Positions 1-64,000 of a stretch of DNA of 64,000 nt are shown piece after piece (positions within the stretch are counted from its first letter, which is position 1; every line of letters begins with the position of its first letter). The notes below the pieces were generated by a model, which was given only the letters and a program-made list of their open reading frames with translations, made no database searches and was not told the origin of the DNA. Made by a program: the position numbers and the translations under genes. Origin of the DNA: Halosegnis rubeus (lineage in GTDB: Archaea; Halobacteriota; Halobacteria; Halobacteriales; Haloarculaceae); the NCBI RefSeq assembly GCF_009184545.1, contig NZ_QJOW01000003.1, positions 77,481 through 141,480 on the forward strand, given 5' to 3'.

Positions 1-179
1 CGTGGTCGCTTCCCGACCACTCACTCTCGTCGGACGGAGTCCGACCAACCTCGTGGTCGCTTCCCGACCACTCACTCTCGTCGGACGGAGTCCGACCAAC
101 CTCGTGGTCGCTTCCCGACCACTCACTCTCGTCGGACGGAGTCCGACCAACCTCGTGGTCGCTTCCCGACCACTCACTC
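1..179. repeat. Tandem 51-bp repeat, double-hairpin units
   Basis: Three exact copies of a 51-bp unit (1-51, 52-102, 103-153) and a partial fourth (154-179), then divergence. The array may begin outside the window. Each unit holds two perfect inverted repeats: GTGGTCG / CGACCAC with a 5-nt loop, and GTCGGAC / GTCCGAC with a 3-nt loop. There are no unique spacers, so it is not a CRISPR. The unit is a multiple of three, so reading frames stay open across it; that is a by-product of length and not evidence of coding. Confidence 0.9.
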
Positions 180-530
180 CCGTCCGATAGCACGTTCTCG
201 CGGGACGGAAGCGACTCACCCTCGTCGTGGTCGTCGTTCATACATCGACCTCGGCGGTTCGGACAAAAAGCGGTTCGTTCGCGTGCACTCGTTCACACGC
301 GGGGACAAAAGCTAAGCGTGAGGCGTGAGAAATAGTAAGTAAGGAGTAAATTCTTTATCCCCAACACTTTTTTGCCCCCGTAGTCTGTACGTCGAGAAGC
401 CGTCGGAGAGCGACGGTGGCGTCGGTACGTGGCGAATCAGCGTTGAGCAACCGGCAGCAGCACTCACATGACAGGAAATATATCCACTCTGACAGTATCG
501 GACCCGGCGGCGTACGCGCGACAGACAGGA
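180..530. other. Non-coding stretch between repeat array and IS
   Basis: I see no convincing gene. There is an A/T-rich patch around 335-370 that could hold a promoter. The flank immediately next to the IS end (about 511-530) would be the guide region if the adjacent TnpB RNA is made. Confidence 0.5.
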
Positions 531-700
531 TTGACCTCCTCCCGCGCCTAAAGTCGCGGGAATCCCACCATGGGATTTCAGGCCGAGCGCGACCCTAAGG
601 TTTCAAGACGCATACGTTCCAAGCGTCTCTTGCTGGGTGTCAGCATCGGCTTGGCTGTCTTGTGGGACGGTCAAACGTCCCCCATCCTCAGCCGAGTCAT
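531..700 (-). ncRNA. Candidate omega (guide) RNA of TnpB
   Basis: In IS200/IS605 elements the TnpB guide RNA is made from the 3' end of tnpB through the right end of the IS, and the adjacent host sequence acts as guide. Haloarchaeal IS1341-type genes are known to make sense-overlapping RNAs here. The sequence has the expected end: two adjacent hairpins (AATCCCA / TGGGATT at about 560-577 and CCCGCG / CGCGGG at 542-561) between the tnpB stop and the IS boundary. The 5' limit is a guess. Confidence 0.5.
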
Positions 701-1838
701 CGCCACTCGTGTGTTCTCTTGAGTGGCTCTCTCCGCTGAGGTAGCGGTCTGCAATATTGAGCGCGGCGTTAACGTCTGCTTGGTACTCCGAAACCCAACA
801 TCCCGAGTTGGAACACTTGAACGTCGCCTGCTTCGGACGGTAGCCCTGTTCTCCGCAACAGTGACACGTCTTCGAGGTGTACGCGGGATTCACCGTCTCC
901 ACACGAATCCCTTTCTCAGCCGCCTTGTAGCGAATCTGGGCGTGCATCTTGGTGAATCCCCATCCGTGGAGGCGGCGGTTCATGAACGCGCCGTAGTCCA
1001 TGTTCTCACGGATGTGCGTCAAGTCTTCCAGAACCAGTACGGGGTTCTCGAATTGGTCGGCGTAGGCCACGACCTCCGATGTGACCGTGTGGAGGATGTG
1101 GTCGATGTGTCGCCACAACTCGTCGCCGTAGGACTCTGCGATACGTTCGCTTCCGCGTTTCTGAAGGCGTCGAGTCACCGTGAAATACGTCTCACGGAGT
1201 TGCCGGACTCGCTTACCTTCGTCGTTCCAGAGGTTGGGTGCAGTCGGGGAGCCGCGCTCGTCACGGTGACACACCGTTAACAAAGAGGCTTCCCCGATGT
1301 CTACCCCAATCGGCGTTTCCGCCGAACTGGTTTCTCGTTCCGCCACATCTCGCGTAGCGACGATGTGGAAGTACCACTCACCGTTGCGGTTGAACAGCCG
1401 ACACTCTCCCAGTTCCGCGTCTCCGGCGTGCAACGCTTCCAGCCACTCTCGTTGTTCGGGATTCGGCTGTGCGGGCAACCAGAGGTTGTAATCGTCGTGG
1501 TGCGGGATTTTGACGTACCACTCGATGGCGTTCTGCGGCTTGTGGTCGAGCTTCGGGCCTTCGTTCGTGAACCGAACAGGGTGGTCGTCGTGAAGCTCTT
1601 TCGCGTCGTAGCTTCCGCCACAGAGTTGTGGGACGTACTTCTTGAGCGCGTTCTTCGCGTAGCCGCTCAGGTCGTAGTTGACCACTACGTCGTTGGCCGC
1701 TGACTGTGTGGTGCAGTTGGCGTTGAACGCGGCTTCGAGCGCGTCTTGGTACGCCTGTTTCGTCTCACAGAGTTTGCGGTGCTTGTGGGCGTTCGGCTCC
1801 ACAAGCTTGAGTTCCAGCGTCTCGGTGAGTTCGGTCAC
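603..1838 (-). CDS. tnpB: RNA-guided endonuclease TnpB (IS200/IS605)
   Basis: 411 residues from a GTG start that overlaps the tnpA stop by 4 nt (GTGA). This coupling is why I prefer it to the longer in-frame start at 1928. TnpB is the ancestor of Cas12: an RNA-guided DNA nuclease that favours retention of the IS. All RuvC-like catalytic positions are visible: D180 in GVDIGEA, E271 in LVLEDLTH and D355 in YQADVNAALN. The zinc finger (C325, C328, C342, C347) sits between the last two. The C-terminal 45 residues are acidic and disordered-looking. The gene appears full length and intact. Confidence 0.93.
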   Translation of the reverse strand: MTELTETLELKLVEPNAHKHRKLCETKQAYQDALEAAFNANCTTQSAANDVVVNYDLSGYAKNALKKYVPQLCGGSYDAKELHDDHPVRFTNEGPKLDHKPQNAIEWYVKIPHHDDYNLWLPAQPNPEQREWLEALHAGDAELGECRLFNRNGEWYFHIVATRDVAERETSSAETPIGVDIGEASLLTVCHRDERGSPTAPNLWNDEGKRVRQLRETYFTVTRRLQKRGSERIAESYGDELWRHIDHILHTVTSEVVAYADQFENPVLVLEDLTHIRENMDYGAFMNRRLHGWGFTKMHAQIRYKAAEKGIRVETVNPAYTSKTCHCCGEQGYRPKQATFKCSNSGCWVSEYQADVNAALNIADRYLSGESHSREHTSGDDSAEDGGRLTVPQDSQADADTQQETLGTYAS

Positions 1839-2224
1839 TGTTCGTCCTCCTCGTGACGCTGGATGTACTTCTCGACAGTCTCGCTCGAAACGTGTCCCGC
1901 TGTTCCTGCGTAGTAGCCACGTGCCCACTTGATTTTCTCTCCGTCGTGGTCGGCGTGTCGGTGGTTGTATTTCCGCGAACTGATGCCTTTGAACCAGTTG
2001 GCGAGAAGTGACGGGGCGTGTTTCGGCGGGCTACTGACGAACAGGTGGATGTGGTCGGGTTGGACGGTTAGGTCGATAATCTCCAACCCTTTCTCGTCGG
2101 CTATTTCGTGGAGGATGTCTCGCACACGGGTTGCAACGTCACCGGCGAGTACCGATTCACGGTACTTCGGTATCCACACTATGTGGTAGTTGAGGTTGTA
2201 CGTTGCGTGCCGTGTGGTCTTCAT
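1835..2224 (-). CDS. tnpA: IS200/IS605 Y1 transposase TnpA
   Basis: 129 residues, the normal size for the single-strand HUH transposase that cuts and joins the hairpin ends of IS200/IS605 elements. The HUH motif is H58-I-H60 in QPDHIHLF. The catalytic tyrosine is Y120 in VEKYIQRH. It is translationally coupled to tnpB by a GTGA overlap. A TTTTAAGA box at about 2252-2259 lies about 30 nt upstream of the ATG on the minus strand and is a plausible promoter. It looks functional. Confidence 0.93.
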   Translation of the reverse strand: MKTTRHATYNLNYHIVWIPKYRESVLAGDVATRVRDILHEIADEKGLEIIDLTVQPDHIHLFVSSPPKHAPSLLANWFKGISSRKYNHRHADHDGEKIKWARGYYAGTAGHVSSETVEKYIQRHEEDEQ

Positions 2225-2466
2225 CCGTACTACACACTATGCCTCTATGGTGTCTTAAAACTATTGTACACGGTGGGAAATCCAGCCGTGCTATCGTCGG
2301 TGGAGATGTACGCTATTGTCCGCTTGACCCGCGCCTGAAGACGCGGGTATGCGCTCGCACTATGTATCAAGATAGAGACGGATCGATTCGGCCATCCGGA
2401 TCCGGACCACTGCGAACAGGGGACGGCAGGCCGGGCAGCCGACGACCGCGGGGTGTTCATCGACGG

Positions 2467-3171
2467 ATGACCGATGGAACCCTCGACTGGGAGGCGTACT
2501 GGACGGACACGACGGAAGGAGAGCGCGAGGAGGCGAGTCCGAGCGCCCACCACGCCGCCGAGACGCTGTGTGCATTCATCGAGGAAGCCGCACCGCCCGG
2601 CCCGATTGCCGACGTGGGCTGTGGTGGCGGCGCGACGGCGTTTGCGGTCGCGGAACAGTTTCCCGACCGCGAGGTGGTCGGCTTCGACACTGCCGAATCC
2701 GTGCTCGCAGACAATCGCATCCGGGCCGACGAGGCGGGACTGGAGAATCTTCGCTTCGAGCAGGTGACGCTCCCCACGTTCGACCCCGAAAGGGAGTTCG
2801 CAGTCGTCTTCTCGTACTTTACGCTCCAGTACGTTCGAGCCGTTGAATCGGCGCTTGAGACGCTGTATGGGGCCGTCAGAGCCGACGGGTCCCTACTGTT
2901 TAATTACATGAATCGCGCGGCACAGGAGTTCTGTCAGGTGGCTGCCGAGGACCCATACGCGCACGCGGACCGGCCGTTCGTCTTCGACCCCAACCGGTAT
3001 CGCGAGCGATTCGCCGCTCTCCTCGACGGCGACAGCGTGCTCTCGCGGGAGCAGATCTACGAGACGTTGGGCGTGTGGCCGAGAGAGGTGTCCACGATCG
3101 TCGATGCGCTGGAGGTGCAGTGGGCGTGGCACCACGCGCCGCTGGTGTACGTACCGAAAGCTACGGCGTGA
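2467..3171 (+). CDS. Class I SAM-dependent methyltransferase
   Basis: 234 residues. The Rossmann motif I ADVGCGGGATAFAVAE (about residues 48-63) binds S-adenosylmethionine, with an acidic motif II near VVGFDTAES and the later FSYFTLQYV strand. The substrate cannot be told from sequence. I chose the ATG at 2467; the frame stays open upstream into the IS, but no homologous residues appear there. The IS200/IS605 end about 115 bp upstream may have changed its promoter. Convergent with endA, overlapping it by 11 nt. Confidence 0.8.
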   Translation: MTDGTLDWEAYWTDTTEGEREEASPSAHHAAETLCAFIEEAAPPGPIADVGCGGGATAFAVAEQFPDREVVGFDTAESVLADNRIRADEAGLENLRFEQVTLPTFDPEREFAVVFSYFTLQYVRAVESALETLYGAVRADGSLLFNYMNRAAQEFCQVAAEDPYAHADRPFVFDPNRYRERFAALLDGDSVLSREQIYETLGVWPREVSTIVDALEVQWAWHHAPLVYVPKATA

Positions 3172-4198
3172 GCCGCTGGACGGCGAGCCACTCTACCTCG
3201 CCGTTGGGGTCCACGTCGGGACCGTGGCTGGTGCCGTCGGTGAACGCGAACACCATCTCCTTGCGGACGCCGTGGGCGAGTCGCACGTCGAGCGAGAGAT
3301 CACGCGGGGCGAAGGTGTGGCCGTCCGGGAGCACGCGGACGAGTCGCTCGGAGTGGCCGAGGTCGTCGACTGAAGACACGTGGGCGTAGGTGCGGAAGTC
3401 CGCGCCGAACTTGAAGCCGGTCTTGGGGACGATACCACGGGCGCGGAGGACGGTGTAGACGGTGAGCCGGCGGTCGAACCGGTCGCCTTCCGTCTCGCGG
3501 CCGAGTTCGAGGACGGCCTCGCGCCCGCCCGGGACCGAGAGGACGCCCTGTTCGGCCAGATACGCCCCCTCGATGAGCGAGAGCTGGATAGCGGTGCGGT
3601 CGTCGTCCAGCGGTTGGCCGTAAAATCCCCGCGCGTAGAGCCACTCCGGCGGCTCCCAGACGGCGACGCGGTCGTCAAGGAGGGCGGCGTCGGTGCCGTG
3701 TTCGGTGTGGTCGGTCGCCGTGCCGGACACCTCCGGCACGCTCGTCTCCAGATACGTCAGTTCGGACTCTTCGTCGACGACGGCAAGCACCACGTCGCCG
3801 AGGTCGGCCGCGGGGACGGTCTCGCGCTCGGCGACGACGCGGACGCGGTACTCGACGGCGTCGTCCCACGGGCCCTTTCCGCGCGGGTAGACGACGAAAT
3901 CGATGCCGTCGGTGTCGTCGACCCACTCGTCGCGTGCGGGCGTGAGATAGAAGCCGCGGTCGCGGAGGTCCTTGTAGACGAGAAAGCGAGAGGCGAGTCC
4001 GCCCTCGGTCTCGAAGAACTCCCGGAAGCCCATCCCCTCGACGGAGTCCAGGTCACCCCGGAACAGGAGGTGGGCGGCCTCGACGTGAGAGAGGTGGAGT
4101 TCACCGTCGACAGGGTGGCCGTAGCCGCGAGCGTCGTAGAACTGCTCGCGGCCGGCGTGACCGACCTGTACCGTCTCGCCCTCGACGTGTGCTTGCAT
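3161..4198 (-). CDS. endA: tRNA-splicing endonuclease EndA
   Basis: 345 residues: the fused two-repeat form that dimerises in Euryarchaeota. It cuts bulge-helix-bulge structures in intron-containing pre-tRNAs and in pre-rRNA. The C-terminal repeat carries the catalytic triad Y271 (ADFRTYAH), H282 (GHSERLV) and K313 (HGVRKEM). The N-terminal repeat is the structural half. The start at 4198 (MQAHVEGE) was chosen because the longer upstream frame is Arg/Ser-rich and not family-like. Its substrates probably include the 16S and 23S processing stems in the rRNA operon of this window. Confidence 0.93.
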   Translation of the reverse strand: MQAHVEGETVQVGHAGREQFYDARGYGHPVDGELHLSHVEAAHLLFRGDLDSVEGMGFREFFETEGGLASRFLVYKDLRDRGFYLTPARDEWVDDTDGIDFVVYPRGKGPWDDAVEYRVRVVAERETVPAADLGDVVLAVVDEESELTYLETSVPEVSGTATDHTEHGTDAALLDDRVAVWEPPEWLYARGFYGQPLDDDRTAIQLSLIEGAYLAEQGVLSVPGGREAVLELGRETEGDRFDRRLTVYTVLRARGIVPKTGFKFGADFRTYAHVSSVDDLGHSERLVRVLPDGHTFAPRDLSLDVRLAHGVRKEMVFAFTDGTSHGPDVDPNGEVEWLAVQRLTP

Positions 4199-4229
4199 AC
4201 CTGGCCCACAGACGTGCCCCATCAAAAAC

Positions 4230-4934
4230 CTACGGAGACGCGCATGCGGCGTCGAGACAGCGACCGTCGACGGTCGGCAGTCCACACGCACAGACGCCGT
4301 CACACACCTCGTTCGGGAGCGGAACCGACACGTCACACTCGGGGTAGCCGTCACAGCCGAGCAGGAGACCGCCCGCACGGACGACCCGCATGTCCCGCCC
4401 GCAGTCGGGACAGTCGAACCGTCGGTCGAGTTCGGTCTCTATCGCGGCGTCGAGCGGTTCACACCCGCGGTCGACACACACTTCGACGGTGACGCCACGC
4501 GTCACTTCGATGCGCGGCAGGCCACAGTCACAGGTGTCATCGAGGACGGTCGCACCTGCGGGCAGGGCGTGTTCGTGGTCGCAGTCAGTACACGCGACCG
4601 TCCCCGAGCGCTCGACCAGCGCGCCGGTGCAGTCGGGACACGGACCGGCGGCTTCCCCGGCTGGCGAGACCAGAATCCGCACGTCGACGCTGGTCTCGTG
4701 GAAGGTGACGCGCAGGCGGTCGTCCCCGTCGCGAGCCTCGACCGTCGGCGGAGAGCCGACCGCCATCGAGGCGTCCGGACGGGTGAGCCACGCGACCGGG
4801 CGGTAGCCCGCGGCGTCGTGGACGAGAACGGTGTCGTCGGGCTTGCGGAGACAGACGACGCGACCGCGTTTCTCGTAAGCCCGGTCCCCGTCGAACGTGG
4901 TCGTACAGTCGCCAGCCAACAGGTGAGCGTGCAT
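4230..4934 (-). CDS. NucS-N-like domain plus topoisomerase-type zinc ribbons
   Basis: 234 residues starting MHAHLLAGDC. The first ~70 residues (RGRVVCLRKPDDTVLVHD, then YRPVAWLTRPDAS) resemble the N-terminal domain of the archaeal mismatch endonuclease NucS, but the catalytic domain is absent. The rest holds several cysteine pairs (CPDC at ~120, CTDC at ~135, CDC, CPDCGRDM) and a topoisomerase-type C4 finger ending CDGYPECD. A nucleic-acid-binding role is inferred. It lies 31 bp upstream of endA on the same strand and could be co-transcribed with it. Confidence 0.65.
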   Translation of the reverse strand: MHAHLLAGDCTTTFDGDRAYEKRGRVVCLRKPDDTVLVHDAAGYRPVAWLTRPDASMAVGSPPTVEARDGDDRLRVTFHETSVDVRILVSPAGEAAGPCPDCTGALVERSGTVACTDCDHEHALPAGATVLDDTCDCGLPRIEVTRGVTVEVCVDRGCEPLDAAIETELDRRFDCPDCGRDMRVVRAGGLLLGCDGYPECDVSVPLPNEVCDGVCACGLPTVDGRCLDAACASP

Positions 4935-4959
4935 GGGTCGTGTGGCGCGGCTTCCTATA

Positions 4960-5211
4960 TCAACCGTCGCAGACGAGCCGCTCCTTCTGGCGTCGCGAGA
5001 GCTGCTTGATTTCGTGCTCGCGGGACATGGCCGCGCCCTTGGTGTCGAACTGCTCGGTGTACCGAAGCTCGACCGGCGTGCGCCCGCGGGTGTACTTGCT
5101 TCCTTTCCCGGCGTCGTGTTCCGCGACGCGCCGTTGTACGTCGGTCGTGTAGCCGGTGTAGAAGCTACCGTCGGCACACTCGATGACGTAGACGTAGTGT
5201 GGTGTCGTCAC
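4960..5211 (-). CDS. GIY-YIG nuclease-superfamily protein (UPF0213/YhbQ type)
   Basis: 83 residues. The GIY-YIG signature is [18 protein letters not shown] with the following R27-R28 in DVQRRVAEH and a distal E in [11 protein letters not shown]. The length matches the single-domain UPF0213 group, structure-selective or nonspecific nucleases of unclear cellular role. It is first in a same-strand run leading into the zinc-ribbon gene and endA, with a 25-bp gap. Downstream of the neighbouring gene's stop at 5263 there is a C5/G5 hairpin at about 5230-5251 between the two genes that could act as a terminator. Confidence 0.88.
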
Positions 5212-5262
5212 TGGCGAGTCCTAAGAGGGCACCCCCGTTAGTTTGGGGGCAGTACGACGCCG

Positions 5263-5418
5263 TCAGAATTGTGACTGAAACGCACGTTCCTGTGAGACCT
5301 CGGCGATGCCTGCGTTCGCCGAGCAGTTGGGACAGGCGCGGAGCGCGCCGTTGTCGTCGGTGAAGACGCGGGCGAATCGCTCCGAGACGTGCGCGTCACA
5401 GTGGTCACACGTTGGCAT
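5263..5418 (-). CDS. Small CxxC zinc protein (DUF7563-like)
   Basis: 51 residues from MPTCDHCDAHVS. The motif is CxxC (residues 4, 7) then CPNC (about 33-36), enough for a single zinc site. Same family as the protein at 9430-9588: both share the CxxC-x(3-7)-ARVFT...CPxC pattern. The DUF7563 name is from memory. Single-zinc microproteins of this size are common in haloarchaea and usually of unknown function. A longer in-frame start at 5472 is less likely because no CxxC paralogue has that extension. Confidence 0.75.
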   Translation of the reverse strand: MPTCDHCDAHVSERFARVFTDDNGALRACPNCSANAGIAEVSQERAFQSQF

Positions 5419-5509
5419 GGTCACCCGACGCGGAGGAATCCGCATCGGTATTAACGCTGTGGGGTCGCGCACTGATATACCCTCGCTCGCCGGGTTTCGA
5501 ACTGACTGT

Positions 5510-6277
5510 TCAGTCGCTTCGTGCCCGGTCTACTGTACGCGCGATGAGTCCGGCCTGTGCTCCGGCGACGAACCCCGCGTCAATGTTGACGACCGACAGC
5601 GGCGTGCACGACTGCAACATCCCGTCGAGAGCCGCCTCCCCCTCACCAGCGTGGCCGTACCCGTTCGAGACGGGGAGCGCGATGACCGGGGCGTCGACGA
5701 GTCCCGCGACGACCGTCGGGAGTGCGCCCTCCCTGCCGGCGGCGACGACGAGCACGTCCGGCTCGCGGATGCGGTCGAGCTGGTCGAACAGCCGGTGGAT
5801 GCCGGCGACGCCGACGTCGTCGACACGCTCGATAGCCGCCCCCATCTCGCCGGCGACGACGGCGGTCTCGCCGGCGGGAACTGCGTCCGACGTGCCCGCA
5901 GTGACGACTCCGACCGTCGCGTCGAGCGCCGGCGGGTCGTAGTCGAGCGCGCGGACGACAACGGTTCGGGCGCGGGCGTCGTGGTCGACGGTCGCGCCGG
6001 AAAACTCGCCGCTCACGGCGCGGTCGATAGCGTCAGCGGTCTCATCGTCGAGTCGAGTGACGAGCGCGCGGCCGGTCGCGTCGACGGCATCGAGCGCGAG
6101 CGCGACGATTTCGGCGGTCGTCTTTCCGTCAGCCAGGATACCTTCGGGGATACCGGTGCGGCTGGTTCGGGCGGCGTCGAAGCGACCGCCGTCGCCGGTA
6201 GCGTAGCCGCGCAGTTGGCTCTCTGCGGCCGCGGGCGAGCAGTCACCCGCCGCCACGCGTTCGAGGAGTTCGCGCAT
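5510..6277 (-). CDS. larB: LarB, nickel-pincer cofactor biosynthesis
   Basis: 255 residues starting MRELLERVAAGD. LarB carboxylates and hydrolyses nicotinic acid adenine dinucleotide in the first step of the nickel-pincer nucleotide cofactor of lactate racemase-type enzymes. The C-terminal half has the AIR-carboxylase (PurE)-like fold: VGVVTAGTSD (~125), DVGVAGIHRL (~155), VVAAGREGALP (~180), and VSNGYGHAGEG (~205). LarC and LarE are not in this window, so the partner genes must be elsewhere. Divergent from the histone-fold gene at 6426. Confidence 0.88.
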   Translation of the reverse strand: MRELLERVAAGDCSPAAAESQLRGYATGDGGRFDAARTSRTGIPEGILADGKTTAEIVALALDAVDATGRALVTRLDDETADAIDRAVSGEFSGATVDHDARARTVVVRALDYDPPALDATVGVVTAGTSDAVPAGETAVVAGEMGAAIERVDDVGVAGIHRLFDQLDRIREPDVLVVAAGREGALPTVVAGLVDAPVIALPVSNGYGHAGEGEAALDGMLQSCTPLSVVNIDAGFVAGAQAGLIARTVDRARSD

Positions 6278-6390
6278 AGCCGTCGTTCGAGACGGGGGGT
6301 TACGGACCTGTCGCCGTCGTCGGGGGATTCTGCCTGGTTCTACAGCGGAAAACGGGGGTATGACGGCCCCTACTGCCAACGAATCAGGAA

Positions 6391-6400
6391 AGTATATAAG
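6391..6400 (+). promoter_or_regulatory. TATA box of histone-fold gene
   Basis: A strong AGTATATAAG box whose centre lies about 30 nt before the ATG at 6426. That spacing puts the transcript start within a few bases of the start codon, the leaderless or near-leaderless layout usual in haloarchaea. The divergent larB start is about 115 bp to the left. Confidence 0.75.
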
Positions 6401-6425
6401 TCGGCTCGAAGTACGCCGTGGTGTA

Positions 6426-6593
6426 ATGGCAGACCTAATCGTCAAGGCCGCAGTGAAGGACGAACTCGATGAGATGAACGTCGCCTCCGACTTCTACGAG
6501 GCACTCGACGCGGAAGTCGAGGAGCTGCTCGAGGACGCAGCGCGACGCGCCGACGCGAACGACCGGAAGACGGTCCAGCCGCGCGACCTCTAA
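6426..6593 (+). CDS. DUF1931-type histone-fold small protein
   Basis: 55 residues, MADLIVKAAVKDELDE..., ending KTVQPRDL. The sequence reads as a histone-fold helix pattern: a short helix, the long amphipathic helix NVASDFYEALDAEVEELLEDAARRA, then a loop with the RKTVQPRD motif typical of histone-fold loop 2. It is shorter than a full histone. A DNA-binding or heterodimer partner role is inferred. A strong TATA box sits 27-35 nt upstream. The start at 6426 was chosen over 6360 because of the promoter position. Confidence 0.8.
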   Translation: MADLIVKAAVKDELDEMNVASDFYEALDAEVEELLEDAARRADANDRKTVQPRDL

Positions 6594-6625
6594 GTCGGAC
6601 TCGAACTCCCCGCTTTCTTTCGACG

Positions 6626-7318
6626 CTACTCCGACAGCGGCGGCACTCGCCGCTCTACCCCGTCGGCGCGTCCGACGAGCACCGCGTCGGCGAGTCCGAC
6701 GAACAGGCCGTGCTCAACGACGCCCGGAATCGCCGACAGCGTCGGAGCCAGCGACTCGGGGTCGATTTCCTCGAACGCGCAGTCGAAGACGAGGTTCCCG
6801 TTGTCCGTGACGACGGGCCCGTCCTTGCGCTCGGCGGCCCGGAGCGTCGGCTCACCGCCGACCTCGCGAATCGCCGCCGCGACCGGCGCGCGCGCGTCGG
6901 GCAGCAGTTCGACCGGCACCGGCCCGGCGAGCGCGTCGGTCAGCTTCGAGTCGTCGGCGACGACGAGGAAGCGGTCGGCCGCGCTCGCGACGTACTTCTC
7001 GCGGGCGTGGGCCGCGCCGCCCCCCTTCATGAGGTCGAAGCCCGCCACCTCGTCGGCCCCGTCGATAGCCACGTCGGGGGTCGCCTCGTCCAGCGTCGTC
7101 AGCGGAATCCCGACCTCGCGGGCGAGGTCCCGCGACTGGAACGAGGTCGGCACGCCCCGGATGTCAAGCCCCGAGTCGACCGACCGACCGAGGGCGCGAA
7201 TCGCATGGGCGGCGGTGCTTCCGGTGCCGAGCCCGACGATTTCGCCGTCGGTCACGCGGTCGGCGGCCGCCTCGCCGGCCCGTCGTTTCGCCTCGTCCGA
7301 GCCACCCGTCCGTTTCAT
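6626..7318 (-). CDS. rpiA: Ribose-5-phosphate isomerase A
   Basis: 230 residues. Interconverts ribose 5-phosphate and ribulose 5-phosphate, supplying ribose for nucleotides. The family motifs are all present: phosphate-binding GLGTGSTAAH (~29-38), the catalytic-aspartate loop AIDGADEV (~84-91), KGGGAAHAREK with the conserved lysine, and DNGN (~172). Convergent with the upstream histone-fold gene (33-bp gap) and divergent from the SDR gene at 7430. Confidence 0.95.
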   Translation of the reverse strand: MKRTGGSDEAKRRAGEAAADRVTDGEIVGLGTGSTAAHAIRALGRSVDSGLDIRGVPTSFQSRDLAREVGIPLTTLDEATPDVAIDGADEVAGFDLMKGGGAAHAREKYVASAADRFLVVADDSKLTDALAGPVPVELLPDARAPVAAAIREVGGEPTLRAAERKDGPVVTDNGNLVFDCAFEEIDPESLAPTLSAIPGVVEHGLFVGLADAVLVGRADGVERRVPPLSE

Positions 7319-7429
7319 GTCGAGTCGTCCATCCGCATCCGTGGAAAAGCCTCGGATGGGTTCTGTCGACGCTGTTACAAAACCGCGCGTCAGGAACTAC
7401 TCTTGGCCTTCGCGCCCGTCTGCTCGCAC

Positions 7430-8074
7430 ATGACACGGACACTCCTGCTCGCGGGCGTGGGGGAGCGAATCGGGACCGGGGTCGCGCGGCGGTTCGACGC
7501 AGCCGGCTGGCAGGTGGCGCTCGTCTCGCGGTCCGGAGCCGACGGACTCGCGAACGACCTCGATTCGGCCGTCTCGATTCGGGCCGACATCACCGACGAG
7601 GACGAGGTAGACCGGGCGGTCGCGGAGACGCGGAAGGCGCTCGGGAGCGTCGACTGTCTCGTCTGTAACGCCAGCGGCGGGGCCGGCAACCCGATCGATT
7701 CGGCCGACGCCGCGACGCTCGAACGGCTGTGGCGGGTCCGGACGCTCGGCACCTTCCACCTCGTACAGGCGTGTCTGGACGACCTGCGCGACGGCGGGAC
7801 GGTGCTCGTCTCCGGCACCACCTACGCGAGCGAACCGGCCCCCGAACAGGTGGAGTGGGCCAGTGCCGCGCCCGCCACCCGCGGGCTGGCTCGGACACTT
7901 GACGCCGCAGTCGAGGGGGTGCAGGTGACCTACGTCGAGATTGCGACGGCGGTGCGACCCCCAGACAGCGATTTCCCGGGCGCGGTCGGGAGCGACGACC
8001 TCGCGGACCGGTATCTCGAACTCGCGGAGGCGTCGGGTGCGGTTCCGACTCGGGTACGGCTGGACACCCAGTAG
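7430..8074 (+). CDS. SDR-family protein with degenerate active site
   Basis: 214 residues. The Rossmann N-terminus is clear: LLLAGVGERIGTGVARRF (TGxxxGxG type), then LVCNASGG (the NAG motif). The usual catalytic YxxxK is missing: the aligned segment reads VEWASAAPATRGLAR where active SDRs have Y-S-A-S-K. It may therefore be a binding or regulatory SDR-fold protein rather than an oxidoreductase. It ends 27 bp before glmM on the same strand, so they could share a transcript. Confidence 0.78.
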   Translation: MTRTLLLAGVGERIGTGVARRFDAAGWQVALVSRSGADGLANDLDSAVSIRADITDEDEVDRAVAETRKALGSVDCLVCNASGGAGNPIDSADAATLERLWRVRTLGTFHLVQACLDDLRDGGTVLVSGTTYASEPAPEQVEWASAAPATRGLARTLDAAVEGVQVTYVEIATAVRPPDSDFPGAVGSDDLADRYLELAEASGAVPTRVRLDTQ

Positions 8075-8101
8075 TTTTGTCGCGGGCCACGAAGCGAGAC
8101 C

Positions 8102-9433
8102 ATGTTCGGAACGAGCGGGATTCGCGGGCCGGTCGGGGAGACGATGACGGCGGGGGTTGCACTCGACGTGGGGCGCGCGCTCGGTGCACACCTCGGGGCG
8201 CGCGACGCATCCCGTCGCGTCGTCGTGGGTCGCGATTCCCGAGAGTCGGGCACGCTCCTCCTCGATGCGCTCGCCGCGGGGCTGTGCGAGACGGGCGTGG
8301 ACGTGCTCGATACCGGCGTCGCGGCGACCCCGACGGTCGCGCGGGCCGTCGACCCGATGGACGCCGGTGCGGGTGTCGTCATCACCGCGAGTCACAACCC
8401 CGCACCCGACAACGGCATCAAGCTGTGGCAGCCGTCGGGACAGGCGTTCGACGCCGACCGCAGGGGGGACATCGAACGACGGATCACTGCGAGCGACTGG
8501 GAGCTCGAAGCGTGGGACGGTCTCGGATCGCGAACGGCGGTCGAAGCGACGACGGCCCACCGCGAGCGACTGGTCGAAGCGACCGGGCCCGTCGCCGAGC
8601 AGGTGGTCGTCGACCTCGGGAACGGGGCCGGAGGCGTCACCGTCGACGCCCTCACCGACCTCGGCTGTGCGGTCGAGACGCTGAACGCACAACCGGACGG
8701 CTCCTTCCCGGGGCGGCCCTCGGAGCCGACGGCAGAAAACTGCGAATCGCTCGCCACCCTCGTCCGGCAGTCGGACGCGACGGTCGGGATTGCCCACGAC
8801 GGCGACGCCGACCGGCTGCGCGCCGTGGCCGGCGACGGGACCTACCTCTCGGGGGACGTGACGCTGGCGCTGTTTGCGGCCGACGCGGCGACGACCGGCG
8901 ACCGGGTCGCCGTGCCCGTCGACACGAGTCTCGCCGTCAAGAAGTATCTCGCAGAACGGGGCGTCGGTGTCGAGCGCACGCCCGTCGGAGACACCTACGT
9001 CGCGGCGGCGGCGACGGCCCCGGACGTGGCCTTCGGCGGCGAGCCGTCGGGCGCGTGGATTTGGCCGGAAAAAACCCTGTGTCCCGACGGGCCGTACGCG
9101 GCCTGTCGGCTGGTCGCGCTGGCGAACGAGCGTTCGCTCACCGAGCGCGCGAGCGAAATACCGACCTACCCAATCGAGCGGGGAAGCGTCGCGGTCGAGG
9201 CGAAGACGGCGGTAATGGAGCGAGTGCGCGAGCGACTGCTCGCAGACTACGATGAGTCGCGCGTCTCGACGCTCGACGGAGTGCGCGTCGAGACGACGGA
9301 CGGGTGGTTCCTGCTCCGGGCGAGCGGGACCCAGCCGCTGGTCCGGGTGACGGCCGAGGCCCACGAGAAGCAGCGGGCCGCGGCGCTGTTCGCTGAAGCG
9401 AGCGAGTACGTGGAGACCGCAAGAGAGCGTTAG
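8102..9433 (+). CDS. glmM: Phosphoglucosamine mutase-type hexose phosphomutase
   Basis: 443 residues, alpha-D-phosphohexomutase family. Four loops are visible: phosphoserine loop TASHNP with S97, metal loop DGDADR (233-238), sugar loop GGEPSGAW (~315) and phosphate loop RASGTQPLVR (~402). It starts MFGTSGIRG, close to GlmM types, converting glucosamine 6-phosphate to glucosamine 1-phosphate for UDP-GlcNAc and glycan synthesis. Some archaeal members also act on mannose or glucose phosphates, so the substrate is inferred. Convergent and overlapping by 4 nt with the small zinc gene at 9430. Confidence 0.88.
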   Translation: MFGTSGIRGPVGETMTAGVALDVGRALGAHLGARDASRRVVVGRDSRESGTLLLDALAAGLCETGVDVLDTGVAATPTVARAVDPMDAGAGVVITASHNPAPDNGIKLWQPSGQAFDADRRGDIERRITASDWELEAWDGLGSRTAVEATTAHRERLVEATGPVAEQVVVDLGNGAGGVTVDALTDLGCAVETLNAQPDGSFPGRPSEPTAENCESLATLVRQSDATVGIAHDGDADRLRAVAGDGTYLSGDVTLALFAADAATTGDRVAVPVDTSLAVKKYLAERGVGVERTPVGDTYVAAAATAPDVAFGGEPSGAWIWPEKTLCPDGPYAACRLVALANERSLTERASEIPTYPIERGSVAVEAKTAVMERVRERLLADYDESRVSTLDGVRVETTDGWFLLRASGTQPLVRVTAEAHEKQRAAALFAEASEYVETARER

Positions 9434-9588
9434 GTTCGCCGGGTCGAGCGGGCCTGCCGCACGTCTGCGCCGTCGCGAATCTTGTCCTCACACTGTGGAC
9501 AGACGCGCGGAGCGTCGACGCCGTTCGGTGTGAACACACGAGCGTACGCTGCCGTCACGAACGAACTGCAGTTCTGGCATTCCGGCAT
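9430..9588 (-). CDS. Small CxxC zinc protein (DUF7563-like), paralogue of 5263
   Basis: 52 residues, starting MPECQNCSSFVTAAYARVF and ending VRQARSTRRT. Cysteine pairs CxxC (4, 7) and CPQC (~30-33) give one zinc site. It shares the layout of the 51-residue protein at 5263-5418, so the two are paralogues 4 kb apart. A TATA-like GTTATTATGAA on the minus strand (about 9611-9622) sits ~24-33 nt before the ATG, making it probably leaderless. Stop overlaps the glmM stop. Confidence 0.8.
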   Translation of the reverse strand: MPECQNCSSFVTAAYARVFTPNGVDAPRVCPQCEDKIRDGADVRQARSTRRT

Positions 9589-9604
9589 GTGTGTAAACGA
9601 ACAG

Positions 9605-9629
9605 CACAGTTCATAATAACGGTACTGTG
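9605..9629 (-). promoter_or_regulatory. Inverted repeat spanning the TATA box of the small zinc gene
   Basis: CACAGT (9605-9610) and its complement ACTGTG (9624-9629) flank the TATA-like element of the minus-strand small zinc gene. The centre lies where a repressor would block TBP. Operator function is inferred only from position and symmetry. Confidence 0.4.
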
Positions 9630-9737
9630 TGAATTTGTACCACGATTTGAGGGCGGCGGAGCGACGTTCCCGGTTGGTTCCCCGTGTTTTACCGCCGATA
9701 ACACAACGTTCATGACTCGGGAGTCCCGTTTTCGTGT

Positions 9738-10556
9738 ATGAACGCGTCTGTGGTGGGGAGACTCACAGACCAAGCGACGTTCACGGCGGCGGCGCGAGAC
9801 TCCGCGACTCCGGAGTGGGTACGTGACCACTGGGAGACGTTCGAGGCGAGCATGACCGGCGAGCGTGACGGCTCGCCGTTCCCGTGTTTCTTCGGCGCAG
9901 AGTCGGTCCGACAGGGCGACCCGCTGTACACGGCTGTCGATTCGATGTCCGACCCCGACGCGCTCCGACAGTTGGGAGCGACGCTGCTGGAGTATCTCGA
10001 CACGTGGGAGAGTCACAGCGACCGGGCCTCGCTCGTCGCCGTGTTCCGCCCGCCTACGGAGCCGTGGACCGAACGCGAGTACCACGAGGCGCTGTGGAAC
10101 ATCCTCCAGTTTCTCCACGTCCACGACCCCGAGCCGTGGCCGGCGGAGATTCCGACCGACACCGACCACCCGAAGTGGGAGTTCTCCTTCGGGGGCGAAC
10201 CGATGTTTCCGACCTGTCGCGCGCCCTTCTACGAGGAGCGCCAGAGCCGCTACAGCCCGGTCGGACTGGAAATCACGTTCCAGCCGCGCGCGCTGTTCGA
10301 GAAGCTGAACGTGACCGCAGACCACCCGACCGGCGAGCAGGCGCGTGAACTCATCCAGCGCCGGCTCGAAGAGTACGACGGCGTCGCTCCCCACCGGTTC
10401 CTCGGCGACTGGGGCGTCGAGGGCGACCGCGAGTGGCACCAGTATATGCTCCCGGAAGACGAGTCGCTCGCGCCCGATTCCCCGCCGATTCACATCGCGC
10501 GCGACCATCCGAAGGGAGAGCCGATCGAGCGCCCGGAGCGGGAGCTGCTCGCATGA
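9738..10556 (+). CDS. YqcI/YcgG-family protein
   Basis: 272 residues. Family features seen: an early [10 protein letters not shown] segment (~48), a [19 protein letters not shown] block (~147-165) with conserved Cys, and a central helical part. No catalytic function is established for the family. The stop overlaps the next gene's start (ATGA at 10553), which is good evidence for translational coupling with the isochorismatase-family hydrolase. Confidence 0.75.
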
Positions 10557-11080
10557 GCGTCCTGTTGCTCGTGGATTTCCAGACCGGCTTCGACGAGCCG
10601 CGGTGGGGGGAGCGAAACAACCCCGACGCCGAGGCGCGCGCTCGCGAATTGCTGACCGCGTGGCGCGAGCGCGGCGACTCCGTCGTCCACGCTCGCCACG
10701 ACTCGACGGAACCGGACTCACCCCTTCGGGCGGATGATCCCGGCTTCGCGTGGAAGGAGGGGCTCGAACCCGAGGGCGAGCACGTCGTCACCAAGCAGGC
10801 CAACAGCGCGTTCATCGGGACCGGGCTGGCCGAGTGGCTCCGCGAGCAGGGCGAAGACTCCATCGTCATCGGGGGGTTGACGACCGACCACTGCGTCTCC
10901 ACGACGGCCCGGATGGGGGAGAATCTCGGCTTCGACGTGCGGGTCGTGCGCGACGCGACCGCGACCCACGAGCGAAGTCTCGACGGCGAGCGGTTCGGCC
11001 CCGAGACGGTCCACCGGACCGCACTCGCACAGCTATCGGGGGAGTTCGCGGACATCGTGACGACAGACTCGTTACTCTAG
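10553..11080 (+). CDS. Isochorismatase-family cysteine hydrolase
   Basis: 175 residues. The catalytic triad of the family is intact: D8 (LLLVDFQ), K81 (VTKQANSAF) and C114 (TTDHCVSTT), with the cis-peptide-type IGGL strand before C114. Members hydrolyse isochorismate, nicotinamide, carbamoyl or related amides; the substrate here is unknown. ATGA overlap with the upstream YqcI/YcgG gene suggests an operon. Its 3' end overlaps the convergent orc gene by 9 nt. Confidence 0.88.
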
Positions 11081-12190
11081 CCGTTCCAGCACGGCCTCGG
11101 CGTCGTAAGACAAGGACAGTTCTCGCGAGCGACCGCGCCCCTCCACCTCGGCGTACTCGGCGTCGATGAGCCCGAGCTGGTCGAGTTTGTTGATAATCTC
11201 GGAGTAGCGGGTGTAGCCGAGGTCGGTGGTGTCGTGGAAGGGGTCGTACACGTCGCCGGCCCGCTTGCCGTCGTGTTCCGCGAGCGTGCGCAAGAAGGCC
11301 TGTTCGGACTCAGATAGCCCGCGCAGATGTCGCGAGAGGTGGACGTGTTTCGCCTTCTCGTACGCTTTCTCCACGTCCTCGACGCTCACCTCGGTGGAGC
11401 CGCGCATCTCGGCGTTGAGCCCGGCCCGCCGAAGCAGGTCGATGCCCACCCGGAGGTCGCCCCCGGAGTCGGCGGTGCGTTCCGCGACGGCGTCGAGAAT
11501 CCGTGGGCCGACCGCCCCTTCCACGAAGCCGCGCTCGACGCGCTCGCGCAGGATGTCGACGATTTCGCGCTCGCCGTAGGTGTTGAAGTACACCTCCTCG
11601 GGTCGGAAGACCGACTGGACGCGCCCGTCGAGGTCGGCGATCACGTCCAAATCGAGGTCAGACGAGACGACGATCACGCCGATTTTCGCACCCGACTGCG
11701 CCTCGTGGGCGCGCAACAGCGAATAGAGCGTCTCCGAGGCCTCGTTCTCGTAGAAGAGATAGTTCACGTCGTCTAACGCGACGACGAGCACCTCGTCGTC
11801 CTCGACCAGTCGCTCGGTAATCTGGCCGAACAGCTTCTTGAAGGAGATACCCGAGGTCGGCGGCTCGTAGTCGAACAGGCCCTCGAAGATCCGCGAGAAG
11901 ACGGAGTAGCGGGTGGCATCCACCTGGCAGTTGACGCGGACCGTCTGCACGTCAGAGACGCCGGCGAGTTCGTCGAACAGCTTCTGGACGGCGGTCGTCT
12001 TCCCCGTGCCCGGCGGGCCGCGCGCGAGGACGTTCAGGGGGCGCGAGCCGCGGACGGCGGGCCGGAGCGCGTACTTCAGCGTCTCCATCTGCTCGCCGCG
12101 GTGTTGGAACGTCTCCGGGACGTACTCGAAATCGAAGACCGTCTCGTCGCGGAACACCGACTCGTCCCACCCGAGCATATCCCCGCTCAT
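11072..12190 (-). CDS. orc: Orc1/Cdc6-family replication initiator (not origin-linked here)
   Basis: 372 residues, AAA+ initiator. Walker A GPPGTGKT at 58-65, Walker [12 protein letters not shown] (~135-145), sensor 1 [11 protein letters not shown] (~175), sensor 2 in the [15 protein letters not shown] segment (~245), then a winged-helix C-terminus. The upstream gap to the toxin gene is only 53 bp and I see no origin recognition boxes in it, unlike the orc1 at 27103. So this copy probably acts at a distance, or in regulation or repair. Shorter than the origin-linked paralogue, which has a long acidic N-terminus. Confidence 0.9.
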
Positions 12191-12243
12191 TCTACTTTCA
12201 CCTCGCTACCCGGACATGATAAAGCTGTGGGCGGAGCGAGGAA

Positions 12244-12570
12244 TCAGGGATACGTCTGGACTTCCTCAACGACACGCGTAACGTAGTCGTCAGTAACTCG
12301 ACCCTGCCACGCGACGAGGTCCTCGACTCGTGGTGAGTGAATCGCCCACGGAGAGACGAAAGAGTTCCGTGGAACACCACCTGTCACCCACACGTCGTCT
12401 GAGAGTGGAACGGACGGTTCGTACTGCTTGGTCGTGACGGCGAGCGCGATGAACTGCTCCTCATCGAATGGGTGGGTATCGGTGTTGATGATGAGCCACG
12501 GGCGCTGTCGCTCGGTACCGAGTTTGAACGGGTCCGTACTCCGGACGATATCCCCGTGTTTCGGGTGCAT
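12244..12570 (-). CDS. PemK/MazF-like toxin
   Basis: 108 residues from MHPKHGDIV. The layout fits the MazF/PemK SH3-like barrel: an N-terminal GDIVRST strand, RPWLIINTDTHPFDEEQFIALAVTT (the usual RPxLVI...F...VT pattern), then a variable loop and a final helix. The family are mRNA interferases; activity here is inferred. Its start overlaps the stop of the preceding HTH gene by 1 nt (TGATG), the normal antitoxin-first order. A stalled longer frame to 12624 is an overlap artefact. Confidence 0.75.
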   Translation of the reverse strand: MHPKHGDIVRSTDPFKLGTERQRPWLIINTDTHPFDEEQFIALAVTTKQYEPSVPLSDDVWVTGGVPRNSFVSPWAIHSPRVEDLVAWQGRVTDDYVTRVVEEVQTYP

Positions 12571-12935
12571 CAGTCGTCGCTCCGCTCGCTTGGATGGGCG
12601 TCCTCGGGCGAGGTTTCGTCCCACGCATCGGGGTCGATACCGCCGTCCTCGGCGTTCAGCCGCGCGGTGGCGGTGGCGAGGTTGTAGGCACTTTGGACCC
12701 GGTCGCTGTCGTCCGTGATGGCCCAGTAGTTACCGCGGTGGCGCACGAGCATCCGGTCTTTCAGTCGGGAGAGCGCCGTCCCGACGGTGTTCGGGTCGGC
12801 GTCGAGTTCCGTCGCAATCTCGCCGCGCGTGAACGCCTTGTCTGCGTGGCTGTGGAGGAACGCGACCACCTGCGCCGGCACGCTCTGCTCGCTCGGCAGC
12901 TCGCCCGACTCGAACTCGTCGATACTTACTGGCAT
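12570..12935 (-). CDS. Winged-helix antitoxin/repressor partner of PemK-like toxin
   Basis: 121 residues, starting MPVSIDEFESGE. A winged-helix domain covers about residues 20-75: VVAFLHSHADKAFTRGEIATEL, then NTVGTALSRLKDRMLVRHRGNYW. The C-terminal ~45 residues are acidic and could bind the toxin. It is upstream of and coupled to the PemK-like gene, so antitoxin plus autorepressor is the likely role. It is not one of the classical MazE folds, so the pairing is inferred from gene order. Confidence 0.7.
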   Translation of the reverse strand: MPVSIDEFESGELPSEQSVPAQVVAFLHSHADKAFTRGEIATELDADPNTVGTALSRLKDRMLVRHRGNYWAITDDSDRVQSAYNLATATARLNAEDGGIDPDAWDETSPEDAHPSERSDD

Positions 12936-12966
12936 CGTCCGTAGTTGGTATGCTGGCGTAATGAGT

Positions 12967-12980
12967 GTACTGACGTACTG
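12967..12980 (-). promoter_or_regulatory. Direct repeat upstream of the toxin-antitoxin operon
   Basis: GTACTG-AC-GTACTG, two 6-bp direct repeats 30-45 bp upstream of the antitoxin ATG at 12935. The spacing fits an operator near the promoter of a self-regulated toxin-antitoxin operon. The assignment is inferred from position only. Confidence 0.3.
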
Positions 12981-13046
12981 TTGTGCTTGTCCACCGTGCG
13001 ACCCAACACCCACAAGACGTATGATATCTTCTCAACACGGTGTAGT

Positions 13047-13442
13047 GTGAATAGAAGACAGGTCCTCGCGTCGGGGGGACTGCTGTTGCTCGGGGGCTGT
13101 CAGCAGATTACCGGCTGTGCCAGCAAGAACGTCGGTGAGATTCGGTGTCGGGACGCCACCCTCACGACAGACCAGCGGGACCAGACGATTCCGGTCGTCT
13201 ACGGTGAGCGCACGCCAGCAGAACAGGAGATTCTCGACGTGGCTATCCCAGAGCCGAGATACCGGACGTGTAAACCGTTTTCAGAGGCTTTTGAATCGCT
13301 CAGCGGGTCGCTGGTGAACAACTACTCCGAACAAACTGAGGGTCGCGTTCCAGAGCCACTTCGGTGGCCCTACGTCAAGAGGGGTAATCAATATTATCAG
13401 ACATTCTACAGAGAGGGAGATATACTAGTGGGCAACGTATGA
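13047..13442 (+). CDS. Small predicted lipoprotein
   Basis: 131 residues from a GTG start (VNRRQVLASGG...). The N-terminus has an Arg-Arg pair, a short hydrophobic stretch LLLLGGC and a lipobox LGGC around residue 16, typical of haloarchaeal Tat-exported lipoproteins. Two more cysteines follow (ITGC, IRCRD). The TATA-like TATGATAT at about 13020-13027 places the transcript start near the GTG, supporting this start over 12945. The rest matches no family I know. Confidence 0.7.
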   Translation: MNRRQVLASGGLLLLGGCQQITGCASKNVGEIRCRDATLTTDQRDQTIPVVYGERTPAEQEILDVAIPEPRYRTCKPFSEAFESLSGSLVNNYSEQTEGRVPEPLRWPYVKRGNQYYQTFYREGDILVGNV

Positions 13443-13459
13443 AGTTCCTCAAAGCAGTG

Positions 13460-15430
13460 CTACTCGAACTTGTCCAGTAGGTCGTCGTAGAACATCTCAC
13501 CCGAATCCTCCGCTAATTTCTCGACAATCAGCTCCGGGGTCGAGCGCGCGAGTTTGTTCTTGACCGGGGAGCGATTCACGCGGAGCTCTCCGTCTTCCAA
13601 GCCGACGGCCTCGATACCGTCGACCTGCACGTCGAACGCGCAGGCGTCGCGGATCTCGCCCGCGAGGTGTGAGACGAAAACGGCAGTCGAATCCGACTCG
13701 TGGAGGGCTTCGAGGATGCCGGCGATGATGAGCGCGCTCGCACCGGGTTCGGTGATGGATTCGAGTTCGTCCACGAGGACCAGTCGGGTCGCGTCGCCGG
13801 TCGCGAGGTCGCCGAACTCCCGGAGCGTGGACTCGAAGGCTCCGGCGTCGAGGGTTCCCTGCGACTTGGCCTGATAGTGGAGCGTCTCGAACTGTTCGAT
13901 TCGCACCTCGTCGGCGGGGACGGGCATCCCCATGTGCGCGAGCACGGCCACGAGCCCGACCAAATCGAGCGTCGAGGTCTTCCCGCCGGAGTTGACACCC
14001 GAGAGGAGTGCGACCCCACCGACGGCGTACTCGACCGGCTCGACATCCTCGAAGGCCACATCGAGCAGGGGCGACCGGCCGCCCTCGATGGCGATGCCAG
14101 AGCCGCCGATTTCGGGAACGGTGCAGTCGTATCGGTCGGCGAAGCGAGCGACGGCGAGCTCCACGTCGAGTTCGAGCGCGGCGTCCACGAGGTCAGCCGC
14201 CGGCTCGCGGAGGTCGGCCAGCTGCTCGGCGAGTTCCTGTTTGAGCCGGGTGGCGCGGCGGTCGCGCTCGGCGGTGAGCTCCTCGCGAAGCTTGCTCACG
14301 ACGCGCTCGTCGTGCTCGACGGGGAAGGTGGGGTCGTCCGGGAAGGCAGTGCGGGCGCGGGCGGCGTGGTCAGAGAGCGACAGCGTCTCGATTAGTTGGT
14401 CGCGGGCGGCTTCGATGGCGTCGCTGTACTCGTCGGCGAGTTCGCGGTCGAGTAAGGAATCGACGCCGGCACCGCGTTCCACGAGCGAGAGCAGGTCACC
14501 GCCCTCGATGGTCACGTCGCGCTCTTCGATGGCCTCGCGGAGGCGGTCGTTGGCGACGTTTTCGGCCATCGAGACGGCGGCGTCGAGGTCATCGACGGCG
14601 ACGGAGAGCCGGTCGAGTTCGTCGTCGTCGGCGACGGTCCCCTCCTCGGTGAGTCTGGAAAGCGCGTCCTCGACGGTGTCGGTGTCGAGGGGCGCATCTA
14701 TGCCGGCGGCGTCGTGGACGCGGGCCGCGGCACGGACGGAGTCGCGGTTGCGGGCGAAGAAGGCGAGCGCGCGCTCGGGGACGACAGAGACGGGGTCGTC
14801 GAACGCCTGGGGTTCGACGCGCACGTCACCCTCTACCTCGATGCCGGCGAATGACTCGTCGAGCGCAATGACGGTGGCGTACCCGCGTGCGAGTTCGGCC
14901 ACGTCGCGAGCGTCGTCCACGAGTTCGACGGAGAGTTCGGGGAAAGCGTCGCTCGCTTGCGAGTAGGTCTCGGCGTCGCTGGTGGCGAGACAGCGGTCGC
15001 GTACGCGAACGTCACGCGGCTCTGCGAGCGGAGTCACGTCGGCGAGGGCGTCGGCTACCGCCGGGGTAGGGTCGCGGGCGAGCGCGCGGTCGGTGAACTC
15101 GCGCGTCTCGGCGAGGCGGCTCTCGCTCGCAGATGGGTAGAACGTCTCCAGTCGCTTGGCGGCGTAGTCGGTGACGGTCTCGGCCTGCAACAGGTCGAGG
15201 GCGTCGTCGTAGAGTTCGCGGGCGCGGTCGGTGGCCAGGAAGTCGTCGGTGTCGTCGTGGCGAGCACGGATGGCCCCTCGGGCGATGCGGGCGGCCTGGC
15301 CCTCCGATACCTGTGGTGCGCGGGCGATAGCGGCTACGTCACCGCGTTCGAGAGCGGCTTCGGGGTCGTCGAGTTCACGGAGCCGCGCGGCGGTCTTTGC
15401 TCCGACTCCGGGAACCGATTCCAACTCCAT
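13460..15430 (-). CDS. Archaeal MutS-related ATPase with N-terminal HhH (MutS5/MutS2-like)
   Basis: 656 residues. It starts with a helix-hairpin-helix element (SVPGVGAKTAARLREL, ~5-20). A long helical core follows, then the MutS-type ABC ATPase near the C-terminus: Walker A LLSGVNSGGKTSTLDL (~475), Q-loop region, signature segment STLREFGDLAT (~540) and Walker B LVLVDELESITEPG (~555). The mismatch-recognition domain of MutS1 and the Smr nuclease of MutS2 are absent. A role with branched DNA or recombination is inferred from the family. Not for classical mismatch repair. Confidence 0.8.
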   Translation of the reverse strand: MELESVPGVGAKTAARLRELDDPEAALERGDVAAIARAPQVSEGQAARIARGAIRARHDDTDDFLATDRARELYDDALDLLQAETVTDYAAKRLETFYPSASESRLAETREFTDRALARDPTPAVADALADVTPLAEPRDVRVRDRCLATSDAETYSQASDAFPELSVELVDDARDVAELARGYATVIALDESFAGIEVEGDVRVEPQAFDDPVSVVPERALAFFARNRDSVRAAARVHDAAGIDAPLDTDTVEDALSRLTEEGTVADDDELDRLSVAVDDLDAAVSMAENVANDRLREAIEERDVTIEGGDLLSLVERGAGVDSLLDRELADEYSDAIEAARDQLIETLSLSDHAARARTAFPDDPTFPVEHDERVVSKLREELTAERDRRATRLKQELAEQLADLREPAADLVDAALELDVELAVARFADRYDCTVPEIGGSGIAIEGGRSPLLDVAFEDVEPVEYAVGGVALLSGVNSGGKTSTLDLVGLVAVLAHMGMPVPADEVRIEQFETLHYQAKSQGTLDAGAFESTLREFGDLATGDATRLVLVDELESITEPGASALIIAGILEALHESDSTAVFVSHLAGEIRDACAFDVQVDGIEAVGLEDGELRVNRSPVKNKLARSTPELIVEKLAEDSGEMFYDDLLDKFE

Positions 15431-15517
15431 TGACGGGTGTGACGGCCCCCGTGAGAAAAACCCTTAGTCCTCGTCGGCATCCCTGCCGGGACCACAGCAA
15501 GCCGGTCGACCCGGCCG

Positions 15518-16318
15518 TCAGCGACGGACCACGTCGTAGCGTATCGTCACGAGCGGAACGCCACAGAACCGGATATACTGACGGGCGACGGCGGCAGCCT
15601 CGCCGGCGGTCGGCTGGACCCGGAACCACTGGTCTGCCGGGAGGGACATCGCCCCGACCGGCGTGGTGAGATACAGCCCCCCGTCGGGACAGTCGGTCGT
15701 GAGTTCGATGCCCGCGTCGTCGTTGTCGACGGCGAGCACCGTCGAGAGATTCGCGCTGGGGAGCGGAACCGCGATGTCGACGCGGCGTTTCCCCTCGTGT
15801 TCGTAGCTGGCGTAGAGTGCCGTGAAGACGCCGGTGCCGTCCGGCTCGGTTCGAATCCAGAGTCGCGGGTCGTCGCGGGGGTCGCGGCTCGCGGCCGGTT
15901 CGGCGAGTCGCGCGAGGTCACTCTCGACCCGTTTCGGTTCCTCGCCCGGACCGGGAAGATTCAGCTGTTCGACCCGGCTCGTCAGTCGAGAGGCGGCTCG
16001 TGCGCCGAGTCGGAACGGCCGGTGCCACGTGGCGTCGACCGTCATCTCGAACTCGCTCGTCTGCTCGTACAGCGCGCGCACGTCGCGGTCGACGCGGTCG
16101 GGGTCGAATGATTCGCTTTCGTACGCGTCGAGGGAGTCCATCTCGCCGACGACGGACGCCCCGCGGAGGTCGCGGCGGTCGGCCCAGTCGCCGCCGATAC
16201 GACCGTCGCCGAGAATCGGGCTGAGGGGGACCTCGCGTGCACGGCGGCGGGTGCGGGCGACGATCCCGGTCACCGCGGCGAGGACCACGCCGGCGAGGAT
16301 ACGTCGAAGGCGGGACAC
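15518..16318 (-). CDS. Hypothetical protein with N-terminal membrane segment
   Basis: 266 residues. An N-terminal hydrophobic helix (ILAGVVLAAVTGIVA, ~7-21) is followed by an Arg cluster, so it is probably anchored with the rest in the cytoplasm. The remainder is mixed alpha/beta with no motif I recognise. The C-terminal half has many beta-type segments (VDIAVPLPSANLSTVLAVD). Unknown function. Divergent from ridA with a 53-bp gap. Confidence 0.6.
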   Translation of the reverse strand: MSRLRRILAGVVLAAVTGIVARTRRRAREVPLSPILGDGRIGGDWADRRDLRGASVVGEMDSLDAYESESFDPDRVDRDVRALYEQTSEFEMTVDATWHRPFRLGARAASRLTSRVEQLNLPGPGEEPKRVESDLARLAEPAASRDPRDDPRLWIRTEPDGTGVFTALYASYEHEGKRRVDIAVPLPSANLSTVLAVDNDDAGIELTTDCPDGGLYLTTPVGAMSLPADQWFRVQPTAGEAAAVARQYIRFCGVPLVTIRYDVVRR

Positions 16319-16371
16319 GCCGGAACTACGTCTCCACCGGAGTTAAGAACGGTCCACGCCTGCCCCGAAAT

Positions 16372-16752
16372 ATGAAGCATATCGTCCACACCGACGAAGC
16401 GCCGGAGGCGGTCGGCGCGTACAGTCAGGCGACGACGAACGGCGACCTCGTCTTCACCGCCGGCCAGATTCCGCTCACCCCCGACGGTGAGCTTCGCGAC
16501 GAGGCGTCCGTGACCGAGCAGACCGAACTCGCGCTCGCGAATCTGAAGGCCGTGTTGGCGGAGGCTGGCGCAGCGCCGACAGACGTGTTGAAGACGACGG
16601 TGTTTCTCGCGGATATCGACAACTTCGACGAGATGAACGCGGCGTACGCGGAGTTTTTCGATTCGGAGCCGCCGGCGCGGTCGGCGGTGCAGGCGGGGGC
16701 GCTCCCGAAGGGCGTCGCCGTCGAAATCGAAGCCGTCGCCAGCATCGAGTGA
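16372..16752 (+). CDS. ridA: RidA-family enamine/imine deaminase
   Basis: 126 residues, the standard RidA (YjgF/YER057c) length. It removes reactive 2-aminoacrylate-type enamines made by PLP enzymes. Family positions are seen: EAVGAYSQA (~12-20), VFTAGQIPLTP (~27), and the catalytic arginine in PPARSAVQAGALPKG (~100-114). The ATG at 16372 fits family length. Stop overlaps the next start (TGATG at 16750-16754). Confidence 0.92.
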   Translation: MKHIVHTDEAPEAVGAYSQATTNGDLVFTAGQIPLTPDGELRDEASVTEQTELALANLKAVLAEAGAAPTDVLKTTVFLADIDNFDEMNAAYAEFFDSEPPARSAVQAGALPKGVAVEIEAVASIE

Positions 16753-16940
16753 TGGAGCCGGTCGTCCGCGAGAGCGCGCTGTGGGGTGTCACGAGCGGGC
16801 TACTCTTCGTCGTACTCGCGTTCGGCTACCGACTGGCGACCGACACAGACCTCTCGGTGTTGTTGGCGCTCGTCGTCGGACTCCTCGTCGGAGCCGTCAC
16901 TGCCGGGCTGTCGTATCTCGTGGACAGACGCCTCGCGTAA
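16752..16940 (+). CDS. Small two-helix membrane protein
   Basis: 62 residues, two predicted transmembrane helices (LWGVTSGLLFVVLAFGYRLA and SVLLALVVGLLVGAVTAGL) with a short polar loop. Translationally coupled to ridA (TGATG). No recognised family. A GTG 3 nt upstream is an alternative start. Confidence 0.65.
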   Translation: MEPVVRESALWGVTSGLLFVVLAFGYRLATDTDLSVLLALVVGLLVGAVTAGLSYLVDRRLA

Positions 16941-16986
16941 CCGTCTCGAAACGCTTTACACGACGAACGGGATAGGTACGAACCGA

Positions 16987-17067
16987 GCCAGGATGGCCGA
17001 GTGGTAAGGCGCACGCCTGGAAAGCGTGTTCCATTATGGATCCAGGGTTCAAATCCCTGTCCTGGCG
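16987..17067 (+). tRNA. tRNA-Ser(GGA)
   Basis: 81 nt, class II tRNA with a long variable arm. Acceptor GCCAGGA pairs with TCCTGGC; anticodon stem ACGC/GCGT closes the loop CTGGAAA with anticodon GGA at 17019-17021; T-arm GGTTCAAATCC. No encoded CCA. A GCTTTACACG box about 35-40 nt upstream may be the promoter. Its 3' end is repeated at 17155. Confidence 0.95.
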
Positions 17068-17154
17068 TTTTTACTGAAATCACACGGACGGTGGCGAGCA
17101 CACGGGATTTGAATCAAGGAGGGCGCGCGCAACGCAGTGAGCACGTCCGACTGT

Positions 17155-17180
17155 GGTTCAAATCCCTGTCCTGGCGTTTT
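17155..17180 (+). repeat. Duplicated 3' end of tRNA-Ser (att-like scar)
   Basis: A 26-bp exact copy of 17046-17071, that is the T-arm, acceptor 3' strand and first T residues after the tRNA-Ser(GGA) gene. Only the 3' end is repeated, as left by integrases that use tRNA genes as attachment sites. The two copies are only 109 bp apart and no integrase lies between them, so this would be a scar after loss of the element. Confidence 0.8.
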
Positions 17181-17400
17181 AGCGACGGACTACGTCGAGA
17201 GCGACGCAGTGGTGACCCCGGGTCGCGAAGGATTGTGCGACGATAGTGGATATATAAACGAGCGGTTCAGTGTGGTAGCAAGCGAGTTACGTTACACCAT
17301 ACCACAGTGAAGAGTGGTGATAGATTCGGGCGTCTGCAGTCGATTTTTCCGGACGATTCAACACGCTCATCTCGCGTTGCGAGATAGCGACTCCACCACA

Positions 17401-17408
17401 TTTATATA
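17401..17408 (+). promoter_or_regulatory. TATA box of thermosome gene
   Basis: TTTATATA, with a CTCGC-gtt-GCGAG inverted repeat just upstream (about 17370-17382). The TATA centre lies 21 nt before the first ATG (17425) and 30 nt before the second (17434), so the second ATG is a better fit to a short-leader transcript. Archaeal thermosome promoters are heat-inducible; heat regulation here is inferred. Confidence 0.65.
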
Positions 17409-17433
17409 GAACCGTGAGCAAATCATGACCGAC

Positions 17434-19101
17434 ATGAGCCAACAGCGAATGCAGGGCCAGCCGATGGTAATTCTCGGTGAGGACTCCCAGCGGATGAAAG
17501 ACGAGGATGCGCAGGGACACAACATCTCGGCGGCACGCGCCGTCGCCGAGGCCGTGCGTTCGACCCTCGGGCCGAAGGGGATGGACAAGATGCTCGTCTC
17601 CTCGATGGGCGACGTGACCGTCACGAACGACGGCGTCACCATCCTCCAGGAGATGGACATCGACAACCCGACGGCCTCCATGATCGTCGAGGTCGCCGAG
17701 ACGCAGGAGAACGAGGCCGGTGACGGTACGACGACCGCCGTCGCGGTCGCGGGTGAACTCCTCAAGAACGCCGAGGACCTCCTCGAGCAGGATATCCACC
17801 CGACGGCGATCATCAAGGGCTTCCACCTCGCGAGCGAGCAGGCACGCGAGGAGATCGACAACCTCGCGGAGTCCGTCGACCCGACCGACACCGAGCGACT
17901 CCGGAAGGTCGCCGAGACCTCGATGACGGGCAAGGGTGCAGAACTCAACAAGGAGCTGCTCAGCCAGCTCATCGTCGACGCCGTCGAGAGCGTCACGGTC
18001 GAGGCCGACGACGGCAGTCACGTCGTCGACCTCGAGTACATCAACATCGAGACGCAGACCGGCCGCTCCGCCGGCGAGTCCGAACTCCTCAACGGCGCAG
18101 TCATCGACAAGGACCCGGTCCAGGAATCGATGCCGACGAGCCTGACGGACGCGAAGGTGCTGCTCACGAACTCGCCCATCGAGCTGGACGAGACGGACGT
18201 GGACGCCGAGCTCCAGCTCGACTCCCCCGACCAGCTCCAGTCGTTCCTCGACAGCGAGGAAGAACAGCTCCGCGCGAAGGTCGACGCCATCGCCGACACC
18301 GGCGCGGACGTCGTCTTCTGTCAGAAGGGTATCGACGACATGGCCCAGCATTATCTCGCCAAGCGCGGCATCCTCGCCGTGCGCCGGGTCAAGAAGTCCG
18401 ACATCGCCTTCCTGAAGGAGGTCACCGGTGCGAGCGTCGTCTCCGACATCGAGAACGCCACCGCCGACGCGCTCGGTACCGCCGACATCTCGCGTGACGA
18501 CGAGGACGAACTGTTCTACGTCGAGGGCGAGGACAGCCACGGCGTGACGCTCCTGCTTCGCGGCTCCACGGAGCACGTCGTCGACGAACTCGAGCGCGGT
18601 ATCGGCGACGCGCTCGACGTGGTCGCGACGACCGTCTCCGACGGCCGCGTGCTGGCCGGCGGCGGCGCGGCAGAAGTCGAGGTCGCCTCCCGGCTCCGCG
18701 ACTACGCCGACTCCGTCGAGGGTCGCGAACAGCTCGCCGTCGAGGCGTTCGCCGACTCGCTCGAGCTCATCCCGCGCGTGCTCGCCGACAACTCCGGGCT
18801 CGACTCCATCGACACGCTCGTCGACCTGCGTGCGGCCCACGCCGACGGCGAGGTCCACGCCGGACTGGACGTGTTCACCGGCGACGTGGTGAACACCTAC
18901 GACGCCGGCGTCGTCGAGCCAGCCCACGCCAAGGAGCAGGCGATTTCGTCCGCCACCGAGGCCGCGAACCTCGTGCTCAAAATTGACGACATCATCTCCG
19001 CCGGCGACCTCTCCACCGAGGGCGAGGAGGACGAAGGCGGTGCACCCGGCGGTATGGGTGGCGGCATGGGCGGTATGGGTGGCATGGGCGGCATGATGTA
19101 A
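17434..19101 (+). CDS. thsA: Thermosome subunit (group II chaperonin)
   Basis: 555 residues from MSQQRMQGQPM (three more residues if the ATG at 17425 is used). ATP-dependent folding cage with a built-in lid. Seen: MKDEDAQGHNISAARAV, GPKGMDKMLV, the ATP-binding GDGTTTAVAVAGELL (~95), the apical domain, VLAGGGAAEVE (~408) and the C-terminal Gly-Gly-Met repeats that project into the cavity. Full length and intact. Its direction is toward the origin at 29 kb, so it is head-on with a fork leaving that origin. Gene letter is tentative, since haloarchaea have two to three subunits. Confidence 0.97.
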   Translation: MSQQRMQGQPMVILGEDSQRMKDEDAQGHNISAARAVAEAVRSTLGPKGMDKMLVSSMGDVTVTNDGVTILQEMDIDNPTASMIVEVAETQENEAGDGTTTAVAVAGELLKNAEDLLEQDIHPTAIIKGFHLASEQAREEIDNLAESVDPTDTERLRKVAETSMTGKGAELNKELLSQLIVDAVESVTVEADDGSHVVDLEYINIETQTGRSAGESELLNGAVIDKDPVQESMPTSLTDAKVLLTNSPIELDETDVDAELQLDSPDQLQSFLDSEEEQLRAKVDAIADTGADVVFCQKGIDDMAQHYLAKRGILAVRRVKKSDIAFLKEVTGASVVSDIENATADALGTADISRDDEDELFYVEGEDSHGVTLLLRGSTEHVVDELERGIGDALDVVATTVSDGRVLAGGGAAEVEVASRLRDYADSVEGREQLAVEAFADSLELIPRVLADNSGLDSIDTLVDLRAAHADGEVHAGLDVFTGDVVNTYDAGVVEPAHAKEQAISSATEAANLVLKIDDIISAGDLSTEGEEDEGGAPGGMGGGMGGMGGMGGMM

Positions 19102-19426
19102 CTCCACTTTTTACACTTCCTTCACGCGCTTGCAGCGCGCTCAGTCTCTGCTCACGGGCGTATTGCGCCCGTTCGCACGGCCTGCGGGAACTACGTTCCC
19201 GCATCGATGCAAAAACTGGTTGAAAATATGCGCGGGCGGCTCCAGTCGCGCGCCTACGGCGCGCGGTAGTCGCCGCCCGCTACGGCTCACGCCTCCGGCG
19301 TTCGCCGCGCAGTTTCTTTCGACGCTGACCGCACAGCAGCCGCAACGGCACAGCCACAGCAACGGCACAGCGACCGCGTAGCTACAGCACAGTCAGTCAC
19401 CGCACACCAACCGCGACGACAGACTC
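19102..19426. repeat. Non-coding stretch with strong 3-nt-loop hairpins
   Basis: No gene. At least three near-perfect inverted repeats follow the thermosome stop: ACGGGCG / CGCCCGT (~19153-19172), TGCGGGAAC-tac-GTTCCCGCA (~19183-19203) and CGCGCGCC-tac-GGCGCGCG (~19248-19267), the last nested inside GCGGGCGGC / GCCGCCCGC (~19222-19282). A run of CACAGC/CGGCACAG repeats follows at ~19329-19390. It may act partly as a thermosome terminator, but several hairpins are more than is needed. Confidence 0.7.
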
Positions 19427-19951
19427 CTACTCGGGAGCCTCGTACTCCTCGGCGAGCAGGCCGTAGCGGAGCACGTCGATGCGCTCGCCGTCGACGAACG
19501 CTTCCTTCCGGCGGCGACCCTCCTGCACGAAGCCGACGGACTCCATCACCCCCGCCGAGGCGTCGTTCGTCGCGTACACGTCACCCGTGAGCTTCGCGAC
19601 TCGACGCTCGCCGAACGCGTACTGCGCGAGCAGATGCAGCGCCTCGCTCGTGTACCCGTTCCCCCAGTGCTCGGGGTCGAGGTAGTAGCTGATGTTCGCG
19701 GTACCCCACGTGCCGGGGTCGTCGATGCCGATTGTGCCGACCGGCTCGCCGTCGAGTCCGATGAGCAGCGTCGTGCCCTCGTCGTCGCTCGTAATCCACT
19801 CCTCTTCGTCGTGGAGGGCAATCGGGGTCGTCATTCCGAGGTCCTGTCGAATCGCCGGCTGATTCACCAGCTGTTGGATGGTCTCGGCGTCTGACTCCTC
19901 GATGACGTGGAGGTCGATGCGGTCACCCTCGATGAACACGGGACCGGGCAT
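19427..19951 (-). CDS. GNAT-family N-acetyltransferase (RimJ/RimL-like)
   Basis: 174 residues. It transfers acetyl from acetyl-CoA to an amine; RimJ/RimL relatives acetylate protein N-termini, but the substrate here is unknown. The CoA-binding pyrophosphate loop is PEHWGNGYTSEAL (~94-106), preceded by the beta-strand ANISYYLD and followed by VYATNDASAGVMESVGF (~126-142), the typical C-terminal GNAT pattern. Confidence 0.88.
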   Translation of the reverse strand: MPGPVFIEGDRIDLHVIEESDAETIQQLVNQPAIRQDLGMTTPIALHDEEEWITSDDEGTTLLIGLDGEPVGTIGIDDPGTWGTANISYYLDPEHWGNGYTSEALHLLAQYAFGERRVAKLTGDVYATNDASAGVMESVGFVQEGRRRKEAFVDGERIDVLRYGLLAEEYEAPE

Positions 19952-20056
19952 ACCCTCGCTGGGACGCGGGCCGCAAAGAAGCTACTTCGAGTGTGATACG
20001 CGAACGCACACTTCCACCCGAAACGGTGGCGTTTTCGATATATAGCCGACCCCTGT

Positions 20057-20437
20057 TCAGTTGCGGCGTACGGGGGTCTCCTGTCTGGCGAACTTCCCCC
20101 AGAGCGCGCGGCGGTCGGCCGCCTCGCGGTACAGCCGTTCGCGCAGGCGGTTGTAGTCGCTGAACTGCCGGAGGAAATCGAGTGTATCGTCGGATTTCGG
20201 CGGGGCGAGGTCGCTCCGCTCGAACGCCTGTTCGATGGCCTCGCCGAAGGAGTACACCTGCTCGTCCGTGATGAGGTGTGCTCCCTCCCGCCAGTCTTCG
20301 GGGAGTCGCTCACGCTGCTCGTCGTCGAGGTCGGAAAAGCCGATGACGGCGAGCTCGGAGTGGTCGATGAGCCGCTGGGCACACCACGTACAGAAGCCGC
20401 ACTCGTCGTCGTACACGAACGTCGCTGACTCCGTCAT
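20057..20437 (-). CDS. DCC1-like thiol-disulfide oxidoreductase (DUF393)
   Basis: 126 residues. The thioredoxin-like CxxC motif with its leading aspartates is at the N-terminus: FVYDDECGFCTWCAQ (C13 and C16), which gives the DCC family its name. Then a SDLDDEQRERLP segment and a C-terminal LRERLYREAADRRALW helix, typical of the family. A cytoplasmic or membrane-near redox role is inferred. No signal peptide. Confidence 0.85.
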   Translation of the reverse strand: MTESATFVYDDECGFCTWCAQRLIDHSELAVIGFSDLDDEQRERLPEDWREGAHLITDEQVYSFGEAIEQAFERSDLAPPKSDDTLDFLRQFSDYNRLRERLYREAADRRALWGKFARQETPVRRN

Positions 20438-20478
20438 GGCTCGAAGTACGCGGGCGATAGCCTTCCGTGTTTCCCGAC

Positions 20479-20952
20479 TCAGTCCCAGTACTCGACGGCG
20501 TCGCCGCGCCGGTAGAAGCCCGACACCGACCGCTCGCCGTCACCGCCCGGCGGCGAGCCGGCCATCACGCCGAGACCGTCCACCTCGGGGTACACGAGCA
20601 CGTCCGGCTCGTGCATCGTCGAGACGGCGAGATACCGCAGCGGCTCGTCCCCGTCGTTCACGATCTGGTGCGCGCCCGACGCGTCGGCCGGACAGGCGAC
20701 GTACTCCCCCGGTTCGAGCGCCACGTCCTCGGCCTCCTCACCCCGCCGGAGAGTCCCCTCGCCAGCGAGCACGTAGAACGCCTCCTCGTTTCCGGTGTGG
20801 TAGTGCAGCGACCACGGTCGCTCGCCGGGGTCGAGTTCGTACAGCGAGCAGCCGAGGTCCTCACCATCGCTCGCTGCAGCCAGTTTCTTCCGCTGGAACG
20901 CCGTCTCCTCGCCCTCCTGGTCGGTCCACTCGATGTCGGCTTCGTTGACCAT
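20479..20952 (-). CDS. Cupin-domain protein
   Basis: 157 residues. One conserved cupin barrel: motif 1 LHYHTGNEEAFYVLAGEGTL (~67-86) supplies metal-binding His/His/Glu, motif 2 EPGEYVACPADASGAHQIV (~101-119) the last His. Cupins of this kind bind a sugar or small molecule, or act as dioxygenase or isomerase. I cannot choose. It lies 41 bp from the DCC1 gene on the same strand. Confidence 0.85.
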   Translation of the reverse strand: MVNEADIEWTDQEGEETAFQRKKLAAASDGEDLGCSLYELDPGERPWSLHYHTGNEEAFYVLAGEGTLRRGEEAEDVALEPGEYVACPADASGAHQIVNDGDEPLRYLAVSTMHEPDVLVYPEVDGLGVMAGSPPGGDGERSVSGFYRRGDAVEYWD

Positions 20953-21040
20953 GCGACAGAGAATGGCAGACAGCTACTAAATCATCGTGAGCGGTCGCGG
21001 TGGCTGTGCTGTCGCTGTGCAGTTAGCGCAAAAAGTGGGG

Positions 21041-24000
21041 TTACATGAAGTCGCTGATGCTCCCCTGTTTGTTTTTGTCGTTCTCGAAGATGGATTCCAG
21101 CGACCGCTCGAGAATCTTCAGCCGCTGTTTAGTGTACTCACGGCAGCCGAACTCGTCGGCAACGCGGATTGCCACGTCCATGTACTTGTTGACGGACCCC
21201 TCGTGTACCGTGAGGTTCACGCGTCCGCCACACTCCCGACAGTCGCCGGTCAGGGGCATCCGGCGGTACTTCTCGCCGCAGTCGAGACACCGCGTCTCCT
21301 GCCGGCTGAAGGCGCGCAGATTCCCGATGAGGTCCGGCAGGAAGTGGTACTCGATGACCCGCTCTGCCACGTCCGTCTCGTCGACGGCGCGGAGCTTGCG
21401 CGCCAATTCGAGTTGGGCGTCCATCTTGTCCATCATGCTCCCAAGCGTCTTGTACGCCGAGAGGTCCGGCCCGAGCGCGATATCCGTCGTGTCGTGAGTG
21501 TGGTCGAAGCCGCTGTACTCCCTGGACGTGCCGAGGGTGTCTTCTGCGATTTGGATATCAACGTCCTCGGGGTCGGCCTGCTCGCGGGTCGCCTCGTAGA
21601 ACTCCCGGGGGTACCGGTCCACGATGTCCATGTTGTGCGCCTCGTCGTCGATTTCCGAGGGGTCGATACGGGAGGACATCACCAGCGGCGCGTCCATCTG
21701 GCCACCGCGCTGGTCGGGGAGATACTCCTTCGAGAAGTTCAGGAGACCGTCCATCAGGAGCATTACACAGTCTTCGTCGCCGTCACACTGCTTCGTCGAG
21801 AGGTCGTTCGCGACGAGCGAGTGTGTTTCCTCAACGGTGAGACAGTAGGTGTGGTCGGTGTCTGCAGATTCGTGAGACACAGACGCCACATCTTCAACGA
21901 GATACTCGCCGGTCCCGTCGGTGAAGACGCGACGGCTGCGGTGGTCAATCGACTCGATTTGAGCGTCGAGAGTCTGTTGTTTTCGCGAGAGGTGGAATCC
22001 GACCGTCTCAGCAAACGCGACGGCGTCCTCAGAAGAGACGCTGAGGACGTACGAACGCGCCGACATCGAATCGTCGTTGCTCTCGTACGAATCAGGGAAC
22101 TGCTCTCGGAGCGATACCGGGTCTGTAATACTGACCGACGCGGCGATACCGAGTCGGGTCAGTAGAGCGAGTAAATCCTCCTTGAGTTCTCGGCTCACCG
22201 TCGTTGCGCGTACCTCGATTGCGTTCGTGCTCGCAGTTCCGTCACCGCTGAAGTAGCCGCGAAGGTAGCCACTCACCACCTCAGCTGGACTGTCGAAAAG
22301 ACACTGTGGAACACACTTCGTCTCCGCGGACGTTTCGGCGTCGATAACAGTATCGAAGAAGGTGCGGAGCAAACGCCCGGAAACCGTGACTTTCGCATCG
22401 TTTTCACGGTAGGGGTCGACACCGAACTCTTCGCGGAACACCTGAGCGAAGAAGTTCCGCGCTTCCGATTCGGTGCCGCAAATCGTGGTCTGGTGAATCG
22501 TTCCTTTTTCCGTCTCCTGTGTGCGGGTGAACCCTTCCGCCGCGTAGTATCCGAGCAGCGTTGCGACCTGCTCGTTCAGTTCGATGTGCCGGTCGATACT
22601 CGTCCGGTCGTGTTTCAGTCCCAACTCCACGCCGTCGGGAATCGAATCAAGCAGTGTGTCGGTGTCCTCAACGATGTCGAGTAGGACGGACACAGGGATA
22701 CTCTCTCGGTAGAGGTAGTTGCTCAGTCGCTTCTTCGTCATCCCAAGGTGGTCTGCGGTGCTCTGTAGGGGGTAGAACGCACCGTCCCAATCGTCGGCAA
22801 GTCGTGTCTCAAATAAATCGTAGTAGAACTCCTTGTCCAGTCCCTGAATCATCAGCCGGTCGACCGGCACGCTCTCAGCGTCGATGAACTCACGAAGCAG
22901 GTCGAACGTTCGCTGTGTGTCGGCGAACTCGACTGAATCGAGGGAGGATGGCTTGAGAACTGAGTCGGCTTCATCGATATCCATAGCTCGCTTGTCCGTG
23001 AGTTCACCGTCTTCGAAGACGTGCATCTCGTGGTCGGAGGTGACTGTCATCTCTCGCCCGCTTCGTGTCTCAATCCGGACCATGTGTTCCGGTGCATCGT
23101 GTTTCGAGACAGCGTCGACTCGCTGCAGAGTCGTGCCGTCATCGGTCACAGACGGAACGAACACATCGCCGTCGAGTTCCTGAACGAGCGTCCCGAAATC
23201 GTCCTCGCGGACGGTCGCGGGGTCGAGCCGAGATTCGACGAACTCCTCGATACGACCGTGGTGCCACTCGTCACTCTCGTCGCGGTACCACAACTTCGTC
23301 TCGGGGTGGAAGCAGTTGCGGCGCTTCGCGGCGTGGAAGTACGGATGCGCGTAGCCGACGGCCGCGGAGGTGAAGCCGATGACGCGGCCGACGACCGCCG
23401 CCGAGGTGTGGGGAGCCATCCCGAACACGAGTTCGCCCACCAGCTCCTCGCGGTCGTCGAGTTCGTAGAAGGGGTCCAGCCCGTAGTAGCGTTCGAGCAG
23501 GTCGTCGACGTAGTCGGCGGTGCGGAGCATGTGTTCGGCCGCGCCGTCGGGGAGGACGATATCCTGCACCTGTAGCTCGACCAGCTGGTCGTCGTGGCGC
23601 AGGGGTTCGCCGTCGATGTCCGTCTCGTAGCCCAACTCGCGCAGTTGGTCGACGGTCACGTCGAGTTCCGCCGCCCGGACGGAGGTGACGGGGAGGTCGG
23701 TCATGTCGTAGCGGACGGTTCCGTCCTTGAACGCGGAGACTTCGTTTTTCGCGCGGAGGACACCCTTTTCGAGCGGCTCGGGAATCTTGTGCGTCGAGGT
23801 GAGCCCCTTCACGCCTTTGAGGATGTCGTAGGAGCCGGCGCGTTCACCGACCGCCTCGTGAGCGTCGCGAAGCTCCTGGTTCAAATCGAGGTTGCGGTAC
23901 TCGGTAGAACGGGCGAGCGTCTCACACCGGTGACACTCGGCCCGACCTGACTCGTCGGGTTCCACGTCGCGCTCGCAGTCGGGACAGACGTAGTGTGGCT

Positions 24001-26149
24001 CCGTCCACGCGCCGCAGTCGCGACAGCGACCGCGGAAGGTGCTGGTGTCGCAGTCCGGACACCGCCGGCGCGCGACCTCCACGTCGACCTCGCCGGGGGA
24101 GGCGGCCGACACGTCGCGCTGTTTGGCCGCGCCGGTCACGTCACGCTGGCTTCCCCCCGCCTCGCCGATGGGGAAGAGGGTGTGGACCGCCGGCGACATC
24201 TCGCGCTGTTCGGACTTCTCTGGGCGGCCCATCCGGTTGCCGATGCGGGTGGGCGCTCGCTCCTGCAGGTCGAACGGCGCGACCTCGGTTGCGGCGCGGT
24301 GGGCGTTCTCGCCGTCGGCCCACTCGCGCGCCTCGCGAGAAAGGGTCTCCCACGTCCGGTCGAGGTCGTCGGTCAGCCCGAGCGAGCGGACGAACGGGAC
24401 GGCATCGGGGACCGAGACGGTTTCATCACCCTGAGTGTGCTCGATCACGAGCGTTTCGAGTGCGTCGGTGACCGCCTCGGTGTTCGGCAGGACGAGCGTC
24501 TGTGTGGCCGACGGCTCGCTCGGGGCTTCAAGCAGGCCGCCGTCGGTCTCGGCGAAGCGTCCCGACTCCGCGACTGTCGCCGCAAGCGACTCGAACGCCT
24601 CGACGGAGAGGTCGTGCCAGAGGTAGGTGTAGCTGGGGTGCAGCGGGGCGTCGTACTCGTCGGCCCACGCGAGCGCTTGCTCGGCATCGGGGTGTTCGAG
24701 GCCGACGGCGGGATCGTCAGCGAGCGCCTGTACGTCCGCGCCCGCGGCCGCGAGGTCCTGTTGCCACCACTCGGCGACGTAGGAGGCCGGGACGAGCGGA
24801 TGGTTGTTCTCCACGAACTCGCCGTAGTTGACGAGATACTCGCCCAAATCGAGGATCTCGACGACGCCGTTGTGCACCTCCTTCGCCTCCGCCGGGTCGT
24901 CGATACGCCGCACGTCGCCGTTGGCGAGTTTGACCGTCGGTCCCTCAATGGAATCGACCGGAATGACGCCGCCCGCCTTCCCCGGGCGTTCGGTCTTGAT
25001 TTGGGTGCCGGTCGCGAGGAAGTCGTCGACGATATGCATCGTCGCGGGGTGGACGCCGGCGGTCGCGAAGCCGTGGTTTCGCGCGCGACCGTAGCGGAGT
25101 CGGAACCCACCGCTCTCTGAGGGGTGTCCGAACACCGGCCGCCCGGCGATGAGGTCGCGCAGGAACTTCTGTGACGGTTCGGCTCGCGGCGGGCCGGTCG
25201 GTCCGGTCGGCTCGGTCTGGTCGCCACCGGTTTCATCATCGTACTGTTCGTCGTCGGCCTCGGCGTCCGCGTCGTCCCCCTCAGTTTCGTCTGGACTCGC
25301 CTCCTCCGTGTCCTCGTAGTAGGTGCCGTCGATGAGGTCCTGTAGCCACGGCCAGTCGATTTCCTCGAGCTGGCGGGTATACCGTTGAATCTTCGGTGCC
25401 TTGAGCGCGATCCCCTCGGCGAGGACGAGACACATCCCGCCGCGGGCAGAGTTGGTGTCGACGCGTTCGAGGTCGCGAAAGCCCGACACTTCCTCATCGC
25501 CCGTGGGTTCCCCGTCCAGCATCACGGGCATGTGATCAGCGATGAACTTCGTCTCCTTGTCTTTGGGCGTGTACTGGAGCCCGGTCTCCTTGTCGTACAG
25601 CGCGATCTCCTCGGCGTAGCGTTCCGTCTCGTCGGTGCGGGCGTTGTACTCCTCGATGCCCAGCAGGGCGCGCGCGTAGTCACCTACGAGGACGGACAGC
25701 GCCTGTGCCGTCCCGCCCGCGGAGCGAATCGGGCCGGCGTAGTAGATGTTGATGAACTCCGTGCCGTCGTCGTTCTCAAGCAGTTCGACCCGGTCGATTC
25801 CCTCGATTGGAGCCGCGACGACACCCTCGGTGAGGAGCGCGACGGCTGTCCGGACTGCTCCCTCCACCTTTCCGGCCCGGGAGTCGTAGTCGCCGACCGT
25901 TCCCTCCACGAAGTCGGTCACGAGTTCGAGAGCGGCCTCCTCACGTGACATCTCGCCTTCGAGTTCGCGCACGCGCTCGGCGACACCTTCGATGCCGAGG
26001 ATGTTTTCGACGCGGTCGGCCATGTCCTTCGCGACCGGAATCTCCACCTCTGGCTTTGGGTCCTCGCCGCGCGTCTTTGCCTCCTCGGCCACGTCGAAGG
26101 CGGCATCGAGCTGTCTTTCGAGCTGTGCGAAGTACGCCTCGTCGTCCAT
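21041..26149 (-). CDS. polC: DNA polymerase D large (catalytic) subunit DP2, intein-containing
   Basis: 1702-residue precursor; 1193 residues after removal of the intein (946-1454). PolD is the euryarchaeal replicative polymerase, with a two-barrel RNA-polymerase-like active site. Seen: N-terminal GPIRSAGGTAQALSV (~140), a halophile acidic linker (~285-315), zinc ribbons CPDC...CRDCG...CPDC...CHRC (~715-765), the catalytic motif split by the intein (KRRN / CDGDEDC, acidic pair D1456 and D1458) and a C-terminal zinc site CLDCGEKY...CRECGG. It ends KQGSISDFM, a PCNA-binding-like tail. Abuts the PPC gene with no gap. The small subunit (polB/DP1) is not in the window. Confidence 0.96.
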   Translation of the reverse strand: MDDEAYFAQLERQLDAAFDVAEEAKTRGEDPKPEVEIPVAKDMADRVENILGIEGVAERVRELEGEMSREEAALELVTDFVEGTVGDYDSRAGKVEGAVRTAVALLTEGVVAAPIEGIDRVELLENDDGTEFINIYYAGPIRSAGGTAQALSVLVGDYARALLGIEEYNARTDETERYAEEIALYDKETGLQYTPKDKETKFIADHMPVMLDGEPTGDEEVSGFRDLERVDTNSARGGMCLVLAEGIALKAPKIQRYTRQLEEIDWPWLQDLIDGTYYEDTEEASPDETEGDDADAEADDEQYDDETGGDQTEPTGPTGPPRAEPSQKFLRDLIAGRPVFGHPSESGGFRLRYGRARNHGFATAGVHPATMHIVDDFLATGTQIKTERPGKAGGVIPVDSIEGPTVKLANGDVRRIDDPAEAKEVHNGVVEILDLGEYLVNYGEFVENNHPLVPASYVAEWWQQDLAAAGADVQALADDPAVGLEHPDAEQALAWADEYDAPLHPSYTYLWHDLSVEAFESLAATVAESGRFAETDGGLLEAPSEPSATQTLVLPNTEAVTDALETLVIEHTQGDETVSVPDAVPFVRSLGLTDDLDRTWETLSREAREWADGENAHRAATEVAPFDLQERAPTRIGNRMGRPEKSEQREMSPAVHTLFPIGEAGGSQRDVTGAAKQRDVSAASPGEVDVEVARRRCPDCDTSTFRGRCRDCGAWTEPHYVCPDCERDVEPDESGRAECHRCETLARSTEYRNLDLNQELRDAHEAVGERAGSYDILKGVKGLTSTHKIPEPLEKGVLRAKNEVSAFKDGTVRYDMTDLPVTSVRAAELDVTVDQLRELGYETDIDGEPLRHDDQLVELQVQDIVLPDGAAEHMLRTADYVDDLLERYYGLDPFYELDDREELVGELVFGMAPHTSAAVVGRVIGFTSAAVGYAHPYFHAAKRRNCFHPETKLWYRDESDEWHHGRIEEFVESRLDPATVREDDFGTLVQELDGDVFVPSVTDDGTTLQRVDAVSKHDAPEHMVRIETRSGREMTVTSDHEMHVFEDGELTDKRAMDIDEADSVLKPSSLDSVEFADTQRTFDLLREFIDAESVPVDRLMIQGLDKEFYYDLFETRLADDWDGAFYPLQSTADHLGMTKKRLSNYLYRESIPVSVLLDIVEDTDTLLDSIPDGVELGLKHDRTSIDRHIELNEQVATLLGYYAAEGFTRTQETEKGTIHQTTICGTESEARNFFAQVFREEFGVDPYRENDAKVTVSGRLLRTFFDTVIDAETSAETKCVPQCLFDSPAEVVSGYLRGYFSGDGTASTNAIEVRATTVSRELKEDLLALLTRLGIAASVSITDPVSLREQFPDSYESNDDSMSARSYVLSVSSEDAVAFAETVGFHLSRKQQTLDAQIESIDHRSRRVFTDGTGEYLVEDVASVSHESADTDHTYCLTVEETHSLVANDLSTKQCDGDEDCVMLLMDGLLNFSKEYLPDQRGGQMDAPLVMSSRIDPSEIDDEAHNMDIVDRYPREFYEATREQADPEDVDIQIAEDTLGTSREYSGFDHTHDTTDIALGPDLSAYKTLGSMMDKMDAQLELARKLRAVDETDVAERVIEYHFLPDLIGNLRAFSRQETRCLDCGEKYRRMPLTGDCRECGGRVNLTVHEGSVNKYMDVAIRVADEFGCREYTKQRLKILERSLESIFENDKNKQGSISDFM
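21788..23314 (-). other. Intein in PolD DP2 with LAGLIDADG endonuclease, C-terminal Gln
   Basis: 509 residues (946-1454 of the precursor), placed between KRRN and CDGDEDC. Splicing blocks: block A begins CFHPETKLWY (nucleophile Cys1); block B VTSDHEMHVFEDG; block F/G TYCLTVEETHSLVAND ending STKQ, then Cys+1. Two LAGLIDADG helices are seen, LLGYYAAEG and LRGYFSGDG, so it may be an active homing endonuclease. The last residue is Gln and not the usual Asn; PolD inteins of Pyrococcus are known to splice with Gln. Removal restores the catalytic motif. Confidence 0.93.
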
Positions 26150-26572
26150 CTACAGTGGCCAGAGGTCGAGGTCGGTCGTCTCGTCGTGCTCGCGCACGAG
26201 GTCGGCGTCGAACGCCCGGACGTACAGCTCCCCGGCGAAGACCGTCCCGCTGTTCAGGTGGCCGGCGACCGTCGTGGCGTCCTCGCGTGAACAGACCGCG
26301 TGCGTGTGGGCGAACGGCTCGCCGTCAAGCGTCGAGATGTTGCCGACGCAGGCGGCCACCTCAAGCGGCTCGTCGAAGTACTCGGGGTAGTACTCCTGCT
26401 CGTCTTGGTCGTAGAAGTAGAACTCGACGTCCTGTACCGCGCCCAGTCCCACGAAGAAAGCCGCACCGATGTCCTCCTCGGCGGCGAACGTCTCGATCTG
26501 TGCGCGCCAGTCGCCGCCGTGGTCAAGCCCCGCGACGAACTCGCGTGTCCCTTCGAGTTCGCGGTAATCCAT
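26150..26572 (-). CDS. PPC/DUF296 DNA-binding-like protein
   Basis: 140 residues starting MDYRELEG. The PCC/DUF296 fold is indicated by the histidine-bearing strand EPFAHTHAVCSRED (~90-103), GDWRAQIETFAAEEDIGAAFFVGLGAV and HLNSGTVFAGELYVRAF. Plant relatives are AT-hook proteins; the archaeal ones lack the hook and their role is unknown. Stop codon touches the polD ATG with no gap, so the two are surely co-transcribed. An in-frame ATG five codons upstream (26587) is possible. Confidence 0.82.
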   Translation of the reverse strand: MDYRELEGTREFVAGLDHGGDWRAQIETFAAEEDIGAAFFVGLGAVQDVEFYFYDQDEQEYYPEYFDEPLEVAACVGNISTLDGEPFAHTHAVCSREDATTVAGHLNSGTVFAGELYVRAFDADLVREHDETTDLDLWPL

Positions 26573-26719
26573 GTCCACAGCGAACACTCCTGCAGACTAA
26601 AGCCTACCGTGAGAATCGATAGTTCCACTCGAAACGGAGGGGTCTGCAGCGAGGCCGGAGTTCGGGAGCCGACGAACGGTGGCCGGAACAATTTAGCCTC
26701 CTCGCTAGAACGGCCAGCC

Positions 26720-27094
26720 ATGACAGGAGAGCGGCTGTACGACCGGCTGGGCGGGCGCGAGGGAATCGCCGACGTGGTCGACGATTTCTACGCGCAACTG
26801 GTCGGCGACGACGAGCTCGGCGAGTTCTTCGCCGACGCGGATATCAAGCGACTCCGCGAGACCCAGACCGACTTCCTCTGTGAGGCGGCCGGTGGTCCGG
26901 AGACGTACGACGGACCCTCGGTTCGGGACGCACATCTCCACGTGCCGTTTGCTCCCGCACACATCGACCGCGCGGTCGAACTGCTGTATCGGAGTCTCGA
27001 GGAACACGGCGTCCCGGACGAGGACGCCGACGCGGTAGTGGAAGCCGTGACAGCGTATCAGGAGGAGCTGCTGGCGCGTCCCGACGACGAGTAA
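26720..27094 (+). CDS. Group 1-type truncated haemoglobin
   Basis: 124 residues. The N-terminal RLGGREGIADVVDDFYAQL (~8-26) is the truncated-globin A/B-helix pattern, with FADADIKRLRETQTDFLCEAAGG (E-helix region) and the proximal histidine in VRDAHLHVPF (~73-82). It binds O2 or NO at haem; a role in NO detoxification or O2 sensing is inferred. Convergent with orc1 (8-bp gap). Confidence 0.9.
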   Translation: MTGERLYDRLGGREGIADVVDDFYAQLVGDDELGEFFADADIKRLRETQTDFLCEAAGGPETYDGPSVRDAHLHVPFAPAHIDRAVELLYRSLEEHGVPDEDADAVVEAVTAYQEELLARPDDE

Positions 27095-27102
27095 GTCCCC
27101 CG

Positions 27103-28746
27103 TCAGTTGTCGAAGCGCGCCTGGACGAACGGCTGTGCGTCCTCGACCTCACCGATGCGCGAGTCAGACAGCAGGACGGCCTCCGTCTCTTCGATCGGAA
27201 CCGACAGCGAGATTTCCTTCGTGCGGCCGTATCGGCCCTTCGAGACGACGACCGCGTTGACGATGCCGAGCATGTCGAGTTCGGAGATGAGGTCGGTGAC
27301 GCGGCGTTGGGTGAGCACGTCGGCGTCGATCTCCTCACACAGTCGCTTGTAGATGTTGAACACCTCGCCGGTGTTGATGTTGTGGACGCCGTTCTTCTCT
27401 AACAGGACGGTCGCGTACAAGACGAGTTTCGACTGCATCGGCAGCGTGCGGACCACCTCGACCACGCGGTCGAGTTCGATTTTCTCCTGTGCCTTGCGGA
27501 CGTGCTCTTCGTGGACCTTCTCGGTGCGGTCGCGCTCGGCGAGTTCGCCGGCAGTTCGCAGGAGGTCGAGCGCGCGCCGCGCGTCACCGTGCTCTTGGGC
27601 GGCGAAGGCCGCACACAAGGGAATCACGTCGTCGCCCAGCGAGTCCGGCTTGAACGCGACCTCCGAACGCTGTTGGAGGATGTCGCGCAGTTGGGTGGCG
27701 TCGTAGGGCGGAAAGACGATTTCCTCCTCGCCGAGGGAAGATTTCACGCGAGGGTCGAGAAACTCGGTGAACTTCAGGTCGTTCGAGATTCCCATGATGG
27801 AAACGCGGGAGTTGTCGAGCTGTGAGTTCATCCGCGAGAGATTATACAGGGTGTCGTCACCGGATTTCTCGACCAGCTTGTCGATCTCGTCGAGCATGAT
27901 GACGACCACGCGCTCGTGGTAGTCGACGGCGTCGAAGAACGTCTGATACACTCGGTCGGTTGGCCAGCCGGTCATCGGGGCCGGCTCGAACTCCTCGTAG
28001 TCGGCCTCCAGTTTCTCGATTCGAGCGTCGAGCTCGTCGACGCTCGCGAACGGTCCCTCCGACACGTCGAGGTCGTCGGCGAGCACGGTCTCGACCGACG
28101 GACCGTCGTCGATGTCGTCGGTCGAGTCCTCGTCGGTACGGGCGGCCACCGCACGCTCACGGAGGTCCCGCAGCGCCGATAGCTTCTCTTCGACGAGTCG
28201 TTCGTTCTCGTCGATGAACTTGTTCGCGAGCTGCGTGAGCACGCGGTACTGGGTGTCGGTCACCTCACAGTTGATGTACTGCACTTCACAGGGCACCTCG
28301 TACTTCTTCGAGGTGGTCTCCAGTTCCTCGGAGACGAACTTCGCGCTCGCAGTCTTGCCCGTTCCGGTCTTCCCGTAGATGAGGATATTAGAGGGAGTGT
28401 CCCCGCGGAGAGCCGTGACGAGGATGGTCGCCATGTTGTTAATCTGCTCCTCGCGGTGGGGAAGCTTGTGTGGGGTGTAGGACGGACGGAGTACTTCCTT
28501 GTTCTCGAAGATGGGTTCACCTTCGAGCAGGTCGTCGAAGAGACCACGCGACGCCTCGTCCGGCTCGTCGGCCTGCTCGTCGAGGACGATGTCGTCGAGG
28601 TCGATGTCCGCGGTGTCGATAGAATCGTGTCCGCCGGCCGCGTCGTCGCTGCCGTCGAGATCGAACTCCCCCGTCGTTTCGTCTGTGGAAGCCGACTCTG
28701 TGGCGGGCGGTTCGTCGTCCTCGGCGTCCGGAGTGTCGTCTGTCAT
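27103..28746 (-). CDS. orc1: Origin-linked Orc1/Cdc6 initiator
   Basis: 547 residues. A long acidic N-terminal extension (~1-60) is typical of haloarchaeal Orc1. AAA+ core: Walker A IYGKTGTGKTASAKF (~127-141), an acidic insertion (~200-230), Walker B VVIMLDEIDKLV (~278-289), sensor 1 RVSIMGISND (~313), sensor 2 GDARRALDLLRTAGE (~385). The C-terminal winged helix is around 430-520. It is transcribed away from the origin that begins right at its 5' end, the standard pairing of initiator gene and cognate origin. Confidence 0.96.
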   Translation of the reverse strand: MTDDTPDAEDDEPPATESASTDETTGEFDLDGSDDAAGGHDSIDTADIDLDDIVLDEQADEPDEASRGLFDDLLEGEPIFENKEVLRPSYTPHKLPHREEQINNMATILVTALRGDTPSNILIYGKTGTGKTASAKFVSEELETTSKKYEVPCEVQYINCEVTDTQYRVLTQLANKFIDENERLVEEKLSALRDLRERAVAARTDEDSTDDIDDGPSVETVLADDLDVSEGPFASVDELDARIEKLEADYEEFEPAPMTGWPTDRVYQTFFDAVDYHERVVVIMLDEIDKLVEKSGDDTLYNLSRMNSQLDNSRVSIMGISNDLKFTEFLDPRVKSSLGEEEIVFPPYDATQLRDILQQRSEVAFKPDSLGDDVIPLCAAFAAQEHGDARRALDLLRTAGELAERDRTEKVHEEHVRKAQEKIELDRVVEVVRTLPMQSKLVLYATVLLEKNGVHNINTGEVFNIYKRLCEEIDADVLTQRRVTDLISELDMLGIVNAVVVSKGRYGRTKEISLSVPIEETEAVLLSDSRIGEVEDAQPFVQARFDN

Positions 28747-28758
28747 AGTTGGGTCGTG

Positions 28759-28781
28759 ACCCCGCTGTTTCGGGTGGAGTG
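28759..28781 (+). promoter_or_regulatory. Origin recognition box 1
   Basis: CCCCGCTGTTTCGGGTGGAG: matches the core of box 2 (CTGTTTCAGGTGGAA) with few differences. It sits right next to the orc1 start, so Orc1 binding here could also repress its own gene; that part is inference. Confidence 0.85.
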
Positions 28782-29242
28782 CCGACGCGCGTGTACTGAT
28801 ACCTCCGTTGGGCCGGGCAAGGCCGGCTGTGTCGAGGGTGCGTGCTATCGGCAGGGGCCAGTGAGTGCAAACGAACTGGTGGTGGTACGACTATTAAGTA
28901 TTACGGAGACAGGGTCGGAGAATGGGGAGTACAGTGTCGAACACCAACGTTGCGAGTGGAACGTCGACCCCAGTAACGCTCTTCGGCGGGCAGCAGAACC
29001 ACGACGGTCGACAGAACAGCCCCCGAGGGTGTCGATTTCGACTCGAACAGCCGACGTTGTCCGCTTGGTCTTCGTCCGTCAAGCAGCTGGCAACAGTGGG
29101 AGTCGTCGAGTTACTAGAGGTGAAACGGCGCTTGCTAGGTGTCCCTAGGGATACTAGTAGTCACGTAACACAGGGAGTGATACTAGGGGCCTACCGTCGT
29201 CTCGTCTACCGATTCTAGGAATGGTGAAGTCAGAAGGGCCGA

Positions 29243-29270
29243 ACCCCCACCCCACTGTTTCAGGTGGAAC
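29243..29270 (+). promoter_or_regulatory. Origin recognition box 2 (full, with C/G-string)
   Basis: The best box: a C-rich string CCCCCACCCC followed by ACTGTTTCAGGTGGAAC. It is on the left of the A/T-rich core. A second G-string (CCCGGGGGTGGGGGT) follows at ~29281-29295. Confidence 0.92.
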
Positions 29271-29312
29271 GGCAATCACACCCGGGGGTGGGGGTCAGAA
29301 CACGTCGAACTA

Positions 29313-29350
29313 GGCCTAGATAAGCCGGTATCTTTAATATAGATACCGAA
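29313..29350. other. Putative duplex-unwinding element
   Basis: A/T-rich segment with an inverted repeat CGGTATCT (29326-29333) / AGATACCG (29341-29348) around TTAATAT. It lies between inverted boxes 2 and 3, where melting is expected. A second A/T-rich patch with AGCTATCTATCG and CCTATTCTATCGG is at ~29420-29470. Confidence 0.65.
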
Positions 29351-29497
29351 TAACCAAACCCGTACTAGACAAAGCGGTCTGTGGAGTGGGGTTGTGGTGG
29401 TTTAGTCGTGTGAATCGCCTATTTTTCGAGGTAGAAGCTATCTATCGCCGATATCCTATTCTATCGGTATTCGCGGGTGGGGTGAGGTGTTAGCGGG

Positions 29498-29526
29498 TTC
29501 CAGTCGAAACAAAGGGGTGGGGGTTG
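29498..29526 (-). promoter_or_regulatory. Origin recognition box 3 (inverted)
   Basis: On the minus strand it reads a C-string CCCCCACCCC then TTTGTTTCGACTGGAA, matching box 2 in opposite orientation. Boxes 2 and 3 thus face each other across the A/T-rich core. Confidence 0.85.
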
Positions 29527-29550
29527 CACGATACCCCATCTACAGCCTGA

Positions 29551-30094
29551 ACCCGACCGCGGTCACCGACAGTTCGGTCACTACGCGACGCCACACTATG
29601 CGACATCATCTCATGGTTTCGCTCTTTCATCGTGTATCACCGCGAGTCTGTCTGCCAGTCGACTGACGTGCGACAGCCGAACGTCTGACACGTGCCGAAG
29701 AAGACAAACCACTGTCGGTCGCCGACGAGTCTCCCCAGCCGCGTCCGGGCGACCGCCTCGGGTCGAGTCGGCTAGCGTGCGCGCCCGCGGGTACAATCAA
29801 AAGGAGACACAAGAGAACAAAAGAGGCGACACAAGGGAAGAAAAGACAACACAAGGGGAGCGACCCCACGACCGGGGCGAATCGAGGGGAGCGACCGCGA
29901 CAAAACGTGACGGAGTCGAACAGGAGACGACGCCCACAGGCAACACCGAGGTTCCGGTTGATTCGACATGGTCGCGGCCGACAGACCACCGGCAGACGGC
30001 GGCTCGGGACCTGTTGTCTGACACAAGCTTAAGTGCGCGTAGCGAAGTGATACGCACAGAGCGGCCCACGTCACACGGGCTGTCGGAGGAACGG
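29551..30094. other. Non-coding, purine-rich right flank of the origin
   Basis: No gene. At about 29800-29885 the plus strand is strongly purine-biased with repeated ACACAAG(G/A) motifs (about 29806, 29830 and 29850). A TATA-like AAGCTTAAGT at ~30025-30034 is the likely oapA promoter, giving a leader of about 40 nt, and GGAGGA at ~30086-30091 is a ribosome-binding site. Confidence 0.55.
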
Positions 30095-30736
30095 ATGGGA
30101 CTACTCACCAATATCAAGTCAAGCATCTCCACGGTGACGTCGAGTCTGTTCGCGGGGTCGGAGCCGAAGCGAATCGGTATCTATGGCCCGCCGAACGCAG
30201 GCAAGACGACACTTGCGAACCGTATCGCCCGCGACTGGACCGGCGACGCCATCGGTCCTGAGAGTCACGTACCACACGAGACACGCCGCGCCCGCCGCAA
30301 GGAGGACGTCGAAATCAAACGCGACGGCCGCACCGTCTCCATCGACATCGTCGACACGCCGGGTGTCACGACGAAGATCGACTACGAGGAGTTCCTCGAA
30401 CACGACATCGAGAAGGAAGACGCGGTCCGGCGGTCTCGCGAGGCCACGGAGGGCGTCGCCGAGGCGATGCACTGGCTGCGAGAGGACGTCGACGGCGTCA
30501 TCTACGTGCTCGACGCCACGACCGACCCGTTCACGCAGGTGAACACGATGCTCATCGGCATCATCGAGAGTCAGGACCTCCCCGTTCTCATCCTCGCCAA
30601 CAAGACGGACCTTGAGGACGCGTCGGTCAAACGCATCCGGGACGCGTTCCCGCAACACGAGACGATTCCCCTCTCGGCGCTCGAAGGTGACAACATGGAC
30701 GAAGTGTACGACAAAATCGCGGAGTACTTTGGATAA
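30095..30736 (+). CDS. oapA: OapA, Era-like small GTPase
   Basis: 213 residues. G1 GPPNAGKTT (~31-39), G3 DTPGV (~88), G4 NKTD (~169-172) and a G5-like PLSALEG. Origin-associated protein A, always next to the orc1-linked origin in haloarchaea; molecular role not established. I chose the ATG at 30095 because GGAGGA lies 4-9 nt upstream and the longer frame to 29777 runs through the purine-rich flank. First gene of an oapA-oapB-oapC operon, coupled by TAATG. Confidence 0.92.
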   Translation: MGLLTNIKSSISTVTSSLFAGSEPKRIGIYGPPNAGKTTLANRIARDWTGDAIGPESHVPHETRRARRKEDVEIKRDGRTVSIDIVDTPGVTTKIDYEEFLEHDIEKEDAVRRSREATEGVAEAMHWLREDVDGVIYVLDATTDPFTQVNTMLIGIIESQDLPVLILANKTDLEDASVKRIRDAFPQHETIPLSALEGDNMDEVYDKIAEYFG

Positions 30737-31113
30737 TGCCCGAATCACAACGCTCCGACGACGGCGTCCAAATCGACATGATCAGCGCCGAGCGGATGGA
30801 CGGGCTCCGCACGATGGAGAAGATTCGGCTCATCCTCGACAGCGTCCACGAGGGTAACATCGTCATCCTGGAGAAGGGGCTCGACCCCGACGAGGAGTCG
30901 AAGCTAATCGAGGTGACGATGTCCGAAATCTCGCCCGACGGCTTCACCGGCATCGAAATCGAGACAATCCCGACCGGCGAAGAGACCGGTCTATTCGGGA
31001 AGCTGATGGGCAAATCCTCAAAGGGGAAGCTGACCGTCATCGGGCCGGCAAACCGCATCGAGACGCTGCACAAAGACGAGAACCTCATCAGCACTCTCAT
31101 CCACGACCAGTAG
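30736..31113 (+). CDS. oapB: OapB, DUF2073 protein
   Basis: 125 residues. The DUF2073 pattern covers most of the protein: LRTMEKIRLILDSVHEGNIVILEKGLDPDEESKLIEVTM, then a hydrophobic IGPANRIETLHKDENLIS tail. Its start codon overlaps the oapA stop (TAATG) and its stop abuts the oapC start. Function unknown; genomic linkage with the origin and with the Era-like GTPase is the main clue. RNA- or DNA-binding is possible but not shown. Confidence 0.9.
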   Translation: MPESQRSDDGVQIDMISAERMDGLRTMEKIRLILDSVHEGNIVILEKGLDPDEESKLIEVTMSEISPDGFTGIEIETIPTGEETGLFGKLMGKSSKGKLTVIGPANRIETLHKDENLISTLIHDQ

Positions 31114-32223
31114 ATGCCCCACCAGTGCACCGCCTGTGGCTACACGTTCGCCGACGGGTCGAAGGAGATGCTCGGCGGCTGTCCCGAGTGTGGCGGCAAC
31201 AAGTTCCAGTTCCAACCCGACGGCGAGGGGTTCGACGACCCCGAGGAGTCGGACAGCCCGCCCGAATCGGCCGACCCCGGCGGTGCCGCCTCTACGGTCG
31301 GACGCGCCGCGACCAAGGTCCGGGATCTCGTCTCCGGCGAGGAGGCTCCCGACGAGCGCAACGAGCGCAACGACCCCGACGACTCCGTCGACGCCACCTC
31401 TGGCGACGAGCAGACGGACCCGCTGTCGGCCGACTCGCCGAGCGACACGACGCCACCGAGCGCATCGGTCTCCGCGACGACGGACGACTCCACCCGAAAC
31501 GAGGGGGAATCGACCTCGGGGACCGGGACAGAGACCGCCGACAGTGATATGCCGAGTGCCGACGCTCCGTGGCCCGACTCCTCCGATGCGGCCGACCCAA
31601 TCCGACGCGGTGGGCTCAACGAGGACGGTTCGGCCATTACCGACGATGACACCCGAGACGGTTCGGACGCGACGCCATCTGCGACCGACACACCCACAGC
31701 CGGCGAGCAGCCCGACGGTGCGGACGACGGCCCGACCGCCGACGCGTCGACTGCTGACGAGTCTGAGACGGACGCCGACATCATCGACGCCGACGCCGAC
31801 AGAGAGTTCGACAGCGAGGACCGCGCGCAGGCGAGTGCCCGGTCGGATGTCGTCTCCGACGAGGAGCTCCCTGACACCGACGAGACAGCAGACGCTGAAG
31901 AGACAGCGTCTCCCGAACAGCCGACCGACTTCGACGAGCAGTCGGACGATACCGACGGATTGGTCGACGGCGACGACCGTCCCCGACCGTCCGACGGCCG
32001 GGTCGTCTCCGAACCGAGCGAGGACGAGACGGATATGGCAGAGCTTCGCGAACAGCTCAACGACCAGTTCGAGTCCATCAAGATCGTCGAACCCGGCCAG
32101 TACGAACTGAATCTGATGGAGCTGTACGACCGCGACGAGTACATCATCGCGCTGCGCGAGAACGGTCGGTACGTCATCCAGATGCCCGAAGAGTGGCTCG
32201 GCGACCGCGACATCGGCGAGTAG
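31114..32223 (+). CDS. oapC: OapC/ArvC-type zinc-ribbon protein with long acidic linker
   Basis: 369 residues. N-terminal zinc ribbon CTACGYTFADGSKEMLGGCPECG (residues 5-8 and ~26-29 carry the four Cys; only part shown as motif CxxC...CPEC). Residues ~45-305 are a low-complexity Asp/Glu/Ser/Thr linker. The C-terminal ~60 residues are conserved (IKIVEPGQYELNLMEL, then YVIQMPEEWLGD). Third gene of the oap operon, with no gap after oapB. The linker is very poorly folded by composition and may tether the ribbon to the C-terminal domain. Confidence 0.88.
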   Translation: MPHQCTACGYTFADGSKEMLGGCPECGGNKFQFQPDGEGFDDPEESDSPPESADPGGAASTVGRAATKVRDLVSGEEAPDERNERNDPDDSVDATSGDEQTDPLSADSPSDTTPPSASVSATTDDSTRNEGESTSGTGTETADSDMPSADAPWPDSSDAADPIRRGGLNEDGSAITDDDTRDGSDATPSATDTPTAGEQPDGADDGPTADASTADESETDADIIDADADREFDSEDRAQASARSDVVSDEELPDTDETADAEETASPEQPTDFDEQSDDTDGLVDGDDRPRPSDGRVVSEPSEDETDMAELREQLNDQFESIKIVEPGQYELNLMELYDRDEYIIALRENGRYVIQMPEEWLGDRDIGE

Positions 32224-32297
32224 CCCTCGAGTCCTCCTATCGACCGTCGCGTGTGGGAACTGAAGACTTAACCACTCGCACGCAGAGTCTCGATACA

Positions 32298-32384
32298 ATG
32301 AGTGATGCTACGAAGGTCGTCCTCGGTACCGTCGGCGTCGCCGCGCTCGCCTCGCTCGCGGTCATCGCCGTCCTCGTCGCCTGA
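32298..32384 (+). CDS. Tiny single-pass membrane protein
   Basis: 28 residues: MSDATKVVLGTVG followed by a hydrophobic helix VAALASLAVIAVLVA. It starts at an ATG 74 nt after oapC, with a TTAACCACT-type box at about 32268-32276, ~25 nt upstream. So it may have its own leaderless transcript. One-helix proteins this short are common but unverified. Confidence 0.5.
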   Translation: MSDATKVVLGTVGVAALASLAVIAVLVA

Positions 32385-32392
32385 GGATTCCG

Positions 32393-33193
32393 ATGTTCAC
32401 CGACCGCGACCTCGACTCGGCGCTCGCTGCCGTCCGTGAGCAACACGCACCTAGAGCCGTCGTGCTCGACGCCGAACAGGACTTCGAGACGCTTGATCCG
32501 GCCGTCGCAGAGCAGTTGGGATTGCGCGCGGACGAACTCGAGTTGTTCGAGTACGACCCGCGGTGGGTACCCGACGACGCTCCCGACGCGTTACACGAGC
32601 TCGCGAGCGACGCGTTCACCGTCGGTGCACCCGGCGACGGCGGCGTGACGTGGACCCGCCAGACTGACCCGCCATTCGTGTTCGTCAAACCGCGGACGAC
32701 CGGCTCGCCCGACGCGTTCGTCGACTTTCTCATCGGGACGGCCCTCGTCGAAATCGGCACGGGCGTCCCAGAACAGTTCCTCGGTTTCTTCGGCGCGCGG
32801 TATCTGGAGTTCGCCGAGCGGTCGCCGCTGTCGCCGGTCGACACCTACCAGCTCGCGGCCGCGCTGTACGAGGCGTACAAGGGTGTCCACACACGGGGTA
32901 TCTTCGCCGGCTGGGCCGACGACCACCCTGACCTCTACGCGCAGTGGGTCGACGCCGGCGAGCGGCTGCAGCCGCGACTCGACAGTCTCTCGTCGGAGCT
33001 CGCGCGCAACCAGACGAGCTTCGCGGCCGCGGCCGAACTCGCGTGTGCGGCAGTCAAACACGCCGGTGAGGACGGTATCGAGCTTCCGGCCCCGTTCAGC
33101 GCGCTCGCGACGGAGGCGTACGCCGACCACGGGAGCGAGTACGCACTCCAGTGGGCGACGCGAACGTTCGACGCGCTCGGCGTCGGGGACTAA
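32393..33193 (+). CDS. Conserved haloarchaeal protein (possibly DUF7089)
   Basis: 266 residues, starting 8 bp after the tiny membrane gene. Mostly helical, cytoplasmic, no known catalytic motif. Conserved-looking patches: FVFVKPRTTGSPDAFVDFLIG (~98-118), QFLGFFGARYLEFAE and LYEAYKGVHTRGIFAGWADDHP. From memory, genes of this type sit beside OapC in haloarchaea and are listed as DUF7089. Convergent with the RecA-like gene, overlapping by 4 nt. Confidence 0.65.
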   Translation: MFTDRDLDSALAAVREQHAPRAVVLDAEQDFETLDPAVAEQLGLRADELELFEYDPRWVPDDAPDALHELASDAFTVGAPGDGGVTWTRQTDPPFVFVKPRTTGSPDAFVDFLIGTALVEIGTGVPEQFLGFFGARYLEFAERSPLSPVDTYQLAAALYEAYKGVHTRGIFAGWADDHPDLYAQWVDAGERLQPRLDSLSSELARNQTSFAAAAELACAAVKHAGEDGIELPAPFSALATEAYADHGSEYALQWATRTFDALGVGD

Positions 33194-33768
33194 AATTCAA
33201 CGGTGACGGTACCGTCCTCGCTCAGTTCGATGACGGCCTCGAAGAGGTCGCGGTAGCCGGCGACCACGTCGGCGTCGTGGACCTCCTCCGCGAGGTGGAA
33301 CAACCCAACGGCGTCGTACTCTCCCAGCAAGTCGAGAATCGCCTCCACTGCCTCGCGAGCGTTGTCCTCGTCGGCGTAGTAGGCGAGTTCCGTGATGGAG
33401 TCGAAGGAGACGCGGAGCTTCCCCTCGTGGTTCTGGAGGAACCACTCTACCTTCTGAACGAGCGCGTCGGTGTCGTCGGGCGCGGAGATGTAGTGGACGC
33501 TCTCGGACGTGCGTCGTGAGTAGCCACGCTCTACGGAGAGGGTGTCGAGGATGTCTGTCGTGTCGCGGTCCACCTCGTAGTAGTCGAGTTTCTGTGCGAC
33601 CTCACGCGCGGTGGTTCTGGTGGAGACGACGAGCCGGTGGTCCGTGTCGGTCTTCAGGAAGTCGGTGTCGATACGGTCCGTCTCACCCGTCGACGGGTGG
33701 ACGAGCAGGATGCCAGTGCCACCGGGAATCGTCTCAGGTGTGTTCTCGATAGCGAGGTCGTACTCCAT
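33190..33768 (-). CDS. RecA-superfamily-like protein without Walker A (possibly DUF7090)
   Basis: 192 residues. The pattern follows a KaiC/RecA-like domain: PGGTGILLVHPSTGETDRI where the P-loop should be, HRLVVSTRTTAREV, a Walker-B-like RVSFDSITELAYYA (~125). The P-loop GK[T/S] is absent, so ATP binding is doubtful. Related haloarchaeal proteins act as sensor-domain signal proteins. The name DUF7090 is from memory. Function unknown. Confidence 0.6.
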   Translation of the reverse strand: MEYDLAIENTPETIPGGTGILLVHPSTGETDRIDTDFLKTDTDHRLVVSTRTTAREVAQKLDYYEVDRDTTDILDTLSVERGYSRRTSESVHYISAPDDTDALVQKVEWFLQNHEGKLRVSFDSITELAYYADEDNAREAVEAILDLLGEYDAVGLFHLAEEVHDADVVAGYRDLFEAVIELSEDGTVTVEF

Positions 33769-33847
33769 ACCCTCCGTGGGAGTGGCTCCGTCTTAAATCT
33801 CGAAGGTCCGGCGGAACCGTTTTCTCTCGGCGACCGTAGCTACGCGC

Positions 33848-34036
33848 GTGAACGAACAGCGACAGCAAGCGCTCGCGGTGTGGTCGATGCTGGTCGTCGC
33901 CTTCCTGGTCGTCGGTGGCCTCCTCACCACACAGGGTGCGTTCGAACCGGCGTTCGTCGCCCTCTACTGGAGTCCGATCGCCGGAGCAACGCTCGTCGGG
34001 ATTCTCCCGCGCCCGTGGGAGGCGCTGACGGCCTGA
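33848..34036 (+). CDS. Small two-helix membrane protein
   Basis: 62 residues from a GTG start. Two hydrophobic helices (LAVWSMLVVAFLVVGGLL and FVALYWSPIAGATLVGIL). Next to but divergent from the RecA-like gene at 33768, with an 80-bp gap; convergent with DUF2391. No recognised family. Confidence 0.55.
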   Translation: MNEQRQQALAVWSMLVVAFLVVGGLLTTQGAFEPAFVALYWSPIAGATLVGILPRPWEALTA

Positions 34037-34037
34037 G

Positions 34038-34469
34038 TCAGAAGACCGTATCCGCCGTCGCCGCGCCGACGACGGAGAAGATCGCGCCGATAGCGATGGC
34101 GCGCGCGCCGGTCGCCAGCCGGTCGCCTGCCTCGACGCCGAACTCGGCGAAGAACGTCTCCGGTGCACCGACCACCAGCGCCAGGACGGCGACGGAACCG
34201 AAGGAGACGAACATGAGCGAGACGAATCGGATGGGGACGCCGGCCACCTCTCGTTCGCGGTCCGGGTCGCGGTCGCTGTCGGCCTTGTACAGCGCGCCGT
34301 AGCCGATGGCGAAGACGAGAAACACCGCGAGGACACCTTGAACTGCACTCATCTCGCTGGCGAGTTGCCACACCTCCGCGGTGACGACGAACGGGCCGGC
34401 GAGCAGGAAGCCGCCGACCACCTGTTGGGCGATATCGGTGAGTCGGAATCGGCGACGTGAACTGACCAT
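34038..34469 (-). CDS. DUF2391-type integral membrane protein
   Basis: 143 residues starting MVSSRRRFRLTDIAQQ. Four predicted membrane helices: VVGGFLLAGPFVVTAEVW, VQGVLAVFLVFAIGYGAL, FVSLMFVSFGSVAVLALVV and AIAIGAIFSVVGAATADTV. The pattern is that of DUF2391. Function unknown. The start was set at 34469, since the upstream frame lies antisense to the methyltransferase gene. Confidence 0.75.
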   Translation of the reverse strand: MVSSRRRFRLTDIAQQVVGGFLLAGPFVVTAEVWQLASEMSAVQGVLAVFLVFAIGYGALYKADSDRDPDREREVAGVPIRFVSLMFVSFGSVAVLALVVGAPETFFAEFGVEAGDRLATGARAIAIGAIFSVVGAATADTVF

Positions 34470-34550
34470 ACCGTGAGTCACCGTCGCCCGGATAAAATCC
34501 AGCGCTCCCCCGAACACACGGCTGAAGTGGACCGGCCCCCTCGCGCCGGT

Positions 34551-35237
34551 ATGAGCGTCAGCGACGAATTCGATGCGTGGGCGGCTGACGGCCGCGACAA
34601 AGGGATGGAAGAACGCCACTGGCACACCGCGAAACACGTCCTCTCGCGGATGCCCGTCGAAGCCGGCGACACCGTCCTCGACTTGGGGACGGGTAGCGGC
34701 TACCCCCTGCGCGCGCTTGCGGACACGAAGGATATCGGGCGTGGATACGGACTCGACGGTGCCCCGGAGATGGCACGCAACGCCCGCGAGTACACCCGCG
34801 AGGCCGGCCACGACAACATCGGCTTCGTCGTCGGCGAGTTCGGCTCGCTCCCCTTCGAGGAGAACAGCATCGACCACGTCGTCACGATGGAGGCGTTCTA
34901 CTACAGCAGCGACCCACACGAGACCCTGCGAGAAGTCGCCCGCGTGCTCCGGCCGGGCGGTACCCTCCACTGTGCGGTGAACTACTACGAGGAGAACGTC
35001 CACAGCCACGAGTGGCAGGAGAACATCGCTATCGACATGACGCGGTGGGACGCCGGTGAGTACCGCAGTGCGTTCCGCGAGGCCGGACTCGCTGTCGCAA
35101 CGCAGGACAACATCGCCGACGGGGAAATCGAGATTCCGCCCGCCGCCCACTTCCCGACCGACGACTGGGAGTCGCGAGAGGCGATGGTCGAACGGTATCG
35201 CACCTACGGCACCCTGCTCACTGTCGGCGTCGCCTGA
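34551..35237 (+). CDS. Class I SAM-dependent methyltransferase (Ubie/UbiE-like)
   Basis: 228 residues. Motif I VLDLGTGSGYPLRAL (~43-57), motif II-like GRGYGLDGAPEMA (~65-77), the acidic patch GEFGSLPFEEN (~101-111), IDHVVTMEAFYYSSDP and motif post-II LRPGGTLHCAVNYYEE (~141-156). A C-terminal FREAGLAV motif. Substrate unknown. ATG at 34551 chosen by motif distance. Confidence 0.85.
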   Translation: MSVSDEFDAWAADGRDKGMEERHWHTAKHVLSRMPVEAGDTVLDLGTGSGYPLRALADTKDIGRGYGLDGAPEMARNAREYTREAGHDNIGFVVGEFGSLPFEENSIDHVVTMEAFYYSSDPHETLREVARVLRPGGTLHCAVNYYEENVHSHEWQENIAIDMTRWDAGEYRSAFREAGLAVATQDNIADGEIEIPPAAHFPTDDWESREAMVERYRTYGTLLTVGVA

Positions 35238-35258
35238 CTCGCTCCCCGACCGGCTTCT

Positions 35259-35819
35259 CTACGCGTCCGGCAGTTTCTCGCCCGCCTCAATCGGCACGTC
35301 GAGCCAGTTTTCCTCCGGCGGGAGCGGGCACGCGAACGCGTCGTTGTACGCACAGAACGGGTGGTACGCGAGGTTAAAATCCAAGACGACGGTGTCCGCG
35401 GCCGTCACCTCGCCGTCGACCTCGAACTCCATGTACCGGCCCGCACCGTAGGTCTGTTGTCCCGTCGTCTTGTCGCGGAACGGAACGAACAGCGAGTCGC
35501 CGCCCTGAGTTACGCCGCTGTACGCGACGAGCGTTCGCTCCTCGTCGGCGAGTTCGAAGGCGAGCAGCGCGACGCGCTCGTACTCCTGTTCGGTCTCGAC
35601 GGTCGTCTCCATCGTGATGGTGTCGTCGCTGTCGATGGGGTCGATGCTCGCCTCGACGCGGTAGGCCGGGTCCGGGTCGAAGTAAGACAGCCCGTCGAAG
35701 GCGTCGCGTTGGTCGGCCGGAATCGGGGACTGACGCTCCGTCGCGAAGAAATCGTCTTTGTGGTCGCGGTGCCCCTCGAGTTCGGCTCGCCACTGCTGTT
35801 CGTCGAAGTTCGTGCTCAT
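35259..35819 (-). CDS. DUF1684-family protein
   Basis: 186 residues. The DUF1684 core is clear: WRAELEGHRDHKDDFFATERQSPI (~11-34; only motif given), FDGLSYFDPDPAYRV (~41-55), FVPFRDKTTGQQTYGAGRYMEF (~110-131) and the C-terminal LDFNLAYHPFCAYNDAFACPLPPEEN (positions ~147-172). The FRD...YGAGRY and NxAYxPxCAY motifs are diagnostic. No biochemical role is established. Confidence 0.88.
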   Translation of the reverse strand: MSTNFDEQQWRAELEGHRDHKDDFFATERQSPIPADQRDAFDGLSYFDPDPAYRVEASIDPIDSDDTITMETTVETEQEYERVALLAFELADEERTLVAYSGVTQGGDSLFVPFRDKTTGQQTYGAGRYMEFEVDGEVTAADTVVLDFNLAYHPFCAYNDAFACPLPPEENWLDVPIEAGEKLPDA

Positions 35820-36533
35820 GGATTCGGGTTTGGTTCGTGGACTGAAGGCTGTTGTGACCTGTTTGAATGCCTCGGAGGTGTCGTCTGATGATTGCTGTGT
35901 TACTTCCAGCCTGAAAGCCCCGGGCGTGTCGCGGTCTTGCCGGCGGTGAAACCGCCGGCTACCTGGGAGAGCGTCGCTCTCCCGCTGTCCCCGTGATATA
36001 TCGGTCGCTCACTGCGTTCGCTCCCGATAGTGGTCACGGAGCCGACCGAACACGGGCGACACGCTCGTCTGTGCAAGACGCTGCGCGTCTTGCTGACCCT
36101 GAAGTCTGTCGTGACAGACTTCAGGACCCATTTCAGTCCACCCGACAGCACAGCCCACGAGCCTCTCCAGCCGACTCGCTCACGTTCGTTCGCTCGTCCA
36201 CTGTCAGAGCACGCGCTGACAAACCGTCGCTCGGTGCCCTCGCGACGACCTCGCGACGACGGGCGCGAACGAGGCGCGCCGGCCCGCGCCACTGCACAAG
36301 CAACCGTCGCGGTGGCCTACCGCACCGCTCGCCGTGCGAGCGTGTGCGGTCCGGGGGAGGGTTGGCGCGGTGCGGTCGCGGTGCGGTTTCCCCGAGGCCA
36401 AGCAATGAGAGTAGTGTCGGTGCTGTCGATGCCACATCAAACAGCATATACCCTCGAACCCAACTCGAATCACAATCCAGCCCACACAGTCGGAACCGCT
36501 AACTGACGCAGGGTCACAGACACGAACAATCAG
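35820..36533. repeat. Non-coding stretch with a cluster of short-loop hairpins
   Basis: No gene. In 35935-36122 there are four strong inverted repeats: GCCGGCGGT-gaa-ACCGCCGGC (~35939-35959), GGGAGAGC-gtc-GCTCTCCC (~35966-35984), GCAAGACGC-tgc-GCGTCTTGC (~36074-36094) and a 13-bp stem CCTGAAGTCTGTC / GACAGACTTCAGG with a 2-nt loop (~36097-36124). Three have 3-nt loops. The rest to 36533 has no clear signal until the pheS promoter region. Confidence 0.75.
36444..36451 (+). promoter_or_regulatory. TATA box, probable pheST promoter
   Basis: GCATATAC at 36444-36451. The expected start site would give a leader of about 60 nt before the ATG at 36534. No Shine-Dalgarno is obvious near the ATG. No attenuator-like hairpin is evident. 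Confidence 0.45.
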
Positions 36534-38042
36534 ATGCAGCTACCCGACGCCGCGGTCGCCCTGCTCGAATCAGCGAGCGCGACCGACGCCAAATCAATCG
36601 AACAGCTCGCCACCGCCACCGACGAGAAGCCCGAGACGCTCACCGGAGCCGCCTTCGATCTCGAAGCCGACAGTCTCGTCGCCCTCGAAGAACGGGTCGA
36701 GGTGTCACTCGAACTCACCGACGAGGGGAAACGGTACCGCGAGGACGGACTCCCGGAGGTTCGACTCTACCGCGCCGCGGCCGACGCCGGCGCAGCCGAC
36801 GACTCCGTCCCGATGGGACAGGTCATCGGTGTCTCGGAGCTCGAAGGGCCGGAAGTCGACATCGCCCTGACGAACTTCGCGCGCAAGGGACTCGGCTTCA
36901 TCGACTCGGGCGAGCTGTCGGTGAACGCCGACGCTGACCCCGACTCCGACGCCGAGCGCGCGGCGCTCGATGCTATCGCGGACGGCGACGCCGACGGCCT
37001 CGACGACGACACCGTCGACCGCCTCGTCGAGCGCGGGCTCGTGGAACAGCGCGAGCAGACCCACCGGTTCGTCACGCTCACCGACGACGGCGTGACGGCG
37101 CTGATGGAAGGCGTCGAGACCGCAGCGACCGTCGGCCAGCTCACGCCCGAACTGCTCACCTCCGGCGAGTGGGAAGACGTGGAGTTCGCCGAGTACAACG
37201 TCGAGGCCGACGCCGAACCCGTCACCGGCGGGAAGACGCACATCCTCCGGCAAACGGCAGAGTCCGTGAAGGACACCCTCGTCGGGATGGGGTTCCAGGA
37301 GATGCAGGGACCACACGCCGACGCCGACTTCTGGATCAACGACGCGCTGTTCATGCCACAGGACCATCCCGCCCGCACCCACTGGGACCGGTTCACCCTC
37401 GACACCGACCTGATGACGGACTTACCGGACGACCTCGTCGGTCGCGTGGAGGACGCCCACCGGAACGGCGTCGGGCCCGACGGCGAGGGATACCACTCGC
37501 CGTGGTCGCGTGAATTCGCCGAGGAGGTCGCGCTCCGGGGCCACACCACATCGCTGTCGATGCGGTATCTCTCGGGCGAGGAGATCGGCGACCTCGAACC
37601 GCCACAGCGGTTTTTCTCCGTCGAGAAGGTGTATCGCAACGACACGCTCGACGCGACGCATCTGCTGGAGTTCTTCCAAATCGAGGGGTGGGTGATGGCC
37701 GAAGACCTCTCGGTGCGTGACCTGATGGGTACCTTCGAGGAGTTCTATGCCCAGTTCGGAATCACGGACATCGAGTTCAAGCCCCACTACAATCCGTACA
37801 CGGAGCCGAGCTTCGAGCTGTTCGGGACCCATCCGACGACGGGCAAAATCGTCGAAATCGGAAACTCGGGCATCTTCCGCGAGGAGGTGCTCTCCCCGCT
37901 CGGCGTCGAGTGTGACGTGATGGCGTGGGGACTCGCGCTCGAACGCCTCCTGATGCTCATGTACGGCTTCGAGGATATCCGCGACGTGCACGGGACCCTG
38001 TGTGACCTCGACCTGCTGCGGAACGTGGAGGTGCTCGCGTAA
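36534..38042 (+). CDS. pheS: Phenylalanyl-tRNA synthetase alpha subunit
   Basis: 502 residues, the long archaeal form with an N-terminal winged-helix region. Class II core: motif 1 around [21 protein letters not shown]-type segment (~257-277), motif 2 [21 protein letters not shown] (~360-378; core VYRND), the FQIEGWV phenylalanine-pocket segment, and motif 3 [15 protein letters not shown] (~463-477). Forms alpha2beta2 with PheT. Stop and pheT start overlap (TAATG). Confidence 0.97.
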   Translation: [502 protein letters not shown]

Positions 38043-39739
38043 TGCCCGTCGTCGAAATCGACCCCGACGAGCTTCGGGAACTTGCGGGCCACGACAAGCC
38101 GGACGAGGAACTGAAAGCGGACCTGTTCGGACTCGGATTGGAGTTCGAAGGCGAGACCGAAGATGGGACGTTCCAGCTGGAGTTCGCCCCTGACCGACTC
38201 GACCGCCTCTCTGTCGAAGGAGTCGCGCGGTCGCTGCGATATCAGTACGGGGACGTACGCGGCGTCTACGTTCCCTCGACGAACGACGCCGAGTGGCGCG
38301 TCGAGGTGGAGGACGTGCCCGAGGAACGACCGTACGTGACTGCCGCGGTCGTCCGCGGCGTCGACATGACGGAGGGAAAACTGGAGTCGCTCATCCAACT
38401 GCAGGAGAAGCTCCACGCGACGATGGGTCGCAAGCGCGCGAAGGGCGCAATCGGTGTGCACGACCTCGCGATGGTGAAAGGCGGAGCCTTCGACGGCGAC
38501 GACCGTGGGAAGACCATCACCTACACGGGTATCGATCCCGACGGCGACAGCTTCGTCCCGCTCGATGCCGACACGGAGATGACGCCCGCAGACGTGCTTG
38601 AGGACCACCCCGTCGGCGAGAAGTTCGCCGACCTCGTTGCCGACTACGAGACGTATCCCGCGATTTATGACGATATCGGCCTGTTCTCGTTCCCGCCGGT
38701 CATCAACGGGAAGCGGACGGAGGTCGACGAGGGGTCCCGCGACCTGCTCGTCGAGATGACGGGGACCGACCAGTGGACAATCGACCGGATGCTCGCCATC
38801 GTCTGTTACGCGCTCGATGCCCGCGGCGGTCGCATCGAAGAGGTCGACATCGCCTACCCGGACCGGGAGACGGTGCGCCCGGACCTCGAAACGCGGACGA
38901 AGTCGGTCGCACACGACTGCATCGAGTCGACACTGGGTATCGACCTCGAGGTGGAGGAGACCATCGACCTGTTCGAGCGGTCGGGACTCGGCGTCGAGCA
39001 CGACGACGGAAGCTACGAGGTGGAGATACCGCCCTACCGGACGGACGTGCTCCACCCGATGGACCTCGTGGACGACGTGGGTCGCGCATACGGATTCAAC
39101 GACCTCGAACCGCGGTATCCCGACGTGTCGACGGTCGGCGGCCGCCACGACCGCTCGAAGTTAGAGCGCGCCGCCCGCGAGACGCTCGTTGGACTCGGCT
39201 TCGAGGACCTGTTGAACTTCCACATGATCTCCGAGCGGGAGAACTACGAGCGGATGGGCATCGACCCTGAAAGCGACACGTTCGGTAGTGGGACCCCGGT
39301 CCGAATCGAGGGACCGTACAGCGAGGACTACACCATGCTCCGGACGTGGGCCCTTCCGTCGCTCGCGATGGTCTTGGAGAACAACACCCACCGGGCGTAT
39401 CCGCAGGACATCGCCGAGGTCGGCTTTGCGGCCGCGCGCGACGACGCGGAGTCCGGCGGCGTCACGGAACGGCGCACGGTCGCGGGCGCGCTCGCACGCC
39501 CGGACTCGTCGTACGAGGATGTGAAAGCACGGCTCCAAACAATCGCCCGTAACTTCGGTGCCGAGTTGGAGACGCCGGCGACGACACACCCCTCGTTCAT
39601 CGACGGGCGCGCGGCGTCGGTCGTCATCGACGAGGAGACGGTCGGGGTCGTGGGTGAACTCCACCCACGCGTGCTCGTCGAACACGACCTCGAAGTACCG
39701 GTCGCGGCCTTCGAGTTCGACCTCGCGGCGCTCCGTTAA
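38042..39739 (+). CDS. pheT: Phenylalanyl-tRNA synthetase beta subunit
   Basis: 565 residues, a normal archaeal PheT. B1 domain at the N-terminus, the B3/B4 editing domain around 85-230 (KRAKGAIGVHDLAMVKG, FPPVINGKRTEVDEGS), B5 around 290-360 (EVEIPPYRTDVLHPMDLVDDV), and the catalytically inactive synthetase-like core at the C-terminus (FHMISERENY, TMLRTWALPSLAMVLENN). Translationally coupled to pheS. Confidence 0.97.
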   Translation: MPVVEIDPDELRELAGHDKPDEELKADLFGLGLEFEGETEDGTFQLEFAPDRLDRLSVEGVARSLRYQYGDVRGVYVPSTNDAEWRVEVEDVPEERPYVTAAVVRGVDMTEGKLESLIQLQEKLHATMGRKRAKGAIGVHDLAMVKGGAFDGDDRGKTITYTGIDPDGDSFVPLDADTEMTPADVLEDHPVGEKFADLVADYETYPAIYDDIGLFSFPPVINGKRTEVDEGSRDLLVEMTGTDQWTIDRMLAIVCYALDARGGRIEEVDIAYPDRETVRPDLETRTKSVAHDCIESTLGIDLEVEETIDLFERSGLGVEHDDGSYEVEIPPYRTDVLHPMDLVDDVGRAYGFNDLEPRYPDVSTVGGRHDRSKLERAARETLVGLGFEDLLNFHMISERENYERMGIDPESDTFGSGTPVRIEGPYSEDYTMLRTWALPSLAMVLENNTHRAYPQDIAEVGFAAARDDAESGGVTERRTVAGALARPDSSYEDVKARLQTIARNFGAELETPATTHPSFIDGRAASVVIDEETVGVVGELHPRVLVEHDLEVPVAAFEFDLAALR

Positions 39740-40791
39740 GCGAGGTCAGCGCCGACCGCGTCCTCGACGGAACCGAAGCCGTCGCGCTCCAACAGGTCGA
39801 GCAGTCCCCGGTTGATGTCACGCGCGACGGTCGGTCCCTCGTAGACGAGGGCGGTGTACAGTTGGACTACGCTCGCGCCCGCGCGTATTTTGTCGTAGGC
39901 ACCGTCGGCGTCGGCGACGCCGCCGACACCGACGATGGGTACGTCGGTCCGCTCCGCGACGAACCGTATCATCTCGGTCGCTTCCGCCTCGATTGGTGCA
40001 CCGGAAAGTCCTCCCTCCTGTACCGACTTCGGCGATTCGAGCGAGGCCGGCCGGCGGACGCTCGTGTTCGTCGCGACAACACCGTCCAGGCCGAGTTCGT
40101 TCACCACGTCGAGTGCCGATTCGATGGCCTCCGGACCGAGGTCGGGGGAGAGTTTCAACAAGAGGGGAGATGCCCCAGCGTCCTGAAGCGTCGAGAGAAT
40201 CCGTTCGAGCGGCTCGCGGTCCTGCAGCTCGCGCAGTCCGGGCGTGTTCGGTGAGGAGACGTTCACGACGAAGTAGTCCCCGCCCGCGCGCGTGCGCTCG
40301 AAGGAGTAGCGATAATCGTCGGCTGCCTCCGCCAGGGGCGTGGACTTCGACTTTCCGATGTTGACGCCGACAGGAATCTCCACGTCAGTGTCGGCGAGTC
40401 GCGGGCCGATGGTGTCCGCGCCGTGGTTGTTGAACCCCATGCGGTTGACGACCGCGCGGTCCTCGCGGAGCCGAAACATCCGCGGTCTGGGGTTGCCGGG
40501 TTGGCGTTCGGCGGTGACGCCGCCGACCTCGACGTGGCCGAAGCCGAGCGTGGCGAGTGCAGGTGGAATTTCGGCGTTCTTGTCGAAGCCCGCTGCGACG
40601 CCCACCGGGTTCGGGAACGTCTGGTCGAACGCCTCGACTTCGAGTCGCGGGTCCGTGACGGTGAGGCGGTCCGCGACGGGGTCGACGAACCGCGTCTCCT
40701 GCCCGTATTCGAGTACAGCGTGACCCAGTCGATGGGCCGTCTCCGCCGGAAGCGCGAACAGCGCCGGCTTCACGAGGTCGTAGAGGTTCAC
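39736..40791 (-). CDS. pyrD: Dihydroorotate dehydrogenase, quinone type
   Basis: 351 residues from a GTG start (VNLYDLVKPALFAL). Oxidises dihydroorotate to orotate in pyrimidine synthesis, passing electrons to quinone. The class 2 hydrophobic N-terminal helices are present. FMN motifs: VGVAAGFDKNAE (~64-75), NRMGFNNHGAD, the catalytic Ser loop FVVNVSSPNTPGLRELQ (~172-188), LLLKLSPDL, GVVATNTSVRR, and VGVGGVADADGAYDKIRAGAS. Convergent with pheT with a 4-nt overlap; the AbrB-like gene lies 41 bp upstream on the same strand. Confidence 0.96.
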   Translation of the reverse strand: MNLYDLVKPALFALPAETAHRLGHAVLEYGQETRFVDPVADRLTVTDPRLEVEAFDQTFPNPVGVAAGFDKNAEIPPALATLGFGHVEVGGVTAERQPGNPRPRMFRLREDRAVVNRMGFNNHGADTIGPRLADTDVEIPVGVNIGKSKSTPLAEAADDYRYSFERTRAGGDYFVVNVSSPNTPGLRELQDREPLERILSTLQDAGASPLLLKLSPDLGPEAIESALDVVNELGLDGVVATNTSVRRPASLESPKSVQEGGLSGAPIEAEATEMIRFVAERTDVPIVGVGGVADADGAYDKIRAGASVVQLYTALVYEGPTVARDINRGLLDLLERDGFGSVEDAVGADLA

Positions 40792-40832
40792 AGATGTATG
40801 CGAGAGACGGAGCGCGAAAGGCGATGCGGTCG

Positions 40833-41030
40833 TTAAAACTCGTGTTCGACGTCGTCGGTGTCCGCCTTCTGGATGATTATCTTCCCGTCGCGAACCCGGA
40901 TGAACACCTCGTCCCCGATGTCCAGTCCGGCGACGGCGAGCTCGTCTTCGTGGAGATTCACGTGGACGTTGTGGTACTCGCCGTTCTCGTCTTTGGCGCC
41001 ACTCGGAGAGAGCTTCTTCTTGCGAACCAT
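40833..41030 (-). CDS. Small AbrB-like (swapped-hairpin) protein
   Basis: 65 residues starting MVRKKKLSPSGAKDENGEY. The C-terminal strands (LDIGDEVFIRVRDGKIIIQKAD) match the AbrB/SpoVT swapped-hairpin pattern: DxV.VxV.DG.I.I. A transcription-factor or chromatin role is inferred. A TATA-like ACACTTATG is about 35-40 nt upstream of the ATG on the minus strand. It may share a transcript with pyrD. Confidence 0.7.
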   Translation of the reverse strand: MVRKKKLSPSGAKDENGEYHNVHVNLHEDELAVAGLDIGDEVFIRVRDGKIIIQKADTDDVEHEF

Positions 41031-41217
41031 CGCGGTGTTGGCTGTGATTCTCGCCACGAGACACATAAGTGTACCGTGGTACCTTACCGCCGACACCGCT
41101 CGTGTCTTCATCCGGCCCGCTGCGCCGGACTCCACCACTGGAATCGGGTGACAGCACCCGATTCCGGGGATACGCTTAAGATACACCCTGTTCACATCTC
41201 ACGTGGAGGTAACAACT

Positions 41218-41523
41218 ATGCCAGACGACAAGCGGAACTTCGCATTGCGCGAGTCGAGCGGCGAGGAAAGTAGTGTCTTCTCCGGTCGCACTCCGCGGCA
41301 GGCTGCCCTCAAGGCTGCCCGACGGCTCACACCGGCGAGTAGCGAGGAGGCAGCCGACCGCACGGAACTGCGGCTGCGCGAGAAGGGGACGACCAAGGTA
41401 CACATCTACGAGGGCTGGGCGTGGGAGGAGAACGCTCCCGACGACAAACCCGACTGGATGCCCGACGACATCACGGAGGCGAACGTCTCCAAGCAGGGTA
41501 TCGAACATCTCGACGAGATCTAG
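41218..41523 (+). CDS. mc1: Non-histone chromosomal protein MC1
   Basis: 101 residues. The MC1 domain is complete: KRNFALRESSGEESSVFSGRTPRQAALKAARR (positions ~5-36), LRLREKGTTKVHIYEGWAWEE (~53-73), and the WMPDDITEANVSKQGIEHL end. MC1 binds and sharply bends DNA as a monomer and is a major chromatin protein in many haloarchaea. GGAGGT 8-13 nt before the ATG at 41218 is a good ribosome-binding site and excludes the start at 41203. TACGCTTAAG at ~41171-41180 is the likely TATA. Confidence 0.95.
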   Translation: MPDDKRNFALRESSGEESSVFSGRTPRQAALKAARRLTPASSEEAADRTELRLREKGTTKVHIYEGWAWEENAPDDKPDWMPDDITEANVSKQGIEHLDEI

Positions 41524-41870
41524 TGCGGCTCTCTTTCTCCGTGGAACCACGACACGTATAAACGAATCCACGCGTACGGACGCGTGCGCGGCACTTATCG
41601 GGCCCGACCGACCGTGCGAGCGTGGGATGAGGATCCGACCTCCAGCCGTGCGACACTCTACACGCCGAGCTGCGGCTATCTTGCCCTGTTGTACACACAT
41701 CGAGGGGCGTGAAACCGCATGACGTGGCGGGGTCGAGACGACGGGGTTAAGTGTACAACTCTCATCAGATGAAATGTGAACGACGTGGCGCAGGCCGCCG
41801 AGGTCTGCTCCGCTCGCCGACCACCGTCTCGGTGGTCCGCGGCCCGACTCCGTCAGGCTGCGAAGACGAG
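41524..41870 (+). other. Non-coding leader-side region upstream of rRNA promoters
   Basis: No convincing gene. A GTATAAAC box at ~41558-41565 and a GGGTTAAGTGTAC segment at ~41744-41756 are promoter-like and may be far-upstream rRNA promoters. GACCACC-gtct-CGGTGGTC-type hairpin at ~41819-41837. Confidence 0.4.
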
Positions 41871-41896
41871 TTCGATTCGACGCCCTTATACCTAAC
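41871..41896 (+). promoter_or_regulatory. rRNA promoter P1
   Basis: TTCGA-TTCGACGCCCTTATAC: the conserved haloarchaeal rRNA promoter core (CGACGCCCTTATA). Followed by ATTCGGATTGGATAC, which recurs after P2. Confidence 0.85.
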
Positions 41897-41949
41897 AGGC
41901 GATTCGGATTGGATACGAGGTCGGCCCGCCTTCGGCGGAAAACGACCAA

Positions 41950-41975
41950 CAACAATCCGACGCCCTTATGTGTGA
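41950..41975 (+). promoter_or_regulatory. rRNA promoter P2
   Basis: AATCCGACGCCCTTATG core at 41953-41969, 80 bp after the P1 core and followed by CTCGGATTGGATAC. Confidence 0.82.
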
Positions 41976-42032
41976 TCGGGTGCTCGGATTGGATACGCTC
42001 GCACCCATCTCTGATGGGCTGTGACAGCACGC

Positions 42033-42058
42033 ATCCAATCCGACGCCCTTATACGTAA
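42033..42058 (+). promoter_or_regulatory. rRNA promoter P3
   Basis: AATCCGACGCCCTTATAC core at 42036-42053, 83 bp after the P2 core. Followed by a partly conserved CTCGGAAGGAATGC. Confidence 0.85.
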
Positions 42059-42137
42059 TAGGGCGCTCGGAAGGAATGCACACGACGTGACTGGGTCGGC
42101 CTTCGACGGCCGGCTCGTCTCGGGGCGATGTACTTCA

Positions 42138-42155
42138 CAGGGTTTATACCCTCTC
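42138..42155 (+). promoter_or_regulatory. rRNA promoter P4 (proximal, divergent core)
   Basis: CAGGGTTTATACCCTCTC: a TATA box TTTATAC within a short palindrome GGGT-TTAT-ACCC, ~200 bp before the 16S. It lacks the CGACGCCC element of P1-P3. Confidence 0.65.
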
Positions 42156-42230
42156 CCGAAGTACAGTTAGTTCCCGAAGGAAATGAGGATTCGACCCCTG
42201 CGGTCCGCCGTACACGATCGAATCTGATGT

Positions 42231-42244
42231 TAGCCCTGATGGTT
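42231..42244 (+). other. Upstream arm of the 16S processing stem
   Basis: TAGCCCTGATGGTT here is the exact complement of AACCATCAGGGCTA at 43892-43905, downstream of the 16S. The paired region holds the bulge-helix-bulge substrate of EndA that releases pre-16S. Confidence 0.85.
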
Positions 42245-42351
42245 CGGTGACACCCGGTATGGTGTCGCCGACCGATCCCACATATACAGATAGCGATCTA
42301 TGCACATTCGTCAGAATGTGTTCCCGCCTAACCCTCCCCGCCAGGGGAGAC

Positions 42352-43818
<1,467 letters not shown>

Positions 43819-43891
43819 AAAGACCGGGACCAGAGCTTTGCTCTGGCCCACCTTCGTGGGTTCGGTCGGCGACGCCGACCGGGCACCTTGG

Positions 43892-43905
43892 AACCATCAG
43901 GGCTA
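43892..43905 (+). other. Downstream arm of the 16S processing stem
   Basis: AACCATCAGGGCTA, perfect complement of 42231-42244. Confidence 0.85.
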
Positions 43906-43954
43906 CGATTGCGACTGTCCGCTACGTTCGTTAGCGGGCCGTCGCGGTTGAGTT

Positions 43955-44026
43955 GGGCCCATAGCTCAGTGGTAGAGTGCCTCCTTTGCAAGGAGGATGC
44001 CCGGGGTTCGAATCCCCGTGGGTCCA
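43955..44026 (+). tRNA. tRNA-Ala(TGC)
   Basis: 72 nt in the 16S-23S spacer, the usual place. Acceptor GGGCCCA / TGGGTCC, anticodon loop TTTGCAA with TGC at 43987-43989, T-arm GGTTCGAATCC. No encoded CCA. Confidence 0.97.
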
Positions 44027-44171
44027 TGTACAAGACGAATCGTGCCCCTTATATGGGTCACCGTATTCGTCCGATGTACGACCGATGCACCACTCCGTGA
44101 AAGCGCGGGTGGGAAGGGTAGATGCACGCACTGGGGTTGCACCCAGGCGCTGCGTATGATACCGTGTGTAC

Positions 44172-44203
44172 GTGCAATCCAGGCGCTCACTGGACCCGTT
44201 CAC
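44172..44203 (+). other. Upstream arm of the 23S processing stem
   Basis: Pairs with 47141-47172 over most of 32 nt: GTGCAATCCAG and TGGACCCGTTCAC have exact complements there, separated by a short mismatched part that can form the bulge-helix-bulge. Confidence 0.85.
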
Positions 44204-44216
44204 TGTGCTCAGTGAT

Positions 44217-47127
<2,911 letters not shown>

Positions 47128-47140
47128 CGCACTGAGACCC

Positions 47141-47172
47141 GTGAACGGGTCCAGGCGTTTACTGGATTGCAC
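47141..47172 (+). other. Downstream arm of the 23S processing stem
   Basis: GTGAACGGGTCCAG...ACTGGATTGCAC, complementary to 44172-44203. Confidence 0.85.
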
Positions 47173-47237
47173 GCACACATTTGGTTAGCTACCCACCGAC
47201 GATGGTCTTCATCGTGGTTCGATTCCACGAGTCGGCA

Positions 47238-47359
47238 TTAAGGCGGCCATAGCGGCGGGGTCACTCCCGTACCCATCCCGAACACGGAAGATAAGCCCGC
47301 CAGCGTTCCGGCGAGTACTGGAGTACGCGAGTCTCTGGGAAATCCGGTTCGCCGCCTGC
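47238..47359 (+). rRNA. rrf: 5S ribosomal RNA
   Basis: 122 nt, from TTAAGGCGGCCATAG to CGCCGCCTGC. The terminal helix GGCGGC / GCCGCC and the TCCCGAACACGGAAGATAAG loop-A to helix III segment are diagnostic. Confidence 0.97.
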
Positions 47360-47369
47360 CATTCATCCA

Positions 47370-47402
47370 AAGCCCACCAGCACTGTGCTGGTGGGCTTTT
47401 TT
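47370..47402 (+). terminator. rRNA operon terminator
   Basis: AAGCCCACCAGCA / TGCTGGTGGGCTT hairpin (13-bp stem, CTG-type loop) directly followed by a run of T (47397-47402), 10 bp after the 5S. Archaeal termination mainly needs the T-run; the strong hairpin may also protect the RNA end. Confidence 0.85.
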
Positions 47403-47497
47403 CATTTATTGTGTGGCGATGCCACACACCTACGCGGCGAGCCGCCGGCTTGCCGGACCGCTATACTTAACCACGGCAGTACGCTACGACCATCTGC

Positions 47498-47571
47498 GCC
47501 AAGGTGGCAGAGTGGCCTTACGCGGTCGCCTGCAGAGCGACTACACGCCGGTTCGAATCCGGCCCTTGGCT
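47498..47571 (+). tRNA. tRNA-Cys(GCA)
   Basis: 74 nt. Acceptor GCCAAGG / CCTTGGC, anticodon GCA at 47532-47534, T-arm GGTTCGAATCC. It lies after the rRNA terminator and has its own CTATACTTAA promoter box at 47461-47470. Its position at the end of the haloarchaeal rRNA operon is normal. Confidence 0.96.
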
Positions 47572-47718
47572 CTCACACGATACCCAAAGCCCAAGACGAC
47601 ATTGTCTTGGCATGTCCCTCTTTTTCCATCGGAATATCAGGAATACGACAATCCTATTCGAGTGGGTTGTCCAGCCGGATTCGCTCGTGTTGTCGTATCT
47701 TTACTGAGAAAGTCACCG

Positions 47719-48519
47719 TTATCGCCGCTCTTCGAGAGCGTTGAGCGCACGTCGGAACTGCTCCTCGTTGATCCGCGGTTCGGACATCGCCTGTGCTTCG
47801 AGTGCGCCTGCGTATTGTTCGAATTCGCCCTCGCTTGGGTCGGCCGCGAGCACGCAGTCGACGTACCCATCGAGCGCAGACTGTAAGTCCTTGGCGTAGT
47901 GATCGTATGCGGCGTCGATGCGGCCGTGGTTGTCGTCGATTCCCTCGAACAGCGCACGGTAGACGGTCACAGCCGCCCAGTAGCGCTCGCGCTCACGGTA
48001 CTGCTCGGCTGATTCGAAGAAGTGAGAAAAGTCAATGGCTCCCGTGACGACTGGATAGTCCTCGGTGTGCTGGTCGAACAACTCCTCGATCCTCTCGCGG
48101 TACGCTTCAACCGACTTGTGGTCGTCGCCGAACCGTGCGAGAAACTGCTCACGCAGGTCCGGGTTTTCGGCAAGTGTATCGCGCACGAACGCGCGTAGGT
48201 CGCCGGACGAGACATCTTCAATAACCCTTTCGACGTGTTCGCTCTCGTCTTGGGGCGGATTAGCGACAACGTCCAGTAGCACCGCGACGACGTGCTTGCA
48301 CTCGCCCGTTCCTTGGTAAGGACACGTACACCGCGCATCGACGGTGTTCTCGCCCAGTTCGACGGTCACGTCGTACAGACTCGATCCCCGAACCGCAGCT
48401 GTGACCACGTCGCCAAACCGTTCGATTCGCTGAATGCGTCCTTCATCCCGGTAGTTCCGCCCGCGCTCGAACACCGTGTCGGTACAGGTCTCCCGGATGT
48501 TCACGTTCTCGGGGTCCAT
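47719..48519 (-). CDS. SWIM zinc-finger protein
   Basis: 266 residues. The SWIM motif CxCx(n)CxH is at ~63-75: ARCTCPYQGTGECKHVVAVLL. The N-terminal part (FERGRNYRDEGRIQRIERFGDVVTA) precedes it as in other SWIM proteins. The C-terminal ~150 residues are helical and TPR-like (YWAAVTVYRALFEGIDDNHG). SWIM domains bind DNA or protein and occur in Swi2/Snf2 partners and recombination regulators. No such partner is adjacent. Confidence 0.85.
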   Translation of the reverse strand: MDPENVNIRETCTDTVFERGRNYRDEGRIQRIERFGDVVTAAVRGSSLYDVTVELGENTVDARCTCPYQGTGECKHVVAVLLDVVANPPQDESEHVERVIEDVSSGDLRAFVRDTLAENPDLREQFLARFGDDHKSVEAYRERIEELFDQHTEDYPVVTGAIDFSHFFESAEQYRERERYWAAVTVYRALFEGIDDNHGRIDAAYDHYAKDLQSALDGYVDCVLAADPSEGEFEQYAGALEAQAMSEPRINEEQFRRALNALEERR

Positions 48520-48562
48520 GATTGTAGAACGCTTCTTTAACCCGTTTTACCAGTCTGCAGCC

Positions 48563-49069
48563 CTATTTGTCTAGTAGTTCGGTGACGCTCTCAACGGGGG
48601 CGTAGTAGCCGCGTTCGTCCCGCCAAACCTCCAGGCATTCGTCCGCAGTTTCGCTGTCGATACGCTCGCGTTTGATGCCGAGGACGAGGAGGCCTATCGA
48701 TCCAGTGACTGGAACATCCAGTTCTGTCGAAAGACGGCGTGCTGCGAGGTCATCGGTGGCGATAGTCCCATTGTGTTCAACGGCTCCCTGCAACGCTTCT
48801 GTTTCTCCTGGATCAAGTCGCTCATGGAGGCTCACCCTTCCTATTTCGGGTGGAACGTCACTGACTGCCAGTCCGTTGTCGAACGCCTCGACGGCGCTGG
48901 TCAGATACTCGTGACCGTGTCTGAATCCCCGTTCAATCTCGTCACGGACTGCGGGTACTACAATCGGAGCTTCGAGTAGGTGAACGAGAAATTCGACCGA
49001 GGTCGTGCTGGCGAAATTACTGATGACAGTTGCGTCGAGGAAAACCGGTTGCGGGTAGCCGTCCGGCAT
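48563..49069 (-). CDS. PIN-like domain toxin (VapC type)
   Basis: 168 residues. Conserved acidic residues of the PIN nuclease fold: D12 in VFLDATVISNFA, the E/D of DPGETEALQGA (~88-98) and D of ATDDLAARRL (~104-113). PIN toxins are RNases. It follows the UPF0175 gene directly (stop and start adjacent at 49069/49070), the standard antitoxin-toxin order. Confidence 0.85.
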   Translation of the reverse strand: MPDGYPQPVFLDATVISNFASTTSVEFLVHLLEAPIVVPAVRDEIERGFRHGHEYLTSAVEAFDNGLAVSDVPPEIGRVSLHERLDPGETEALQGAVEHNGTIATDDLAARRLSTELDVPVTGSIGLLVLGIKRERIDSETADECLEVWRDERGYYAPVESVTELLDK

Positions 49070-49291
49070 CTATTCGTCGAGGTCGAGTGCAACGTCGATC
49101 TCGCGCTGTAACTGGTCGTCAGTTCGTGGCCCGTAGAGCGACGTGAAGCCAGCGTCTTCCAGCACTTCTTCGAACTCCCACCGGGACAGTCCGGCCGCTT
49201 CGGCAGCACGTCCGAGCGAGAGGTCGCCGAGAACGTACCGACCCACCGCGGTCGCAAGTTCGTCGGAGGACTCGCTACTGGAAGAGGTCAT
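49070..49291 (-). CDS. UPF0175-family antitoxin
   Basis: 73 residues. The UPF0175 signature is LATAVGRYVLGDLSLGRAAEAAGLSRWEFEEVLED (positions 12-46): a short helix-turn-helix used as a VapC-type antitoxin. The C-terminal DDQLQREIDVALDLDE likely neutralises the PIN toxin encoded next. Promoter probably lies in the A/T-rich gap to its right. Confidence 0.85.
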   Translation of the reverse strand: MTSSSSESSDELATAVGRYVLGDLSLGRAAEAAGLSRWEFEEVLEDAGFTSLYGPRTDDQLQREIDVALDLDE

Positions 49292-49604
49292 CGTACGTAG
49301 TTATCGGATCCACGGAGCTAATAATCTATCGTGGGACGGGGCACTCGTCGACTCACCGGGTTGCCATCCACATAGTAATCTAGGACAAAAATATTGATTC
49401 ATCCGCTATCTGGGGCGATCTGACGATAATTCACTTGATGTGATTGTTTATTATAGTTAAAATACTGGCTTAATTCGGGCCCTTGACTTTCACCCTTTTC
49501 GCTGATGTCCAACGCGACCAGCTACGGCCACAATCGCGCTTCACGTCGGTAAGTGACAACGCTGGGACCGACGGGTCAAAGCGTGTGCCGCCCGCAGCGA
49601 TCGT
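49292..49604. other. A/T-rich divergent promoter region
   Basis: No gene. The region from 49370 to 49475 is markedly A/T-rich for this genome, with TAAAATACTGGCTTAAT at ~49458-49474 as a possible start for the beta-CASP gene and other TATA-like patches for the toxin-antitoxin pair. The low GC could mark recent gain of the toxin-antitoxin pair. Confidence 0.45.
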
Positions 49605-50837
49605 ATGCAACTCGACTTCCTCGGCGGCGCGCGGGAGGTCGGTCGGAGCGCCGTGCTCGTCGATGAGACGCTATTGCTTGATTACGGAGCGAAGCCGACG
49701 ACTCCACCGTCGTGGCCGCTCAACTGCGACCCAGAAGCGGTTGTCGTCTCGCACGGACACCTCGACCACGTCGGCGGTGTACCGGCGCTGCTCTCCGGGG
49801 AGGACCCCCCGTCGGTCCACTGGACACCGCCGACGCACGAACTGGCACGACTGCTCGCACGTGATACGCTCAAACTCCACGGCGGGACGCCGCGGTGTCC
49901 ATTTACCGAGAACGACGCTGCGCGACTCGGTGAGTGTTCGGTCGAGCACGGCTACACGGAATCATTCACCGTTGCAGGGTACGAGATTACCTTCTACAAC
50001 GCGGGCCATATCCCTGGGAGTGCACACGTCCTCGTCGACGACGGCGAGACACGACTCCTGTACACGGCTGATTTCCACACGGACGACCAGCGACTCGTCT
50101 CTGGGACCACTGCACGCCCAGACGCCGACGCGGTGATTTGTGAATCGACGTACTCCGACGTGGACCACGACCCGCGTGCATCCGTCGAACGACAGTTCGC
50201 CCAGTCGCTTAGTGAGACAACGGTCCGCGGTGGTACGGTCGTCGTCCCGGCGTTCGCTATCGGTCGAACACAGGAAGTGCTGCTCGTGTGTAACGCACAC
50301 GAGCTCGATGCCTACGTCGACGGGATGGGTGTCGAGGTGCTGGAGATGCTCACTCGTCATCCGGCGTACGTCCGAGACGTAGACGCGCTTCGCGGTGCGC
50401 GAACCAACGCCCGAGTGGTGACAGGCCGTGACGGACAGCGCCGCCGTATCGCGGACGAACAGACGGTTATCGTCACGACCAGCGGGATGCTCAACGGTGG
50501 GCCGGCGATGACGTACGTGCCCGCAGTCGCGGACTCACCGCTGAACCTGGTCGCGTTCTCGGGGTATCAGGTCGAGGGAACGCCCGGTCGTGAGCTGTTA
50601 GAACGGGGGAGTGCCCACATCGACGGGCGACAGCTCCGTGCGTCTGCCCGACGGGAGTTCTTCGACTTCTCGGCACACGCCGACTACGACGGGCTTCGCT
50701 CGTTCCTCTCAAGCTACGAGGGTAGCACTGTCCTCGTGAATCACGGCGACCGGTGTGTGGCCTTCGCGGAGGAACTGCGCGGTGACGGTTACGACGCGCG
50801 CGCGCCTGACCTCGGCGCGACGATACGGGTGAAGTAA
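49605..50837 (+). CDS. Beta-CASP metallo-beta-lactamase ribonuclease (CPSF-like)
   Basis: 410 residues. The MBL signature SHGHLDHVGG (~49-58), the second metal histidine NAGHIPGSAHV (~123-133), YTADFHTDD (~146-154), and the beta-CASP motifs: TTSGMLNGGP (~290-299), DFSAHADYDGL (~350-360) and LVNHGD (~372-377). It lacks N-terminal KH domains, so it is the short archaeal CPSF2-like form. RNA processing or 5' exonuclease activity is inferred. Confidence 0.92.
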   Translation: MQLDFLGGAREVGRSAVLVDETLLLDYGAKPTTPPSWPLNCDPEAVVVSHGHLDHVGGVPALLSGEDPPSVHWTPPTHELARLLARDTLKLHGGTPRCPFTENDAARLGECSVEHGYTESFTVAGYEITFYNAGHIPGSAHVLVDDGETRLLYTADFHTDDQRLVSGTTARPDADAVICESTYSDVDHDPRASVERQFAQSLSETTVRGGTVVVPAFAIGRTQEVLLVCNAHELDAYVDGMGVEVLEMLTRHPAYVRDVDALRGARTNARVVTGRDGQRRRIADEQTVIVTTSGMLNGGPAMTYVPAVADSPLNLVAFSGYQVEGTPGRELLERGSAHIDGRQLRASARREFFDFSAHADYDGLRSFLSSYEGSTVLVNHGDRCVAFAEELRGDGYDARAPDLGATIRVK

Positions 50838-50838
50838 C

Positions 50839-51120
50839 CTACTGCTGTGCGTCTTCGACGGCGTCGGCCTCGGATTCGAGGGCCGCAGCGAGGGTGCGCG
50901 CCTGTTCGGGGTTGAGCCGGAGGCGGTCGGCGTGGGTGTCGAGCGTCTCCAGCGTGGTGTTGTCGAGTTCGAGTGCGAACTCCACGTGGTCGGGGTTCCT
51001 CCGGGGTGAGGTGACGTTCACCGTGGCGTACGCTTCTTCCTCGAAGTTGTGGCCCTCGGCTTCGGCGTCCACGAGATCGAGCGTGGTGTACGCGTTGACG
51101 CGCATGATTCGGTCTGCCAT
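50839..51120 (-). CDS. DUF6360 haloarchaeal protein
   Basis: 93 residues starting MADRIMRVNAYTTLDLVDAEAEG. Conserved patches: NFEEEAYATVNVTSPRRNPDHV and LRLNPEQARTLAAALE. Restricted to haloarchaea as far as I know; function unknown. Convergent with the beta-CASP gene (1-bp gap). The start at 51120 was taken because the longer frame is Arg-rich antisense. Confidence 0.75.
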   Translation of the reverse strand: MADRIMRVNAYTTLDLVDAEAEGHNFEEEAYATVNVTSPRRNPDHVEFALELDNTTLETLDTHADRLRLNPEQARTLAAALESEADAVEDAQQ

Positions 51121-51376
51121 ACGCTCCGTTGGTGGGTGTCGGGCGTAAGCGTGGCGTCTCTCAGTATCGTCTTTGCGGCTCCGTTGGTGAATCACGCGCC
51201 GGCTCCGGCATCGACTCCGTGACAGACCTGATTGCTTGGCCCGGGGACGGCACCGCGACTGGCGGCGGCTCAGGCCACTGTCTTGCTTGCTCGTATGGAC
51301 GCCGTCAAGCAGCCGTTGACAGCGTCGCGACTGTGGAAGTGGCAAACGAGAGCGAAGAGAACGTCGGAGAGGGTCC

Positions 51377-53164
51377 TCAGTCGTCCGAGGGCAGCGGTTC
51401 GCCCTGTCCGTTCGTCGGAGCGGGGCTGGAGCCCATGTCGTCGTCTTCGGCGTACGGGTACCACGTCATCTTCGTGTTGTGCATGTACGGGTCCGTGTAG
51501 CTCGTCTCTTCAGGCTCGACGAGTCCGTTCAGTGCCTCCTCGTCGTGGCGTGCGATGAACGCGCGGAAGCTCTCGCCGTCCTCGCGGGCCTCCGCGAAGA
51601 ACTCGACGAGGTTCCGGATGTAGCCCGGCACCTCGTCTGCGGCGACGCGCATCTCGACCCAATCGGCGAACTGCGGATTCTCGCCGAGTCCACCGCCGAG
51701 TCCGATATCGAACGCCTCGACCGGCTCGCCGTCCTTGCGAGTCTTCATTCCGCGAAGCGAGATGTCGGCGATCTGCGGCTGGGCACAGGAGGCGGTACAG
51801 CCCGACAGGTGGGTGTGGAAGTTGGTCATCCCCTCGGGCACGTCGATGTTGTCCTGCATCCAGCGGCCGTAGCGGACCATCCGGTTTTTCGTCTCGACGA
51901 TGGACAGCGAGCAGTACTCCGTTCCGGTGCAGGCGATGGAGCCACGCATGAAGACGCCCGGCTCGGGGGAGTGGTACTCCAGTAAGTCCTCCTCGAGGAA
52001 CCCGTCGATGCGGTCGGAGTCAACGTCGGTGACGATGATGTTCTGTCGCTGGGTGAGTCGCACCTCGCCGGAGCCGTACTCGTCGGCGAGGTGGGCGAGT
52101 TCTCGTGTCTCCTCCGCGGACATCCGGCCGACCAGCACGGAGAGTCCGACGTAGTAGTTCCCGTCCGGCTGCTCGTGGACGCCGACGTGGTCGGCGTGGC
52201 CTTCACCGTCGTCGTGGTTGTGGCCGGCGTTGTAGGTGTACTCGTCGCGGAGGTCCTCGCCCGCCGTCCGGAGTTCGCCGTCGACGAACTCCTCTTCGAG
52301 GACGCGGCGGAACTTCTCGGCTCCCCACTCGTCGACGAGGAACTTGATACGGGCGTTGAAACGGTCGTCGCGGTCGCCGTGCTCGCGGAACAGCGCGGAA
52401 CACGACGCGGCGATGTCGGGTGCCTCCTCCGGCGTGACGAACACGTCGATGGAGCGGGCGAGTCGCGGCTCCTTCCGAGAGAGACCGCCGCCGACGCGGA
52501 TGTTGAATCCCTTTGTCTCCTCGCCGTCGATGATCTTCACCGCCGGCTCGAAGGCGAGATCGTTGATGTCCCCCTGGCCACACCCCTCAGAACAGCCCGT
52601 GACGGAGACCTTCCACTTGCGCGGGAGGTTGGCGTAGTCGTCGTTGCCCTTGAACGTCTCGTTGAGTTCCTCGGCGACGGGCCACGCGTCGATGAACTCG
52701 TTTTTGTCCTTGCCGGCGACGGGACAGCCAACGATGTTCCGCCAGGAGTCGCCACACGCCTGCTGGGTAGAGAGACCGACCGATTCGAGCCGGTCCCAGA
52801 TCTCCGGAATGTCCTCCAGTTTGATCCAGTGGAGCTGGATGGACTGGCGGGTCGTCCAGTCACAGACCGCGCCGCCGAACTCCGGATTGTCCGCGGGACC
52901 GCGCGCGAACTCGTCGGCAACGTCCGCGACGACCTCCAGCTGCCCGGGTTCGAGCACGCCGTTTGGCGTGCCGATTCGCATCATGAAGTAGCTCTCTTGG
53001 CCCTTCCGCTGGTGGTACAACCCCCACCATTTGAAGCGCTCGAACCACGCGTCGTGTTCGTCGTCCGGAATCGATTCCCAACCTTCCTCGGCGAACTCGT
53101 AGATACGCTCGCGAACCTCGTTCCCGTAGGCCTCGTCTTTCCAACCCTCGACTTTCGTCGGCAT
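51377..53164 (-). CDS. nirA: Ferredoxin-dependent nitrite/sulfite reductase
   Basis: 595 residues. Two ferredoxin-like halves with nitrite/sulfite reductase repeats. The sirohaem-4Fe4S ligands are two Cys pairs in the C-terminal half: CTGTEYCSL (~411-419) and LSGCTASCAQPQ (~450-461). The first half has GCSEGCGQGD-like remnant (~197). Reduces nitrite to ammonia, or sulfite to sulfide, in assimilation. Nitrite versus sulfite cannot be settled here; no nitrate reductase is next to it. His/Asp-rich insertion (~314-332). Confidence 0.92.
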   Translation of the reverse strand: MPTKVEGWKDEAYGNEVRERIYEFAEEGWESIPDDEHDAWFERFKWWGLYHQRKGQESYFMMRIGTPNGVLEPGQLEVVADVADEFARGPADNPEFGGAVCDWTTRQSIQLHWIKLEDIPEIWDRLESVGLSTQQACGDSWRNIVGCPVAGKDKNEFIDAWPVAEELNETFKGNDDYANLPRKWKVSVTGCSEGCGQGDINDLAFEPAVKIIDGEETKGFNIRVGGGLSRKEPRLARSIDVFVTPEEAPDIAASCSALFREHGDRDDRFNARIKFLVDEWGAEKFRRVLEEEFVDGELRTAGEDLRDEYTYNAGHNHDDGEGHADHVGVHEQPDGNYYVGLSVLVGRMSAEETRELAHLADEYGSGEVRLTQRQNIIVTDVDSDRIDGFLEEDLLEYHSPEPGVFMRGSIACTGTEYCSLSIVETKNRMVRYGRWMQDNIDVPEGMTNFHTHLSGCTASCAQPQIADISLRGMKTRKDGEPVEAFDIGLGGGLGENPQFADWVEMRVAADEVPGYIRNLVEFFAEAREDGESFRAFIARHDEEALNGLVEPEETSYTDPYMHNTKMTWYPYAEDDDMGSSPAPTNGQGEPLPSDD

Positions 53165-53247
53165 AATATTGCCATGTCCCTCACGCCTATAGATGCCATG
53201 CGCTCCGTCAAGGCTCCCCTCTGCTCCAGTAAACCGGCAATAATTAG

Positions 53248-53583
53248 CTATTCTTTCGCGGCAAGTCGCCGGCGTCTGTCGGGGACGTGCACGCTGCTCG
53301 GTACGACTGACCGGAACGCTCCGGTGTCGGGATCAGCGCGGCCGAGTTCGAGCCAGTCGGTGACGCCGTCGGTACCACAGCCGATACACTGGCCGGCGAT
53401 ACGGGCCTCAACGCGGCCACAGGCGACGCTCACCTCGACGAACCCCTCCGCGAGGAAATCGGTCGGGTCGCAGTCACAGATGTCGCTCCGGGCGAGCTGC
53501 CAGAGGTCAGAGACGTTCACCTCGCGGCTGTCGTTGACGCTGACCCACGCGCCGTCGTCGAGCTGGTGGATTGAGGTGACCAT
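53248..53583 (-). CDS. Small Cys-rich protein next to nitrite/sulfite reductase
   Basis: 111 residues starting MVTSIHQLDDGAWVSV. Cysteines at SDICDCD (~33-36), VACGRV (~54) and QCIGCGTDG (~65-69) could bind one metal ion. It lies 83 bp upstream of nirA on the same strand, so a shared transcript is likely and a partner or electron-transfer role for the reductase is possible. No family recognised. Confidence 0.65.
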   Translation of the reverse strand: MVTSIHQLDDGAWVSVNDSREVNVSDLWQLARSDICDCDPTDFLAEGFVEVSVACGRVEARIAGQCIGCGTDGVTDWLELGRADPDTGAFRSVVPSSVHVPDRRRRLAAKE

Positions 53584-53822
53584 ACCCACCAGAACACCCC
53601 GACGGGCGTAAACACGACGCTCGCGACGCCCCGGTGACGCCGGATACGGACCCATCCGTCTGCAGTATCCGTGTTTTGGTGCCGATTACCCGACACAGAA
53701 ACAAGCAACAATCTCCGCGACCCGGCAGCACAGGAGAGTGTTATGTTCGTGGTTGTGCTTATAATGTGGTAGTGCCTTCTACTACACAGTGAGTCGTTCA
53801 ATGAGTATCAGTGGTGAGCGTC

Positions 53823-53984
53823 ATGAGTAAGACAGACGAGGAGAGCCGCGCCGACCGCTACGAGGATGTCGACACGAGCCACCTCGACAACGTCGAGGAC
53901 GGCTGTGGCTGTACCGAAATCTGGGAGCACACGAGCGAGCGAGAGGAGCCGGAGGAGCCCGACACCGACCCCGACGACGAGTGA
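53823..53984 (+). CDS. Small acidic CGC-motif protein
   Basis: 53 residues: MSKTDEESRADRYEDVDTSH...NVEDGCGCTEIWEHTSE, then an acidic tail. The CGC pair may bind metal. TATA CTTATAATG at ~53758-53766 would start transcription about 53785-53790, giving a ~35-nt leader. That leader contains a 9-codon upstream ORF (53801-53830) starting at an ATG and ending at a TAA that overlaps the gene's start by 8 nt. Confidence 0.7.
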   Translation: MSKTDEESRADRYEDVDTSHLDNVEDGCGCTEIWEHTSEREEPEEPDTDPDDE

Positions 53985-54039
53985 CCACCCTCCGCTCGCA
54001 GGCGGGCTTTTTGATACTGGCCCCGCTACCCGTGAGTGA

Positions 54040-54696
54040 ATGACACCGGATGAGGGCCCTTCGACCGAGACCGGTCCGGCGAGCCGTGCGTCTCCGGTCG
54101 GCGAGCCGGTCATCCGCCGGAACGTCACGGACGACGCCGCGCGATTCGACCCCACAGACGCCGAGAGTCTCGCGGAGGCCGCCGACGTGGTGCGCCGCTT
54201 CGCCGAGAACACCGCCGGCGGCACCGACAACGTCTACATGCTCCGAGGTGCGGCGGCGTGTGCCGCGCTCGTCCGCGGCGAAGGCTCGTACAAGGCCGCC
54301 GCAGAACGGGCCGGCGGGGAGGCAACCGTCTCGTTCATCCGCAAGTGGGCGCGCGTCCACGACCTCCCGCGGTCGGTGCGCCGATACGTCGCGCTCGGAC
54401 AGATCGCCCCGACAGCGGCCAAACACATCGCCCGGCTCTCCGGCGAGGCGCGCTTTCTCTTGGCGTGGGCCGTCCTCGACCACGAGCTGACAGTGCGTGA
54501 AGTGCGCACCGCCGCCTCGGCCGTCAACGACGGCGCGACGGTCGAAGCCGCACTCGCCGATGTCGGCGTCGAACTCGGCCGAATCGAGCTGTCACTCCCC
54601 CCCGACCTGTACCGGCGGCTCCGCCGGACGGCGGCGCTGTCTGACCGCGACCCCGACGACGTGGTCGCGGAGGCGGTGTCGGCGTACTTCGAGTGA
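54040..54696 (+). CDS. DNA-binding protein with ParB-like HTH and RHH-like C-terminus
   Basis: 218 residues. Residues ~75-165 look like a KorB/ParB helix-turn-helix domain (AAAERAGGEATVSFIRKWARVH, YVALGQIAPTAAKHIARL, LAWAVLDHELTVREVRTAAS). The end IELSLPPDLYRRLRRTAALSDRDPDDVVAEAV (positions ~182-213) reads as a ribbon-helix-helix. It lacks the ParB CTPase/ParBRC N-terminus and has no parA neighbour. A regulator is the likely role. Confidence 0.65.
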   Translation: MTPDEGPSTETGPASRASPVGEPVIRRNVTDDAARFDPTDAESLAEAADVVRRFAENTAGGTDNVYMLRGAAACAALVRGEGSYKAAAERAGGEATVSFIRKWARVHDLPRSVRRYVALGQIAPTAAKHIARLSGEARFLLAWAVLDHELTVREVRTAASAVNDGATVEAALADVGVELGRIELSLPPDLYRRLRRTAALSDRDPDDVVAEAVSAYFE

Positions 54697-54744
54697 CTGC
54701 GCGCATCGAAACTATTTACCCCGAGATTACCCTACCGTGCGGTA

Positions 54745-54818
54745 GGGCCGATAGCTCAGCCCGGCAGAGCGTCTGGCTTTTAACCAGACGGCCATGGGTT
54801 CAAATCCCATTCGGCCCG
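54745..54818 (+). tRNA. tRNA-Lys(TTT)
   Basis: 74 nt. Acceptor GGGCCGA / TCGGCCC, anticodon loop CTTTTAA with anticodon TTT at 54779-54781, T-arm GGTTCAAATCC, discriminator G. No CCA. Confidence 0.96.
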
Positions 54819-54871
54819 CTTTCTCACTTCGAGCCGGTAGCTTATCCCCCAAGCCGAACAATCCACACCAG

Positions 54872-56290
54872 ATGAGTACCGCGCCGGTTCCCGAACTCGC
54901 GGAGACTGCCACGGCCTGTGCCGACCGACTCCACGCCGCCGACAGCGTGTTGGTCGCCTCCCACATCGACGCCGACGGACTGACGAGCGCCGCCGTCGCT
55001 GACGCCGCCCTCGAGCGTGCGGGCATCGAACACGAACAGGTGTTCTTCGAACAGCTGGACGCCGAGCATATCGACCGGCTCGCGACCGCCAACCACGACA
55101 CCGTCCTGTTCACCGACTTCGGCTCCGGGCAGTTGGACGATATCGTCCCTCACGAGGAAGCTGGCGCGTTCACTCCGGTCATCGCCGACCACCACCAGCC
55201 CGCCGACGCCGAAACCGAGTTTCACCTGAATCCCCTGCTCGTCGGGCTGAATGGTGCGCGCGAACTCTCGGGTGCGGGCGCGGCGTACGTACTCGCCCGG
55301 GCGCTCGAACGCGACGGCGTCGACAACCGCGACCTCGCCGCGACGGCGGTCGTCGGAGCGGTCGGCGACATGCAGGACTCCGACGGCGAACTCCACGGCG
55401 CGAACGCCGCCCTCGTCGAGGAGGGCGTCGCCGCCGGCGCGCTCGCCGAGGCGAAGGACCTCGCCGTCTACGGCAAGCAGACCCGTCCGCTCCCCAAGCT
55501 GCTTGAGTACGCCACCGACACCTACGTCCCCGGCATCTCGAACTCCTACTCGGGCGCGGTCGAGTTCCTTGACGGCCTCGACGTTGCGTGTCGCGACGGC
55601 GACGAGGAGTGGAAGCGGTGGGTCGACCTGACGGACGACGAGCGCCAGAGCGTCGCAAGTGCGCTCGTCCGTCACGCCGTCTCTCGCGGCGTCCCGGCCT
55701 CGAAAATCGAGCGACTCGTCGCCACCACCTACACCCTGACCGACGAACCCGAAGGGACGGAACTCCGAGACGCCTCCGAGTTCTCGACCCTGCTCAACGC
55801 GACCGCGCGCTACGACCGCGCCGACGTGGGTCTCGCCGTCTGTCTCGGCGACCGCACCGGCGCGCTGGAGACGGCTCGGCAACTGCTTCGCACCCATCGC
55901 CGGAACCTCTCGGAGGGGCTTACGTGGGTGAAAGACAACGGCGTCACCGACGCCGGAAACCTCCAGTGGTTCGACGCCGGCGAGGAGATTCGCGCCACCA
56001 TCGTCGGTATCGTCGCCGGGATGTCGATGGGCGTCGACGGCGTGGACCGCTCGAAGCCGGTCATCGCCTTCGCCCGCGAGAGCGAGACGGAGACGAAAGT
56101 CTCCTCCCGCGGGACGAGCGCGCTCGTCCGGCAGGGGCTCGACCTGTCGGTCGTGATGGGCGAGGCGGGCGAGGCGGTCGGCGGCGGTGGCGGCGGCCAC
56201 GACGTCGCTGCCGGCGCAACCATCCCTGCCGGTGAGGAAGAACGGTTCATCGAACACGCCGACGAAATCGTCGGTGACCAGCTCGGATAG
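54872..56290 (+). CDS. DHH-family phosphoesterase (archaeal RecJ-like)
   Basis: 472 residues. DHH motifs: LVASHIDADGLTSAA (~26-40), the eponymous VIADHHQPAD (~106-115) and a DHHA1 end GGGGGGHDVAAGATIP (~433-448). Archaeal RecJ-like proteins act as single-strand exonucleases in repair, or with the CMG helicase (GAN/GINS-linked). No GINS gene is adjacent. It follows tRNA-Lys by 53 bp. Confidence 0.88.
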   Translation: MSTAPVPELAETATACADRLHAADSVLVASHIDADGLTSAAVADAALERAGIEHEQVFFEQLDAEHIDRLATANHDTVLFTDFGSGQLDDIVPHEEAGAFTPVIADHHQPADAETEFHLNPLLVGLNGARELSGAGAAYVLARALERDGVDNRDLAATAVVGAVGDMQDSDGELHGANAALVEEGVAAGALAEAKDLAVYGKQTRPLPKLLEYATDTYVPGISNSYSGAVEFLDGLDVACRDGDEEWKRWVDLTDDERQSVASALVRHAVSRGVPASKIERLVATTYTLTDEPEGTELRDASEFSTLLNATARYDRADVGLAVCLGDRTGALETARQLLRTHRRNLSEGLTWVKDNGVTDAGNLQWFDAGEEIRATIVGIVAGMSMGVDGVDRSKPVIAFARESETETKVSSRGTSALVRQGLDLSVVMGEAGEAVGGGGGGHDVAAGATIPAGEEERFIEHADEIVGDQLG

Positions 56291-56439
56291 CACGGCGAAA
56301 GTGGTTCGATTCGAGATAAATCGCCCGACTCGCGTCGGATTCGACAGGAAGCCGGGGGGTCGAACCGGCGGCGGAACGAGCCGGCGGGGGCGAACGAACA
56401 ATCCGGCCGCTTTTGTGCTGAGCGAGCAAGTGTGAGTAA

Positions 56440-56763
56440 ATGAGTCTCGACGCGGCCACCTTCGAGGAGCAGAAGTACGTCGACTTCTTCCCGAAGCTCC
56501 AGCAGGCGTACAAGAGCGCGTTCAACACGATGAACGAGCAGTACGACTCCACCCACGTCCACGCCATCGACCAGGCCATCCTCAACGAGTCCGAACCGGT
56601 CTTCGAAGACGGCCAGTTCCGTATTGAACTCCCCGACGACCCCGAGGCCCGGATCGACGGCGTCGTCGACATCGGTGACGACCGGCTGGCGGAACTGCTT
56701 GATGCGTACACCGACACCATCGAGACGGAGCTGTGTCGGCTCTTCGAGGTCGAGCAGCCCTAG
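56440..56763 (+). CDS. DUF5783-like haloarchaeal protein
   Basis: 107 residues. FEEQKYVDFFPKLQQAYKSAFN, then MNEQYDSTHVHAIDQAILNESEPVF and LCRLFEVEQP: helical and acidic, with no catalytic motif. The DUF number is from memory. Separated by 149 bp from the DHH gene and 46 bp from the NifU-like gene, so partly co-transcribed perhaps. Confidence 0.7.
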   Translation: MSLDAATFEEQKYVDFFPKLQQAYKSAFNTMNEQYDSTHVHAIDQAILNESEPVFEDGQFRIELPDDPEARIDGVVDIGDDRLAELLDAYTDTIETELCRLFEVEQP

Positions 56764-56809
56764 CACACGCAGGGACAAGGCCTAAGCGTGGTCACAAACA
56801 AGAGAGTGT

Positions 56810-57172
56810 ATGAGCACGGAGTCTGCCGACGGCGACGACCTGAACGACCGTATCACGAACTTCCTGCGCCGCAACTTCCCGCAAATTCAGATGCACGGCG
56901 GGAGCGCGGCCATCCAGAATATCGACCGCGAGGAAGGCTCGGTGACCATCCAACTGGGCGGTGCCTGTTCCGGCTGTGGCATCTCCCCGATGACGATTCA
57001 GGCCATCAAGTCCCGGATGACCAAGGAGATCCCCGAGATTTCGACGGTTCACGCCGAGACGGGAGCGGCCTCCGGTGCCGGCGACGGCATGGGCGGTGGC
57101 AACGTCTCCCCGTCGTTCCCCGGTGAGAGCTCGTCGTCCGAGGACGACGAAGGCCCGCAGGCTCCCTTCTAA
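56810..57172 (+). CDS. NifU C-terminal domain (Fe-S scaffold-like) protein
   Basis: 120 residues. The NifU/Nfu core is clear: RRNFPQIQMHGGSAAIQNI (~20-38), then LGGACSGCGISPMTIQ with the cluster-binding CxxC (C54, C57). A Gly/Ser-rich acidic tail follows. Carries or donates Fe-S clusters. One neighbour, nitrite reductase, needs such clusters but is 4 kb away. Confidence 0.9.
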   Translation: MSTESADGDDLNDRITNFLRRNFPQIQMHGGSAAIQNIDREEGSVTIQLGGACSGCGISPMTIQAIKSRMTKEIPEISTVHAETGAASGAGDGMGGGNVSPSFPGESSSSEDDEGPQAPF

Positions 57173-57247
57173 CGCCGATTTCTTCGTGTTTTCACCCGTC
57201 GTGAGCCACAGCAGTGGAGCTAACTCGCTGCCCGACGGAGGGCACGC

Positions 57248-58435
57248 GTGACCCGACGCAGTGACCGACTCGCGCTCGCGGCGGTCGTCTTCACCGTGCT
57301 GTTCTCGCAGGTGCTGTTGTACCCGGGCGTGCCGCAGTTGGTCGAGTCTCTCGGCGGGAGCGGCGAACTCGACGCGAGCACGCCGTTTCTCGCCGCGGAG
57401 TTCGCGGGTTTCGTCCTCTTTGCCGGCGTCTGGGGGGCGCTGTCTGACCGGGCCGGCGAGCGCGGCCGATTCATCTCTGCTGGCGCGGCCGGCGGCGCGC
57501 TCGCGTACGGCGCGCTCGCGGCCGCCCCGCCGATCCCGTTCTGGCTCGTCCTCGTCGTGCGGTTCGTCGGCGGGGCCTTCACCATCGGCGCGTTCTCGCT
57601 CGCCATTGCGACACTGATGGATTTCGGCGGCGGCAACGGTCGTAACATGGGCGCGGCCGGTATCGCTATCGGGCTTGGAACGGGACTGGGAGCACCTCTC
57701 GGCGGCCAGCTCTACCGACTCGGTCCCCGCGTCCCGCTCGCGGTCGGTGGCGGGCTGTTGGTCGTTGTCGCGCTCGCTGGCCTTCGGCTCCGCGAGCAAG
57801 CGACCGCGGGCGGCGGCACGGGAAGCCGACTGCTCGCCGTCGCTCGCTCGCTCGCCGACGAACCGACGCTCGCAGTCCCCTTCGCGTTTGGCTTCGCCGA
57901 CCGGTTCACCGCGGGCTTTTTCGCCCTCGTCGGCGTCGACTACTTCCAGACGGAGTTCGGGCTGGACCCGGCCGCGACGGGGGCGCTGTTGGGTTGTTTC
58001 TTCCTCCCGTTTGCCCTCCTCCAGTACCCGTTTGGCGTCCTCTCGGACCGCATCGGACGGGTCGGCCCCATCGCCGCCGGGTCGTTCGCCTACGGGGTCG
58101 TCATCGTCGCCGTCTCGCTCGCGCCCTCCGTGACTGTCGTCGCCGGAACGATGATACTGGTCGGGGCGTTCGGCGCGCTGTGTGCGCCGGCGACGCTCGC
58201 GCTCGTCAACGATATCGCGCCCGCAGACGAGCGCGGGACGGCCACGGGCGGGTTCAACATCGTCGGCTCGCTCGGCTTCCTCGCCGGGAGCGTCGTCGGC
58301 GGCGGGCTGGCGACCCAGTTCGACTACACCACCGCGTTTCGGGTGGCGGGCGGCGCGGAGATACTGCTCGCGCTCGCGTTGCTCCCGTTCCTGCTTCGAC
58401 TCGAAACGGGGGGATCGGATACGTTCGACCGGTAG
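57248..58435 (+). CDS. MFS transporter
   Basis: 395 residues with about 12 hydrophobic segments. The GTG start is supported by GGAGG 9-13 nt upstream. Motif A-like loops: GALSDRAGERGRF (~65-77) in the N-half and GVLSDRIGRVGPI (~266-278) in the C-half, as in drug/sugar efflux proteins of the major facilitator superfamily. Substrate unknown. Confidence 0.88.
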   Translation: MTRRSDRLALAAVVFTVLFSQVLLYPGVPQLVESLGGSGELDASTPFLAAEFAGFVLFAGVWGALSDRAGERGRFISAGAAGGALAYGALAAAPPIPFWLVLVVRFVGGAFTIGAFSLAIATLMDFGGGNGRNMGAAGIAIGLGTGLGAPLGGQLYRLGPRVPLAVGGGLLVVVALAGLRLREQATAGGGTGSRLLAVARSLADEPTLAVPFAFGFADRFTAGFFALVGVDYFQTEFGLDPAATGALLGCFFLPFALLQYPFGVLSDRIGRVGPIAAGSFAYGVVIVAVSLAPSVTVVAGTMILVGAFGALCAPATLALVNDIAPADERGTATGGFNIVGSLGFLAGSVVGGGLATQFDYTTAFRVAGGAEILLALALLPFLLRLETGGSDTFDR

Positions 58436-58487
58436 GGAGTTTCGTCGGTATCACAACGACCTTGCCCTTCCGTGGTGAGACCGAGGT

Positions 58488-59597
58488 ATGACGAAAAAAC
58501 AGGAGTACACCGACGACTACCCCGACAAGCGGCTCTATCTCCCCGGTCCGACGGAAGTGCGCGAGGACGTCATCGAGGAGATGGCACAGCCGATGTTCGG
58601 ACACCGGATGGACCGGATGACCGACCTCTACACCACCATCGTCGAGGACACGAAGACGTTCCTCGACACCGACGACGACGTTATCGTCCTCTCGGCGTCG
58701 GGCACGGAGTTCTGGGAGGCGACCACGCTGAACCTCGTGGACGACCGCGCGCTTGCGCTCACCTGCGGCAGCTTCAGCGAGCGACAGGCCAACGTCGCCG
58801 AACGGCTCGGCAAGGACGTTGACCGACTCGAGCACGAGTGGGGCGAGGCCGTCAAGCCCGACGAGGTGCGCGAGGCCCTCGAAGCAGACGAGGAAGGCTA
58901 CGACGCCGTCCTCGCCGTGATGAACGAGACCTCGACGGGCGTGCGCAACCCGATCGAGGAGATCGGCGACGTGGTGAAAGAGTATCCGGACACCTTCTTC
59001 GTCGTCGACGCGATCTCCTGTCTCGGCGGCGACTACATCGACATCGAGGGTCACGGTATCGACGCCATCTTCACCTCCACGCAGAAGGCGTTCGGCATGC
59101 CCCCGGGCCTTGCGGTCTGTACCGTAAGCGAGGCGGCCTACGAGCACGAGGTCGACTCCGATTCGGCCTCGTGGTACGGCGGCTTCCAGCGCTGTCTCGA
59201 CTACTACGACCGGAAGGGTCAGACCCACTCGACGCCCGCCATCCCGCTCATGCTCGCGTACCGCAAGCAGATGCAGCACATGCTCGCGGAGGGCCACGCC
59301 GCCCGCGACGACCGCCACCGCCAGATGGCCGAGTACACTCGCGAGTGGGCAAAGGAACACTTCGACACCTTCGCCGAGGAGGGGTACGAGTCACAGACGG
59401 TCACCTGTATCGAGAACACGCAGGGTATCGACGTGGCCGCCACCATCGAGCAGGTGAGCGAGGAGTACGACTTCGTCTTCTCGAACGGCTACGGCGACAT
59501 CGGCGAGGAGACGTTCCGTATCGGCCACATGGGCGAGCACACGCTGGAGACAATCAAGGAACTCACCGACGCCATCGAGGACGTGGCCGACCTCTAA
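58488..59597 (+). CDS. Class V aminotransferase (alanine/serine-glyoxylate type)
   Basis: 369 residues. PLP lysine in FTSTQKAFGMPPG (~193-205). Upstream: LPGPTEVREDV (~18-28), VLSASGTEFWEAT (~66-78), and MNETSTGVRNPI (~145-156), the fold-I class V pattern of alanine-glyoxylate and serine-pyruvate aminotransferases. Substrate pair is inferred. GTATGACG start follows a moderate leader. Confidence 0.9.
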   Translation: MTKKQEYTDDYPDKRLYLPGPTEVREDVIEEMAQPMFGHRMDRMTDLYTTIVEDTKTFLDTDDDVIVLSASGTEFWEATTLNLVDDRALALTCGSFSERQANVAERLGKDVDRLEHEWGEAVKPDEVREALEADEEGYDAVLAVMNETSTGVRNPIEEIGDVVKEYPDTFFVVDAISCLGGDYIDIEGHGIDAIFTSTQKAFGMPPGLAVCTVSEAAYEHEVDSDSASWYGGFQRCLDYYDRKGQTHSTPAIPLMLAYRKQMQHMLAEGHAARDDRHRQMAEYTREWAKEHFDTFAEEGYESQTVTCIENTQGIDVAATIEQVSEEYDFVFSNGYGDIGEETFRIGHMGEHTLETIKELTDAIEDVADL

Positions 59598-59639
59598 ACA
59601 CGACAGAAGACACATACCTCCCGGTAGTAATTTCTTGCT

Positions 59640-59800
59640 GTGGACATCTCTCGCCGCACCACACTCGCTGCACTCACCGCTGGAGTCACAACCGGAATCG
59701 CCGGCTGTAACTCGCTCACCTTCGGCGGCAAACAGGAGTACACGCCCGTCGTGCTGGAGAACAACCACGACACGCCACATATGATGGCGTTCAACATTCA
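59640..59800 (+). pseudogene. Truncated lipoprotein gene at edge of accessory region
   Basis: A GTG-started frame gives MDISRRTTLAALTAGVTTGIAGC: a twin-arginine motif and a lipobox IAGC at about 20-23. About 30 residues after the lipobox, ordinary sequence (EYTPVVLENNHDTPH) gives way at ~59795-59805 to an unrelated, lower-GC tail that runs to a stop at 59900. I read this as a break point that removed the rest of the gene. Confidence 0.6.
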
Positions 59801-59986
59801 GAAACTACTAGTAGGCGCTATTGTATCGAAGACCGGTAGACTGCGTCTGATCGGTCGTTGTAGCCTTCCGATTTCTTATAGGAAATATGAGGTCTGCTGA
59901 ATAGAACGCGCGTATGTAGCACTCATCTTGTGATTGAGTCCACCCGTCTGTAATAAGGTCTCGATGGCCCCCCACGCCTTCGACGC

Positions 59987-60796
59987 CTAGATCGGAGAGT
60001 TCAGCGTGCCGAAGTACACCTGCCATGCGAGGACGGACTTGGCCACGAGACTCAACAAAACGTACGTTTTCTCCCCGAAGAGGTAGTCCTTCCACCAGGA
60101 CACTTCCAGATACTGCAACGCCATGTTCACCGCAAAGAGGTTGAAGAAGACAAAGATCGAAATATAAATGTAGATGACAAACTCTGGGAACTCTCCGCCG
60201 CTGGCTGTTACTGTGCCGATGAACGTGATTGCGATGACGATCCAGGGTACGATACCGGCGATGACACCAACCCAGTACGGCGTCCAGTCGGTTTCCTCGG
60301 TCGATTCGTTGCGTTGTTCCATCAGCAGTCCGGCGAGGTTCATTACTGCAACGAGTCCAAACAGCGCCACGAGCGTCCCGAGGTCCCAGATGCCGGCTAG
60401 CATAGCGATGACGACGATCATCAGCGAGGCGCTCACGGAGTATTCGTACCAGCGGTAGGGATTCATCCCCCTGTCGAGATACTCGACGTACCGTTCGTAC
60501 AACACGGTCGCAATAGCGGCGTGCGCGAACGCGGAGATGAAGAGAAAGCCCGCCACGAGCAGGGGAAGGTTTGCATCGACAAATGAGACGGTCTCCGGGA
60601 AGATTGCCTCTGTTTCGGCGTTGAAACCGTATCTCGTACGTGTGATCGGCCACAGAACTTGGTCGGCCAGGATGACCATCGCCAGCCCTTGTAGAAAGTG
60701 TAGGACAGCCATGACGGCGTTCCATAGTCGGAGTCGGGTGCCCCGCGCAGACGTCACCTGATTAGAATCGGTCGCTGTCGTACTTGACGTAGACAT
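59987..60796 (-). CDS. Heliorhodopsin
   Basis: 269 residues, seven hydrophobic helices. Heliorhodopsins are retinal proteins inverted in the membrane relative to type 1 rhodopsins and do not pump ions in the studied cases. Diagnostic residues: Schiff-base lysine K253 in LLSLVAKSVLAWQVYFG (helix 7), counterion E118 in YRWYEYSVSASLM (helix 3), H33 in VLHFLQG (helix 1) and H92 in SAFAHAAIA. The E118-K253 spacing (135) equals that of the reference 48C12 protein (E107, K241) within one residue. No carotene oxygenase or other light gene is nearby. Confidence 0.93.
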   Translation of the reverse strand: MSTSSTTATDSNQVTSARGTRLRLWNAVMAVLHFLQGLAMVILADQVLWPITRTRYGFNAETEAIFPETVSFVDANLPLLVAGFLFISAFAHAAIATVLYERYVEYLDRGMNPYRWYEYSVSASLMIVVIAMLAGIWDLGTLVALFGLVAVMNLAGLLMEQRNESTEETDWTPYWVGVIAGIVPWIVIAITFIGTVTASGGEFPEFVIYIYISIFVFFNLFAVNMALQYLEVSWWKDYLFGEKTYVLLSLVAKSVLAWQVYFGTLNSPI

Positions 60797-60802
60797 TATA
60801 TC

Positions 60803-61537
60803 ATGTTAAACACACACGGTAGTTACCTTTTCGGGTACTACCAGAAGGCGTTCGATGTCGCCAAAGCGGTGATGTCGTCGTCGCTCGGCCAACAGCTCCG
60901 AGATGGTCCGCGAGAACTGGTCGTAGACTACGTCCTGAATATGGAGTCGCTGTTCGAGCAGTACTCACAGGTCGTCATTGAGCGCGAGCTCTCGTATATC
61001 AAGTCCTACGACCATCTCGGCAACCTCGATGAGGTAACTCCCGTTCGGTCACCGTCCGTAAATCCGTTTGAGGGTGAGGGGCAGATCTACCACGAACCAG
61101 ACCACGCGCTACAGGAGGGCGACGAGACCCTTGCTGTGCTAGACTCGAAGCACTATGCGGAAGGACACGACCCGGTCAAGGAGTCATCGTCTCGGTCACG
61201 GCTTTTTAGCTACGCCTATCTTCTTCACGCTGACCGGCTCGCATTCCTGTGTCCGCTGTTGGAACCGCGTCGTCGTCGCATCACCCAGACGGGCGCGGAA
61301 CTACAGATTGTATCCCCGGAGCCAGACTTCACGCTGTATGAATACGACAAGGTGGTACACGACTATCTCTACGATGTTCTCGGCCAGAAGTCTCCGGAAC
61401 TCGAAGCGTTCCGTGCAGTGGCAGAGAACCGGCTTTGTCTCGATGGTGTCGAAGAAACAAATCTGTCTGAAGCGCAGTCGATGAGTGGTCCGTTCACGTT
61501 CAAGGATGTCCAGAACTTCTCGGTAGTGTTCACATAA
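60803..61537 (+). pseudogene. McrC-like PD-(D/E)xK nuclease gene, 3' end cut by IS6
   Basis: 244 codons. The core fits the C-terminal nuclease of McrC (McrBC restriction): YYQKAFDVAKAVM, NMESLFEQY (~47-55), EPDHAL with D100, and LAVLDSKHY with D114 and K116. The N-terminal part of McrC is missing and no mcrB is present. The last three codons and the stop lie inside the IS6 inverted repeat (GTGTTCACATAAG at 61526), so the gene is truncated. ATG is only 6 bp from the divergent heliorhodopsin start. Confidence 0.6.
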
Positions 61538-62214
61538 GCTGATTCCATGCGAAGCTGAACGATCTGATCCAGTCGTCAGTGGTTTCTGCTTTGGCGCTGC
61601 TGAAACAGGTTGAGAAACAGAGGGTTCGACGTTTTATCTCTCTGAAGACACGTTCGACAGCATTCCGATTTCCGTGTTTCTCGTATCTGAAATCGAAGCC
61701 GTGGCGCTGACACGCGTCTTGTAACGAGTGAGATCCATCGACGAGAAACACGGCGTCGGAGACGTCGTGTTTCTCGGAGAGTTCCGTCAGAAACGAATGA
61801 GCGAGAACCTTCGTTGTGGTCGGTTCAAGCTTTGTATGGAGCAATTTGTTTATTTCAGGATCGACAGCGTCGTACAGCCAATACTGCTCGTCATTGAGTT
61901 GGATCACCGCTCGTCAACCGCAATGTGATTCGGACATCGGCCAGATTCGGGCTGTAGATCGGCCTTGTGAACCCAATTATGAACGGTAGATCGAGCACGA
62001 TTGACACCGAATATCTCAAGAATAGACACAGTATTCGAAAGCGACAATCCAGCAAGATGCAGCTGAATACTAAGCTTCATCAATAATCGCGGTGTCGCTT
62101 CTCGTTCAACAAACGCTAAGTCAATCTCATCCAAACAACCGCTGAGGCTAGCGTTTTCGGGCATGGATCACTCAGAAAACGCTACGCCTCACCTTTCAAT
62201 CCTTATCTGAACAC
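61526..62214 (-). mobile_element. IS6-family insertion sequence, inactive
   Basis: 689 bp, bounded by inverted repeats GTGTTCACATAAG (61526-61538) and CTTATCTGAACAC (62202-62214), 12 of 13 matching. It holds one frameshifted transposase gene on the minus strand. The 8 bases outside each end (61518-61525 and 62215-62222) differ, so there is no target duplication. Each end cuts a different truncated gene. Confidence 0.85.
61530..62164 (-). pseudogene. IS6-family transposase, frameshifted
   Basis: Two pieces: 61904-62164 (86 residues, HTH part ending HIAVDER) and 61530-61907 (125 residues, starting at the next frame VIQLNDEQYW). Intact relatives read through this point as one protein. A single-base loss near GAGCGGTGATC at ~61905 explains it. 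The DDE core is otherwise preserved: D in AVDE, D in FLVDG and E in NAVERVFREIKRR. Confidence 0.88.
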
Positions 62215-62298
62215 CGCCGGAATCTGGTGCTCGAAGGTCTCATACGCGTCTTCAATAACGAGGTTGTAGCGTCCGGGTATCTGTCCGGGGCCTGCCAT
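62203..62298 (-). pseudogene. 5' fragment of a gene truncated by IS6
   Basis: On the minus strand an ATG at 62298 opens MAGPGQIPGRYNLVIEDAYE..., 28 native codons, then VFR and a stop that come from the IS inverted repeat (GTGTTCAGATAA). It is the start of a gene whose remainder is lost or moved. I do not recognise the product. Confidence 0.55.
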
Positions 62299-62366
62299 TA
62301 TGCACACAACGATACTGAGGGTCAAAAAGGGGTGCGTTAGCCTTGCCGGATTTTCTCACGAGAGGG

Positions 62367-62810
62367 CTACGTTTCCCAAAAGGCACGCTGTCGTTCTTCA
62401 ACCTCAGAAAGAACCATGGAGAGAACATCCCGCCAGTCCTCCGGGTGTGATGCGTCGTCACCAGGAGTTAGTGCGTCCGGTCCCGGGTGGACATGGTCAC
62501 GAGTATTGTGTCCGGATGGATGCCGATCCCATCGATAATCGAAGTCTCCGGTCTCGTGTTCCTCGTGGTAATGGAGCGAGAAATCCCCGTTTTCGAACCA
62601 GACCACCTCCAAACGAGCGGAGCGGACTCGGTTTGGGTAGAACCGTTGGTCATACACGCACACCAAACGTTCGGGAGCGAACGCTGGCTGCTCATCTATT
62701 CGAATAAAACGGTCGTCGGTTGCGAATCGCTCTTGGATGACATCAAGGTGGTCAAAATCAATCGGTGCACCGGAAAGCGAACGGGCCTCGTCGTCTGACC
62801 CGCCCGTCAT
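62367..62810 (-). CDS. TumE-like toxin (DUF6516 type)
   Basis: 147 residues. Features: LVCVYDQRFYPNRVRSARLEVVWF (~49-72), FSLHYHEEHETGDFDYRWDRHP (~77-98; key Tyr/His-rich strand) and DHVHPGPD (~105-112), then SHPEDWRDVLSMVLSEVEER. This matches haloarchaeal TumE-type small proteins paired with HTH partners. The start overlaps the stop of the upstream HTH gene (ATGA at 62807-62810). Toxin activity is inferred. Confidence 0.6.
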   Translation of the reverse strand: MTGGSDDEARSLSGAPIDFDHLDVIQERFATDDRFIRIDEQPAFAPERLVCVYDQRFYPNRVRSARLEVVWFENGDFSLHYHEEHETGDFDYRWDRHPSGHNTRDHVHPGPDALTPGDDASHPEDWRDVLSMVLSEVEERQRAFWET

Positions 62811-63382
62811 ACGGCGGACTGTAGATCCGCAGCGTCACCGGACTCGGTAGTGAGAGCGCGTTCGAGAAGCGTCACCCGATGACGAGCCGTTTTCCAGGCC
62901 GTGAGATGCTCCCAGACATCTTCAATGGATTGGCCGGTCTCTGCCGCATAGCGTGAAATCGAGATGTCGTCGGGAGACGCACCGTCGAATTCATTCTCAA
63001 GAGACTCCAGACGCTTCGATTCCGTCTTCAGAAAGTCCAAGAGCTCCTCGGTAGCATACTCCTGTCGAAGCGTTTGGACGCGCCGCCAGTTCAGGTACTC
63101 CTGGTTACGTTCGTAGGTGGCTGGTGAGTCCGTGACTTGGGTCACGATACCCATCCGTTCGAACCAGTCCAAGTACTCACGTGCAGCATCCACACCGTGG
63201 CCCGCTAAATCGGCCACTTCGCTTGCCGTCGCCGGACTATCGATTCCAAGGACCGCATCGAAGAAGTCGTCCCGGGTTCGCTCACCACGGACTAGTTCCT
63301 CCGGAGGAGTCAACGCATCGAAGTCTGGTGCCTCAGAACGCTCGTCGGTATCTGCTTTCAGTTCAGAGCCCGGTTCTTCCAT
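62807..63382 (-). CDS. HTH regulator/antitoxin (DUF7342-like)
   Basis: 191 residues. A winged-helix domain at ~40-110: AVLGIDSPATASEVADLAGHGVDAAREYLDWFERMGIVTQ. The central and C-terminal helices (LLDFLKTESKRLESLENEF, WEHLTAWKTARHRVTLLERAL) are coiled-coil-like. It overlaps the TumE-like gene by 4 nt and precedes it, so antitoxin and autorepressor. A TATA-like GATTTATTCC about 24-33 nt upstream implies a leaderless transcript. Confidence 0.65.
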   Translation of the reverse strand: MEEPGSELKADTDERSEAPDFDALTPPEELVRGERTRDDFFDAVLGIDSPATASEVADLAGHGVDAAREYLDWFERMGIVTQVTDSPATYERNQEYLNWRRVQTLRQEYATEELLDFLKTESKRLESLENEFDGASPDDISISRYAAETGQSIEDVWEHLTAWKTARHRVTLLERALTTESGDAADLQSAV

Positions 63383-63503
63383 ACTAGCCGTCTCGGGCTG
63401 AACGGGAATAAATCTTCTCTAGGCGTAATAATCCGTCCACCTCCGAAAGGCATCGTCAGCTAACTTGGTCTACGAATGTATAAAGAAGGTCAGTTACCGT
63501 ATT

Positions 63504-63782
63504 TCAAATAGGAATCTCAGTTGCAAGCGATTCGTCAGTTGGAGACCAAGTGTGTTTATTCCGCTCAGCGAGGCCGACGTTCTTGAGACGGCTTAGAATC
63601 GAACCCACCTTGTTTCGCTCTTGTTCGTTTGAATTCGGATTTTTGAATGGTGAATCAGGTAATTCGCTCACATCTCCGTGAATGACACGACGCACAGCGC
63701 CACCGGTATTTTGACGGAGGGCTCTCAGAACGAACTGTTCCTCCTCTGTCAGCGCCGTACGCCCGGGAATTCGAGGGTTCAA
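63504..63782 (-). CDS. Small winged-helix-like protein, TTG start
   Basis: 92 residues, opened by TTG (LNPRIPGRTALTEEEQ) right after an in-frame stop, so no longer start exists. Segments TEEEQFVLRALRQNTGGAV and NKVGSILSRLKNVGLAERNKHTWSPTDE look like a wHTH with wing. It may be a real small regulator or the remnant of one. No partner gene. Confidence 0.45.
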   Translation of the reverse strand: MNPRIPGRTALTEEEQFVLRALRQNTGGAVRRVIHGDVSELPDSPFKNPNSNEQERNKVGSILSRLKNVGLAERNKHTWSPTDESLATEIPI

Positions 63783-63928
63783 ATCGATTCAGTATGAACG
63801 GGTCTGATGATGTACCGCACATTGTCGTCACTGAAGCCGGCGATATCGCGGTCGAAACGCGGATGACGGAGTGACGTACAAGCACCTAGAGAAGTCGCTC
63901 TTTACTCTAGATATCTAACAGAGGCTGA

Positions 63929-64000
63929 ATGGACGACCTGCTGGATGACATCGACGAAGATGCAACGGCAGCCTTAGAGGCCGCCGAGAATCCGGAGACC
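63929..64000 (+). CDS. Partial CDS at window end
   Basis: ATG at 63929, reads MDDLLDDIDEDATAALEAAE... to the window edge. Acidic, haloarchaeal-like N-terminus, product not identifiable. A TCTAGATATCTAAC segment at ~63907-63919 may be its promoter. Confidence 0.4.
   Translation, partial: MDDLLDDIDEDATAALEAAENPET

Follow-up and report, generated by a model that had tools for sequence, protein, structure and literature searches.

How did a heliorhodopsin (HeR) gene come to lie inside a broken lipoprotein gene, and what could it do for its present host? We analyzed a 64,000-nucleotide stretch of DNA (the window) that carries the gene at 59987–60796 on the minus strand; the plus strand contains six stops over this interval, and the open frame is that of the minus strand. 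A preliminary description had identified the product as a heliorhodopsin and had proposed that the host either acquired the gene recently or is losing its context. The reading that we favor, with a probability of roughly 0.8, is that the gene crossed haloarchaeal families and now sits as a single-gene cassette within a 4-kb foreign patch that disrupts the lipoprotein gene.

The 269-amino-acid product matches the heliorhodopsin family over its full length in a Pfam scan (PF18761, E 9e-96, 320 bits against a cut-off of 26.7), and it matches the HeR equivalog model NF038020 (E 1e-105, 353 bits against a cut-off of 100). Identity as a type-1 microbial rhodopsin (PF01036) was rejected, as PF18761 was the only family returned by the scan. 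A solved structure, PDB 6is6, also gives a full-length match (E 2e-78). Hydropathy analysis makes most transmembrane segments visible, not all of them separated, and solved heliorhodopsins align over the full length. In an alignment with 48C12, E118 pairs with E107, the single glutamate counterion of helix 3, and K253 pairs with K241, the Schiff-base lysine of helix 7, within an SxxxK motif (S249-L-V-A-K253). H33 aligns with H23 of 48C12 and H92 is the second conserved histidine (H23 and H80 in 48C12). All four residues are invariant in an alignment of 32 archaeal HeR sequences; E118 and K253 are found in 53 of 53 haloarchaeal copies, and both histidines in every copy except one truncated row. 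These results uphold the family assignment and the key residues given in the preliminary description, including the placement of K253 as the helix-7 lysine. The dN/dS ratios (0.05–0.13 against intact relatives of the same haloarchaeal clade, clade A, and 0.15 against Halorubrum kocurii) show constraint within the clade at the level of sequence, and they span both branches rather than the period after arrival specifically. Judged by its sequence, the window HeR is a genuine, intact and ordinary member of a known family.

The arrival site was defined by comparing flanks and end sequences with contig C1 of a sister genome of the same genus that lacks HeR (G001). The flanks share 92.5–93.3% DNA identity with the window, and the insert is absent from G001. 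In the window, 4,016 bp (59798–63813, no strand assigned) stand in place of 201 bp at the G001 site, where those 201 bp are the central part of an uninterrupted lipoprotein gene of 139 amino acids. The remnants of this gene flank the insert on the plus strand, the 5′ part at 59640–59797 and the 3′ part at 63814–63875. Given that the gene is intact in G001, the window carries an insertion and G001 represents the older state. A second copy of the left end of the insert was not found elsewhere in the genome. Another stretch of about 2 kb in the window (47572–49551) also has no match in the G001 region.

The insert is a mosaic in which an HeR cassette is joined to decayed defence-island DNA. The cassette measures about 0.87 kb (about 59971–60840) and consists of the gene plus a promoter region of about 40 bp. 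It is followed by an internal McrC-like fragment of about 230 amino acids with both ends missing (60834–61522, plus strand), 89% identical to residues 296–525 of a 604-amino-acid stop-to-stop frame in genome G402; this longer frame matches PF10117 (E 5e-10). An IS6-family, ISH29-like element (61516–62219, minus strand; NF033587) comes next, with its transposase split over two ORFs; at the DNA level it is 83–90% identical to IS6 copies from haloarchaeal plasmids. The broken lipoprotein gene, the McrC-like fragment and the IS6 copy that the preliminary description had placed beside the HeR gene are thus all present. Further on, the minus strand encodes a 147-amino-acid protein (62367–62810) and a DUF7342 protein (62807–63382; PF24033, E 6e-32), whose genes overlap by 4 bp and recur as a conserved pair on plasmids of haloarchaea, for example DL31 phalar01; a toxin-antitoxin role for the pair is only a guess. 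The last component is a 92-amino-acid remnant (63504–63782, minus strand) derived from the C-terminus of a GmrSD-like restriction protein, 85% identical to residues 632–711 of a 713-amino-acid GmrSD protein in genome G202. In genome G072, about 0.55 kb separates the McrC region from the DUF7342 two-gene unit and the IS6 copy is absent; the parents of the McrC and GmrSD pieces lie close together in G402 and G202. We therefore interpret the right-hand portion of the insert as an eroded defence island to which the HeR cassette was joined.

The HeR gene is preceded by about 40 bp (60797–60840, minus strand) that are shared with H. kocurii and would represent a retained core promoter region. The breakpoint lies near 60834–60840, and McrC homology begins at 60834. 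Clade-A haloarchaeal HeR genes (e.g. L010, L012 and L013) share an element resembling CACAGACGTAT or CATAGACGTAT that lies about 35 bp ahead of the start codon and is probably the core promoter.

The nearest relative of the window HeR belongs to another family: the H. kocurii protein (NZ_AOJH01000011) is 94% identical and pairs with it in the tree with support of 98/97. The two loci share the short upstream stretch described above and differ in their neighbors. At codon 124 of the H. kocurii gene (L005:397–1206), an in-frame TAG stands where the window copy encodes Ser; this stop could reflect a pseudogene or a sequencing error. The dS between the two HeR genes is 0.21, close to the value of 0.23 for a flanking core aminotransferase gene against the sister species. 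The GC content of the HeR gene is 55.6% versus 63.3% for the window, and its GC3 is 0.73 versus 0.90 for a flanking gene. Together, the empty site in G001, the tree, dS and the low GC and GC3 support the recent acquisition that the preliminary description had suggested. Its other suggestion, that the gene is losing its context, was not supported: this lineage shows no trace of an earlier HeR neighborhood at the site, and the surroundings of HeR genes are not conserved among haloarchaea. Transfer across haloarchaeal families, in one direction or the other and with H. kocurii or a third lineage as candidate donor, is supported by these sequence comparisons. No HeR match was found in phage records or on haloarchaeal plasmids as a possible carrier; such plasmids do contain other components of the insert.

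A functional HeR would require a supply of retinal, which the preliminary description had implied to be lacking because no retinal gene lay near. This observation is correct locally but not for the contig: the genome's one Brp/Blh gene lies 132 kb from the HeR gene on the same contig, clustered with a bacteriorhodopsin-like gene and a gene for a lycopene cyclase domain (CrtY). The host can thus be predicted to make retinal and, since it encodes Brp/Blh, retinal should be available to HeR. A genome-wide search with PF01036 returned two proteins only, one bacteriorhodopsin-like and the other halorhodopsin-like and encoded on another contig. Both look like pumps, and no canonical sensory rhodopsin was found in the host genome. 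HeR is therefore the only candidate sensor of the rhodopsin class found in this genome.

We also surveyed HeR across haloarchaea. It was clearly present in 40 of 392 Halobacteriales genomes, in agreement with the patchy distribution previously noted. Blh was found in 27 of the 40 HeR genomes versus 201 of the 352 others (p 0.24), indicating no link, and type-1 rhodopsins in 34 of 40 versus 239 of 352 (p 0.03, with kinship ignored). A PF15461 match is missing from 13 of the 40 HeR genomes: six that have no PF01036 match either (G032, G035, G040, G043, G139 and G315), and G008, G031, G092, G174, G190, G320 and G382. In these organisms, retinal may be imported or come by other routes. The HeR gene of G064 (L150:4959–6829) is interrupted by a 330-amino-acid transposase ORF, another HeR loss in haloarchaea.

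Clustering of ORFs around 49 haloarchaeal HeR loci revealed no conserved neighbor. The commonest family within five genes of HeR, a common ABC ATPase, occurred at nine of the 49 loci; a conserved operon partner was rejected, as no family exceeded this count. Genes for MATE efflux transporters lie within two genes of HeR at five of the 49 loci (L012, L015, L022, L023 and L139), four of them independent, with differing orientation. Of seven MATE genes, six were no more than two genes away from HeR (binomial p 0.0014, in a test selected post hoc), and a MATE transporter as the host partner of HeR is a weak lead.

What might the protein do? Published work on HeRs describes, for the most part, a slow photocycle without transport; in some cases the protein acts as a light-dependent regulator of partners (PMC9448325, PMC9529153, PMC11109279), including glutamine synthetase (PMC9529153) and an ABC transporter (PMC11109279). 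The viral V2HeR3 transports ions (PMC9448325); at the positions of its gate residues E191 and W195, the window HeR has I214 and F218, the type of residues found in TaHeR. Given these residues and the mostly non-transporting behavior of studied HeRs, the best reading, which we hold with moderate confidence, is a non-pumping, slow green-light sensor. The host's Brp/Blh would make the retinal, which HeR would bind at K253 with E118 as counterion. HeR would then absorb green light and run a slow photocycle without pumping ions, and its cytoplasmic loops would relay a signal to some host protein encoded elsewhere rather than by an adjacent gene. The insert contains no recognizable partner gene, which counts against a sensory role. 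In the cytoplasmic F-G loop, the window HeR has W234 at a position that is R or K in 47 of the 52 remaining haloarchaeal sequences. Alignment of published numbering suggests that W234 corresponds to AbHeR K220 and OcHeR R233, mutation of which altered partner binding, and W234 could weaken such binding here.

These considerations bear on a second explanation, in which HeR is an intact passenger that has no selected role in the host and is heading for loss like the H. kocurii and G064 copies. We regard this as possible, though not likely. The rest of the insert is decayed, the H. kocurii stop suggests that copies of the gene can be dispensable, and a transposase ORF splits the G064 gene; the unusual W234 and the lack of a conserved partner also fit a passenger. 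Against it, the window copy retains a full open frame and all functional residues, and its dN/dS ratios are low, although ratios that cover both branches are no proof of selection after arrival. A light-gated or light-driven ion transporter, as in the viral HeR, is very improbable: V2HeR3 demonstrates that transport exists within the family, but its gate residues are replaced here by the pattern of non-transporting TaHeR. Equally hard to credit is vertical inheritance of an HeR that the genus ancestor carried at this site and the sister genome lost, for although just a single close HeR-free sister was compared in detail and another member of the genus (G002) has an HeR, the latter is only 64% identical and sits in another haloarchaeal clade, the intact G001 lipoprotein gene makes the uninterrupted state ancestral, and the window HeR is low in GC and GC3.

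Returning to HeR as a non-pumping sensor, a broader and rather doubtful proposal is that haloarchaeal HeR is a portable, single-gene light-response module, moving between families with a core promoter only and no fixed partner gene, and acting through a widespread host protein. The locus offers a natural experiment in which a single HeR gene has recently entered a host with retinal genes, two pumps and no recognized sensory rhodopsin, and an HeR-free sister serves for comparison. If both organisms can be cultured, the effect of HeR by itself on a haloarchaeal cell could be examined directly.

Among known proteins, TaHeR (Thermoplasmatales archaeon SG8-52-1, PDB 6is6) resembles the window HeR in its counterion, lysine, histidines and the residue type at the V2HeR3 gate positions; the window protein differs in its longer N-terminus and its haloarchaeal origin. 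The HeR of Halorhabdus tiamatea, also haloarchaeal, has been purified and absorbs green light at 536 nm (PMC7807009). It would belong to a different haloarchaeal clade, as judged from the placement of the Halorhabdus genomes in our tree. With a haloarchaeal HeR purified before, the present protein is known in kind; the useful part of this locus is its clean arrival site, which shows that this HeR gene moves by itself, accompanied by no more than its short putative promoter.
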